A DNA stretch of 64,000 nt from Spiroplasma taiwanense CT-1 (lineage in GTDB: Bacteria; Bacillota_I; Bacilli_A; Mycoplasmatales; Mycoplasmataceae): the NCBI RefSeq assembly GCF_000439435.1, contig NC_021846.1, positions 1 to 64,000 on the forward strand. Direction: 5' to 3'. Shown here piece after piece: positions 1 through 64,000 of the stretch. Both the position numbers and the translations under genes were made by a program. Under the pieces are notes generated by a model. It saw only the letters and a program-made list of their open reading frames with translations. It searched no databases and was not told the origin of the DNA. Numbering within the stretch: position 1 is the stretch's first letter; each line of letters opens with the position of its first letter.

Positions 1-1332
1 ATGACAAATACAATACTTTGAAAAAAAATAAAGGAATGACTAATATCATCTGATTTAATTGAACCAAATGTTTATGAAGAATACATTAAAAATGCATTTC
101 TTGAGGATTTATCAAATAATCAAAAAGCAATAATTGTAAATACTGAATTATCAAAATGATATCTTGAAAGTATTCACTCAGATATTAAAGAAAAAATGAG
201 TAATTTTGTAGAGAAGGACATAGATATTTTATTTTTAACTTCTGATGAATTTAAAAAAGAAAAAAAAATAAAAGATATTATTACTAAAAAAAATAAAACT
301 AATATTTCCCAAGATTATTTATTTGATAATTTTATTTCTGGGTCAAGTAATATTAATGCTCTTAATGCTTCAATTGGAATTGCAGAAAATTTAGGTACAA
401 AATGAAATCCATTATTTATTTATGGTGATTCTGGTCTCGGAAAAACTCATCTTTTAAAAGCAATTTCAAATAAAGTGAACAACTCTAATTTGGCATTAAA
501 TGTTAAATATTATACTTCCTTAGATTTTAGAAAAGAAATTTTAGAATCATTAATGGATGGTTTTAAAGAAATAGAATCAACAAAAGAAAAAATGAATTCA
601 ATTGATGTTTTATTAATTGATGACATACAGTTTCTTGCAAATAGTGGAAAAACTAATGAAATATTTTTTAACTTATTTAATTCATTTATTGAAAATAATA
701 AACAAATAGTACTTACTTCAGACAAATTCCCAGAACATTTAAATGGTTTTGATAAAAGACTAATTTCTCGTTTTTCACAAGGATTAAGCGTAAAAATTGA
801 AAGTCCAGATCTTCAAACAGCAATAAATATAATTGAATACAAAATTAAAATTGCAAATATTTTTTTATCCCCTGAGTCAATTAAATATATCGCTTCATAT
901 TTTGGAACAGATGTAAGAAAATTAGAAGGAATAATTAATAAAATTGAATTTTATATTATTCAAGATAAACAAGAATCTACAAATAGAATTGAATTAGATA
1001 AAATTTTGAAAATTTTAGAAGATTATTCTTTTGCTCCAAGCGGAGAAGTTACAATTCAAAAAATTAAAAGTGTTGTTGCTTTAAATTATGGAATAAATAT
1101 TAAAGCAATCGATAGCAATTTAAGACTTCAAAATGTTGTTAAAGCTCGACATGTTGCTATGTATTTAACAGGAGAAATACTAAAGAAAAATTATTCTGAA
1201 ATTGGTATTGCTTTTGGAGGAAAAGATCATACAACTGTTATAAATGCCTATAATAAAATAAATAAGTTTTTAAAAGAAGATAAATTATTTAAAAATACTC
1301 TTAAAAAAATAAAAAAAGAAATTATTTCTTAA
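1..1332 (+). CDS. dnaA: Chromosomal replication initiator protein DnaA
   Basis: DnaA is the AAA+ ATPase that binds DnaA boxes, opens the origin and loads the replicative helicase. The reading frame opens with ATG at base 1 and runs 443 codons to TAA. Codons 7 and 13 are TGA and must be read as Trp. The Walker A motif GDSGLGKT lies at residues 142-149 and the Walker B segment LLIDDIQ at 204-210. The C-terminal domain IV signature GGKDHTTVINAY begins near residue 406, so all DNA-binding and ATPase parts are present. Length matches the family. The promoter and any upstream half of the origin lie outside the window. dnaN follows after 118 bases, the usual order. Confidence 0.97.
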
Positions 1333-1450
1333 TTTAGTTTGTTTATACTAATTTTATGAAAATATTTATAAATATACATATTTAATTGTTTTCCACATTT
1401 TAAGAGCATAATAATAATATAAATAAATATAAATAAATAGAGGTGAATTA
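1333..1450. other. dnaA-dnaN intergenic region with one DnaA-box-like site
   Basis: This very A+T-rich 118-base spacer holds TTTTCCACA at 1389-1397, one mismatch from the DnaA-box consensus TTATCCACA. The rest is runs of TAAATA-type sequence that would melt easily. In many Firmicutes and Mollicutes the origin flanks dnaA. Only one clear box is visible here, so the main box cluster may lie upstream of dnaA, outside the window. A dnaN ribosome-binding site (AGGTG) sits at the right end. Confidence 0.45.
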
Positions 1451-2575
1451 ATGATTTTTAGTATAAATAGAAATATTTTTTTAGAAGAAATTAATAAATG
1501 TAATAGAATTATAGATTATAAATCTCTTACTCCTAGTATTACAGGAATTTTATTAGAAATAGAAGTTGATAAAATTTCATTAATTTCAACAAATAGTTCA
1601 ATTTCAATAAAAAGTACAATTTTTTCTGGAACTAATGATTTAATTATTAAAGAAACTGGTTCAATTTTAATAAAAGGAAAATATTTTTTAGAAATTTTAA
1701 GAAGAATGGAAGATGAAATAATTAATATTTCTTCTGTTGAAAATAATATTGTTTCTTTATCCGGAGAAAAATCGGAATTTTCTTTAAACACCCTTGATTT
1801 TAATGATTTTCCTTTAATTGGTTTTAGAGAAAAAGGAACCGTTATTAAAATAAATAATATTGAATTAAAGAAAAGTTTAAATCAAACTATTATTGCTGTA
1901 AATGAATGAAATCAAAAAATTGTATTAGCTGGATTAAATTTTGCAATAAATAATGGCATGTTTTATATAACAGGAACTGATGGTTTTAGAGTTTCTAGAA
2001 AAAGAATTTTAATTGAAGAACAAATACCAGAAAAATTTGAAACAAATATTCCTTATAAAAGTATTTTAGAAATAATTAAACTATTGCCTGAAAAAGGAGA
2101 ATGTAAGATAGTTATTATTGACAGTTTTGCTACTTTTATAATTAATGATACTTTATTTCAAACAACAATTTTGGAAGGACAATTTCCAAATGTAAATGCA
2201 GTATTTCCAACAGATTTTAATACAACAATATATGTTAATAATAAAAAGTTTTTTAAATTAATTTCAAGAGCGGATATTAGAAGTGAAGATAATTCTTCTA
2301 CAGTTGTTAATTTTATTTTAGATAATGATAGAATATTTATAAAATCTAATATTAATCAAATTGGAAGTTTTGAAGAAGAATTTAGAGAATTTGAATTAAA
2401 AGGAATTGATGAACAAAATATTTGTTTTAATTCTAAATATTTAATTGATTCTTTAAAAACTTTTGAAACTAAAAATATTGAATTAAATTTTATTGATTCT
2501 AAAAAACCAATTGTTATTTCTTCGGATGAAGATTTAAATTTAAATCAAATAATTTTGCCAATGTTTTCAAATTAG
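1451..2575 (+). CDS. dnaN: DNA polymerase III beta subunit (sliding clamp)
   Basis: DnaN forms the ring-shaped clamp that tethers DNA polymerase III to the template. The ATG at 1451 has an AGGTG site about 6 bases upstream, and the frame runs 374 codons, typical for the family. One TGA (1907-1909) lies inside a continuous DnaN-like sequence and reads as Trp. Recognition rests on overall sequence character, length and position between dnaA and gyrB. The rnmV and ksgA genes found after dnaN in some relatives are absent here; gyrB follows directly. Confidence 0.94.
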
Positions 2576-2600
2576 CTTCTAAAAAAAGAACTTTAAAAAA

Positions 2601-4546
<1,946 letters not shown>

Positions 4547-4570
4547 AATTAATATTTGGAGGTGCTCAAA

Positions 4571-7006
4571 ATGAGTGAAGTTTTTAACAAAGGAAGAATT
4601 CTTGAAATCGATATTAAAAATGAAGTTGAAAAAGATTTTTTAGAATATTCAATGAGTGTAATTGTAAGTCGTGCACTTCCAGATTTAAGAGATGGTTTAA
4701 AACCTGTACATAGAAGAATAATTTATGCAATGAATGATCTTAAAATAACAGCAGATACACCACATAAAAAATCTGCAAGAATTGTTGGTGAAGTAATTGG
4801 TAAATATCACCCACATGGAGATAGTTCTGTTTATGAAGCAATGGTAAGAATGTCACAAGATTTTTCATACAGATATCCATTAGTTGAAGGGCATGGAAAT
4901 TTTGGCTCAATTGATGGCGATGGAGCAGCAGCAATGCGTTATACAGAAGCAAGACTTTCTAAAATTTCGTCTATGTTATTAAAAGATATTGATATGAACA
5001 CTGTTCCTTATATTGATAATTATGATGCATCAGAACAAGAACCAAAATATTTAACAGGTTATTTTCCAAATCTTTTAGTAAATGGTGCTACAGGAATTGC
5101 TGTTGGTATGGCAACAAGCATTCCCCCTCACAATTTAATAGAAGTAATAAATGCAACTATTGAATATATTAAAAATAATAATATTACAATTGAGGAAATT
5201 TTAAAATTTATAAAAGGTCCAGATTTTCCTACAGGGGCATTAATGACTAATGGAAAAAATATGATTGAAGGTTATAAAACAGGAAAAGGCAATTTAACAA
5301 TTAGAGCAAAAATTGATATTGAAGAAACAAATAAAAATCAAAAAATAATAATAAGTGAAATTCCATATCAAACTAATAAATTAAAAATTGTTGAAAAAAT
5401 TGCAGAATTATACAAAAATAAAATAATTACAGGAATTTCAGATATTAGAGATGAATCAAATTATGAGGGAATAAGAATTGTTTTGGAATTCTCTAAAAAT
5501 TCAAATCCACAATTAATTATTAAAAGATTATATAAATTCACAAATTTACAGTCAAACTTTACCATTAATATGCTATCTTTACATAATGGTATTCCGGTTG
5601 TTTTAAATATTAAAGAAATTATAAAGTTTTATGTAAAATTTCAAATAGAAATTATCTTAAAAAGAAGTATTTTTGAGAAGGAAAAACTTGAAGCAAAATT
5701 ACATATTTTAAATGCAATTAGAACAGCAGTAGACCATATTGATGAAATAATTAAAATTATAAAAAATTCTAATACAACAGAAATTGCTTATAAAAAATTG
5801 TTTGATAATTTTAATTTTGATGAAAAACAATCAAAAGCTATTTTAGATATGAGATTGCAAAGACTTGTTGGTTTGGAAAGAGAAAAAATAGAAAACGATA
5901 TTAATAATATTGAATTAAGAATTAAAGAATTAATAAAAATTTTAGAATCAAAAGAAGAACAAAATATTTTATTAATAGATCAACTTGAATATATTAAAAA
6001 TAAATTTGGGGATGAGAGAAGAACAAAAATAATTGAAGAAGATGATATTCAAATTGATGATGAAGAGTTAATTCAAGATACTCAAATGATTTTAACTTTA
6101 TCAGAAGAAGGTTATATTAGAAGATTACAACCAGAAGAGTTTAAAACACAAAAACGTGGTGGTAAAGGAATAATAATCAATTCTAATTTAGATGACAATA
6201 TTTTAATTGCAAAAATGGGTAAAACAAAAGATGATGTTTTATTTTTTTCAAATGAAGGAAAAGTATATAAACTAAAAGGTTATAATATAACTCAATTTTT
6301 AAGAACTTCAAGAGGTGTTCCAATTATAAATTTTATCGGAATAAATTTTTCTGAAAAAGTTTCTTCAGTTTTAACTTTTAGAAATAAAAAAAATAATTAT
6401 AAATACTTGGTTTTTGTAACAAAAAAAGGAATTGTTAAAAAAGTTAATTTAGAAGAATTTAATAAAATAAATAATTTTGGAAAAATAGCTATTCATTTAG
6501 ACAAAGAAGATAGTTTAATTTCAGTAATTCCAACATCCGGTTTGGATAAAATATTAATTGCTACAAAAAATGGAAAGGTTTCAAAAATAAATGAATCAGA
6601 TTTTAGACCAATGTCTAGATCCTCAAGGGGAGTTAAGGGAATAACTTTAGATAAAACAGATGAAGTAATTTCTTCATGTACAGATTTTAAAAATGATTGT
6701 GTAGTTACAATATCAGAAAAAGGAATTATTAAAAAAACACTTATAAGTGAGTATAATAATTTTAATAGAGGAGCTAAGGGAGTAGTTGGAATGAAATTAA
6801 ATGATAAAACAGGAAAATTAAAATCAGTACTAGCAATTAGAGAAACAGATGAAGTTTTAATGATTTCTTCAAAAGGAAAAATAATAAAAATTCATTCACA
6901 AGAAATAAAAATGCAATCTAGAAATACATCAGGAGTTATTGGTTTTAACTTAGAAGATGATGAGAAAATTACAGCAGTTACATTAGAATGAAATAAAGGA
7001 GATTAA
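4571..7006 (+). CDS. gyrA: DNA gyrase subunit A
   Basis: GyrA carries the breakage-reunion activity of gyrase and wraps DNA with its C-terminal beta-pinwheel. I place the start at ATG 4571, about 6 bases after a strong GGAGGT site. A TTG at 4556 in the same frame lies upstream of that site and is unlikely. The catalytic tyrosine is Tyr124 in [13 protein letters not shown] at 6989 reads as Trp and the protein ends five codons later at TAA 7004-7006, giving 811 residues. GyrA-box-like repeats rich in RGGKG, RGVP, RGVKG and RGAKG occur in the last 300 residues. The last codons contain the serS ribosome-binding site. Confidence 0.97.
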
Positions 7007-7007
7007 A

Positions 7008-8267
<1,260 letters not shown>

Positions 8268-8283
8268 TGTTTCACGTGAAACA
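8268..8283. promoter_or_regulatory. parS-like centromere site
   Basis: The 16-base sequence TGTTTCACGTGAAACA is a perfect palindrome and matches the canonical bacterial parS consensus bound by ParB/Spo0J. It begins at the base after the serS stop codon and lies about 8 kb from dnaA, within the origin-proximal zone where parS sites cluster. No parA or parB gene is in this window, so function depends on a ParB elsewhere in the genome. Confidence 0.85.
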
Positions 8284-8336
8284 TTAATAAAAATAAAATC
8301 AATAGTTTTTTATTAAAATTGTGTTAGTATATAATT

Positions 8337-8420
8337 GTCATTGTAAGGGTGACGTTCGAATTTGGTCAGGACCGGAAGGTAGCAGCCATAAGAATCTAGT
8401 GCCTTGTACAATGACTTTTT
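8337..8420 (+). ncRNA. ffs: Signal recognition particle RNA (small cytoplasmic/4.5S type)
   Basis: The conserved SRP domain IV apical loop is plain: GGTCAGGACC, then GGAAGGTAGCAGCC. The ends pair, GTCATTGT at 8337-8344 with ACAATGAC at 8408-8415, followed by a T run that would serve as terminator. A TATAAT -10 element lies at 8330-8335. The RNA is of the short (~80 nt) type without an Alu domain, as in other Mollicutes. It would bind Ffh to target membrane proteins. The exact 5' end is estimated from base pairing. tadA begins 14 bases downstream. Confidence 0.93.
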
Positions 8421-8434
8421 ATTTGGGTGAGTAT

Positions 8435-8860
8435 ATGAATATTTTTTTTAAACAAATTATAAAAGAACTTGAAAAATGTAAAAAAAGTCAAGATGTTCCA
8501 GTTTCTGCAGTAATAGTAGATAAAAATAATATTTTAGTTTCAAAGGGTTATAATACAAGGCAAAAAAAATATAATTTTTGTAATCATGCTGAAATAAATG
8601 CAATAAATAGTTTATTTAAAAAAAATAAGAATAAAAATTTAAGTGACTATAAACTTATTGTCACGTTAAAACCATGCTTGATGTGCATAACAGTTATTGA
8701 GCAAGCAAATATAAAGAAAGTTTACTATTATTTAGAGAATATTAAATGTGATTATAGTAAATATATAACAAGTATTATTTTTTTAAAAATTAATGATGAA
8801 GAACAAAAAAAAATAATTGAAAAAAAACTTAAATCTTTTTTTCTTAATTTAAGAAAATAA
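8435..8860 (+). CDS. tadA: tRNA-specific adenosine deaminase
   Basis: TadA deaminates the wobble adenosine of tRNA-Arg(ACG) to inosine. The cytidine/deoxycytidylate deaminase zinc motifs are present: HAE at residues 51-53 (His ligand and catalytic Glu) and PCLMC at 80-84 (two Cys ligands). The ATG at 8435 follows a GGGTGAG site. An in-frame extension reaching back through the SRP RNA is not credible as coding. Length is 141 residues, slightly short for the family. The C-terminal half is unusually Lys/Asn-rich. The location between the SRP RNA and dnaX is the same as in Bacillus and other Firmicutes. Confidence 0.9.
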   Translation: MNIFFKQIIKELEKCKKSQDVPVSAVIVDKNNILVSKGYNTRQKKYNFCNHAEINAINSLFKKNKNKNLSDYKLIVTLKPCLMCITVIEQANIKKVYYYLENIKCDYSKYITSIIFLKINDEEQKKIIEKKLKSFFLNLRK

Positions 8861-8893
8861 AATTTATTTTGTAAAAAAAGGAGGAAATAAAAA

Positions 8894-10705
8894 ATGAAAA
8901 ATAAAAAATCTCTTTATAGGGAATATAGACCAAAAAATTTTGATCAAGTTGCTGGTCATGAAGGGATTAAGGAAATTCTAATTTCTCAAATAGAAAGTGG
9001 TAACTTTCCACATGCATTATTATTTTCAGGTCAAAGAGGTACAGGAAAAACATCCATTGCAAAAATATTATCAAAAATTATGAATTGTGAGAATCTTAAA
9101 AAATATAATCCTTGTGAAAATTGTATTAGTTGTAAGGAATTTAATAACAATTCACATGCGGATATTTTTGAAATTGATGCAGCATCAAATAATGGTATTG
9201 AAGAAATAAGAAATATAAAAGCAAACATATCTATGTTGCCTACATTTGCAAAATACAAAGTTTTTATAATTGATGAAATACACATGTTATCAAATTCAGC
9301 TTTTAACGCACTATTAAAAACGTTAGAAGAACCTCCAAAATATGTTATTTTTATTTTAGCTACAACTGAATTTTCAAAAATTCCAGAGACTATTATTTCA
9401 AGATGCCAATTATTTAATTTTAAAAAAATATCTCAAAAATCATTAGAAGAAAAAATAAATGAAATTTCAAATAAAGAAGGAAAAGAAATTACCGAAGATG
9501 CATTAAATGAAATTTATTATATGTCTGATGGATCATTAAGAGATGCGTTAAATTTTTTAGAACAGTCTTTAATTGTTTCAAATGAAAAAGTTACTGTAGA
9601 TGATTTAAAAAAAATTTTTTATATATCGACTAAAAATGAAAAACTTTCAATTATCAAAAATGTATTAGATGGTAATTCAGAAGAAATAATTAATTATTTT
9701 GAAAAATCAAATGAACAGGGAATCGATTTTCAAATGATGTCTTTAAGCTTACTAGATATTTTAAAAGAAATAATAGAAGTTAAATTAACATCAAATCAAA
9801 AATTTTTAAATAATTTAAATATGGAAGAATTTAATAAATTTAAAAAATATGATGTAAGTATTTTTTTTGATTTATCAGATAATATTGCTGAATCATATAC
9901 AAAGTCAAAAAACTCAAATATAAGTTTTCAATACATTTTGATAAATATATTGAAAACTTTAAATAATAAAACACTTATAAGTTTACAAGAAAATAAAAAA
10001 ATTAACTTTTCAAATAGCGATAATTTTTTAATTAAAGAACATAAAAATGAGGAAAAAATAGATCAAAATAAAATTTTAGAAGTATTAGAAAATAATTTAA
10101 TTAAAGATTCATTAAGTTTAAGTAATAAAAATGAGGAAAATAGTTTTTTAAAAATTCAAATTAAGTTACTTCTTGAAGAAACTAAGGGTAATAACTGAAA
10201 TATTGATTTTTCAAATGAACAAATAATAAATATTTTAGCAAATGCAAATAAAGAAATTAGAACAAAGTTAGAAAATACAATTACTAATTTATTTTTAAAT
10301 GAAGATATTCTAATGAATAAAGATAAGTGTAAAGCACTAATTATGTTTTATAATTCAAAAATTACAGCAGCTAGTGAAAATGGAATTATTTTTGTTTGTG
10401 AAGAAAGAACAATATCAAATTGAATAAATATTCGTTTACAAAATAAAATAATTAGAGAAGAAATTTGAAATTTTTTAGGGAGTAAATTTGCTATTATTTC
10501 AATAACAAAGAAAAGATGACAAGAAATCAAATTTGAATTTTTAAATAGAAAAAATAACAACCAACTTAATAAAGAAAAAATAGTTGATATTGAAAGTTTT
10601 TATGACTCATTTTTTATAAATAAAGAACAAAATGATGAGGATAATGATTATTTAAAAAGAGCAATGGAAATTTTTGGAATTAATAATATTAAGGTTGTGA
10701 ATTAA
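8894..10705 (+). CDS. dnaX: DNA polymerase III subunits gamma/tau
   Basis: DnaX is the clamp-loader ATPase. Walker A GQRGTGKT lies at residues 46-53, followed by a four-Cys zinc module (C-x8-C-x2-C-x2-C) and the Walker B/sensor segment IDEIHMLSNSAFNALLKTLEEPP-type. The ATG follows AAGGAGG. The frame continues through four or more TGA codons between 10196 and 10520 to TAA at 10703, giving 603 residues, the length of a full tau. The C-terminal third is Lys/Asn/Ile-rich and poorly conserved. recR starts two bases later, the usual dnaX-recR pair. Confidence 0.95.
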
Positions 10706-10707
10706 AC

Positions 10708-11274
10708 ATGGAGAAATTAATTGAATATTTAAAAAATATTAATGGTATATCTTCAAAATCAGCAGAAAAAATAATTTTTGACTTAATAATAAATAAAAAT
10801 AAATTATTAAATTTAGAGGAATTTTTAAAGAAAATAAAATTAGATTATGATGAATGTGGGGAATGTTTTTTTTATAGAGAAAATAGAACTTGCCTTTTTT
10901 GTGATAATGATCAAAGAGATAAAAAAATTATTTGTGTCGTTTCAACAAAAATAGATGCGAAAAAAATTTTGAATAGTAACTATAAAGGTATTATTCATGT
11001 TTTAAATGGAGAAATTAATTTAAACAAAAATATAGATCCAGAAAAATTAACATTAAATAAATTATTTGCTAGAATTAATATGGATACAGAATTGTTATTA
11101 GCATTAAATTTAACTTTTGAAGGTGAAGTAACAGCTAATTTTATTTATAATAAAGTAAAAAGTAATTGTTCAAAAATTTCAAGAATAGCGAGAGGTATAC
11201 CTCTTGGAGGTGTACTTGATTATATTGATCAAGAAACTTTAAATGATGCAATTTTAAATAGAAAGAAATTTTAA
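10708..11274 (+). CDS. recR: Recombination mediator protein RecR
   Basis: RecR acts with RecO (and RecF) to load RecA at gaps. The 188-residue frame shows an N-terminal helix-hairpin-helix, the four-Cys zinc finger (CGEC and CLFC) around residues 50-68, a Toprim domain, and the C-terminal Walker-like RIARGIPLGG segment. It is two bases from dnaX and probably translated from the same message. Length is slightly below the usual ~200 residues. Confidence 0.93.
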   Translation: MEKLIEYLKNINGISSKSAEKIIFDLIINKNKLLNLEEFLKKIKLDYDECGECFFYRENRTCLFCDNDQRDKKIICVVSTKIDAKKILNSNYKGIIHVLNGEINLNKNIDPEKLTLNKLFARINMDTELLLALNLTFEGEVTANFIYNKVKSNCSKISRIARGIPLGGVLDYIDQETLNDAILNRKKF

Positions 11275-11285
11275 GAGGAAAAAAA

Positions 11286-11915
11286 ATGATTTTTATTTCA
11301 TTAGAAGGAATTGATGGTTCTGGAAAAACAACCATCTCAAAAATGATAAAGAATAATTTAATCCAAAAAGGTCATAAAGTTTTATTAACAAGAGAACCTG
11401 GTGGGGAACCATTAGCAGAAGAACTAAGAAGAATTGTTTTGGATAAAAATACAAGTATAACTCCCTGAGCAGAAACATTATTATATGTGGCTGCAAGAAA
11501 ACAACATTTAGAATCAATAATAATTCCTGCTTTAAAAGAAGGAACAATTGTTATTTGTGACAGATTCATGGATTCAACGTCAGCATATCAGGGATATGGA
11601 AGAAATATTGGAATGGCTGATGTTACAGAACTTCAAAATATTGTTTTAGGTGCAACTAAACCAGATTTAACTATTTTTTTTGATATTACACCTAAAGAAG
11701 CCCAAATTAGACTGTTAAATAGGAAAAGAAATATTGATAGATTAGAACAAGAAGATCAAAAATTTCATGAAGCAGTTTATGAAGGATATCAAATGTTAAT
11801 ATCAGAAAATTCAGATAGAATAAAAGTTGTTGATTCTAGAAAACCAATTAACGAAGTTTTACAACAAGTAGATTTTTTAATAGATAATGTTTTAAGCGAA
11901 AGAATGAAAAAATAA
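11286..11915 (+). CDS. tmk: Thymidylate kinase
   Basis: Tmk phosphorylates dTMP to dTDP for DNA synthesis. The P-loop GIDGSGKT is at residues 8-15, and the DRFMDSTSAYQGYGR segment matches the DRY/DRF and substrate-binding region. A TGA at 11466 reads as Trp. RBS AAGAGG lies just upstream of ATG 11286. The frame is 209 residues, normal. holB follows directly, as in Bacillus-type gene order (dnaX-recR-tmk-holB cluster). Confidence 0.95.
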
Positions 11916-12662
11916 ATGGAAAAAGAAAAACTATTTGAATTACTAAATAATTTAATTTCTGCAAATAAAATGTATCATTCAATAATAGTTGTAAATACTA
12001 ATCAAAATTTATTAGAGGAGATTTCAATTGAAATATCAAGACAAATATTTTGTGAAAATAAAGCATTATCAAATGATAATTGTAAATGATGCATTAAAAG
12101 TTATAATAAAAATAATTTAAACATTTTTTTTATTGGGGATGGAACTAATCAAATTTCAAAAGTAGAAATTAAAGATTTAATAATTAAATTTTCTTCTTCA
12201 GCATTAGAAAATAATATTAATAAAATTTATATAATAAAAAATGCGGAACAACTAAATGAATTTGCAGCAAATTCACTTTTAAAATTTTTGGAGGAACCAC
12301 CTAAAAACACTTATGCTATTTTATTGAGCAATGATAAAAATCAAATTTTATCTACTATAAAATCCCGTTGTAAAATATTTAGTATTTTTTCTCAAAAAAA
12401 TAATCTTGATCAGTTAAATGATTTTTTTGACTTATTTTTGGAAAAAAATAAAGAAAATCTTTTGCTTTATTTAATAGAATTAAAACAAAAAGAAAAATTT
12501 GAAATAGTTCAAATACTTGAAAATACTTTTAATAAAAGTATAAATTTGTTAAATTCAAATATTCATGAAATTTTATTAGACGCTTTAACTGAAATAAAAA
12601 CTTCAAACCATATAAATCTAATTTTGGAGAATCTATTTATTAAGATTCATGAGGTAATATAA
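11916..12662 (+). CDS. holB: DNA polymerase III delta' subunit
   Basis: HolB is the stator subunit of the clamp loader. The ATG is immediately after the tmk stop with no gap, implying translational coupling. The segment KFLEEPPKNTYAILLS and the sensor-type SRC motif (IKSRCKIF) are typical of delta'/gamma AAA+ folds. No good Walker A is visible, as expected for delta'. It is 248 residues, short compared with ~330 in Bacillus; the C-terminal collar domain looks reduced. A TGA at 12088 reads as Trp. Confidence 0.85.
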
Positions 12663-13390
12663 TGAAAATTATTAATAACATTTTAAATTTTAAAGAATTA
12701 AAAATAATACAAGATACTGAAATGTTTAATTATTGCATTGATTCAATTTTATTAACTAAATTTTGAAAACCATCAAAAAAATATAAAAACATTTTAGATT
12801 TTGGAACAAATAATGCTATTATTCCATTAATTTTATCAAGATACACAAATGCTAAAATATCAGGTGTTGAAATACAAAGGCAAGCTTATGAAATTGCAAA
12901 GGAAAATATTAAAATAAATAATTTAAGTGACAAAATTTTTATATATTGTAATGATATAAAAAAATTTATTTTAAATAAAAATAATGAATATGACTTAATT
13001 TTCTGTAATCCACCATTTTTTAAAATTAATTTAAATTCTTCAAATAATTTAAATACAAGAAGTAAATTTTTAATTAGTGCAAGACATGAAAAAGATATTA
13101 CATTAAGTGAAATAATTGAATCTGCAAAAATAGCTTTAAAAAACGGCGGTAAGTTTTTGTTAATTCACTTAAGCGAAAGAGTTGAAGAAATTATAATTCT
13201 ATTAAATAAAAATAATTTTGCAATAAAAAAAATAAGATTTATTTATTCAAAAAAAGGACAAGCTGCAAAAAAGGTATTAATTGAGTCAATAAATGATGGA
13301 AATAAGGGAACAAAAATTTTAGATCCACTTTATGTACATAATGAAGATGGAACTTATACTGAAGAAGTATTAAAAATGTTTGGTGATTAA
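12662..13390 (+). CDS. tRNA1(Val) (adenine37-N6)-methyltransferase-like protein
   Basis: This is a class I S-adenosylmethionine-dependent methyltransferase of the TrmN6/YabB family. The SAM-binding segment LDFGTNNAIIPLIL is followed by the catalytic NPPF motif typical of N6-adenine methyltransferases. The start codon overlaps the holB stop by one base (ATAATG-type overlap), and tilS begins right after its own stop. The holB-yabB neighbourhood is conserved in Firmicutes, which supports the call. Exact tRNA substrate is inferred from the family. Length 242 residues is normal. Confidence 0.8.
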
Positions 13391-14521
13391 ATGAAATTAG
13401 AAAAAAAAGAAAAATATATTGTAGCGTTATCTGGTGGACCTGATAGTATTTTTTTATTAAATTATTTATTACAAAAAAAAATAACTAATTTAATAGCATG
13501 TCATGTTAATTATAATTTTCGAAAAGATTCACTTAATGACCAAATTATTTGTGAAAACATTTGTAAATTAAATAATATCAAATTAGAAACTCTTAATATA
13601 ATTAGCAATTATAAAAATTTAACTTTTAATTTTGAATCTTGGGCTAGAGAAAAACGATATAATTTTTTTCAGGAAATATCATATAAGTATAATATTAATA
13701 AAGTATTGGTAGCACATAATTTAAATGATCATGTAGAAACATTTTTAATGCAAAAGCAAAAAAAAAGCTTAGTAAATTATTATGGAATAGAAGAAAAAAT
13801 TTTTTTTGATAATTTATTAATTATTAGACCAATTCTAAAAATAAAGAAAAAGAGTATTTTGAAATACCTTAGTGATAAAAAAATTAAGTATGCTATTGAC
13901 AGTACAAATACAGATTTAAATTTTTTAAGAAATAAAATTAGATCAAATTTAAAAAATAATCAATTAAAAAAATTTATTTTAATAATAAAGAAAGAAAATA
14001 AAAAACTTAAAAAAATAAAAAAAAGTATTCAAAAAAAAATAAATAAAGGTTTTCTGCAATTAAATGATTTTGTTGAAAATGAAGAATATAATTTAAGATT
14101 ACTATTTAATTTTTTTGAATTTAAAAAAGTAGGCTCTTTTTTTTATAAAACAAAAAAAGCTATTATTAAAGAAATTTTAAAACAAATAATGTCTAAAAAA
14201 AGTTTTATAAAAATACAATTAGATTTTTTTGTAATAATTAAAGATTATAATTTTATTTACATTTTTGAAAAAAATAAATTAAATATTTTTGAGAAAACAT
14301 TAGTTAGTACAGAAAAAAAAATGAAATTTAATATAAATTTAAATAGAAATTTTGATATTATTATTACTAATGATTGAGAAAAATGACAATCAAAAGTTTT
14401 TTATGGTTCAAAAAAATTATCAGACTATTATAAAAAAAATAAAATTAGTTATATTCAAAGATATAAAAATATTTTAATTTTTAGTAAAACTAACAAAATA
14501 GTTTTAAATAAACTAAATTAA
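13391..14521 (+). CDS. tilS: tRNA(Ile)-lysidine synthase
   Basis: TilS modifies the wobble cytidine of tRNA-Ile2 to lysidine so that it reads AUA. This is essential in an A+T-rich genome that uses many ATA codons. The PP-loop motif SGGPDS is at residues 14-19. The 376-residue frame contains the N-terminal ATPase and a very Lys/Asn-rich C-terminal half that is poorly conserved. TGA codons near 14375-14386 read as Trp. The start directly abuts the preceding stop. ftsH downstream is the usual neighbour (tilS-ftsH). Confidence 0.92.
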
Positions 14522-14562
14522 TAATGATAAAATCATAGGGAATATTAGAAAACGGTGGTAAA

Positions 14563-16464
14563 ATGAAAAATAAAAAATCTATATGATTATGGGTTTTATT
14601 TATTATTATGTTGATAATAATAGGAATTGTTGTATGACAGTTTTTAACTGGTACATCAGATAAATTAACTTATGAACAATTTGAGGCCTTAATAAATAAT
14701 GGTTCAATAGATAAAACTCAAACAAAGGAACAAATTTATAATGGTGTTCATGTTATTTCTGGAACATATCAAAAGGATGGTTCAGTGCATAAATTTGTTC
14801 TTTCATTAACAAATGAAGTATATTCAATGCACTTAAGTAATAATGTATGATTTGCTGATTTTGTTAGTGGAATACTTACTGAATATGAAACAACATCTCC
14901 ACTTTTATCATTAGCACTTAATTTTTTACCAATGATTGTATTAATTGGTTTTTATATTTGAATATTTAGTTCAATGTCAAAAGGTGGCATGGGTGGTGGA
15001 ATGTTCGGTGGAAAATCAACAAGACCACGTGAAATTAAATCGGATGTTAAATTTTCTGATGTTGCTGGTATTGACGAAGAAAAAACAGAACTAGTAGAAT
15101 TGGTTGACTATTTAAAAAACCCAAATAAGTATGGAATGATGGGAGCTAGAGTTCCAAAAGGAGTACTAATGGAGGGACCACCAGGTACAGGGAAAACTTT
15201 ACTTGCAAAAGCAGTAGCAGGAGAAGCGGGCGTTGCATTTTTTACTATGGCAGGTTCTGAATTTGAAGAAATGTTTGTAGGATTAGGAGCAAGTAGGGTT
15301 AGAGATCTTTTTAGTGATGCAAAGAAATCAGCTCCATGTATAATTTTTATTGATGAAATTGATGCAGTCGGAAGAAAAAGAAATAATTCTATGGGGTCCT
15401 CTACTAATGAGCAAACTTTAAATCAATTATTAGTTGAAATGGATGGTTTTGGTTCAAATTCAGGTGTAATAGTTATGGCCGCTACAAATAGAGTAGATGT
15501 TTTGGATCCAGCACTTTTAAGACCAGGTCGTTTTGATAGAACAATTCAAATTTCATTACCGGATATTAGAGAAAGAGAAGCAATATTAAAATTACATTCA
15601 AGAAATAAAGCTATTTCTCCAGAAATTGATTGGAAACGTATTGCTGAAAGAACGCCTGGGTTTTCAGGGGCACAACTGGAAAATGTTTTAAATGAAGCTG
15701 CAATACTTGTTGTAAGAAATAAAAGAAAAATGATTACTATAAATGATATTGATGAAGCTATTGATAGAGTTGTAGGGGGACCTGCAAAAAAATCAAGAGC
15801 TATGACGGTTCAAGATAAACAAGTTGTTTCTTATCATGAGGCTGGTCATGCTTTGATTGGTTTAAAATTAGATTCAGCATCAAAAGTTCAGAAAGTTACA
15901 ATTATTCCTAGAGGAAATGCTGGTGGTTATACTATTATGACTCCAAAAGATGAATCAAATTTTTCTTCAAAAGAAGATTTATATGCATCAATAGCGGGTT
16001 ACCTTGGTGGAAGAGCAGCAGAAGAAATTATTTTTGGAAAAAATAAAATAACTACTGGGGCACATGATGATTTAGATAAAGCAACAAATATTGCAAGAAG
16101 AATGGTAACTCAATTTGGTATGTCTACTTTAGGATTAACAAAATTTTTAACTATGCAAGAAGAATCTTATGGGCAAACAAAAGGTGTTTATTCAGATGAA
16201 ATTGCATTCAAAATTGATATGGAAATTCATAAAATTTTAGATGATTGCTATAAAATTTCAATTGAAACTATTTCAAAGAATAGAGAATTACTTGAATTAA
16301 TTGCTGAATCATTAAGAATTTTAGAAACAATAACAGCTGAACAAATTGATTACATAAATAAAAATAATAAACTTCCAGATGAAGTAATAAAAGAAAAAAA
16401 TAGAAAACAAGAAGAAGAAAAGAAAAAAGAAGCAGGGGAAATTTTAGAATTTGAACCAGACTAA
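14563..16464 (+). CDS. ftsH: ATP-dependent zinc metalloprotease FtsH
   Basis: FtsH is a membrane-anchored AAA+ protease that degrades misassembled membrane and short-lived proteins. Two membrane segments are visible, at about residues 7-26 and 108-132, bracketing an external domain. Walker A GPPGTGKT is at 205-212, followed by FIDEIDAVG and the SRH. The zinc-binding HEAGH is at 425-429. Several TGA codons in the N-terminal part read as Trp. The start ATG 14563 follows GGTGG. Length 633 is normal, and the C-terminus is a charged Glu/Lys tail. Confidence 0.97.
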
Positions 16465-16477
16465 TTAATATAATATG

Positions 16478-16503
16478 AAAAACACAATAAAAAGTGTTTT
16501 TTT
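16478..16503 (+). terminator. Rho-independent terminator after ftsH
   Basis: AAAAACAC and GTGTTTTT can form a hairpin with a short A-rich loop, followed directly by a T run. It lies 13 bases after the ftsH stop and ends the dnaX-to-ftsH block. Confidence 0.75.
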
Positions 16504-16550
16504 CTTTTATATTAGTTAGTATAATTAAATCATTTATTAGGAGTAAAAAA

Positions 16551-17420
16551 ATGGACATGGAAATAAGAGCAACTAGCAATAAAAATAATGTTAAAATTTC
16601 AATTGTTGATATCACAGAAGAATTAGATAAAATAGTAAAACTTCAAAAAACTAATCCTTTAGCTTCTTTTGCTTTAGGAAGAACCATTATAAATACTGCA
16701 TTAATAAGCTTATCAGTTAAAGATGGAAGCAAAGTTACAACAAATATTAATGGAATGGGTTTAGGTGGTTCAATAATTGCTGAATTTCAAAATAATTCAA
16801 TAAAAGGTTATATTGAAAAACCAAATTTCGAAATAAATAAAATACTTAATGATAAGGAAAGTGAAAGCGCATTATCGCAAGTTGTAGGAACTCAAGGCTT
16901 TTTACAAATTTCAAGAGATAATGGTAAAAAACAACCCTATACTTCAAGAGTAGAATTAATTTCAGGAGAAATTAATTTAGATTTTATGTACTATTTACAA
17001 CAAAGCGATCAAATAAATTCATTAATTTCATCAAATATTGATTTTGAAGAAGATGGTTCGATAAAAAAGGCATGTGGGGTTATTATTCAGTTATTACCAG
17101 GATTTACAGAAGAAAATATAGATTTTATTGAAGAAAAAATAGGGTCTGTTGAACATTTAATTAAAACACTTATGGAATCAACAAATTATGAGGCATTAAT
17201 TAAAGAGATTTGTGAAGATGCTCAAGTTGTTGGCATAAATCAATTATTTTTTAAATGTACTTGTAGTGAGGAAAAAGTTTTGAATACTTTAAAACTTTTA
17301 GAAAAAGAGGAAATAAATAAGGCAATAAATGATGGTGAAGAAATAGAAGTAGTTTGTGATTTTTGTAAAAACATTTTTATTATTATCCCTGAACAACTAA
17401 AAAAATTGATAATATGTTAA
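16551..17420 (+). CDS. hslO: Redox-regulated chaperone Hsp33
   Basis: Hsp33 is a cytosolic holdase switched on by oxidation of a zinc-bound Cys4 centre. That centre is visible as CxC (Cys236, Cys238) and CxxC (Cys269, Cys272). I chose ATG 16551 because AGGAG sits at 16539-16543; an ATG further upstream lies in the terminator. Length is 289 residues, normal. It follows ftsH, the same order as in Bacillus (ftsH near hslO), and has its own transcription start because of the intervening terminator. Confidence 0.93.
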   Translation: MDMEIRATSNKNNVKISIVDITEELDKIVKLQKTNPLASFALGRTIINTALISLSVKDGSKVTTNINGMGLGGSIIAEFQNNSIKGYIEKPNFEINKILNDKESESALSQVVGTQGFLQISRDNGKKQPYTSRVELISGEINLDFMYYLQQSDQINSLISSNIDFEEDGSIKKACGVIIQLLPGFTEENIDFIEEKIGSVEHLIKTLMESTNYEALIKEICEDAQVVGINQLFFKCTCSEEKVLNTLKLLEKEEINKAINDGEEIEVVCDFCKNIFIIIPEQLKKLIIC

Positions 17421-17460
17421 AATAGTCTTGGTGTATAAAGTTCTATATTAAGGAGAAAAT

Positions 17461-18417
17461 ATGGAAATAAATAATTCTGGTTTTGAAAATGAAAAGAATA
17501 TGAAAATAAAAAAAATAAATAAAGAGGAAATTAAAAATTCTGAAAGAGTTTTTGAAGAAGTTGATATAACTGAAATTGTAGAAGAAGGCGTTAAGGGTTT
17601 AAAACAAAAAATTCGTTTGCAAAAACAATTAACCTCAAAATATTCGAAAAAAATATTAGAAGGAACAATTGTTTCAACTACAAAAAATAAACCTAATATT
17701 GAAAAAAATGTCATTGAATTATATAATGTCAAAAAATGATATATAACAGGTGATATGTTAACTCCGGTTTTAAGAGGGGTTGATTTAAAGCTTGAAAAAG
17801 GTAAATTTATTGTTATTTTAGGGCCATCTGGTTCTGGAAAAACGACTTTGCTAAATACAATTTCAGGTTTAGATAAAACATCTGAAGGAGATGTCTTTGT
17901 ATTAGGAAATAATTTGTCCTTATTAAAGGATTCACATTTAACTAAATTTCGTAGAGAAAATGTAGGTTTTATTTTTCAACAGTACAATCTTTTATCAAAT
18001 TTGACTGCAAAAGAAAATGCAGAAGTTGGTGAAAACTTAAGTAGGTCAAAGGAAAATAAAATGTCAATTGACGAAATTTTTAAAACTATTGGAATGGAAG
18101 AACAAATGAATAAATACCCCCATCAGATGTCTGGTGGTCAACAACAAAGGGTTTCTATTGCTAGAGCATTAGCAAAAAATCCTGAAATTCTTTTTGGTGA
18201 TGAACCAACAGGAGCATTGGATGAAGAAATGGGTAGAAAAGTTTTGGAAATACTTGTGGATGTTAAAAATAAATATAATACAACTATAATAATAGTTACT
18301 CATAACCCAAATATTAGTGAAATTGGGGATACTGTAATTCATGTAAGAAATGGATTAATTGATGAAATTAAACAAAACTTAAATCCAAAAAGACCATCAG
18401 ATATTGATTGGTCATAA
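17461..18417 (+). CDS. ABC transporter ATP-binding protein with N-terminal extension
   Basis: The C-terminal ~225 residues are a complete ABC ATPase of the MacB/LolD type. Walker A GPSGSGKT is at 121-128, the Q-loop FIFQQYN follows, the signature MSGGQ starts at 223, and Walker B ILFGDEP is near 243-249. The first ~92 residues are a Lys/Glu-rich extension that I do not recognise. A TGA at 17737 (Trp) joins the two parts. RBS AAGGAG precedes ATG 17461. No permease gene is adjacent, so its partner must be elsewhere. It could serve an export or lipoprotein-release system; substrate unknown. Confidence 0.88.
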
Positions 18418-18420
18418 TTT

Positions 18421-18455
18421 AAACTGCATCTATTTATTTAGATGTAGTTTTTTTA
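18421..18455 (+). terminator. Rho-independent terminator after the ABC ATPase
   Basis: ACTGCATCTA pairs with TAGATGTAGT around a short TTTATT loop, followed by a run of seven T. It starts a few bases after the stop codon. Confidence 0.85.
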
Positions 18456-18506
18456 TATTTTAAGAAAAAAGTATATAATTATTAGTGTTAAAGGTAGGTA
18501 AAAATT

Positions 18507-18775
18507 ATGCCAATATTTATATTTAGAGGTGTAGAGAAATCAAAAGTAGAGGAATATTTTTCAAAAATAGAAGAACTTTCTGAAATTATTGATGTTGATA
18601 TAAAAAAATAGTTTTTTGAAATGATCAATCAATATTAATAGGAAATGGTTTTGAAAAGAATGCTATTTTTATTAATATTGACTGAATTGCGATACCATCA
18701 AAACAAGAAGAAGTTGTAAAACATATACAAAACTTTTTTAGTGCTTATTCAAAGGAAATTTACAGAAATAAATAA
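18507..18775 (+). pseudogene. DUF1904 family protein, frameshifted
   Basis: The first frame (start MPIFIFRGV) reads 34 codons and stops at TAG 18609, directly after a run of seven A (18602-18608). Adding one A restores a single frame that continues with IVFWNDQSILIGNGFEKN to TAA 18773. The joined product of about 89 residues matches the small tautomerase-like DUF1904 family in length, in its opening MPxxxxRG, and in a central strand ending in an aromatic pair. Function of the family is unknown. It may be decayed, or the frame may be rescued by transcriptional slippage at the A run. RBS is GGTAGG upstream. Confidence 0.65.
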
Positions 18776-18808
18776 TATTCTTTATTTAAATGGAAAGAGT
18801 GTAGGATA

Positions 18809-19780
18809 ATGAAAATTAAAGATATAAAAATAAAGGGAAAAGTTTTTTTAGGTCCAATGGCAGGAACTACAAATGCAGCATTTAGAATAATTTGTAAAGA
18901 AAAAGGTGCATCTTTAGTTTATGCTGAAATGGTTAGTACAGAAGGATTAGTTCATAATAATAAAAAGACTAAAACTATGATTGAAGTTTCTAATTTAGAA
19001 CATCCAATAAGTTTACAAATTTTTGGTTTTGATACAAATTCTTTTGTTGAAGGTGCAAAAATTGTAGAAGAGTTTTCGAAATGTGACATAATTGATATAA
19101 ATATGGGTTGCCCTGCTCCAAAGGTGGCTCTTAGAAGTCAAGCTGGAGCAAACTTATTAAAATTTCCTGAAAGAGTTGGTGAAGTAATAAGAGCCGTTGT
19201 TGATAATACATCTAAACCGGTTACAGTTAAAATGAGAATTGGTTGGGATGATGAAAATAGAAATGTTGTAGAGCTAGCAAAAATTGCAGAAAAAAATGGA
19301 GCAAGTGCAATTGCAGTACATGGAAGAACAAGAAATCAATTTTATACAGGTAAGGCAGATTGAACTTGAATTAAAAAAGTTAAAGAAGCAGTTAATATTC
19401 CAGTTATTGGAAATGGAGATGTTTTTGATGGTCCTACAGCAAAAAAAATGTTAGAAGAAACAGGTTGTGATGGAATTATGATAGCAAGGGCAGCACAAGG
19501 AAATCCATGAATTTTTAGAGAAATTCAATACTTTTTGGAGACTGGAAAAAATTTAGAAAAACCGTCTTTTAATGAATGAAAAGAAACAGTTTTAAGACAT
19601 GCGAATTTATTAATTGAAATGCGTGGAGAAGAATTTGCAATAAAGGAAATGAGAAAACAACTTCTTTGATATATTGCAAATTTAGGAAATAATCAAAATA
19701 CTAAAGATATGAAACAAAAAGCAGTTCAAATAAATTCTTTAAAAAATATTGAGGAAATATTTGAATTATATGAAAACTAG
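18809..19780 (+). CDS. dusB: tRNA-dihydrouridine synthase (DusB type)
   Basis: Dus enzymes use FMN and NADPH to reduce uridine to dihydrouridine in tRNA. The TIM-barrel family signature is clear: GPMAGTTNAAFR near the N-terminus, INMGCPAPKVALRSQAG with the catalytic Cys, then VKMRIGW and AIAVHGRTR. Several TGA codons after 19361 read as Trp. The frame is 323 residues, normal. A dus-lysS pair occurs in Bacillus (dusB-lysS), which supports DusB. It ends 11 bases before lysS and the two probably share a transcript. Confidence 0.93.
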
Positions 19781-19791
19781 TGGAGGTTAAG

Positions 19792-21302
<1,511 letters not shown>

Positions 21303-21303
<1 letters not shown>

Positions 21304-22307
21304 TGAAATTTGGAATTACTTTAGGATATGTTTCAAAATTGAATATTGGAGAAACTATTGAAGGAATTGAGATTATAAATGAATTGCTTAATTCTAACTT
21401 AAAAAAACAATTTAGCTTAATTTCTGTAAAAAGTGGATTAGTTACAAATAAACAAACTTGATTAAATGATGATTTTCAACAAACAAAAAGACCAATAGAC
21501 TTTGATATTATAAGTCAAAGTGCTTATGGAGAAATAATTCAAGCAAATAATAAATGAAGAAGGTATTTTTTGATGTTATTGGAAAATATTAATCCTAAAA
21601 AAGGTATAATAACAAATTTTACAACTGTTAATAGAGATGTAAAGGTTGATAATGTAAATTCAATAGTTTTTGAAGAAGTTGGTTTAGAAATACTTGCTAA
21701 TGATATTAATATTGAAATCTTAAATGATTATTTAATTAGTATATATAAACTTTTTTGTAAAATTGATAATCATATTTCAAGTAAATTTTCTTCGTTAAGT
21801 AACTTTCATTTCTCTAAAAAATTAACTTTTATTACATATAAAAAATTAAAAGAATTATATCCTTTACTAACTTTTAATGAAAGATTAAATAAATTTGCAA
21901 AAGATAATGGAAGTTTTGTAATACAGGATTATGCAGAAAAGGTTTTAGGTCAAAAAAATATGACTCAGTTTTCGGAGGATGTTTTTAATTTAAAAACTTA
22001 TTCAAAATTATATATTTATAATGGTGAATGTGAAAAAGCAATATCATTAGTTTATGCAGGCTATCAAGTGGACAGAAAAATTTTAAAAGAACAAAATAAA
22101 ATTTTAAAAGAAAATTCAAAAAATATGAATGAGTATAATCATTTAATTAAATCAAATGAATTGCCATTAACTTTATCAATAGGAATTTTAACAAATAGGT
22201 TTATAATGACTTTATTAGAAAAACAACATATAGGAGAAGTTCACTCATCAATATGAAGCAATGATTTTATTTCTTATTGTAGAGTAAATGGAATTAAAAT
22301 TTTCTAA
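21303..22307 (+). CDS. AsnA-like protein (asparagine synthetase A fold), catalytic residues mostly lost
   Basis: The 334-residue length and several blocks align with ammonia-dependent asparagine synthetase AsnA: a KW(R/K)R segment at residues 84-87, FITYKKLKELYP, and the closing block NELPLTLSIGILTNR (to Arg299) then HIGEVHSSIW. AsnA belongs to the class IIb synthetase superfamily, as does LysRS, whose stop its start overlaps by one base. Against AsnA as I remember it, the active-site stretch DQWDWE is here EEVGLE (124-129), the GGGIGQSR loop is LSIGILTNR, the RAPDYDDW region is unrecognisable, and ELSSMGIRVD is SLVYAGYQVD. Synthesis of asparagine is therefore doubtful. The frame is open, so this is a maintained protein, not debris. 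Real role unknown. Confidence 0.7.
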
Positions 22308-22330
22308 TATGGATTATAAAGGAAAATAAA

Positions 22331-22960
22331 ATGATTAGTTTAATTATAGTTGCAAATGGATCAAGTGTAAGATTTGGAGAAAATAAGATGCTTGTTAAAT
22401 TAAAAGACGAGTTTTTAATTTTAAAAACAATAAAAAACTTTTTAGATTTTAATGAGATAGATCAAATTATTTTAGTTTCAAATGATCAAATATTTAATGT
22501 TGTAAATTTAAAAGAAGTGGAAAAGGTTTATGGTGGTTTAACAAGATCTGAATCAGTTCAAAAAGGATTAGAAAAAGTAAGAAATGATTTTGTAATAATT
22601 CATGATGGAGCTAGACCATTTACTTCAAAAAAGTTAATAAAAAAACTAATTCAAAATTTAAAACCAAATATTGCTGTAATTCCCATTTTAAAGATTACAA
22701 ATTGTTTAAAAAAAATTTCAAATAATAAAATAAAAACAGTTGATAGAGAACAATATTTTATTTCACAAACACCACAAGGTTTTTATACAAAACTTATAAT
22801 TGATTGTTACAAAAATTTTAATAGAGATTGATTTGATGATAGTCAAGCAATTGAAGAAAATAATGGAAAATTAATTTTAATTGAAGGTGATAAAAAGAAC
22901 ATTAAAATAACTTTTAAAGAAGATATAGAAACTAATTTATTTTTTGCAAAAAAGATGTAG
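22331..22960 (+). CDS. IspD-like nucleotidyltransferase
   Basis: The protein resembles 2-C-methyl-D-erythritol 4-phosphate cytidylyltransferase. It has the N-terminal nucleotide-binding segment IIVANGSSVRFGENKM (usually AAGxGxRMG.. in the family), then GGLTRSESVQKGL and the strongly conserved VIIHDGARPF. TPQGF and DDSQ also fit. Length 209 residues is a little short. No other isoprenoid (ispE/ispF) gene is in the window, so a related role such as polyol-phosphate cytidylyltransferase (TarI/IspD superfamily) is possible. The altered first loop (AAGSG to ANGSS) is a caution. RBS AAAGGA precedes ATG 22331. Confidence 0.75.
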
Positions 22961-22990
22961 AATTAGTTTTTTTATTTTTATGTTTTGCTA

Positions 22991-23064
22991 TATAATTAAT
23001 AGGTGAGTTAATTTTTTATTAACTCCTTGCCTTTTTTAGGCCAATAGACCATAAGGAGAATTAA
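22991..23064 (+). promoter_or_regulatory. Promoter and structured 5' leader of rpsF-ssb-rpsR
   Basis: TATAAT at 22991-22996 is a good -10 element. The predicted leader (from about 23003) holds two small hairpins: GTTAAT/ATTAAC around five T (23007-23023), and TTGCC/GGCCAA around a T-rich loop (23027-23044), before AAGGAG. Leaders upstream of rpsF can bind S6:S18 for feedback control in many bacteria. I do not see that motif clearly here, so the regulatory role is only a suggestion. Confidence 0.5.
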
Positions 23065-23553
23065 ATGATGATAAGAAAATACGAAGTAATGTATATTATT
23101 GATAAAGATGCAACTGATTTAAAAGGAGTTCAAAAAAAATTAAACGATATACTTACTGCTAATAATGGAAAAATTTTGGAATCTGAAGAGTGAGGATTAA
23201 AGGAATTTGCATACGAAATTAAAAAAAAGAAAAGTGGATATTATTTTGTATTGATAGTTGAAACAGATTCAGCGAATATTAATGAGTTTGAACGTGTTTC
23301 AAGAATTGATAAAAATATTGTTAGAAATTTGGTTATTAATACAGAAAATGAAAAAAAATACATTCAATCAACAAAATTATCTAAAACAGATATGTCTAAA
23401 TTTAAAGAAGAAAAAAGACCATCAAGAGGATTTGAAAAAAGAATGTCACCTAAAAGAGAAAATAATACAGGTGATAGTGAAACTAAAACACCAGCAACAA
23501 ATTCAGAAGAAAAAAGTTTAAAAAAAATTACTACTTCAAAAGTAGAAGAGTAA
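23065..23553 (+). CDS. rpsF: 30S ribosomal protein S6 with C-terminal extension
   Basis: S6 binds 16S rRNA together with S18 in the small-subunit platform. Residues 1-95 form the S6 core (MIRKYEVMYIID.., KEFAYEIKKKKSGYY, NIVRNLVI). The remaining ~65 residues are a Lys/Glu/Ser/Thr-rich tail absent from the usual ~95-residue protein and probably disordered. Two adjacent in-frame ATG codons (23065 and 23068) follow AAGGAG; either may be used. TGA at 23191 reads as Trp. It opens the conserved rpsF-ssb-rpsR operon. Confidence 0.95.
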
Positions 23554-23569
23554 TTTTAAGGAGGCCACT

Positions 23570-24022
23570 ATGAATTCAGTTATTTTAATTGGAAGGATTA
23601 CACAAGATCCTGAGTTAAGAAATTCTTCAAATGGAAAATCATTTGTAGCATTTACATTGGCTGTGAATGAATTTTCAGAAGGTAATCAATTTACTCAATT
23701 TATACCTTGCTTTGCATGAGAAAAAACTGCTGAAAATTTAGCAAAATTTGTTAAAAAGGGTGCTCAAATTTCAGTAGAGGGTTCAATTAACGTAAGAAGA
23801 GAAAATAATAATGGACAATTTACTCAAATTATTACAGTTAGAGCAAATAGAATTCAATTTTTAGGAAGTTCAAGTTCATCAGGAGTACCAAAATCGGATA
23901 ACTTTAGCGGTCAAAACACAACTTCATTAAACCAACAACCTACAAATAATTTTGATTTTGACTTAATGGATGAACCAAAGTCAATTGTTGGAGATGATGA
24001 TTCAATACTATGAGAAGATTAA
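23570..24022 (+). CDS. ssb: Single-stranded DNA-binding protein
   Basis: SSB coats single-stranded DNA in replication and repair. The OB-fold begins MNSVILIGRITQDPELR and contains a TGA-coded Trp (CFAWEKTAENL). Length 150 is typical. The linker is Ser/Asn/Gln-rich. The C-terminus is acidic (GDDDSILWED) and is likely the partner-binding tail, although it ends in Trp-Glu-Asp rather than the classic DDxPF. Strong GGAGG site upstream. Position between rpsF and rpsR confirms the housekeeping copy. Confidence 0.95.
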
Positions 24023-24036
24023 AATAGGAGAAGAAA

Positions 24037-24258
24037 ATGAAAAAATTTGTTAGAAGAAAAAAAGTTAATTTTTTTGCAAAAAATAATATTGATTATATTG
24101 ATTATAAAGATGTCGAATTATTGAAGAAATTTATTTCTTCAAATGGACAAATTTTACCAAAAAGAATTACTGGTACATCACCAAAACATCAAAGAATGTT
24201 GGCGATTGCTATTAAAAGATCAAGAAGTATGGGATTGCTTCCTTTTGTAGTACAATAA
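24037..24258 (+). CDS. rpsR: 30S ribosomal protein S18
   Basis: S18 pairs with S6 on the 30S platform. The 73-residue frame shows the typical [31 protein letters not shown] and AIKRSR segments. The N-terminal zinc-binding cysteines found in some S18 are absent (the C-minus form). RBS AGGAG precedes. A terminator follows directly. Confidence 0.97.
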
Positions 24259-24263
24259 TTTTT

Positions 24264-24287
24264 AAACACCAAAGAGGTGTTTTTTTA
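24264..24287 (+). terminator. Rho-independent terminator after rpsR
   Basis: AAACACC pairs with GGTGTTT around AAAGA, followed by a T run. It closes the rpsF-ssb-rpsR operon. Confidence 0.9.
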
Positions 24288-24318
24288 TTTGTTTGTTATA
24301 ATTAATAAGGTGATTAGT

Positions 24319-24765
24319 ATGAAAGTAATATTATTAAATGACGTAAAAAATTATGGAAAAAAAGATGAAATTGTTGATGTTGCAGATGGGTATGCACAAA
24401 ACTATTTAATTCCAAAAAAATTAGCTATTATTGCAACAAAAGACGATTTAAGCCATTTAAATGTTAGAAAAAATAAGGAAGAAGAAGAAAAAAGAAAACA
24501 ATTTGAAGAAGTAAAAAAAGTTAAAGAAAAAATTGATTTAATTCAATTAAATTTTAAGATTAAAGTAAAAGATAATAAAACTTTTGGTTCCATTTCTTTA
24601 ATTCAAATTGAAGATAGACTAAAAAAAGAATTTGATTTAGATATTGATAAAAGAAAGTTTGAGAAACATGAAGCATTAAATAAAATAGGTTTATTTTATT
24701 TAAAAATAAAGTTAAATTTTAATTTAATTGCAATACTGAAAGTTTTAATAGAAGGAATTGAGTAA
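24319..24765 (+). CDS. rplI: 50S ribosomal protein L9
   Basis: L9 is a two-domain 23S rRNA-binding protein. The N-terminal domain is clear: MKVILLNDVKNYGKKDEIVDVADGYAQNYLIPKKLA. A long Lys/Glu helix then joins the smaller C-terminal domain. Length is 148. ATG 24319 is chosen because the family always begins MKVI. TATAAT with an upstream TG (24294-24302) lies so close that the message would have a leader of only about 10 bases. dnaB follows two bases after the stop, a conserved rplI-dnaB pair. Confidence 0.95.
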   Translation: MKVILLNDVKNYGKKDEIVDVADGYAQNYLIPKKLAIIATKDDLSHLNVRKNKEEEEKRKQFEEVKKVKEKIDLIQLNFKIKVKDNKTFGSISLIQIEDRLKKEFDLDIDKRKFEKHEALNKIGLFYLKIKLNFNLIAILKVLIEGIE

Positions 24766-24767
24766 AA

Positions 24768-26123
24768 ATGGTGAGTAATATAGAATTCAATAATATGGAA
24801 AGTGTTTTAATTGATTCTGAAAAAGCTGTTTTAGCAATAGCGATGCATTCGCCAAAAGCAAGTTTTGATATATTAACTCAATTGAATGCTGAGGATTTTT
24901 GTTTAGAAAAACATGCATTACTATTTGAAGCAATTAATGCAGTTTCTCAAAATAGCCAAAGCATTTCTATTACAAAAATAGCTGACTATTTAGAAGAAAA
25001 AAAAATACTAGAAAAGATTGGAGGCATAGCATATTTATCCGATATTTCTGGTTATTTTTATACTGATGAAGGATTTGAAGATTATGTTCAAATTGTCTTT
25101 AAAAATTCCATTGGTAGACAATTGGATAGAGCAATAATTCATATAAAACAATTGAGAGAAAGTCATTCACCAATTGATGAGGTTTTTTTAGTAGCTCAAC
25201 AAAAAATATTGAATATAAAAACGGATATTAAAAAAGATGATGCAACTGAAATTAAACAAACTGTCATAGAAGTTATTAAAAAAATTCAATTTTTGGAAAA
25301 AAATGGTGGTTTAATAAATGGTATTCCTTCTGGGATTTCTGATTTAGATCAAATTACAAATGGATGACAAAAAGGAGATTTTATAATACTTGCTGCCCGA
25401 CCTTCAATGGGTAAAACAGCATTTGCTCTAAATTTAGCAGTAAATGCGGCTGAAAGACAAAAAGGCGTTGCGTTTTTTTCATTAGAAATGCCAAGAGAAC
25501 AACTAGTTCAACGTATTTTGAGTTCAATTTCAGGAATTGATTCATCTTCATTAAGAAATGCACAAGGACTTACTCAAGAAAAATGATCAAGAATAACTGC
25601 TGGGGGAGAACAAATTAAAAATATGAACATAATTATAGATGATTCACCTGGTATTAATGTTTTGCAATTGCAATCAAAATTAAGAAAAATGAAAAGAGAT
25701 TTTAATGTAGAAATTTGTTTTATTGATTATTTACAATTAATTTCTTCAATATCAAATAAATTAGATAGTAGACAAAATGAAGTGGCAGCAATTTCTAGAC
25801 AATTAAAAAAAATTGCACGTGAATTAAATATGCCAATAATTTGTTTATCACAGCTTTCACGTAGTGTTGAAAAAAGAGAAGAAAAAACGCCTTTAATGTC
25901 GGATTTAAGAGACAGTGGAGCTATTGAACAAGATGCTGATATAATTATGTTTTTATATAGAGATGCTTATTATAAATCAAAAGAATATAATATGGAATCA
26001 GATAATCCTACTGATGAAACAGATATAATAATATCAAAACATAGAAATGGTGCAACAGGAGTAGTAAAAGTTAACTTTTTGAGAAGTTATGGTAAATTTA
26101 TTGAGCAATCAAAAAACTCTTAA
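24768..26123 (+). CDS. dnaB: Replicative DNA helicase
   Basis: This is the hexameric 5'-3' fork helicase (called DnaC in Bacillus). The N-terminal primase-interacting domain is followed by the RecA-like domain with Walker [14 protein letters not shown] and Walker B-type [10 protein letters not shown]. The segment [25 protein letters not shown]-type and [11 protein letters not shown] are family signatures. TGA codons at 25365 and 25584 read as Trp. Length 451 is normal. Translation is probably coupled to rplI. Confidence 0.96.
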
Positions 26124-26172
26124 TAAGTTTGTAAAATAATGTAGAATTATAATTAGAATTTGAGGTCTTAAA

Positions 26173-27531
26173 ATGAAGAAATTATTATCTATTTTTGCAA
26201 TTTCAACAATTATTAGTCCAGGAATTGTTGCTGTTGCTTCATGTAGCGTTCCAACTTCAAGTGTTTCTACCTTAGTTGATGGAAAAGAAAAATTTAAAAT
26301 AAAAAGTGGAGATGATATTAAGGAAATTAGTTCAATTGATTTATTTTCAAATGAAAAAAGTAAAATGCTTTCTATTTTTACTATGCAAATTTTAGAAGCC
26401 TTGACATTTAGTGAAACAAAATATCAAAGTTCAGAAAAATTAAATGCTAAAAAAAAATCATTAGGAATTAATGGCTTGAACTTATCTCTTGAAAAATTAA
26501 TTAATGAATCTTTTACCGAAGAAAATAATCTTCCAAAATTTACTGATAATACAAATGGTTCTTTTAAAGAAGCATATTTTTCAACAAATGATACAAAATT
26601 TTTATCTGTAAATTATAATATGAATATTAATTTAAGCGAAGATGCTTTGGATGAAAATGGAAAATGAGAATCAGAATTAGCAAGTACATATACGGGTGAT
26701 TATTCAAAAGTAATGAAAGCAGATGCAAATTTTAATTCAGATGGAAAATTAGAAAATATAGAAAAATCAGATAAAGATGAAAATAAAAGATTAGATTATT
26801 TTTTAAACTTAACTTGATCCCAAGCTTATGAAGATTTATTTAAAAGTTCAAATTTGGAAAGTTTTAAAGATAAAGGTGTTTATACATTAGAAGAATCTCA
26901 AGCAAATGAACTATATGAAGTATTAAAAAATTTAACTGATCCAGTTGCTCAAGAATTGATTTCTATTGATAAGGATGTTTTTAAAACTATTCATTCTCAA
27001 TTGAGAACTGTTAAGACAAAATTAAAAAATGGAATTCTAATGTTATCAAAATTTGATGAATCATTAGTTAATAATGATAAAGAAACTAAAATAATTCCAT
27101 ATGAAAAAGATAGTGAGGGTAATCAAACTAATAAAACTGAGTTTTTTAATTTACAAGAAGGTTGAGAATTTTTTGAAAATAGTTCAAAAAATTTACAAAG
27201 CAATGAAACTCTTATTTATGCAAAAGCGGATGTAGAAAATATACCAGAAATTAATTTTGAATTTGACTCTCAAAATTCAAAAGGTGATAAATTTAATATT
27301 AAAATTTCGGGATTAAATAATTTAATAGTTGGTTTTTCATTAATGGGAGCAAAAATTGGACAAACAACAAATGAAGACAAATCAAAAAAAGATGAAATGA
27401 TTTATTGATATGAACCTGTAGTTTATCAATTTAATAAGACAACTATGTTTAAAGCAGGAATTGAAAATATGTTTGAAACATTAGATACAAAAAAAGTAAA
27501 TATAATAGTAGAAAAAAATAATTTAACTTAG
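26173..27531 (+). CDS. Predicted membrane lipoprotein of unknown function
   Basis: The first 24 residues are a lipoprotein signal: two Lys, a hydrophobic stretch, and lipobox VASC with Cys24 as lipidation site. The mature 428 residues are hydrophilic and rich in Lys, Asn, Ser and Glu, with several TGA-coded Trp. I recognise no domain. It would be anchored to the outer face of the cell membrane, like the many surface lipoproteins of Mollicutes. A TATAAT at 26148-26153 and a GAGG site precede it, so it is probably transcribed alone or with the next gene. Confidence 0.8.
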
Positions 27532-27601
27532 TGTCAATTAGGTATTTTAGAATTGGCAAAAATATGAGATAATATATAACAAGTTGAGGGAGAGTATTTC
27601 T

Positions 27602-29059
27602 ATGAATTATTACATTAAGCTTGAAAATAATTACTATGAAATTGTAGATGGTAATACAAATAAAATAATTGCATCTTTTGTTGCTGAAGTTGATGCTCAT
27701 AATTTTATTCAATCTCTTTTCAGTACTTTAAATAATCCACTTCAAAGACAACAACAATTTATTAATCCATATTTTCAATTTCCTATGGTGGCGCCTTTTG
27801 CGCCAGGACAAACATTACAACATAATAAACATTTTCCATTTATGGATAGAAATTTAGAAAATGGAGGGTTTATTGATTCAAATATACGAAATTGAAATGA
27901 CAATTTAAATCAAAACTTAAAATATAAAAATCAAGAAGTTTTAAATAGTAATCAAAAATTTAGGAATGATGAAAACTATAATCATACTCAAAGATATTAT
28001 GAAAGTAATCCACACTATAATGATTCAATTTTAAATAGGAATTATGAAAATTTAAACAATAAAGAGAATAATTTTAAGCATGATACTTATAATTCAAAAA
28101 ATATAGATATAGCAACTGAAAATAGGAGAAAATTACAAAATCAATCCGAATATAATGTATCAGATGATATAAACAAAACAATTGAAGAAAAAAATGAAAA
28201 CCAAAAAATAGATAAATATCAACAAGCAATTAACCCAAATTTAGAAAAAACCGCTTCAAATAATATAAAAAAAATAATTAACAATAAAATGGAAGAGCCA
28301 ATAAATATTAATAGTAATTTTGAAGATAACTTAAAAGATATAAAAAATGATTTTTTAGAAAACAATTCTAATTTTGCTAAGGAAAAAAATTTTAAAAGTA
28401 AAAATAAGAAAAATGAAATATTTAATTTTTATAATAATAAAATTGAAGAAGAAAAGGATTCAATTGGTTTTTGAGATGGTGAAACAGACATCAACGAAAG
28501 CAAAAAATCTAAACTTCTTTTTGATGATGAATCTTTGGCAATTGATACAACTTTATTTGGTGATGATAAAATCGGGGCAATAATTCAACAGTCTAAAATT
28601 ATTGTTAATAATACTGATGATGATAGTTTAGGTGAAACATCAGCTTATAATAAAATTAAAAATAAGAAATTGGATTTCAAAAATAAAAAAGATTTTTCAC
28701 TTGATCTAAATAATATTACTTTACCAGAAGAAAATTTTATTTTTAATAGTGATGATATTCCTTTTACTACAGAAACTAAAATAACATCAAATGTGGGTAG
28801 TGGTATTAGAGAAGATTTTTCAGAAATACAAAGTTCAAATACATTAAAAAAAGAAGTTTTTAAAATTAAAAAAAATTCTGATTTAATTGATTTAGGACCA
28901 GTTGAAGAAGAAGATGAATTATATTCAACACCTAGAAAAGATGCTGAAAAAGATGATTTTGAGAATTTTAGTCTATCAAAAAAAGAAAAAAAGGAATTGA
29001 AAAAAATAAAGAAAAAAGAAGAAATATCTAAAAAAAGATATGAAAAGTTATTGAAATAA
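27602..29059 (+). CDS. Asn/Lys/Glu-rich hypothetical protein
   Basis: The 485-residue frame starts at ATG 27602 after AGGGAGAG. A short ordered-looking N-terminus (residues 1-45, MNYYIKLENNYYEIVDG) is followed by an aromatic/Pro/Gln patch (RQQQF.NPYFQFP), then about 200 residues dominated by Asn, Lys and Gln that should be disordered. An acidic segment follows, and the last 25 residues are a Lys/Glu helix. There is no signal peptide or membrane segment, so it is probably cytoplasmic. Two TGA codons read as Trp. Its end overlaps ung by 20 bases. I do not recognise a family. Confidence 0.7.
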
Positions 29060-29735
29060 AACTGAAATATTTGAAAAAATTGATATTGAATGGATTCAAA
29101 TATTTAAAAAAAATGGTATAAAAAATGATATTTTTTCAATTTTTTCTAAAATTAAAAATATTAATAATATTTTTCCTGAACCTCAGGAAATTTTTAGTGT
29201 TTTTAAACTAATAAAACCATCAGAGATTAAAGTTATTATATTAGGTCAAGATCCATATCATGGAGAAAATCAAGCAAATGGAATAGCATTTAGTGTTTCA
29301 AATAGAGTAAAAACTCCACCAAGCTTAAGAAATATTTTTAAAGAGTTAAAAAATGATTTAGGTATAAGCCATTTCGAAAATAATGATTTATCTATGTGAG
29401 TAAAGCAGGGAGTTTTTTTATTAAATACCTCATTAACTGTTGAAAAAGGATTGCCAAATTCACATAAGAATTTAGGTTGAAATAACGTTATCATTAAAAT
29501 TCTTAAAGCTGTAAATGAATTTAATAATAATATTATTTATTGTTTATGGGGGAATTATGCAAAAAACCTATATAATAATCTTATAAATGGTGATAATAAG
29601 ATTGAAAATTGCATATTTTCTTCTCATCCTTCACCATTTAGTTATAAAAATGGATTTGAAAATAGCAAACCATTTTCAAAAATTAATGACTTGCTAGTTA
29701 AGAAAAATCAAAAAGCAATTAATTGACAATTATAA
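29040..29735 (+). CDS. ung: Uracil-DNA glycosylase
   Basis: Ung removes uracil from DNA to start base-excision repair. The catalytic GQDPYHG is at residues 69-75 and the conserved HPSPFS starts at His196. The start at ATG 29040 is the only in-frame ATG before the conserved region and overlaps the previous gene by 20 bases; no clear ribosome-binding site is visible, so coupling is likely. TGA codons in the N-terminus and elsewhere read as Trp. Length 231 is normal. Confidence 0.93.
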
Positions 29736-29747
29736 GGAGTAAAAACT

Positions 29748-30644
29748 ATGGAAAAAATAAGCAAATGGCTATTAGAAGGTAATAATTTAGCTTATGCCAT
29801 GTCAGCTTTTATAGCGTTTTTTATATTTTTATATTTTATTTATAACGCTGGTTCATATTTAATTTTAAAAGAGAGATATCATGGAATTAGATTTACAACT
29901 AAAAATATAGCTTATATTACTATGTTTACTGCTATTAATGTTAGTGTTACTGTTGTTATTTCTCTTACTATTCCGATTACTGTTTTTCCTCCAATACGAA
30001 TAGCATTTGAGGGTGTTATGGTAAAAATTACAGGATTTATTTTTGGTCCAATTATTGGTGTGCTTGTTGCTTTAATAACAGAAGTACTTGTAATGATTTT
30101 TGTACCATCTTTTATTCACCCAGCATTTATAATTGTAATTATTTGTTATGGTTTTATTGCAGGAATTGGTTCTAGTTTTTTAAGATTAGGAAAAGGATAC
30201 AATTGAGTAACAATGAGTTTAATCAATGTATTTTTAATAATTTTTGCAGTATTTATGACATTTATTATTGATTCATACCAGGATTCTGTAAATATTATTG
30301 GTGATTGAAAAATATCAAGTGAAGCATATAAATGATTTTTCTTAGGCTCAATATTAATTTGTATTTTTGCTATTTGATTTTTTTATTTAGTTTTACTACT
30401 AAAGGGGCATCGTAAAACCTTACATGTATTATTGCCAATAATTTTATTTGCAACTGCTGCAGAATATTTAGTAACAGCATCTATTTCAGCATGAGGAGAC
30501 GCGGGTTTTTTAGGAATTGAAGGAGGTTATGTAGCTATGTTTATTGGTAGACTAGCACAAGCACCTTTTAAAATTATCTATAACTCTGCTGTTTTATATT
30601 TTACTTATAGAGTTGTAGCACCTTTAATTAAAAGAGATAGATAA
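29748..30644 (+). CDS. ECF transporter S component (substrate-binding membrane protein)
   Basis: The 298-residue protein is strongly hydrophobic with about six or seven membrane segments. The stretch IRIAFEGVMVKITGFIFGPIIGVLVALITE strongly resembles energy-coupling-factor S components of the FolT-like group (arginine, then GP..G...G...D/E). Several TGA codons read as Trp. RBS AAGGAG precedes ATG 29748. No EcfA/EcfT genes are adjacent, so it presumably uses a shared module elsewhere. The vitamin carried is not evident from sequence. Confidence 0.75.
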
Positions 30645-30669
30645 ATTTTTATAACGGGGAGGAAATTCA

Positions 30670-32001
30670 ATGAAATTATATGATTCATTGACAACAGAAC
30701 TTAAAATGATAGATGTACCTAAGGTTTGCATTTACACTTGTGGACCGACTGTCTATGACTATATTCATATTGGTAATGCAAGACCATTAATTTTGACAGA
30801 TTTAATTATCAAATACTTAGAACATAGAGAAATTAAATATAAATATCTGTTAAATATTACAGATATTGATGACAAAATTATAAAAAAGTCAATGGAAATG
30901 AATATTTCAGAAGAAAATCTTTCTCAAAAATATACAAAAGCTTTTTTAGAAGATTTAGAAGCTTTAAATATAACAAAACCAACGGATATTATCCCAATTT
31001 CTTCAAAAATAAATGAAATTTTAAAATTTATTAATGAGTTGATTGAAAAAGATTACGCATATGAAATAAAAGGGAATGTTTATTTTAATATTGCACGTTG
31101 GGAAAAAAAATATGGAAATCTTTCTAAACAGAATATCAATCAATTAGAGATTGGGAATAGAGTAGAAGAGGACTTAAATAAAAAAAACCCACAAGATTTT
31201 GTTTTATGAAAGAAAACATCAGAAGGGAAAAAGTGACTTTCAAAATGAAGCCTGGGTAGACCAGGATGACATACTGAATGTGCACTTTTAATTGATAACT
31301 ACTTTAAAGCCCCTATAGATATTCATGTAGGAGGAATTGACTTAAAATTTCCACATCATGAAAATGAACGAATTCAATATTTAGCAAAAAATTTGAGAGA
31401 ATTAAGCACAGTTTGATTACATAATGGGCATGTTTCTCTGGAAAATACGAAAATGTCAAAATCACTTAATAATACAATCTTAGTCAGAGATTTTATCAAT
31501 GATTATGGAATTAATGTTTTGAGATATATATTTTTAAATTCAAATTATAAACAGCCATTAAATATAACTAAAGAATTAATTTTACAATCATCTGAATGAG
31601 TTGAAAAAGTTGATAATTTATTAAGAACAATTAATTGATTAACAAAAATCGGAGAAGTTATATTAACTAATAAAACTCCAATTGATGATAATTTTAATTC
31701 GCATAAATATATTACTCGTTTTAGAGCTTTTATTAAAGATGATTTAAATACACCTTTAATAATATCCTTAATAAACGAAATGACTAAAAACATAAATAAA
31801 CAGTTAAAAAATAAAATGGTGGATTTGACTTATATAAAATTATTGACACTTTTAAAAATTTTAGGTTTTTCTTTTGAAATACCTAATTTATCAAAAAATG
31901 ATGTAGAAATGATAAGAAAATGAAATGAATTAAAATTGGCAAAGAATTTTACTAAAGCTGATAAAATAAGAGAAATATTAAAAAAAGGAAAAATCATATA
32001 G
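30670..32001 (+). CDS. cysS: Cysteinyl-tRNA synthetase
   Basis: CysRS is a class I synthetase. The opening LYDSLTTEL.. and [21 protein letters not shown] hold the zinc-ligand Cys and the HIGH motif in the HIGN form. KMSKSLNN lies around residue 263. Many TGA codons between 31207 and 31635 read as Trp (e.g. in RPGWHTECA). Length 443 is slightly short for the family, with a reduced C-terminus. GGGGAGG precedes the ATG. rlmB follows with no gap; the mini-RNase III gene found between them in Bacillus is absent. Confidence 0.96.
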
Positions 32002-32721
32002 ATGAGAAATTATATTTATGGTAAAAAAATAGTTGAAAATGTTATAAAAAATTTTAGCAATCAAATTGTTAAAATTTATATTTTAAAAGGACATTCTTTT
32101 GAACAAGAAATATATTCAATTATTAAAAAAAATAATATAAAGTGATCTTCTGTTGAAAAAGGAAATTTTTTGAAAATAATAAAGGAAAAAATTAAACATC
32201 AAGGATATATTGCAGAGGTTAAAGAGTACCAGTATTGCGAACTTTCAAATATATACAATAATTCAAAGGAAAGACAAGTTATTTTAATTATAGATCAATT
32301 ACAAGATCCACAAAATTTTGGGGCTATAATTAGAACTGCAAGTCTTTTTAATGTTGATGGTATTATTATTCAAGAAAATAATCAAGTAAAAGTAACACCA
32401 GCAGTAGTAAAGGCGTCTGTGGGAACAATTTACAACATACCAATTGTTAAAGTATCAAATTTAAAAGATGCTATAAATTCACTAAAAAATCAAGGATTTT
32501 GAATTTATAGTTCTTTTTTGGGGAAAGATAGCAAATCAATCAATGAAATAAATTTTGATAAAAAAACTGCTATCGTTATTGGAAATGAAGCAACAGGAAT
32601 TTCAAAAAAAATTCTCAGTGTTTCAGATTTTAATTTTAAAATTGAAACAAGCAATGTTATAGATTCATTAAATGTATCTGTAGCAACAGGAATAATACTT
32701 TTTAAAATATCTGCTATCTAA
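32002..32721 (+). CDS. rlmB: TrmH/RlmB-type 23S rRNA 2'-O-methyltransferase
   Basis: This is a SPOUT-class RNA ribose methyltransferase. The conserved motifs are LDQLQDPQNFGAIIRTA-type (here LIIDQLQDPQNFGAIIRTA), VIGNEATGISKKIL, and the knot segment SLNVSVATGI. The order cysS-rlmB-sigH-rpmG-secE-nusG matches Bacillus, supporting the RlmB call (Gm2251-type). The ATG follows the cysS stop directly. TGA codons at 32143 and 32500 read as Trp. Length 239 is normal. Confidence 0.9.
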
Positions 32722-32740
32722 TTATTATAGAGAAAAAAGT

Positions 32741-33347
32741 ATGAACTTTTCAGTTGAAAATATCATTTATGTAATATCAAAAAAATTATTTAAAGAGCAA
32801 GCAGAAAAAGTAGAAATTCAAATGCTTTCAAGAATAATCGTAAGTATAATTAATAAAGAATTTGTAAAAATGGACTTTTTAAGGATTGATAAAGAGGATT
32901 TAATAACAAATGTTTATTTAGCTTTATGTGAAGTAAAAAAAGATTTAATCCACAATTAAAAGTGCCATTAATTGCATATTCTTGTTTTATAGTTAAGCAT
33001 AGAATATTAGATTATGTAAGGTATCTAAAACGTAAGAAAAATTAATTACATTACAACTTGTAAATAGTTACAGGGGAAATCTAATAAATCAACAAAGAAC
33101 AGCTTTAGAAAGAGATAGTGACGAATATTCAATTGAGTTATATAATGATAACTTAGAATATAATAATTCACTTAAAATTATTGAATTATTTTTTGAAACT
33201 AAACCTACTAAGAGGGAAAAATCCATTATAAAATTATTAACACAAAACCTTAATAAAATTCAAATAATGAAATTATTAAATATTTCAAGATATGAAATAA
33301 CAAAATGTCAAAAAAAATTAAAAAACTATTTTAATAGTTTATTATAG
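32741..33347 (+). pseudogene. SigH-like RNA polymerase sigma factor, two frameshifts
   Basis: The gene lies between rlmB and rpmG, exactly where Bacillus carries sigH. The first frame gives 72 residues (MNFSVENIIYVI..) and stops after a run of seven A (32935-32941). Restoring one A continues with FNPQLKVPLIAYSCFIVKHR and LDYVRYLKRK, a sigma-70 region 2 pattern. A second missing A (run 33037-33041) then opens the region 4-like helix-turn-helix end (TKREKSIIKLLTQ..). With both As restored it would be 202 residues. It is either decayed or rescued by transcriptional slippage. Confidence 0.7.
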
Positions 33348-33397
33348 TGATTATCTAATATATAATAATTTGTAGGCTAATAGAAGAGAGTGTTCCT

Positions 33398-33556
33398 ATG
33401 TCACAAATTAAAAAAAAAATAATCTTGGTTTGCACGGAATGCCTTTCAAGGAATTATTCAATTCAGAAAAGTAAAATTTCGCAACGAGAAAGATTAGAAA
33501 TTAAAAAATATTGTAAAACATGTAATGAACATGTGTTACACAAGGAGACGAGATAA
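33398..33556 (+). CDS. rpmG: 50S ribosomal protein L33
   Basis: The 52-residue frame has the zinc-type L33 pattern: CTEC near residue 12 and CKTC near 40, with RNYSIQKS between. It is preceded by TATAAT at 33361-33366 and a GAGAG site. secE starts two bases after the stop. The frame was too short for automated listing but is certain from motif and position before secE-nusG. Confidence 0.93.
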
Positions 33557-33558
33557 TT

Positions 33559-34008
33559 ATGAAAAGCAATGATAAAAATGAAATCTTAAAAGATGATAGC
33601 TTAAACAATCTTTCTGACAAGGATAAAAGAGCAAAACAAAGAAAATTAAAATTGGAAACTAAAATAGAAAAAAAGGCTTCCAAAGTGGCTATTAAACTTG
33701 AGAGAAAAAAAGAAATTAAAGAACTTTTCAATAAATTTGAAGGTCATGATGGAACACAAGAAGGAAAAGTAAAAGCAGCTAAAGATAAAAAAATAAAGAA
33801 ACATAAAAATAAAGTTGACTATAAACTAACTTTTAAAGAAGCACCAGTTAAGTTTTTAAAAGAGATAAATAAAATTAAATGGTCTTCAAGGCAGAATTTA
33901 GGTACAAAATTTTTATGAGTTATTATATTTATTTTTATATTTGGAGCTTTCTTTTTCTTAGTTGATTGAGGATTACAAAGTTTATTTGTAGTAATTAAGA
34001 TTATTTAG
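33559..34008 (+). CDS. secE: Preprotein translocase subunit SecE with N-terminal extension
   Basis: SecE clamps SecY in the translocation channel. The C-terminal ~55 residues are the SecE core: FLKEINKIKWSSRQNL followed by one membrane segment of about 25 residues. The preceding ~90 residues are a very Lys/Glu-rich, probably helical, cytoplasmic extension not present in the ~60-residue Bacillus protein. TGA codons in the membrane segment read as Trp. Total 149 residues. nusG follows after 12 bases, the universal pair. Confidence 0.92.
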
Positions 34009-34020
34009 TAAGGAGTTTTT

Positions 34021-34644
34021 ATGGAACAAGAATTTATTTTAGAAGAAGAACTAGCCTCTTATAGGGGACAATGATTTGTTTTAAATTGTAATAGTGGTCA
34101 TGAAGATAGAGTAAGAGCAGATTTATTGCAAAAAATTGAAACATCAGGGTTGGAAGATAGAATATTTGATATTAGAATTTCAAAGGGGCCTATAGTTGGA
34201 AGTAATAATAAAGTCACTGAAAAAAATAAGTTTCCTGGTTATCTTTTTATAAATATGAATATGACAGATGAAACTTGATTTATTATTCGTAATACACCAG
34301 GTGTAACTGGTTTTATCGGGTCTTCTGGTAAAGGTGCAAAACCTTTGCCTTTAACAAGTGAAGAAGTTTCAAGAATGCTAGAACAAAATAATCAATCTTC
34401 AAAAAACAAGAAAAATTCAAAAGGAAATGCTAATCAACCAAAAAAAGAAAAAATTTTGTATGAAGCAAATTTTAATTCCAAAGATGTTGTTCTTGTTAAA
34501 GAGGGGCCGTTTGTCGGTACTGAAGGACAAGTTATAGAAATGGACTTGGAAAAAGGAATTGCGATTGTAAATATTGAATTATTTGGAAGGATTACACCAA
34601 CAGAATTTGAATTTTCAAATTTAGAAATTGCATATAAAGGATAA
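34021..34644 (+). CDS. nusG: Transcription termination/antitermination factor NusG
   Basis: NusG couples RNA polymerase to Rho or ribosomes. The N-terminal NGN domain begins WFVLNCNSGHEDRV (Trp from TGA) and includes FPGYLFINM. The C-terminal KOW domain is KEGPFVGTEGQVIEMD. Between them, about residues 118-145, is a Ser/Asn/Lys-rich low-complexity linker longer than in Bacillus. Length 207. AAGGAG precedes ATG 34021. A terminator follows two bases after the stop. Confidence 0.95.
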
Positions 34645-34645
34645 T

Positions 34646-34676
34646 AAAAGACTTTGATTAAAAGTCTTTTATTTTT
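34646..34676 (+). terminator. Rho-independent terminator after nusG
   Basis: AAAAGACTTT pairs with AAAGTCTTTT around a GATT loop, followed by a T-rich tail. Confidence 0.88.
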
Positions 34677-34697
34677 AAGTTTTAGGAGAAAAATAAT

Positions 34698-35210
34698 ATG
34701 AAAAAAATAAAAGTAAAGATAGTATTAGAAGGTAATAGAGAAATAAATGTAGATTTATTTCCACAGCTTGCTCCGATTTCGGTTGAAAATTTTGTCAATT
34801 TAATAAAAATAAATTTTTTTGATGGCCTAATTTTTCATAGAGTAATTAAAAATTTTATGATTCAAGGAGGCGGAATGGATTTAAATTTAGTGGAAAAAGG
34901 AAATCTATCCCCAATCAAAGGAGAATTTTTAATAAATGGATGAAATAAAAATACTTCAAAGTTAAGTCATGAACCAGGTGTTTTATCTATGGCAAGAACA
35001 AATATATTTGATAGTGCTACTAGTCAATTTTTTATAGTTACAGGAGATGCAAAATTTTTGGACGGTCAATATGCAGCTTTTGGAAAAGTTAATGACCAAG
35101 AAAGTATGAAAGTAATTTTGGAAATTGAAAATGTTGAAACAGAAACAAAAAATTTTTTTGATGATGTTCCAAAGAAACCAATAATAATTAAAACTATTAA
35201 TTTAATTTAG
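34698..35210 (+). CDS. ppiB: Cyclophilin-type peptidyl-prolyl cis-trans isomerase
   Basis: The enzyme speeds proline isomerisation during folding. Cyclophilin signatures are present: FVNL...FDGLIFHRVI..FMIQGG, then SMARTN and SQFFIVTGDAKFLDGQYAAFGKV. A TGA at 34941 reads as Trp. Length 170 is normal for a single-domain cytosolic cyclophilin with no signal peptide. It lies between nusG and rplK, where Bacillus has no gene, so it is an insertion into the ribosomal block. Confidence 0.92.
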
Positions 35211-35243
35211 TTTATGTTATTATTATTAATGGCAGATTTTAAT

Positions 35244-35288
35244 TGTGGAAGTATATCATACAAATGTATGTATTACGTTAGGACCACA
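35244..35288 (+). promoter_or_regulatory. Structured leader before rplK-rplA, possible L1 autoregulatory site
   Basis: TGTGG (35244-35248) can pair with CCACA (35284-35288), enclosing an inner hairpin CATAC-AAAT-GTATG (35257-35270) and unpaired bases between. Two short helices separated by an internal loop, just before the rplK ribosome-binding site, recall L1-binding sites that control L11-L1 operons in other bacteria. The match is structural only; I have not tested it against the known consensus. Confidence 0.4.
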
Positions 35289-35310
35289 GCGAAAACAGGA
35301 GGTGTTGTTC

Positions 35311-35745
35311 GTGGCAAAAAGAATCACACGTATAGCAAAATTAGAATTTATGGCAATGCAAGCTAAACCAGGAGCTGAATTAGCTTCACTTGGAATTAAT
35401 ATGCCTCAATTCACACAACAATTTAATGAAGCCACAAAAGAAAGAGCTGGTGAAATTGTTCCAGTAGTTATTACAGCATATGATGATAAATCATTTGATT
35501 TTGTTTTGAAAACTACTCCAGCAGCTTTTATGTTGAAAAAAGCAGTAGGTATTCAAAAAGGATCATCAAAATCAGGTTCTGAGGTTATTGCAACAATTAC
35601 AGCAGATGAAATTAAGAAAATTGCAGAATATAAAATGGAAGACTTAAACGCAAATACAATAGATGCAGCAATGAGAATTATTGAAGGTTCAGCAAGAAAC
35701 ATGGGTATTAAAGTTACTGGTATGCCAGAAAAAGAAGGTAAATAA
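35311..35745 (+). CDS. rplK: 50S ribosomal protein L11
   Basis: L11 forms part of the GTPase-associated centre. I place the start at GTG 35311, right after AGGAGGTG, giving [21 protein letters not shown] and 144 residues, as the family requires. A longer in-frame reading from 35245 would run through the leader. The C-terminal domain ([12 protein letters not shown]) is complete. It pairs with rplA two bases downstream. Confidence 0.95.
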
Positions 35746-35747
35746 TT

Positions 35748-36434
35748 ATGGCAAAATTAAGTAAAAAAACAAAAGAAGTAAATAAAAAAGTTGATAAAGC
35801 AAAATTATACCCAGTTACTGAAGCTATTAAATTAGCAAAAGAAACTTCAATAACAAAATTTGATGCAACTGTGGAAATTGCATTTAACTTAAATGTTGAT
35901 CCAAGACATGCAGATCAACAAATTAGGGGTGCTTTGGTAATGCCTGGTGGTACAGGAAAAACTCAAAGAGTTTTAGTTTTAACAAAAACAAAAATTAAAG
36001 AGGCCCAAGAAGCAGGAGCAGATTTTGTTGGTGCAGAAGATTTAATTCAAAAAATTGCAAAAGAAAATTGATTTGAATATGATGTAATTGTAGCAACTCC
36101 AGAAATGATGGCAGAATTGGGGAAAATTGGTAAGGTATTAGGACCAAAAGGGTTAATGCCAAATCCAAAAACAGGTACAGTTACAGTTGATGTAACCAAA
36201 GCATTAGATGAAATTAAAAAAGGTAAAGTTGAATATAGAACTGATAAAGAAGGTAATATTCATTCAATTTTAGGTAAAGTTTCTTTTAAAGAAGAAAATT
36301 TAATGAAAAATTTTTCTGCAATTCTTGATGTTATTAAAAAAGCTAAACCAGCTGCAGTTAAAGGAACATATATTAAAAACATTTCAGTTTCTACTACTAT
36401 GGGACCTGGAATTAAAGTATTAATTGAAAATTAA
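35748..36434 (+). CDS. rplA: 50S ribosomal protein L1
   Basis: L1 forms the mobile L1 stalk and binds its own mRNA in many bacteria. The 228-residue frame includes [40 protein letters not shown] and the closing [13 protein letters not shown] at 36069 reads as Trp. A terminator overlaps the stop codon, so rplKA ends here and is not continuous with rplJL, which lies 4.5 kb downstream beyond an accessory island. Confidence 0.96.
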
Positions 36435-36458
36435 TCTCTATTAGGAGATTTTTTTTTC
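36433..36458 (+). terminator. Rho-independent terminator after rplA
   Basis: AATCTC and GAGATT form a short stem around TATTAG, followed by eight T. The first bases of the stem belong to the rplA stop codon. Confidence 0.85.
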
Positions 36459-36467
36459 AAAAAACAC

Positions 36468-36498
36468 TTGCATTAACCTAAGGTTAATCTTTTAAAAT
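36468..36498 (+). promoter_or_regulatory. MerR-family promoter and operator upstream of adh
   Basis: TTGCAT (-35, 36468-36473) and TAAAAT (-10, 36493-36498) are separated by 19 bases. A perfect palindrome, ATTAACCTAAGGTTAAT (36472-36488), fills the spacer. An over-long 19-base spacer with a central inverted repeat is the hallmark of promoters that MerR-family activators untwist. A MerR gene lies 1.1 kb downstream. The site is therefore a likely operator for that regulator. Confidence 0.75.
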
Positions 36499-36515
36499 AA
36501 TTTTGGAGGTAAAAA

Positions 36516-37541
36516 ATGAGAGCAATAATAGTAAGTAAAAATAAAGAAAAAATTGTTGAACTAATTGAAAAAGAAAATATAACTAAAATAAATAATGATG
36601 AAGTTATTGTTAAAACATTGTATTGTAGTTTATGTCATAGTGATTTAACAACTGCTTCTGGAATCTTAGGAGATTAAACAGGAAAAACTGTGGGGCATGA
36701 ATCAGTGGGAGAAATTATTAAGTTAGGGAATGAGGTAACAAATTTAAAAATTGGTGATATTGTGGCATTTCCTGCTGGACTACATAATGCATGTGGAAAA
36801 TGTTATTTTTGTATAAATGAAGAGGAAGTATTTTGTGAAAATGCCACTTTTACAAGTTCAAGAGGTTATGGAACTATGCAAGATGAATGTATTGAGAAAG
36901 CCAGTTTTTGTGTAAAGGTTCCAGATGGAGTTAATTTAGCTCAGGCTTGCGTTATAACATGTGCAGGCTTAACAGTATATAAGGGTTTGAAAATAGCACA
37001 ACCGAAACAAGGAGATTTTGTAGCAATTTATTGTATTGGTGGTTTGGGAAATATTGCAATTGAGTATGCAAAAAATATTTTTAAGACAAAAGTAATTGCA
37101 ATAGGAAGCAATAAAAAAAGTTTAGAAATTGCCAAAGAAAAAGGAGCTGATTATATAATAAATTGGAAAGAAGAAAATGTTGATTATGCAATAAAAAAAA
37201 TAACAAATAATGGAGTAGCGGTTGCTTTGGTAACAAGTTCAACAAGTGATCAATTTGAAATGGCTTATAGAAATTTAAAATCTGTTGGAAAATTAATTGC
37301 AATTGGATTACCAAAGGCTAAACTTGAAATTGATATAATTGATTTAGTTTTAACAGCAAAACAAATTATTGGAACCTTAGTTGGTACAAGAAAAGATCTT
37401 GAAGAATCACTAGATTATTTTTCAAAAGGATTAATTAATCCTGATTTAGTTGTTGAACCTTTAATTAAAGCACCTGAATACTTTAAATTGATGGAAGAAA
37501 ATAAACTACATACAAGAATAGTTTTTGATTTTAATAAATAA
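36516..37541 (+). pseudogene. Zinc-dependent alcohol dehydrogenase with in-frame stop
   Basis: The gene reads as a medium-chain alcohol dehydrogenase of about 341 residues, broken by TAA at 36675 (codon 54) in LGD-stop-TGKTVGHESVG. Family members have a Lys or similar residue there, so a single AAA-to-TAA change would explain it. Otherwise it is intact: catalytic zinc Cys in SLCHSDL, GHE, four structural-zinc cysteines in the NACGKCYFC..C segment, and a Rossmann GGLGN. A restart at GTG 36690 would lack the catalytic Cys. GGAGGT precedes ATG 36516. Oxidation or reduction of small alcohols/aldehydes is the family role. Confidence 0.85.
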
Positions 37542-37582
37542 TTTATATTAAAATTAAATTAAGAATAAATGGAGTGAATTTT

Positions 37583-38083
37583 ATGAGAAAAATTTATTTA
37601 AATGAAATTGCAAAGCATTTCAATATTCCAGAACATGTAATAAGGTTTTATCATAAAAAAGGATTAATTCCATATATGAAAATGGATCTAAATAATTATA
37701 GATATATTTTAGAAAAAGATATTGATTGATTTAATACAATTAGATGTTTAAAAAATACGGGAATGTCATTGAAAGAAATTGAAAAATATATTAAACTGGC
37801 AGAAATTGGTGATACAACTGTTTTAGAACGTCAAAATATGATAATTGTACAAAAAGAAATTGTTAATCAAAAAATAAAAGAATTAGAAAAACAAAAAAAT
37901 TGATTGGATTATAAAATTGATTTCTATAATAAAAAAAATAATTTCCTAGAATACTTTATTAAAAATAAGTTGTTTATAATTAAGAAATATAGATGGAGAA
38001 AAGAAAAATGAAATGATGATTTTCAGATTATGACGGAACAATCAATTTGCAACATAATGATTATATTGATCCAAGGGATTTAA
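37583..38083 (+). CDS. MerR-family transcriptional regulator
   Basis: The N-terminal winged helix-turn-helix is typical (IYLNEIAKHFNIPEHVIRFYHKKGLIP..). A Cys-poor effector region and long helix follow, including TGMSLKEIEKYIKLAEIG and EKQKNWLDYKIDFY, closest in feel to the AdhR/NmlR aldehyde- or redox-responsive group. With TGA read as Trp, the frame passes the natural-looking end near residue 142 and runs 76 bases into the HAD gene, stopping at TAA 38083 (166 residues). It probably controls the 36468 promoter. RBS is GGAG. Confidence 0.8.
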
Positions 38084-38802
38084 ATTTCATAAATGAATGA
38101 ATTAAAGAAGGTAATTATTTTGCAATTGCAACAGGAAGAATGGAAAATGAAATAGCACCTGTTTTAGAACGTCAAAATATAAAATGAAATTATATGGTTT
38201 GTAATAACGGAGCAGTTGTATATGAAAAAGGGGTAGGAGCAATTTTAAATGCATCAATCCCCATGAACTTAAGAACCGAAATTATAGAATTGTTTGAAGC
38301 AATTAGAAACAAATATATTTTAGGATATTGTATAAAAGATCAAAGAAGAGATTATTCAAAAGTAAGTACAAAAGAAATAGATAACAATGAATTTTTATCA
38401 AAATATGCACCAAAAGAAAATAATTTTGAAATTGGTAAAAACGAAATTTTGAACTCACCTGATTTAAATTTATTATATTTTTATATTAATGAAGATCAGG
38501 TAGAAGAAGTCAAAGAATTATTGAAAAATAAATTAATTGGTTGCAAAGCTGTAAGAACACATAAAAATGTAATCGAAATTATGAAAGAAGAAGTTTCAAA
38601 GGCACAAGCCATTAGAGAAATTCAAAAATTAAAAAATTTTTCATTAAATGATCTTTTAACTAGTGGAGATGGAGAAAATGATATTGAAATGTTAAGCATG
38701 ACAAAAAATTCTTTTGCAATGAATGGTCATCAACCAGGAGTAGAAAAACATGCTACATTTTTAATTAATAATGTCTTTGAAATTAAAAATAAGATAAATT
38801 AG
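38008..38802 (+). CDS. HAD-superfamily (Cof-type, IIB) phosphatase
   Basis: Sugar-phosphate phosphatases of this group are common in Mollicutes. Motif I is FSDYDGT (Asp7, Asp9), then ATGR, a Lys in EEVSKAQAI and motif IV GDGENDIEML. Codons 3 and 4 are both TGA (Trp-Trp). GGAGAAAAG precedes ATG 38008, and TATAAT at 37975-37980 could drive it separately from merR. Length 264 is normal. It is the intact member of a tandem pair; a decayed copy follows. Substrate unknown. Confidence 0.88.
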
Positions 38803-38818
38803 TATTGGAGACAAAAAA

Positions 38819-39590
38819 ATAAAATGATGATTTTCAGATTATGACGGAACAATAAGTGTTCATTAAAATGAATTTTTAGAATCAAAAGATTTAGAATTTA
38901 TTCATGATTGAAAAAAGGAGAATAAATTTATTATAGCAACAGGAAGATCAAAAAAAGAAGCTATAGAAATATTAAAAAGAAATAATTTAGATTTTGATTA
39001 TTTAATTACAAATAATGGAGCTATTTTATATGATAAAAACCAAAATATATTAATTGAAAAACAATTAATATGGAAGTAAGAAAAATTTTGCTTGAAAAAA
39101 TTGATTTATTAGAAGGAATTTGTGGAATAAAAATTGCAACAGCAAATGATAGATTAACATTATCAGGTATTGAAGAAAAACATAAAATTGAAAATTCCTT
39201 TATGTTTGATTTTTGGTATGATGTTAAGAATCAGTATAAAGAACTTAGAAATCTTATAGTAGAAGAAAAAACATTAAATAATATAGCATTTTATTCTTAT
39301 GAAGAAAATATGGAATATATTAGAAGTTTATTCCAAAATATACCGGGAATAAAAATATTAAGAACAGCACATATAGTTTTAAAAATAATGAATGAAGAAG
39401 TTTCAAAAAAATTGGTGTAGATTATATTCAAAAAGAAAATTTAATAAGAAATGAAGATATTTTAACTAGTGGAGATGGAGAAAATGATGTTGAAATGCTA
39501 AAAGCATATAAAAATTCATTTGCAATGAAAAGTGAAAAGAAACTTGCAAAAAATCAGCAAAATATCTTATTGACAGAGTTAGAGATATAA
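38819..39590 (+). pseudogene. Decayed tandem copy of the HAD phosphatase
   Basis: The first bases repeat the start of the previous gene almost exactly, but the ATG is now ATA (38819-38821). A TAA at 38864 replaces a conserved-length codon. A frameshift near 39066 and a single-A loss in a seven-A run (39405-39411) follow. Piecing frames together recovers FSDYDGT, ATGR, the cap domain, EEVSKK and GDGENDVEML, so every catalytic motif was once present. It is clearly non-functional as it stands. Confidence 0.88.
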
Positions 39591-39635
39591 AAAAATATTT
39601 ATAATAATTTAATTAAATAGGAGGTTTAATAATTA

Positions 39636-40616
<981 letters not shown>

Positions 40617-40811
40617 TATTTAGAATATAAAATCTATTATAAAAAATCATTAAAAAGTTATTGATAGATCATTTGAAATTATGAGTTATTGAATTTGATA
40701 TAAAAATAATTAAGCTTATTTATTTCATATCTTATTTAAAATAATTTAATTGAATCAGAAAACGAATTGTTAAATAATATTTTTATATAACAATAATATG
40801 TTATTATATAT
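40617..40811 (+). other. Non-coding A+T-rich spacer before the L10 leader
   Basis: No open frame of note. It contains several TATA-like tracts, including TTGTTA at 40768 and TATATAAC around 40784-40791, any of which may form the rplJL promoter. No repeat or mobile-element end was seen. Confidence 0.5.
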
Positions 40812-40907
40812 ATGCTATTCGTACCGAAGAAAGTAACTGGGAGTGCTCCCTTAATTTGTTACCGAGGAATGAAATTACATATATAAATTACAATTACCAG
40901 TTGTAAT
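40812..40907 (+). promoter_or_regulatory. L10 leader RNA controlling rplJ-rplL
   Basis: The segment carries sequence blocks characteristic of the ribosomal protein L10 leader: TACCGAAGA, then GGGAGTGCTCCC, then TTACCGAGGAATG. These fold into the kink-turn region bound by L10(L12)4 for feedback repression. A further 7-bp hairpin, ATTACAA/TTGTAAT (40887-40907), follows and may act as antiterminator. A terminator-like hairpin sits just downstream. Confidence 0.85.
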
Positions 40908-40927
40908 GTTTATTGTATTTTAATTGA

Positions 40928-40955
40928 CCTCGGATTAAATCTGAGGTTTTATTTT
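40928..40955 (+). terminator. Attenuator hairpin between the L10 leader and rplJ
   Basis: CCTCGGAT pairs with ATCTGAGG (one G-T pair) around a 3-base loop, followed by TTTTATTTT. Placed between the L10 leader and the rplJ ribosome-binding site, it is well positioned for premature termination when L10 is in excess. Confidence 0.8.
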
Positions 40956-40990
40956 GATAAAAAAAATAGTAAAAAAGGAGGTCGTATATA

Positions 40991-41491
40991 GTGACAAACG
41001 CAAGACCCGCTCATGCTAAAAAAAGTGAAATAGTTAAGGAAATATCTGAAAAAATCAAAAACTCTAAGGGTATGGTAATTGCAGAATATAAAAAATTAAC
41101 TGTTGCACAAATGACAAGTTTAAGAAACAAAGCTCGTGAACAAGGTATTTTTATTAAAATTTATAAAGATTCGTTAGTTAGAAGAGCAGTTGAGGAATTA
41201 AAAATTCAAGGATTAGATGCTTTTTTAATTCAACAAAATATTTATATATTTTCAGAAGAAGAAGCATTATTACCTGCAAAATTAGTTGCAGACTTTGCTA
41301 AAAAAAATCCAGACTTAAAATTAAAAGCTGGTATTTATGAAGGAAATGTTATGGATACAGCAGCAATTACAGAAATTGCTCTACTTCCATCAAAAGAGGA
41401 TTTATACTCAATGTTTGCTTCATCACTTATATATCCTTTACGTCAATTTATGTTGACTGTAAAAGAAATAGCAAAAACAAGATCAGAATAA
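40991..41491 (+). CDS. rplJ: 50S ribosomal protein L10
   Basis: L10 anchors the L7/L12 dimers to the ribosome stalk and is the likely repressor acting on the leader upstream. The start is GTG 40991 after a strong AAGGAGGT. The frame (166 residues) includes ARPAHAKKSEIVKEISEKIK, VAEYKKLTVAQMTSLR-type sequence and the helical C-terminus that binds L7/L12. rplL follows after 59 bases. Confidence 0.95.
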   Translation: MTNARPAHAKKSEIVKEISEKIKNSKGMVIAEYKKLTVAQMTSLRNKAREQGIFIKIYKDSLVRRAVEELKIQGLDAFLIQQNIYIFSEEEALLPAKLVADFAKKNPDLKLKAGIYEGNVMDTAAITEIALLPSKEDLYSMFASSLIYPLRQFMLTVKEIAKTRSE

Positions 41492-41550
41492 AAAACAATT
41501 AAGTGTACAAATAGCAAATAATTCTTAAAAGAAAAAAAGGAGAAAAAATC

Positions 41551-41919
41551 ATGGCAATAACAAAAGATGATATTATTAAAGCTTTAGAAGAAATGAAATT
41601 AACTGAATTAAATGATTTAGTTAAATCAATTGAAGAATATTTTGGAGTTGTAGCAGCAGCAGCAGTTGCAGCACCTGCTGATGGAGGAGGAGCTTCAGCA
41701 GCTCCAACAGAAGTGAGTGTTATGTTAACTAATCCTGGAGGAAATAAAGTTTCAGTAATTAAATTAGTTAAAGAAATGACAGGTTTAGGATTAATGGATG
41801 CTAAAAAATTAGTTGATGGTACTTTACCAGTTGCTATTAAAGAAAATGTAAAAGTTGAAGAAGCAGAAGAAATGAAAAAACAATTAGTGGAAGCAGGAGC
41901 TTCAGTAGATTTGAAATAA
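41551..41919 (+). CDS. rplL: 50S ribosomal protein L7/L12
   Basis: L7/L12 recruits translation GTPases. The N-terminal dimerisation helix, Ala/Gly/Pro-rich hinge ([20 protein letters not shown]) and C-terminal domain ([25 protein letters not shown]) are all complete in 122 residues. G+C is locally higher in the hinge because of Ala codons. A terminator follows, so rpoBC is transcribed separately. Confidence 0.97.
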
Positions 41920-41930
41920 ATAAAAATTAT

Positions 41931-41957
41931 AAATGACCTTATTGGTCATTTTTTTTT
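41931..41957 (+). terminator. Rho-independent terminator after rplL
   Basis: AAATGACC pairs with GGTCATTT around TTATT, followed by a T run. Confidence 0.9.
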
Positions 41958-41972
41958 GAAAGGAGTAATTAA

Positions 41973-42564
41973 ATTCCAAAATTAAATAAGGTAAAATTTT
42001 TAAAGAATTATATTACAAATAAAAATATTGAAATTGGAATATACATATTTTTATTCTTTTAAAAATGAACAAGGAATAATTAAATTTCAAAATAAAAATG
42101 GTTTATATCATTTTCCTCAAATTAATAATGATAAATTAATAATAGGTAAGTTTTGTGCAATTGCAGATGAAGTAAAATTTATTATGAATGGTGCTAATCA
42201 TAGAATTAATAGTTTTTCTACTTATTCTTTTGAAATATTCAATAAATTTTCTATAAATGAAAAAATATTAACACAGTCTGTTTCCAAAGGTGACACAATT
42301 ATTGGAAACGACGTTTGATTTGGTTACGGTTCAACTATAATGCCAGGAGTTAAGATAGGTAATGGTGCTATTATTGCAACCAAAAGTGTAGTTGTTAATG
42401 ATGTTGAACCTTATACAATAGTTGGGGGTAATTCAACAAAATTAATAAGAAAAAGATTTGATCAAGAAACAATTAATAAATTAGAAAAATTAAAATGGTG
42501 AGATAAAGAAATTGGTGAAATAAATTCATTAGTAAACGATTTAGTAAACAATTTAATAAAATAA
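41973..42564 (+). pseudogene. CatB/Vat-type xenobiotic acetyltransferase, start lost and frameshifted
   Basis: The hexapeptide-repeat acetyltransferase family (streptogramin/chloramphenicol type) is recognisable: FLKNYITNKNIEIG at the front, LIIGKFCAIA, the catalytic His in MNGANHR, then [25 protein letters not shown] and YTIVGGN. The first 18 codons are in one frame and the rest in another; the shift is near 42030. At the expected start, seven bases after AGGAG, there is ATT instead of ATG. A restart at TTG 42028 has no ribosome-binding site. I judge it broken, but an ATT start plus slippage cannot be excluded. Confidence 0.7.
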
Positions 42565-42624
42565 TGTTTGATACTTTTATTTAAAAAAAATGATAAATTT
42601 ATAATAGAGAGAAATTAAAGTAAT

Positions 42625-43233
42625 ATGATAGCACCTAACAAAAAAAATAATATAAATGATAATGCAGACACAAGAGTAAAAGTAAATTTTTTTAGTAAAC
42701 TTATTTGGTATTTATTTTTTATCCTTATTATTCCAATTATAATACATATTGTTAATCTTAACTCTATTAAAAGAATTGAAGTAAAAGTTAACGAAGCAGA
42801 ATCAGGTATTGATGTTCAATTGAAAAGAAGAAGGGATACTCTTTTAAAATTAATGGAATCTGTAGAAGGAATTATTAATTTTGAAAAAGAAACATTAACT
42901 CAAATAACAAATATGAGAATGGGTGGTGGAGTTCCAGAAATGATTAAAAATAACAAAATAATGGATAAAGCGTCTAGAGATTTTATGATACAAGTTGAAA
43001 ACTATCCAAATCTTAAATCTTCAGAAGTTATTCAAACAATGATGGATTCAATTAATGATATTGAAGAAAATATTGCAGCTTCAAGAAGAATTTATAATTC
43101 AAATGTAAGTATTTTTAATCAGAAAATTGTAGCTTGACCAGCAAATGTAGCAGCTTCTTTAATGAAGGCAAAAATTAAATACTTTTTTGAAATAACTGAG
43201 GAAGACAGGCAAGATGTTGAAATTAAATTTTAA
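42625..43233 (+). CDS. LemA family membrane protein
   Basis: A single membrane segment at about residues 25-46 is followed by a helical domain with the LemA pattern: the VNEAESGIDVQLKRRRDTLLKL-type helix and SRRIYNSNVSIFNQKI near the end. Length 202 is normal. The N-terminus before the membrane segment is short and hydrophilic. Function of the family is unknown. TGA at 43136 reads as Trp. It separates rplL from rpoB, an unusual position. Confidence 0.85.
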
Positions 43234-43234
43234 A

Positions 43235-43275
43235 TAAAAAAGTAAATTTATTTAGTGAATTTACTTTTTTATTTA
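43235..43275 (+). terminator. Rho-independent terminator after lemA
   Basis: AAAAAAGTAAATT pairs with AATTTACTTTTTT around a TATTTAGTG loop. It isolates lemA from rpoB. Confidence 0.85.
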
Positions 43276-43306
43276 AAAAATAATATTATATTTTTTAATT
43301 TTTCTA

Positions 43307-43335
43307 TTGATTTAACTACTAAAATAATATAAAAT
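43307..43335 (+). promoter_or_regulatory. Promoter of rpoB-rpoC
   Basis: TTGATT (-35, 43307-43312) and TAAAAT (-10, 43330-43335) are separated by 17 bases, 37 bases before the rpoB start. Confidence 0.6.
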
Positions 43336-43372
43336 TTGTTTGCATATCTTTTATTTGAACGGGGGAAGCTAA

Positions 43373-46300
43373 ATGAGTTACAAAATAAAAAAAATCAATG
43401 CATTAGTTGAAAGACGTGATTATGCTAAAGTTTCGGGTGATTTAGAATTACCAAATTTAATTGAATTACAAACAGATACTTTTAAATGATTTAAAGAAAA
43501 AGGAATTAATGAGGTATTTGATGAAGTATTTCCGGTTGCGTCAACTGATGGAGATATAATGCTTACTTTAAGCGATTGAGAATTTAGAGAACCTAGATTA
43601 TCAATAGTTAAGGCAAAAGAAGAGTCAAAAATATATGAAGCTCCAATTTATGCTAATTTGTCATTAACAATACATATGGAAGATGTAGAAATATTTAAGG
43701 AAGAAATTTCAGGTTCTATGGAAACTTTCTTAAAAGGTTGACTTCAAGAGAAGGTTGAATCTACTGCTGTTGAATTTAAAAATGGTAAAGATCAACTTTA
43801 TTTTTTTGAGTTTAAAAGTAAAACAGGTGAAAAAGATTCAATTCAAATTGAAATTAAAGATGAAAAAGAAGAACTATATTTAGCAAATATAGATATTTAT
43901 AAAACAGGGGAGGTATTCTTTGGTGAATTCCCATTAATGACTGATAGAGGAACATTTATCATAAATGGTAGTGAAAAAGTTGTTGTTTCACAGCTTGTTC
44001 GTTCTCCAGGTAGTTATTTTAAAGAAGAAATGAATCGTAAAAATGGAGAAATGATATACTTTGCAGATATTATCCCTTCAAGAGGAACATGATTAGAATT
44101 TGAATTAGATTCAAAAAAAAGTCTTGATAACAAAATTTCTAATGTATTCTATGTAAAAATTGATAAATCAAGAAAAACAACAGCAACAAGTCTTTTAACT
44201 GCGTTTAAAATGCAAAAAGATGAAATTTTAGATTTATTTGATAATAATGAAGTATTAACTTCAAGTTATGAAATTGATACTTTAAGTGGAGATTTAGATA
44301 TTGATTTTGAAAATCAAGTTCAAGAAATTTATAAAAAAATTCGTCAAGGTGAAACAGCAACACCAGATGGTGCAAGTAAATATTTGTACGGACTTTTATT
44401 TGATAAAAGAAAGTATGATTTAACAAAAGCTGGAAGATTTAAATTGCAACAAAAATTATCAGTTAAAAATAGATTAATTGGAAGAGTTTTAGCAGAAGAC
44501 ATAGTTGATGTAAACGGCAAAATAGCTTTTGAAAAAGGAACAGAGATTACAAAAGATATTCACGAAGAAGTTGAAAGAGTCCTTGATAATGGAGCAATGA
44601 TTAAAAAAATTAATTTTAATGATGTAATTGTTTCAGGAAAAGAATTACAAGTAGTAAAAGTTTATAAGGATAATGATCTAAGAGATGAAACAGCAACAAT
44701 AATAGGAATTACAAAAAATTCAAAAGATGAATTTATTAATATTCCAGATATTATTGCTTCAATTTCTTATGCAATTAATTTAATGGATGGAATTGGTGAA
44801 ATTGATGATATTGATCATTTAGGAAATAGACGTGTCAGAACTGTTGGTGAATTATTACAAAATCAATTTAGAATTGGTATGATGCGTATTGAAAAAAATG
44901 TTAGAGAGAAACTAGCAACATCAAATCCATTTAAAATGAAACCGTCAAGTATTATTAATAACAAACCATTAACTGCAATTATTGGAGAGTTTTTTAATTT
45001 GTCACAATTGTCACAATTTATGGACCAAACAAATCCACTTGCAGAACTAACAAATAAACGTAGATTAACAGCTCTTGGACCTGGTGGTTTAAGTAGAGAT
45101 AGAGCAGCACTTGAAGTTCGTGACGTTCACCCTTCTCATTATGGTAGAATTTGCCCAATTGAAACTCCTGAGGGCCCAAATATAGGATTAATAAATAACT
45201 TATCAACATATGCAAAAATTAATGAATACGGTTTTATTGAAACTCCATATAGAAAAGTTAGAAATAAACAAGTTATTTTGGGAAAATATGAATATTTAAC
45301 TGCTGATAAAGAAAAAGAATATGTAGTTGCAGAAGCAAATATTAAAATGTCAGAGGATGGGACAATTTTAGATGATCAAGTTATTGCGCGTTATAGAGGT
45401 GATGATATAATGGTAAATCCTGCAGATGTTGACTATGTTGACGTTTCTCCAAAACAAATTGTTTCAATTGCTACATCATGTATTCCCTTTTTGGAAAATG
45501 ATGATGCTAACCGTGCCTTGATGGGTGCTAATATGCAACGTCAAGCTGTACCGTTAATTAATCCAGAATCTCCAATTGTTGGAACAGGTGTTGAATTTGA
45601 AGCTGCACGTGATTCAGGAGATGCTGTTGTTGCAACACAAGATGGTATTGTTAAATATGTTGATTCAAAGAAAATAACAATTGAACAAAAAGATGGAATA
45701 AAAATTTATGACTTAAATGATTTTAGCCGTTCAAATAATGGAACTGCAATTACTCATTTACCAATTGTTAAAATTGGAGATAAAGTAAAAGCAAGAGATA
45801 TTTTAGCTGATGGTCCATCAATGGAAAATGGGGAATTAGCATTAGGGCAAAATGTAGTTGTTGCTTTTACAACTTGAAATGGTTATAACTATGAGGATGC
45901 TGTTATAGTTTCTGAACGTATTGTAATTGATGATAGATTTACCTCAATTCATATTGATGAATATACTATTGAAAGAAGACAAACAAAACAAGGTCCTGAA
46001 GAAGTTACAAGAGATATTCCAAATATTTCAGAAGCAAGTAAAAAGCATTTAGATGAAGACGGAATCGTTGCGATCGGTGCTGAAGTTAAAGTTGGAGATA
46101 TTTTAGTAGGAAAAGTTACTCCTAAATCTCAAACACAATTATCACCAGAAGATAAATTATTACACGCAATTTTTGGTGAAAAATCAAGAAATGTAAAAGA
46201 CAATTCATTAAGAGTACCAAATGGTGGTGAAGGAATTATCAAATCAATTAAACGTTTTAGTAGAGCTGATGGGCATGATTTGCCAGCAGATATTTTAGAA

Positions 46301-47194
46301 ATAATTAAAGTATATGTTGTCCAAAAACGTAAAATTCAAGAGGGAGATAAAATGGCAGGAAGACACGGTAATAAAGGTGTTATTTCCAAAATTTTACCAA
46401 TTGAAGATATGCCACACATGGAAGATGGAACACCTGTAGATATTATGTTGAATCCACAGGGTGTGCCTTCACGTATGAATATTGGACAAGTTTTGGAAAT
46501 TCACTTAGGAATGGCTGCAAAAAAACTTGGATTAAAAATTAATACTCCTGTTTTTGAAGGAGTTAAGGAAAAAGAACTTTTGGAAATTATGGAAGAAGCT
46601 GGTATGGATAATTATGGAAAAGTAATTTTAATTGACGGAAAAACTGGTGAACCTTTTGATAAGCCAATTTCTGTTGGTGTAATGTATATGCTAAAACTTT
46701 CACACATGGTTGATGATAAATTACATACAAGAAATATTGGGCCCTATTCATTAATTACTCAGCAACCACTTGGAGGTAAAGCACAAAATGGTGGTCAAAG
46801 ATTTGGTGAAATGGAAGTTTGGGCACTTGAAGCATATGGTGCTGCCTATACATTAAGAGAAATTTTAACAATTAAATCTGATGACATTAAAGGCCGTATT
46901 AAAACTTATGAATCAATTGTTAGGTCAAAACCAATTCCTAAACCAGGAATTCCTGAGTCATTTAATGTTCTTACAAAAGAAATTATGGGGTTAGGATTTG
47001 ATATGCATATGATTGATGAAGAAGGAAATAAAGTTCAAATAAATGCTTATGATGATAATGATATTGATGTAGATATAGAAAATTCATTAGATGATACTGC
47101 CATTTCTTTTAATGTTTCTGATCTAGAAGACTTTTCTGAAACTGGTGAAGATGATGAAATAATATTTGATGATGAAATAGAAGAAATGGAATAA
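43373..47194 (+). CDS. rpoB: RNA polymerase beta subunit
   Basis: RpoB forms one jaw of the polymerase active-site cleft and the rifampicin pocket. The frame is 1273 residues with several TGA-coded Trp. Landmarks include [19 protein letters not shown], then [11 protein letters not shown] and [19 protein letters not shown], and [24 protein letters not shown] near the end. The rifampicin region has ..[25 protein letters not shown]; residue Asn in LTNKRR replaces the Ser/His seen in susceptible Bacillus, in line with natural rifampicin resistance of spiroplasmas and mycoplasmas. The C-terminus is an acidic tail of about 60 residues. Confidence 0.97.
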
Positions 47195-47210
47195 GGAGAG
47201 AAATTTTAAA

Positions 47211-50975
<3,765 letters not shown>

Positions 50976-50976
50976 A

Positions 50977-51005
50977 AAAAATCAGAGCAATCTGATTTTT
51001 TATTT
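50977..51005 (+). terminator. Rho-independent terminator after rpoC
   Basis: AAATCAGA pairs with TCTGATTT around GCAA, followed by a T-rich tail. It ends the rpoBC transcript. Confidence 0.9.
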
Positions 51006-51041
51006 TTAAATTAGTGTATAGTTTTATTTAAGGGGGTTTAT

Positions 51042-51467
51042 ATGAAAATTGTTATTGGAAATGATCATACAGCTATTGAAATGAAAGAAAAAATAGTTGA
51101 GCATTTAAAACTAAAAGGTTTTGAAATTATTAATGTGGGGACTAATAATTTTGCTTCAGTAGATTACCCTGATTTTGGGAAAGAAGTTGCTAAAAAAGTT
51201 ACTAAATTAAATTGTTTTGGAATAGTAATTTGTGGAAGTGGTATTGGAATATCAATTGCAGCAAATAAAGTTAAAGGTGCTAGAGCAGCTTTATGTTATG
51301 AAGATCAAACAACACAATTGGCAAGACAACATAATAATGCAAATATTCTGGCTCTTGGTGCAAGAATAATTGCTATTGAAAAAGCAATTCACTTAGTAGA
51401 TATTTTTTTAGAAACTGAATTTGAAGGTGGAAGACATTCAAATAGAGTACAAAAATTAAATTTTTAA
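51042..51467 (+). CDS. rpiB: Ribose-5-phosphate isomerase B
   Basis: RpiB interconverts ribose-5-phosphate and ribulose-5-phosphate, feeding nucleotide synthesis. Typical segments are MKIVIGNDHTAIEMKE, DYPDFGKEVA, VICGSGIGISIAANKVKGARAALCYE (catalytic Cys in the CGSG loop) and ARQHNNANILALGARI. Length 141 is normal. Its neighbour upp uses PRPP derived from the same sugar, so the pair links pentose supply with uracil salvage. Confidence 0.93.
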   Translation: MKIVIGNDHTAIEMKEKIVEHLKLKGFEIINVGTNNFASVDYPDFGKEVAKKVTKLNCFGIVICGSGIGISIAANKVKGARAALCYEDQTTQLARQHNNANILALGARIIAIEKAIHLVDIFLETEFEGGRHSNRVQKLNF

Positions 51468-51482
51468 TAGGGAGATATATTT

Positions 51483-52106
51483 ATGTCATTTACGGTTATA
51501 AAACATCCATTAATTTTAGATAAATTAACAAGAATGAGAAAAATAGAAACAGCATCGAAGGATTTTAGGGAAAACTTAAATGAAATTAGTCAATTAATGG
51601 TATATGAAATTTTTAGAGATGTACCATTACAAGAAATCGATATTAAAACTCCAGTTATTGAAGCAAAAGGTTATACAATTGATATGCCTGTTGTTTTGAT
51701 TCCCATAATTAGAGCTGGATTAGGAATGACTGAGGGAATACAAAGGTTAGTTCCAACATCAAGAATTGCGCATGTTGGTCTTTATAGAAATGAAGAAACA
51801 TTAGAGCCAGTGCAGTATTTTGCAAAAAAAACTAGTGATATTGAAAAAAGTTACGTTATTGTTGTTGATCCAATGTTGGCAACAGGTGGTAGTGCTTCAA
51901 AAGCAATTTCAATTGCAAAAAATTGAGGAGCCAAACAAATAAAATTTGTTTGTTTAGTTGCTGTACAAAAAGGAGTGGACAAAATATTGAATGACCATCC
52001 TGATGTTGAAATTTATTCAGCTAGTCTAGATCCAATTTTAAATGAACAAGGTTATATAGTTCCTGGCTTAGGTGATGCTGGTGACAGAATATTTGGTACC
52101 AAATAG
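51483..52106 (+). CDS. upp: Uracil phosphoribosyltransferase
   Basis: Upp makes UMP from uracil and PRPP, a key salvage step in bacteria that lack pyrimidine synthesis. Signatures are [14 protein letters not shown], the PRPP loop [16 protein letters not shown] and the C-terminal uracil-binding [21 protein letters not shown] at 51924 reads as Trp. Length 207 is normal. RBS GGGAGA precedes. In Bacillus upp is also upstream of the atp operon, matching this order. Confidence 0.95.
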
Positions 52107-52131
52107 TAAGCATTTTGTTTACTATTTTTAT
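52101..52131 (+). terminator. Rho-independent terminator at the end of upp
   Basis: AAATAGTAA pairs with TTTACTATTT around a GCATTTTG loop, followed by T. The stem includes the upp stop codon. Confidence 0.75.
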
Positions 52132-52218
52132 TTTAATAACTACAAAAAAAGTTATAGATTTTATTAGCCAATGGTAGTATTATTAATTTGATGGAACTTA
52201 TATTGAGGACAATAAATT

Positions 52219-52569
52219 TTGTTAGTTTTTAAAAATAAAAATTATTATATTTATTTATTATTATTTTTGTTAGTTTTATTAATATTGTCAGTTTTAAATA
52301 GCTTAAAGTATATAAATTTCTCTTGAACTTTAGGATATTTATTAGGATTTTTTTTTACAACTCTTAGCATTTTTTGTATAAGTTTTGCTTCTAAAGAATT
52401 AACTAGAAATCAAAATCCTTTTAACTATTTGTTTTTTTCAATTTTAAGACTTGGCATATATTTTGTTCCATTCCTTATAAGTTTTTATTTACCTAATTTC
52501 TTTTCAATTTTCGGAATTTTGATAGGATTTTTGAATTTATTTTTTTTACCATTTTTAGTTAAAAAGTAA
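52219..52569 (+). CDS. AtpI-like/MG406-type small membrane protein
   Basis: A 116-residue frame opens with TTG 52219, nine bases after an AGGAC site, and contains one TGA-coded Trp. It is strongly hydrophobic with about four membrane segments: residues 8-28, 38-56, 70-88 and 94-112. Its place directly before atpB matches the accessory protein (AtpI in most bacteria, MG406-type in mycoplasmas) thought to help c-ring assembly. The call rests on position and topology; sequence conservation is poor. The start codon is uncertain because no ATG is available. Confidence 0.6.
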
Positions 52570-52609
52570 TGTAAATAATTTTTTATATGGTTTAAAAAGG
52601 AGGGGCTTT

Positions 52610-53413
52610 ATGAATCTGCTAGCTGATAGTGGACAAACTGGAATGTTTGATAGTCTATATTCTGTCACCCCCCAGTTATTGTCAATTTTAGTTACATTTA
52701 TAATTATTTGTACATTTTGTATAGTTTACAATGTAAAAATAAGAAATTTTAAAGAAGATAAACAACTAACAGGTTTTTTGGTTTTAACAGAAATTTTTAT
52801 TTCAAAAGTTGAAAATATGGTAATTACAATAATGGGTAAGAAACACAGAAAGTTAACTCCCTATGTAATGTATTTATTTATGTATATTGCAATTTCATCA
52901 ATTATTTCACTTTTGGGAATTGAATCCTTAAGTACGTCATATACTGTAACTTTTTCAATGGGATTTGTTACATTTTTAGGGGTTTATTATTATGGATTGA
53001 GATATCAAAAGCTTGCCTTTTTTAGAAGATATCTAAATCCAATAGAATTAATAGCACAATTTGTGCCATTAATTTCAATTTCATTTAGGCTATTTGGAAA
53101 TATTCTTGGTGGAAGTATTATTTTAGGATTATTATATGCAGCCTTAATTAATTTTCAAGGAAATATTTTTGATGGAAATAGAACGACTACTGCATGAGAA
53201 GATCAATACCATTACTGGTGAGCTGGACTAAATATTTTTACAGTTATTTCTATGCCTGTATTACATTTATATTTTGATTTATTTGATGGAACTATACAAT
53301 CCATTGTGTTCTCAATGTTGACATTATCATATTGATCTGGTGCAAAAAATGGTGAATCAGAAGATGGTGAAGAAAAACAACAAAGATGAACAAAAAAAGA
53401 TAAAAAAAGTTAA
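52610..53413 (+). CDS. atpB: ATP synthase F0 subunit a
   Basis: Subunit a provides the proton half-channels. The essential arginine is Arg160 in ISFRLFGNILGG. About six membrane segments are visible, and the C-terminus is a charged Lys/Glu tail of ~25 residues. TGA codons at 53197, 53219 and later read as Trp. A strong AAGGAGG precedes ATG 52610. Length 267 is normal for Mollicutes. Confidence 0.93.
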
Positions 53414-53428
53414 AAAGGAGAAAAAAAT

Positions 53429-53761
53429 ATGTTTACTGAAATGCTAACAAATGCTTATTTAACTATAGGAGGAAATTTTATATCATTACTTCCATTCTAT
53501 AGTATAATTTCACAATTACTTGTAGATGAAGATTTAAAAAAAGGTCTTGGATTTTTAGGTGCAGGTTTAACAGGAGTAGGTATGATTGGGGCTAGTGTGG
53601 GCCAAGGATTAGTTGGTTATGGTGCGTGTATTGCAATAGGAAGAAATCCTGAAACTGCACCTAAAATTACTTCTACTTTAATTATTACTGCAGGATTTTG
53701 TGAATCTGGTGCTATTTACGCACTAGTTATTGCTATTTTATTAATATTTGTAGCTTCATAG
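53429..53761 (+). CDS. atpE: ATP synthase F0 subunit c
   Basis: Subunit c forms the rotor ring. Two membrane helices are joined by the polar loop AIGRNPETAP. The proton-carrying carboxylate is Glu92 in AGFCESGAIYAL. The first helix has the Gly-rich GAGLTGVGMIGASVGQG packing motif. At 110 residues it has ~30 extra N-terminal residues compared with the usual ~75, as in other Mollicutes. Confidence 0.95.
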   Translation: MFTEMLTNAYLTIGGNFISLLPFYSIISQLLVDEDLKKGLGFLGAGLTGVGMIGASVGQGLVGYGACIAIGRNPETAPKITSTLIITAGFCESGAIYALVIAILLIFVAS

Positions 53762-53771
53762 TTTTATACAA

Positions 53772-54305
53772 ATGTTATTATTTTTAGCCGAAGGAACTGC
53801 AGGAATTCCAAACGTTGTAGAAAATTTATTCCCGAATTTACCAAATTTTATAGCACATATTTTATCAACAGTAGTAATAATTTTATTATTATCAAAATTA
53901 GTGTATAAACCTTTTAGAGAAACAATAAAGGAAAGACGTAGAAAAATTAATGAATTGCTTGATGAAGCTTCTTCAAAACAAGCAATTGCAAATAAAAATA
54001 ATAAAGAGGCAGTTACATTTTTAGATTCTGCAAAAGAAGAATCAAAAGAAATAATTAGTGTTGCAAAAATAGAGGCAGATAAATTAAAAATCGGAATTAT
54101 TGATGATGCAAGAAAAGAAGCAACAAATATCCAATTGCATGCTAAGCAAACAATTGAATTTGAAAGAAAGCAGGCTCAAGATGAAATAAGGAAAGAAGTA
54201 ATTGATTTAGCTTTTTCTGCTGCAGAAAAATTAATTGAAACAAATATTTCAAAAGATAAAAATCAAAAAATGATTGAAGATTTTTTGAATAGTTTGGATA
54301 AATAA
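53772..54305 (+). CDS. atpF: ATP synthase F0 subunit b
   Basis: Subunit b is the peripheral stalk. A membrane helix at about residues 26-45 is followed by a long charged coiled coil (RETIKERRRKINELLDEA..) that reaches F1. Unlike some mycoplasma b subunits there is no lipobox cysteine. Length 177. Position between atpE and atpH confirms it. No strong ribosome-binding site is seen in the 10-base gap, so coupling to atpE is likely. Confidence 0.93.
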   Translation: MLLFLAEGTAGIPNVVENLFPNLPNFIAHILSTVVIILLLSKLVYKPFRETIKERRRKINELLDEASSKQAIANKNNKEAVTFLDSAKEESKEIISVAKIEADKLKIGIIDDARKEATNIQLHAKQTIEFERKQAQDEIRKEVIDLAFSAAEKLIETNISKDKNQKMIEDFLNSLDK

Positions 54306-54308
54306 TAA

Positions 54309-54854
54309 ATGATTAAACAAAGTTTGATTATCAATTGAGCTGAAGCTATTTTTGAAATTGCAAAAGAAAAAAATAAAGTTAAAGAATATTGTGAAATACT
54401 TTCTGAATTACTAGAAATATTTAAAGAAAATGCTGAAGCAATAGAATTTATTGCTAACAGAAATATTCTTCTTGAAACAAGATTGAAATTTATTGATTTA
54501 ATTTTTGCAAATAAAATTGAAGCAGAATTATTAAATACATTAAAATTATTAGTTGAAAGAAATTATTTTGGATCAATAATATATATTTTGAGTGAAGCAA
54601 TTAAAAAAATATACGAACAGTTAGAAATTCAAAATGGCGTAATTTATTCAACTCAAAAATTAGATGATAAATTGATTAAAAAAATAGAAAAAAAAATTGA
54701 ATTAAAAATTAATCAAAAAATAAAATTAGAAAATAAAATTGACAATAATTTATTGGCAGGAATTAGAATTGAAGTTTTGAATAAAAAATATGATTTTTCT
54801 TTAAAAGGAAAAATAGAAGATATGAAATCTATAATTCTTACAAATAGAAATTAG
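54309..54854 (+). CDS. atpH: ATP synthase F1 subunit delta
   Basis: Delta caps F1 and binds subunit b. The 181-residue frame starts at ATG 54309 with [18 protein letters not shown] (Trp from TGA), the normal N-terminal helical domain. The C-terminal segment [13 protein letters not shown]-type (here [21 protein letters not shown]) matches the family end. It starts three bases after the atpF stop. Confidence 0.92.
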
Positions 54855-54864
54855 GGGTGATAGT

Positions 54865-56436
54865 GTGCCACTTAAAATAAATGAAATATCTGAAGTAATA
54901 AAAAAACAAATAAAACAATATGGTAAAGATGTTATTGAATCTGAAGAGGGAACAGTTGCAAGTATTGGGGATGGAGTAACTTTATTATTTGGTTTAGATA
55001 AAGTTATGATGGGTGAATTATTAGTTTTTCCAAATAATATTTTTGGAATGGCTTTAAATTTAGAAGACGGTGCTGTTGGTGCTGTTATTATTGGAGATGA
55101 TTCACAAATTGTTCAAGGTGATAAAGTTATGAGAACAGGAAAGGTAGTTGAAACACCAGTAGGTGATGAACTATTAGGAAGAGTTTTAAATGGTATAGGA
55201 AATCCAATTGATGGGAATGGCCCATTAAACAATAAGAAATTTACTGCTGTTGAGAAAATTGCTTCAGGAGTTATGTCAAGAAAATCAGTTAACCAGCCTT
55301 TAGAAACAGGAATTTTATCAATTGATTCAATTATACCAATCGGAAAAGGTCAAAGAGAATTAATCATAGGAGATAGACAAACAGGTAAAACTGCAATTGC
55401 AATTGATGCAATAATTAATCAAATTGGCAAAAATGTTAAATGTATTTATGTTGCTATTGGACAAAAAGAATCAACAGTTGCCCAGGTTGTAGAAAAATTA
55501 AAACAAGCGGGTTCAATGGAATATACAACTGTAATTTCTGCTTCTGCTTCTGAGTCAGCACCAATGCAATATATTGCACCATATACAGGTGTATCAATTG
55601 CAGAAGAATGAATGATAAAGGGAGATGATGTCTTAATTATTTATGATGATCTTTCAAAACATGCTATCGCTTATAGAACACTGGCTCTTTTATTAAGAAG
55701 ACCACCAGGGCGTGAAGCATATCCAGGGGATGTTTTTTATTTACATTCAAGATTACTTGAAAGAGCAGCAAGGGTAAATGAAAAATTTGGGGGAGGAAGT
55801 ATTACTGCTCTTCCAATTATTGAAACCCAAGCAGGAGATATATCAGCATATATTCCCACAAATGTTATTTCAATTACAGATGGACAAATTTTTTTATCTG
55901 AACAGTTATTTAATTCAGGAATAAGACCTGCAGTTGATACTGGACTTTCAGTTTCAAGAGTTGGTTCATCTGCACAGATTAAGGCAGTTAAACAAATGGG
56001 TGGGACTTTAAAATTAGAATTAGCTCAATATTATGAACTGCAATCATTTGCAAAATTTGGGAGTGATTTAGATGAAACAACTAAAGCGACTTTAGATCAT
56101 GGTTCAAAAATTGTTGAATTACTAAAACAAAGACAGTATAAACCAATTTCTCAAATTGATCAAGCTATTATATTACTTGCAATTAAAGATAGACTTATTA
56201 AATGATTACCATTAGATGAAATGATTTTATTTAAAGAATCAATAATTAAACATTTTAATTCTGATAATAAAGCAATGGCTTTAAGAAAATTATTGGAAAC
56301 AGAAAAAGAATTTAGTAGTGAACTTGAAAAAGATATTAAAATTGAATTAGTAAAAATTTTAAAAGATATTACTTCTAAAATCAAGGGTTGAAATGTTGAA
56401 GAATTTGGTAAGCAAAAAGAGTTTTTAGAATTATAG
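54865..56436 (+). CDS. atpA: ATP synthase F1 subunit alpha
   Basis: Alpha is the non-catalytic nucleotide-binding subunit. Walker A GDRQTGKT is at residues 169-176. The segment [22 protein letters not shown] is typical. The GTG at 54865 follows AGGGGTGA and gives [19 protein letters not shown] codons at 55609 and 56203 read as Trp. Length 523 is normal, with a Lys-rich C-terminus. Confidence 0.97.
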
Positions 56437-56437
56437 T

Positions 56438-57289
56438 ATGTCAAATTTAAGTGAATTAAAAATAGAAATAAGTTCTATTAAAGATATTGGGAAAATAACT
56501 GGTGCAATGGAATTAGTAGCAACAGCAAAACTTAAAAAAATATCAAAAAGAATGGAAAATATTCAAACATATTTAAATGAAGTATATGATGTTTTTAATT
56601 ATATTATTTCTCATTCCGAAGATTCAATCTATCTGAAAAAAGAAAATAAACCAATACATAATACTTTATGAATTGTAATAACATCAAATCTAGGTTTATG
56701 TGGAGGGTATAATTCAAGCATTTTTAAACTAATAAAACCATTAATAAATAAAAAAAGTGATTCAGTTTATGCAATTGGTAATAAGAGTATAAAATTTTGT
56801 AATAATAATGATTTAACTATAAAAGGTTCATTAACAGATGTTGATGTAGATTTTTCAAATGAACAATCAAGACAATTAGCTGTAAATATTTTAGACTATT
56901 ATATTAAGAATGAATTTGATTCAATTAAAATCGTTTACACAAAATTTATAAATAATGTCACATTTGAACCAAAAATTCTTGAAATGTTTCCTATTACTAA
57001 AAAATTAGGGGAAGAATCAAGTTTTGAAGATGTTACTTTGGAACCTGATCCAGAAACTTTACTAACTACAAGTGTTTCTATGTATTTAAATACAATTTTA
57101 TTTGGAACAATAATAGAATCATTAGTTTCAGAACATGCAAGTAGAAGAATGGCAATGGAAGCTGCAACAAAAAATGGAAGAGATCTTTCAGATTCACTAA
57201 CCAAATTATTTAATAGAAAAAGACAAGAAAATATTACACAGGAAATTAGTGAAATTGTTGGTGGAGCAAATGCTCAAAATGATAATTAG
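56438..57289 (+). CDS. atpG: ATP synthase F1 subunit gamma
   Basis: Gamma is the central rotor shaft. The N-terminal helix LKIEISSIKDIGKITGAMELVATAKLKK and the C-terminal helix EHASRRMAMEAATKNGRDL with TQEISEIVGGANA are clear. TGA at 56669 reads as Trp; GLCGGYN follows. Length 283 is normal. The start is two bases after the atpA stop. Confidence 0.96.
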
Positions 57290-57292
57290 TAG

Positions 57293-58704
<1,412 letters not shown>

Positions 58705-58705
<1 letters not shown>

Positions 58706-58989
58706 TGGAAAGAATTAAATTAAAAATAATAACACCTGAAGGAATTTATATTGATGATTTAGATGTTGATTATGTAAGTGTTCGAACAACAGCAGGACAA
58801 ATTGCAATTTATGCAAATCATACACCAATTGTATCTACATTAATTATTGGTGATATGAAATATGAAAGAGAAAAAGATAAAAAATATATTCATTTGCATA
58901 GAGGAATAATACAAGTTTCAAAAAAACAAGTTAAAATTTTGACTCAAAGACTTTATGAAGTTGATGAAAGAGGAAAAAAAATAAAATAA
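58705..58989 (+). CDS. atpC: ATP synthase F1 subunit epsilon, short form
   Basis: Epsilon regulates F1 and couples gamma to the c ring. The 94 residues cover the N-terminal beta-sandwich (LKIITPEGIYIDDLDVDYVSVRTTAGQIAIYANHTPI..). The helical C-terminal domain of the ~130-residue protein, which inhibits ATP hydrolysis, is missing. The GTG start overlaps the atpD stop by one base. It closes the operon before a strong terminator. Confidence 0.93.
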
Positions 58990-59024
58990 AAAAATAGAAT
59001 TAATTTTGTAATTCTATTTTTTTA
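58990..59024. terminator. Bidirectional terminator between atpC and the minus-strand exonuclease
   Basis: AAAAATAGAATTA pairs with TAATTCTATTTTT around ATTTTG, with A and T runs on either side, so it can stop transcription from both directions. It lies within the 3' end of the opposite gene's coding sequence. Confidence 0.85.
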
Positions 59025-59923
59025 TTTTCTCGAAACTGTAATTGATCTTTTGCTTTTTCTTCAATCATTTTAGTAAATGCTCACATTTTTTCTCTTTTCA
59101 AAAAACCCATAAAACGAATATAATTAATTTTTAATGGTCTAAAATTAATTTTTCCAATATCTACATTTTTTAAAATTTTTGCTATCTTTTTATTCATAAG
59201 AACTTGCTCTTTACATTGTTCAAGTTTTTTTTGATGATCATATGGGAAATCATTTAAATTCTTAAAAATATTTTCTACGCAACCATATTTTGTTATCAAT
59301 TTAACAGCTGTATTATAGTGCATTCCCTTGACACCCTTAATATTATCTGAATGATCTCCTAATAATGACTTCATATCAGGAATTTGACATGGTTTACAAC
59401 CAAATTTTTCAAATACATCTTTTTCTGTTATTATTTCTTTTTTAGTTTTTTTTGATTGCTGTGAAATAATACAAACATCTTTGCTTACTAATTGATAAGT
59501 ATCTTTATCATTTGAAATTATATCAACTTTATATCCAAGTTTAACAGCAATTCTTGAAATTGTGCCCATTATATCATCACCTTCATATTTACATTTTTCA
59601 TATCAAGGTATATTTGCTGAGGTAAGAAAATCTCTTACTAATTGCATTTGAGGTATCAAATCACAAGGTGTTTCTTTTCTTGTTGCTTTATATTCTGGAT
59701 AAATTTCTTTCCTTCAACATTCTTTACCTACGTCAAAAGTTACAATTATGGTATAGTACTCATTTGATTGAATCATTTGATATATATTTGCTACAAAAAC
59801 ATAGACAGCATTTATTAAAACACCTTCTCTATTAATTGCTATTTTTTTTCTTTTAAGACTTCCATAGTATCCCTTATGTAATAAATGATAGCCGTCAATT
59901 ATAACAACTTTACGTTTTTCCAT
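59000..59923 (-). CDS. Stand-alone 5'-3' exonuclease (PolA N-terminal domain type)
   Basis: The protein is the 5'-nuclease domain of DNA polymerase I without a polymerase domain, as is common in Mollicutes. It would remove RNA primers and flaps. VVIIDGYHLLHKGYY carries the first metal-binding Asp, then FDVG, a YEGDDIMGTI-type acidic cluster, SNDKDTYQLV, and the helix-3-turn-helix LLGDHSDNIKGVKG. TGA codons read as Trp. With TAA at 59000-59002 it is 307 residues. Its end overlaps the shared terminator. yigZ lies just upstream on the same strand. Confidence 0.9.
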
Positions 59924-59939
59924 TTTAAATTTTACCTTT

Positions 59940-60539
59940 CTAAAAATAATTTTTTTCTGTTTCTAAAACTTTAATTTTACTTATTATTGGATCTAATTGT
60001 TTTATATTATTGATTTTTCCACTAAAAAAAACAGTTTCATTATTGAATTCATATAATATATCTTTAGCATCTATTTTTTTAAAATACATTTTTATAGTTT
60101 TAATATTTGAAATATTAAAACTAATCTTTATGTATAGCAAAATTTTTAATTCTTTAATATTATTATTTTTTATTATTTCAATAGCTGAATTATTATATGC
60201 TTTTTGTAATCTACCTGTTCCCAATTTGATTCCACCAAAATATCTAATTACAAAAATAATTATATTTGTCAAATTATTTATTTCTATTAATTTCAATAAT
60301 GGTTCACCAGCTGTTCCTTTTGGTTCACCGTCGTTATTATAACCATAATTTAATTTATCTCTACCATATCTAAAAGCATAACAATTATGACTTGCTTTTG
60401 GGTCTTTATACTGATTAATAAAAAAAATTAGCTCTTTTTTATTATTAATTTTTGCAATGTAGGTAATAAACTTTGATTTTTTTATAGTTTTTTCGTCTTT
60501 TAAAACAAAATCATTTTCTAAAACATTTAAATAAACCAT
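59940..60539 (-). CDS. YigZ/IMPACT (UPF0029) family protein
   Basis: The family signature is clear: SKFITYIAKI, HNCYAFRYG and DGEPKGTAGEPLL, then FGGIKLGTGRLQKAY. Length 199 is typical for the bacterial YigZ form with a C-terminal ferredoxin-like domain. The function is not settled; the eukaryotic relative IMPACT modulates translation control. It is transcribed away from secA and is followed 16 bases later by the exonuclease gene, so the two likely form one operon. Confidence 0.9.
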   Translation of the reverse strand: MVYLNVLENDFVLKDEKTIKKSKFITYIAKINNKKELIFFINQYKDPKASHNCYAFRYGRDKLNYGYNNDGEPKGTAGEPLLKLIEINNLTNIIIFVIRYFGGIKLGTGRLQKAYNNSAIEIIKNNNIKELKILLYIKISFNISNIKTIKMYFKKIDAKDILYEFNNETVFFSGKINNIKQLDPIISKIKVLETEKNYF

Positions 60540-60632
60540 CGTTATCTACCACATATAATTTTACCTATTTAATATTAAAAAAACCATATAAATTAATATT
60601 TTATATGTATTTATATTTATACATATTAATTG

Positions 60633-60638
60633 TATAAT
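60633..60638 (+). promoter_or_regulatory. -10 element for secA
   Basis: TATAAT at 60633-60638, 42 bases before secA, in the 140-base divergent region shared with yigZ. No clear -35 is visible. Confidence 0.55.
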
Positions 60639-60679
60639 AATTTTAGTTTGTTTATTTAAATAAAAAAGGAGTTAATTAA

Positions 60680-63580
60680 ATGGCAAGAGATAAATCAATA
60701 ATTAAAAAACATGGTAAAATAGCAGATCAAATTATTTCTCTTGAATCTGAATATGAAAAATTAAACGATGAACAATTAAAAACAAAAACAAGTGAATTTA
60801 AAGAAAGAATAGCGAATGGAGAATCGCTTGATAGTATTTTAGTTGAAGCATTTGCAACTGTTAGAGAAGCTGCAAATAGAATTTTAGGAATGAAAACATA
60901 TCGTGTTCAATTAATTGGTGCAATTATTTTACATCAAGGAGATATAGCAGAAATGAAAACAGGGGAAGGTAAAACCTTAACAGGTTTATTTCCAGCTTAT
61001 TTAAATGCATTATCTGGATTGGGAGTTCACGTTGTTACAGTAAATGAATATCTTTCAAAAAGAGATAGTGAAATTAATGGACAAGTTTATAATCTTTTAG
61101 GATTAACTGTTGGATTAAATGGAAGAGATCTTACAAAAGATGCTAAAAGAAGAGCATATGCACAAGATATTACATATACTACAAATTCAGAATTGGGTTT
61201 TGATTATTTAAGAGATAACATGGTTTATAAATTCGAACAAAAAGTTCAAAGAAAATTAAATTATGCCATTATTGATGAGGCTGATTCAATCTTAATTGAC
61301 GAAGCAAGAACACCACTAATTATTTCTGGTGGAAGTCAAAATAGAATTAATATGTATAAAGCTGCAGATTCATTTGCAAAAACATTAAATCAAATGGATC
61401 ATGTTGAGATTGATTTGGAATCAAAACAAGTTTATTTATCTGATAAAGGAATTCATAAAGCGCAAAGTTATTTTAGTATTGATAATCTTTTTGATTTTAG
61501 AAATACGGGAGTTTTTCACTTAATTATGAATGCTTTGAAAGCTAATTTTACTTTTAAAAAAGAAGTTGAGTATACAGTTCAAGATAATGAAATTATTTTA
61601 ATAGATCAATTTACAGGAAGAACAATGCCAGGTCGTGCTTATAGTGATGGTTTACAACAAGCACTTCAAGCTAAAGAAGGTGTTTCAATTGAAGAAGAAA
61701 CAGCAACTCTTGCAACTATAACTTATCAAAATTTTTATAGACTTTATAATAAACTTTCTGGTATGACAGGAACTGCAAAAACAGAAGAAGAAGAATTCAT
61801 TAAAATTTATAATACAAGAGTTATTTGTTGTCCAACAAATAAACCAATTATTAGAGTAGATGAAGCTGATTTAACTTTTGGAACTATAAATGCAAAATTA
61901 AAGAAATTAATTGTAGATTTAAAAGAATTAAATGAAATTGGAAGACCTGTTTTAATTGGAACAACCTCAGTTGAATCTTCTGAACAAGTGGCAAGGTATT
62001 TGGAAAATGCAAATCTTAAATTTGAAATGATAAATGCAAAAAATCACCATAGAGAAGCTGAAATAGTTGAAAAAGCAGGAAATTTAGGAGCAATTACTTT
62101 AGCAACAAATATGGCAGGGCGTGGTACTGATATTAAATTAACAGATGAAACAAGAAAACTTGGTGGTTTATTTGTTATGGGAATAGAAAGAAATGAAGCT
62201 AGAAGAATTGATAATCAACTTAGAGGTAGAAGTGGTAGACAAGGAGATCCAGGTAATTCAAGATTCTATATTTCAATGGAAGATGAATTAATGGTTAGGT
62301 TTACTGCTCCAAAAGTTAGAGAGATGTTCTTAAAATTAGGTGATGATCATATTAAATCTAAAATGTTTACAAGAGCAATTACAAATGCTCAAAAAAAACT
62401 GGAAGGTTTAAATTTTGATCAACGTAAAAATGTTTTAGATTATGATAATATTTTAAGTCAACAACGTGAGGCAATGTATTCACAACGTGATGGTATTCTG
62501 CAACAAGAAGATTTAAAAGTTGTTTTATCAAGATTCCATTATACAATTGCTTTTGAAATGGTTGAAAGAAATTCTGAATTAGTTAGAGGAGAAGGAACAA
62601 TTAACCTTAAATCATTAATTGATTCTGTTGATGGTCAATTAATTCCAAAAAATTCATTATCAGAGGATGATTTGGCTGGTTTGGAAAAAGGACAAATTGC
62701 AAAATTAATATCAGAAAAAATGATGATTTTTTATTTAGCAAAAATTTCAGATGTACCTGAAAATGTAATAAGTGAACTAGAAAGAAGAACGATTCTTCAA
62801 GCATTTGATAAACATTGAACTAAACATATAAACTTAGCTCAGAAATTAAGAAGTGGTATTTACTTACAACAGTATGCACAAAATAATCCTTTACATGAAT
62901 ATGTCGAGGAATCTGCAAAATTATTTGCAAAAATGAAAGTTGCAATTGCTGAAGAAAGTGTTGAAAAATTAAATAATTCATTTATTAAAGAAGTAAGTCA
63001 AGAATATTTAAATCAAAGTATGGATATTGGGAAAAGGGTTATTAATATAACAGATAAAGATATTGATGTTATTTTAGAGGAGTGAAATATTGAAAAAAAT
63101 AAATTTTCGAGACCATTTGTAGAAAAAAAATTAAAAGAATTTCAAGAAACATTTAAAGATGATCAATCAAAATTGGAAAGATTAGGTTATCAATTTACTG
63201 TTCTTGATGGATTGATGAAAAAATTGGATGAAATGTTTATGGCAAAAAATAAACAAACCCTAAAGGTTTCACAAGAAGGTATTGATAAAATTATTGCAAA
63301 GTTTGGATTAACTCAAAAATTATTTACTGCAGAAGAAGTTAAATTAAAATTTGAAGAATTATCTAAATCAGCAGATCAAAGTGAAATAAATAATTTATTA
63401 ATAGAAACTCAAATTTTATTAGCAATAGCAAATCAATTAAAAGAACAGAAAAGTGAATTTGTTATAACTGATAAAGAGGGTAAAGTTGAGAAAAAATTTA
63501 AGACAAATGATGATGGTTCAATATCAGAAGATGATATAAAGGATACTGAACAAGTTCAAACTAAAATTAAAATTGGTTAA
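60680..63580 (+). CDS. secA: Preprotein translocase ATPase SecA
   Basis: SecA drives protein export through SecYEG. Walker A MKTGEGKT is near residues 93-100, DEADSILIDEARTPLIISG carries the Walker B DEAD-like box, and the second motor domain has ATNMAGRGTDIKL and QLRGRSGRQGDPG. TGA codons at 62816 and 63082 read as Trp. Length 966 is somewhat longer than Bacillus SecA. The C-terminal zinc-binding SecB motif is absent; the end is a Lys/Asp-rich tail. AAAGGAG precedes ATG 60680. Confidence 0.97.
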
Positions 63581-63607
63581 ACAAAACTTTATGAGGTTTT
63601 GTTTTTT
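63579..63607 (+). terminator. Rho-independent terminator after secA
   Basis: AACAAAACTT pairs with AGGTTTTGTT around TATG, followed by a T run. It begins at the secA stop codon. Confidence 0.88.
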
Positions 63608-63713
63608 ATTAATATATTTTTTTTAAAATTTTTAAATTTAAATAGGTAAAATATTGCTAGATGTATAAAATAGTCAATTTAGCTATTTTTTTTGCATAAA
63701 AGGTGGTAATGAA

Positions 63714-64000
63714 ATGAAAAAAGAGTTTAAGAAATTTAATTTAGTAACTGAATTTACTCCAGGTGGTGATCAACCAAAAGCTATAAAAGATTTAATTGAG
63801 GGTATTAAAGCAAATAAAAAACATCAAGTTTTAATGGGAGCTACTGGTACAGGTAAAACATTTACAATGGCAAATATTATAAAAGATTTAAATAAGCCCA
63901 CTTTAGTTTTAGCACATAATAAAACATTAGCAATGCAATTGTACATAGAATTAAAGGAATTGTTCCCAAATAATAGAGTGGAATATTTTGTTTCTAATTT
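63714..64000 (+). CDS. uvrB: UvrABC system protein B (N-terminal part; runs off the window)
   Basis: UvrB is the damage-verifying helicase of nucleotide excision repair. The first 95 residues are present: [14 protein letters not shown]-type start, then Walker A GATGTGKT at 42-49, [21 protein letters not shown] and [15 protein letters not shown] 63714 follows AGGTGG. Upstream, TGTATAAA near 63662-63669 may be an extended -10, and AAAATAG/CTATTTT with eight T (63667-63692) forms a terminator-like hairpin in the leader. Confidence 0.95.

Follow-up and report, generated by a model that had tools for sequence, protein, structure and literature searches.

A sigma factor gene broken at two A-runs in the sigH slot of Spiroplasma taiwanense, and a putative competence-type promoter box in its relatives

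Introduction

The usual picture of Mollicutes is of bacteria with a single main sigma factor and hardly any regulons. Among the described systems closest to the locus analyzed here, the competence-type SigH of Staphylococcus aureus and Lactobacillus sakei drives com genes, in L. sakei dprA too, and can be cryptic (PMC3486894, PMC3364868). In staphylococci and lactobacilli the sigH locus is kept while the sequence is extremely diverged (PMC3486894, PMC3364868), and in the Bacillus gene order the sigH slot lies between rlmB and rpmG-secE-nusG (PMC3364868). In streptococci, comEA, dprA and ssbB carry the SigX box, a T-rich -25 with TACGAATA, some 19-25 nt ahead of their ATG (PMC6001120), and in S. 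mutans SigX also has a link to the control of bacteriocins (PMC4497675). In Mycoplasma genitalium, sigma-20 (MG428) controls recA, ruvA and ruvB (PMC9262362).

Here, we analyzed a sigma-70-family gene in S. taiwanense, in a window of 64,000 nt, by which we mean the whole stretch of DNA under study. Like SigH of S. aureus and L. sakei, which is about 200 aa long with very low between-species similarity, the slot sigma is of that size and lies in the same chromosomal slot, the cysS-nusG block. Unlike them, it is found in wall-less Mollicutes, its box is of the CGAT and not the CGAAT type, its predicted regulon includes recA and ruvAB, it reaches no family-cut-off score, and it is a pseudogene in S. 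taiwanense. The CGAT box has the layout of the ComX/SigX cin-box, a T-rich -25 followed by a -10 with a CGA core, with [A/G]NCGAT[A/T] in Spiroplasma compared with TACGAATA as the ComX consensus; ComX genes lie elsewhere than in the sigH slot. The bacteriocin link of S. mutans SigX has its counterpart in a C39 exporter and a double-glycine-type peptide gene that carry the box in some species. Sigma-20, likened here by its described targets, is also a mollicute alternative sigma with recA, ruvA and ruvB, but its known role is antigenic variation, and comE and dprA are not among the targets listed (PMC9262362). A literature search of partial coverage found no description of the slot sigma or of the CGAT box in Spiroplasma. 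We propose that the gene is probably a recently inactivated alternative sigma factor of the SigH slot which, where intact, acts in a ComX-like manner and drives a small competence/recombination regulon through the CGAT box.

Results

A sigma-70-family gene with two frame breaks

The S. taiwanense genome comprises 1.086 Mb in two contigs and is of the Spiroplasma type, and reading frames were taken under code 4; when 3 kb from the 11-kb contig was searched against plasmids, no match was found. The gene occupies positions 32741-33347 (+), as judged by frame reading, by the matches of its relatives and by profile matches. It follows the conserved upstream neighbors cysS (30670-32001) and rlmB (32002-32721, intact) and precedes the conserved downstream neighbor rpmG (33398-33556), then secE (33559-34008) and nusG (34021-34644), all on the + strand. 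It has no single open reading frame: two frame breaks, both in the same direction and each at an A-run, split it along the path 0 -> 2 -> 1. The first segment (32741-32959, +), in frame 0 from the start codon to the frame-0 stop, encodes the N-terminus and the start of region 2, and the first break lies at an A7 run (32935-32941, +). The middle segment (32937-33045, +), in frame 2, holds the remainder of region 2 (..YSCFIVKHRILDYVRYLKRKK) and ends at a TAA (33043-33045), with the second break at an A5 run (33037-33041, +). The last segment (33045-33347, +), in frame 1, encodes the linker and a region-4-like HTH up to a TAG (33345-33347). Apart from the two stops that end the segments in front of this TAG, the joined path has no others, and the original prediction of a sigma-70 gene between rlmB and rpmG, split at A-runs with a stop-free joined frame, is thus borne out by the frames, the profile matches and homologues at the same locus in relatives. 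The genome has one other sigma-70 region-2 match, in a 453-aa open frame that presumably encodes the main sigma factor.

The slot is occupied in all genus genomes searched

A search of relatives showed that the rlmB-rpmG slot is filled in 20/20 genus genomes, and that the gene is intact, at about 205 aa, in 17 of them; the absence of any gene at this position, which would have spoken against the original prediction, was not observed. With the sigma gene as query, 16 of the 20 genomes match, and in nearly all of these the match lies at this locus, near 33 kb of the chromosome, so the sigma-70 match is not due to chance. The remaining four carry a diverged homologue in the same slot, an open frame of 207-211 aa, recovered by the profile at E 1e-53 or better (all four being among the seeds of that profile). 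Outside the genus, a slot sigma is present in at least three further genera, with proteins of 228-230 aa in three genomes (G044, G069, G083) and more diverged ones in three others (G160, G192, G204). At the order level, matches are weak (E 1e-3, ORFs of about 280 aa). In another genome (G152, L248), the slot holds a 248-aa protein of an unrecognised family.

The slot sigma is broken in three genomes, independently: in S. taiwanense, in G016, where region 4 was lost through a deletion, and in G017, where a T-run differs by one base (T7, compared with T8 in the sisters G015 and G002). The G015 and G017 genes differ by 10 synonymous and 6 non-synonymous codon changes, which shows that the gene was under constraint until recently. 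The regulon genes tested in G017 are intact, and its T-run break may reflect phase variation, very recent loss or error.

Which kind of sigma factor

We searched the joined product (with X at both junctions) against profile models. It matches TIGR02937 (sigma70-ECF) over residues 26-196 with E 7e-7, below the curated cut-off, and Pfam Sigma70_r2 with E 0.04. Among 18 members of the slot family, 17 match TIGR02937 (best E 2.2e-12; two among the matches listed lie below the curated cut-off) and 16 match Sigma70_r2, in agreement with membership of the sigma-70 family. The spore_sigH model TIGR02859 gives E 0.038 for L010 and is matched by 3/18 members, with a best E of 0.0041; the scores do not reach the curated cut-off of TIGR02859 or of the PRK08295 models. 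In region 2, SigI-type models outscore spore_sigH, and a profile search of PDB chains ranks SigI6 and SigI1 first, with a SigH also among the best matches. Sequence comparison places the slot sigma in the sigma-70 family, without a clear subfamily.

The AlphaFold model of the slot sigma has a mean pLDDT of 84 and a pTM of 0.49. Its best Foldseek match is B. subtilis SigH (9a4r, E 3.5e-4), and essentially all the matches listed are sigma factors. VIA-align yields Z 7-8, values that helical folds reach by chance, and the finding of a fold with region 2 and region 4 therefore leans on the Foldseek list. The position is that of SigH in the 20 genus genomes and in further genera, and a weak SigH score would fit the extreme divergence published for SigH proteins at their conserved locus. 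The original prediction had called the gene SigH at its ancestral locus; its positional part stands, while sequence alone does not single out SigH. The data support filing the gene as SigH-slot and SigH-like, a membership given by position and not by sequence score.

A CGAT box at a fixed distance from competence and recombination genes

In most of the genus, comEC adjoins rpsT and holA and lies behind a gene of about 185 aa in the comEA position, which has no Pfam match and is assigned as comEA by position only. About 20 nt before the start codon of this gene, we found a T-tract followed by CGAT. Within the genus, CGAT occurs 17-30 nt before the start in 51/59 upstream regions of recA, ruvA-ruvB and the comEA-position gene with comEC (recA 19/20, ruvA 17/20, comEA position 15/19), compared with 0/267 other genes from four stretches and 0/84 same-genome controls (slot genes and slot neighbors). 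The corresponding Fisher p-values, about 1e-51 and 1e-30, overstate independence because the sequences compared are related, although the intergenic DNA surrounding the box has otherwise diverged. Alignment on the C of the box reveals a T-rich center at -14 (87% T), a purine at -2 (86%) and an A at +10 (78%), a pattern that fits a -10 element from which transcription starts 6-7 nt further on. The late competence genes carry a -10 box with a CGA core and a T-rich -25, the core being CGAT compared with CGAATA; variants are CGAA(T) in G001 and G011 and CGTT in G010. Count-based analysis showed no genome-wide motif enrichment, as a reversed-pattern control gave equal raw counts; the case for the box therefore rests on its recurrence at a fixed position before orthologous genes.

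We also inspected recA leaders in other genera of the family. CGAT is present in three g3 genomes, all bearing the slot sigma, and [A/G]CGTT in three genomes with a more diverged slot sigma, while neither was found in the recA leaders of 20 genomes in which no slot-sigma match was convincing. Genera in which no slot sigma was detected have another conserved recA-leader element (ACCTTAATAATTTATTGGAGG in g2 and a TCCTAAT type in g6, g7 and g11; L224, L228-L232 and others), possibly the shifted box of an undetected diverged sigma. Among the genera with a differing recA-leader box are Mycoplasma mycoides- and Mesoplasma-like ones.

Besides the comE operon, a pattern search placed the box before recA and ruvA, before an ssb paralogue and a C39 exporter, and before genes for a SocA/Panacea-domain protein and a double-glycine-type peptide. 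The boxed ssb is followed by dprA (Pfam E 1.8e-23) in an ssb-dprA operon, and the C39 peptide exporter is preceded by a CGAT box in some species. In S. poulsonii in culture, transcripts of ruvA, ruvB, recR, recU and the comEC family increase together (PMC5874924), which lends independent expression support to the regulon. Control of recA and ruvAB by sigma-20 in M. genitalium (PMC9262362) is a further independent line of support. In G007 (L150), the box precedes a gene for a 94-aa double-glycine-leader peptide that resembles a bacteriocin or pheromone and may be a substrate for the C39 exporter that carries the box in relatives. In several species, the interval from the end of gap to pgk holds a 170-aa SocA/Panacea-domain gene that carries a CGAT box (L122-L127, L252, L254).

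Decay of the predicted regulon with the sigma gene

In S. taiwanense, the comE operon is missing from the rpsT-holA locus, ruvA has an internal stop, and ruvB has a stop and a shift; the C39 exporter, the Panacea gene and another box gene are split, and recA is intact. In G016, the sigma gene, both comE genes, ruvA, ruvB and recA are all broken, with the Panacea gene and another box gene intact, while in G017 the sigma gene is broken and the regulon is intact as far as tested, a combination that counts against the proposed link. An intact ruvA and a long comEC frame are found in each of the 17 genomes whose sigma is intact. The association of ruvA state with sigma state is modest (Fisher p = 0.016); ruvA state was judged by alignment, as most Spiroplasma RuvA proteins escape the Pfam RuvA_N model. 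The S. taiwanense genome, with 65 annotated pseudogenes published (PMC5726471), appears rich in pseudogenes generally, and co-decay of the regulon is hence partly expected. Elsewhere in the window, an alcohol dehydrogenase-like gene (36516-37541) is split into two frames of 53 and 283 aa, a second copy of the neighboring HAD-type hydrolase gene (38819-39600) is decayed, and the gene after that copy (39641-40613) is broken over three frames.

Discussion

That both breaks of the sigma gene fall at A-runs raises the question of whether the gene is dead, and the original prediction had left room for recent loss or for continued use by slippage. Slippage during transcription or translation at both A-runs, restoring the protein in a fraction of cases, would account for breaks of the same direction in a joined frame that is free of stops, and the first site, GTA AAA AAA, is a possible -1 slippery heptamer. 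However, such a site is ordinary in this window, whose intact genes contain 67 in-frame A_AAA_AAA heptamers and 318 A5, 79 A7, 38 A8 and 7 A9 runs; the second site is only an A5, two independent slips would be required, and most of the predicted targets are themselves dead in S. taiwanense. The A-run census together with regulon decay led us to reject slippage, which we consider very improbable. It is only marginally less improbable that the gene is intact in the organism and was broken by sequencing or assembly error: homopolymer miscalls are a classic error, and the G017 break is likewise a single-base T-run difference from a sister, but nearly all of the 57-59 conserved window genes per comparison are free of frameshifts, the breaks cluster in dispensable genes, and run errors explain neither the internal stop of ruvA, the stop and shift of ruvB nor the comE deletion, in a species with a published pseudogene complement. 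On this pattern of breaks, we reject error as a general cause in this genome. The gene is thus a recent pseudogene and not a slippage gene. Under neutral simulation, a frame stays free of stops with a probability of 0.11 after 0.05 substitutions/site and of 0.02 after 0.1, and the stop-free joined frame therefore suggests that the loss lies within roughly 0.05-0.1 substitutions per site. In this lineage, the sigma has not evolved faster than RlmB (distance ratios 1.53 and 2.0), so that no long relaxed period is seen. The claim of recent loss is supported by the joined frame and the simulation, and by the breakage of many predicted targets.

For the intact system, two further explanations concern the box and the descent of the gene. 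The CGAT box could be bound by a different regulator or serve the main sigma as a second promoter element, with the slot sigma controlling something else; the presence of the box before the SocA/Panacea-domain gene and others would be in line with this, but its layout matches the ComX -10 box with a T-rich -25, it sits where a -10 would lie given a very short leader, and it tracks the slot sigma at the family level, making this explanation unlikely. Somewhat more weight, though still a minor share, goes to the slot gene being a SigI- or ECF-type sigma that replaced SigH and does not descend from it, as the ranking of SigI-type models in region 2 and of SigI6 and SigI1 among PDB chains would suggest. 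Against this stand its exact position in the cysS-rlmB-[sigma]-rpmG-secE-nusG block, the top Foldseek match to SigH and the extreme divergence of SigH proteins at a conserved locus (PMC3486894, PMC3364868). Position, Foldseek ranking and promoter box support the SigH/ComX assignment, and we infer that the slot sigma reads the CGAT box, with competence or recombination as the outcome.

According to the ComX-like model, the promoters to which an intact slot sigma guides RNA polymerase would have a T-tract some 14 nt ahead of a [A/G]NCGAT[A/T] -10 box, and transcription is predicted to begin about 10 nt past the C of that box. The genes turned on in this way would be the comEA-position gene and comEC for DNA uptake, ssb-dprA for the handling of single strands, recA for strand exchange and ruvAB for branch migration; some species would add a peptide exporter. 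In S. taiwanense, the sigma gene has become a pseudogene and most of the predicted regulon has decayed alongside it, recA remaining. A bolder version, which we advance tentatively and with somewhat less than even confidence, is that Spiroplasma and its sister genera possess a complete minimal ComX-type regulon (comE, ssb-dprA, recA, ruvAB and peptide export) and are naturally transformable, and that single-base changes in homopolymers repeatedly switch or kill the sigma, as in S. taiwanense and G017.

If the proposed function is true, a conserved sigma of the SigH slot, with its box at comEC, dprA-ssb, recA and ruvAB, would place DNA uptake and recombination under a regulated programme, and the natural competence of spiroplasmas would become directly testable. 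The dead sigma of S. taiwanense and that of G016, with the same gene set decayed, would then constitute a natural knock-out showing how such a programme is lost.
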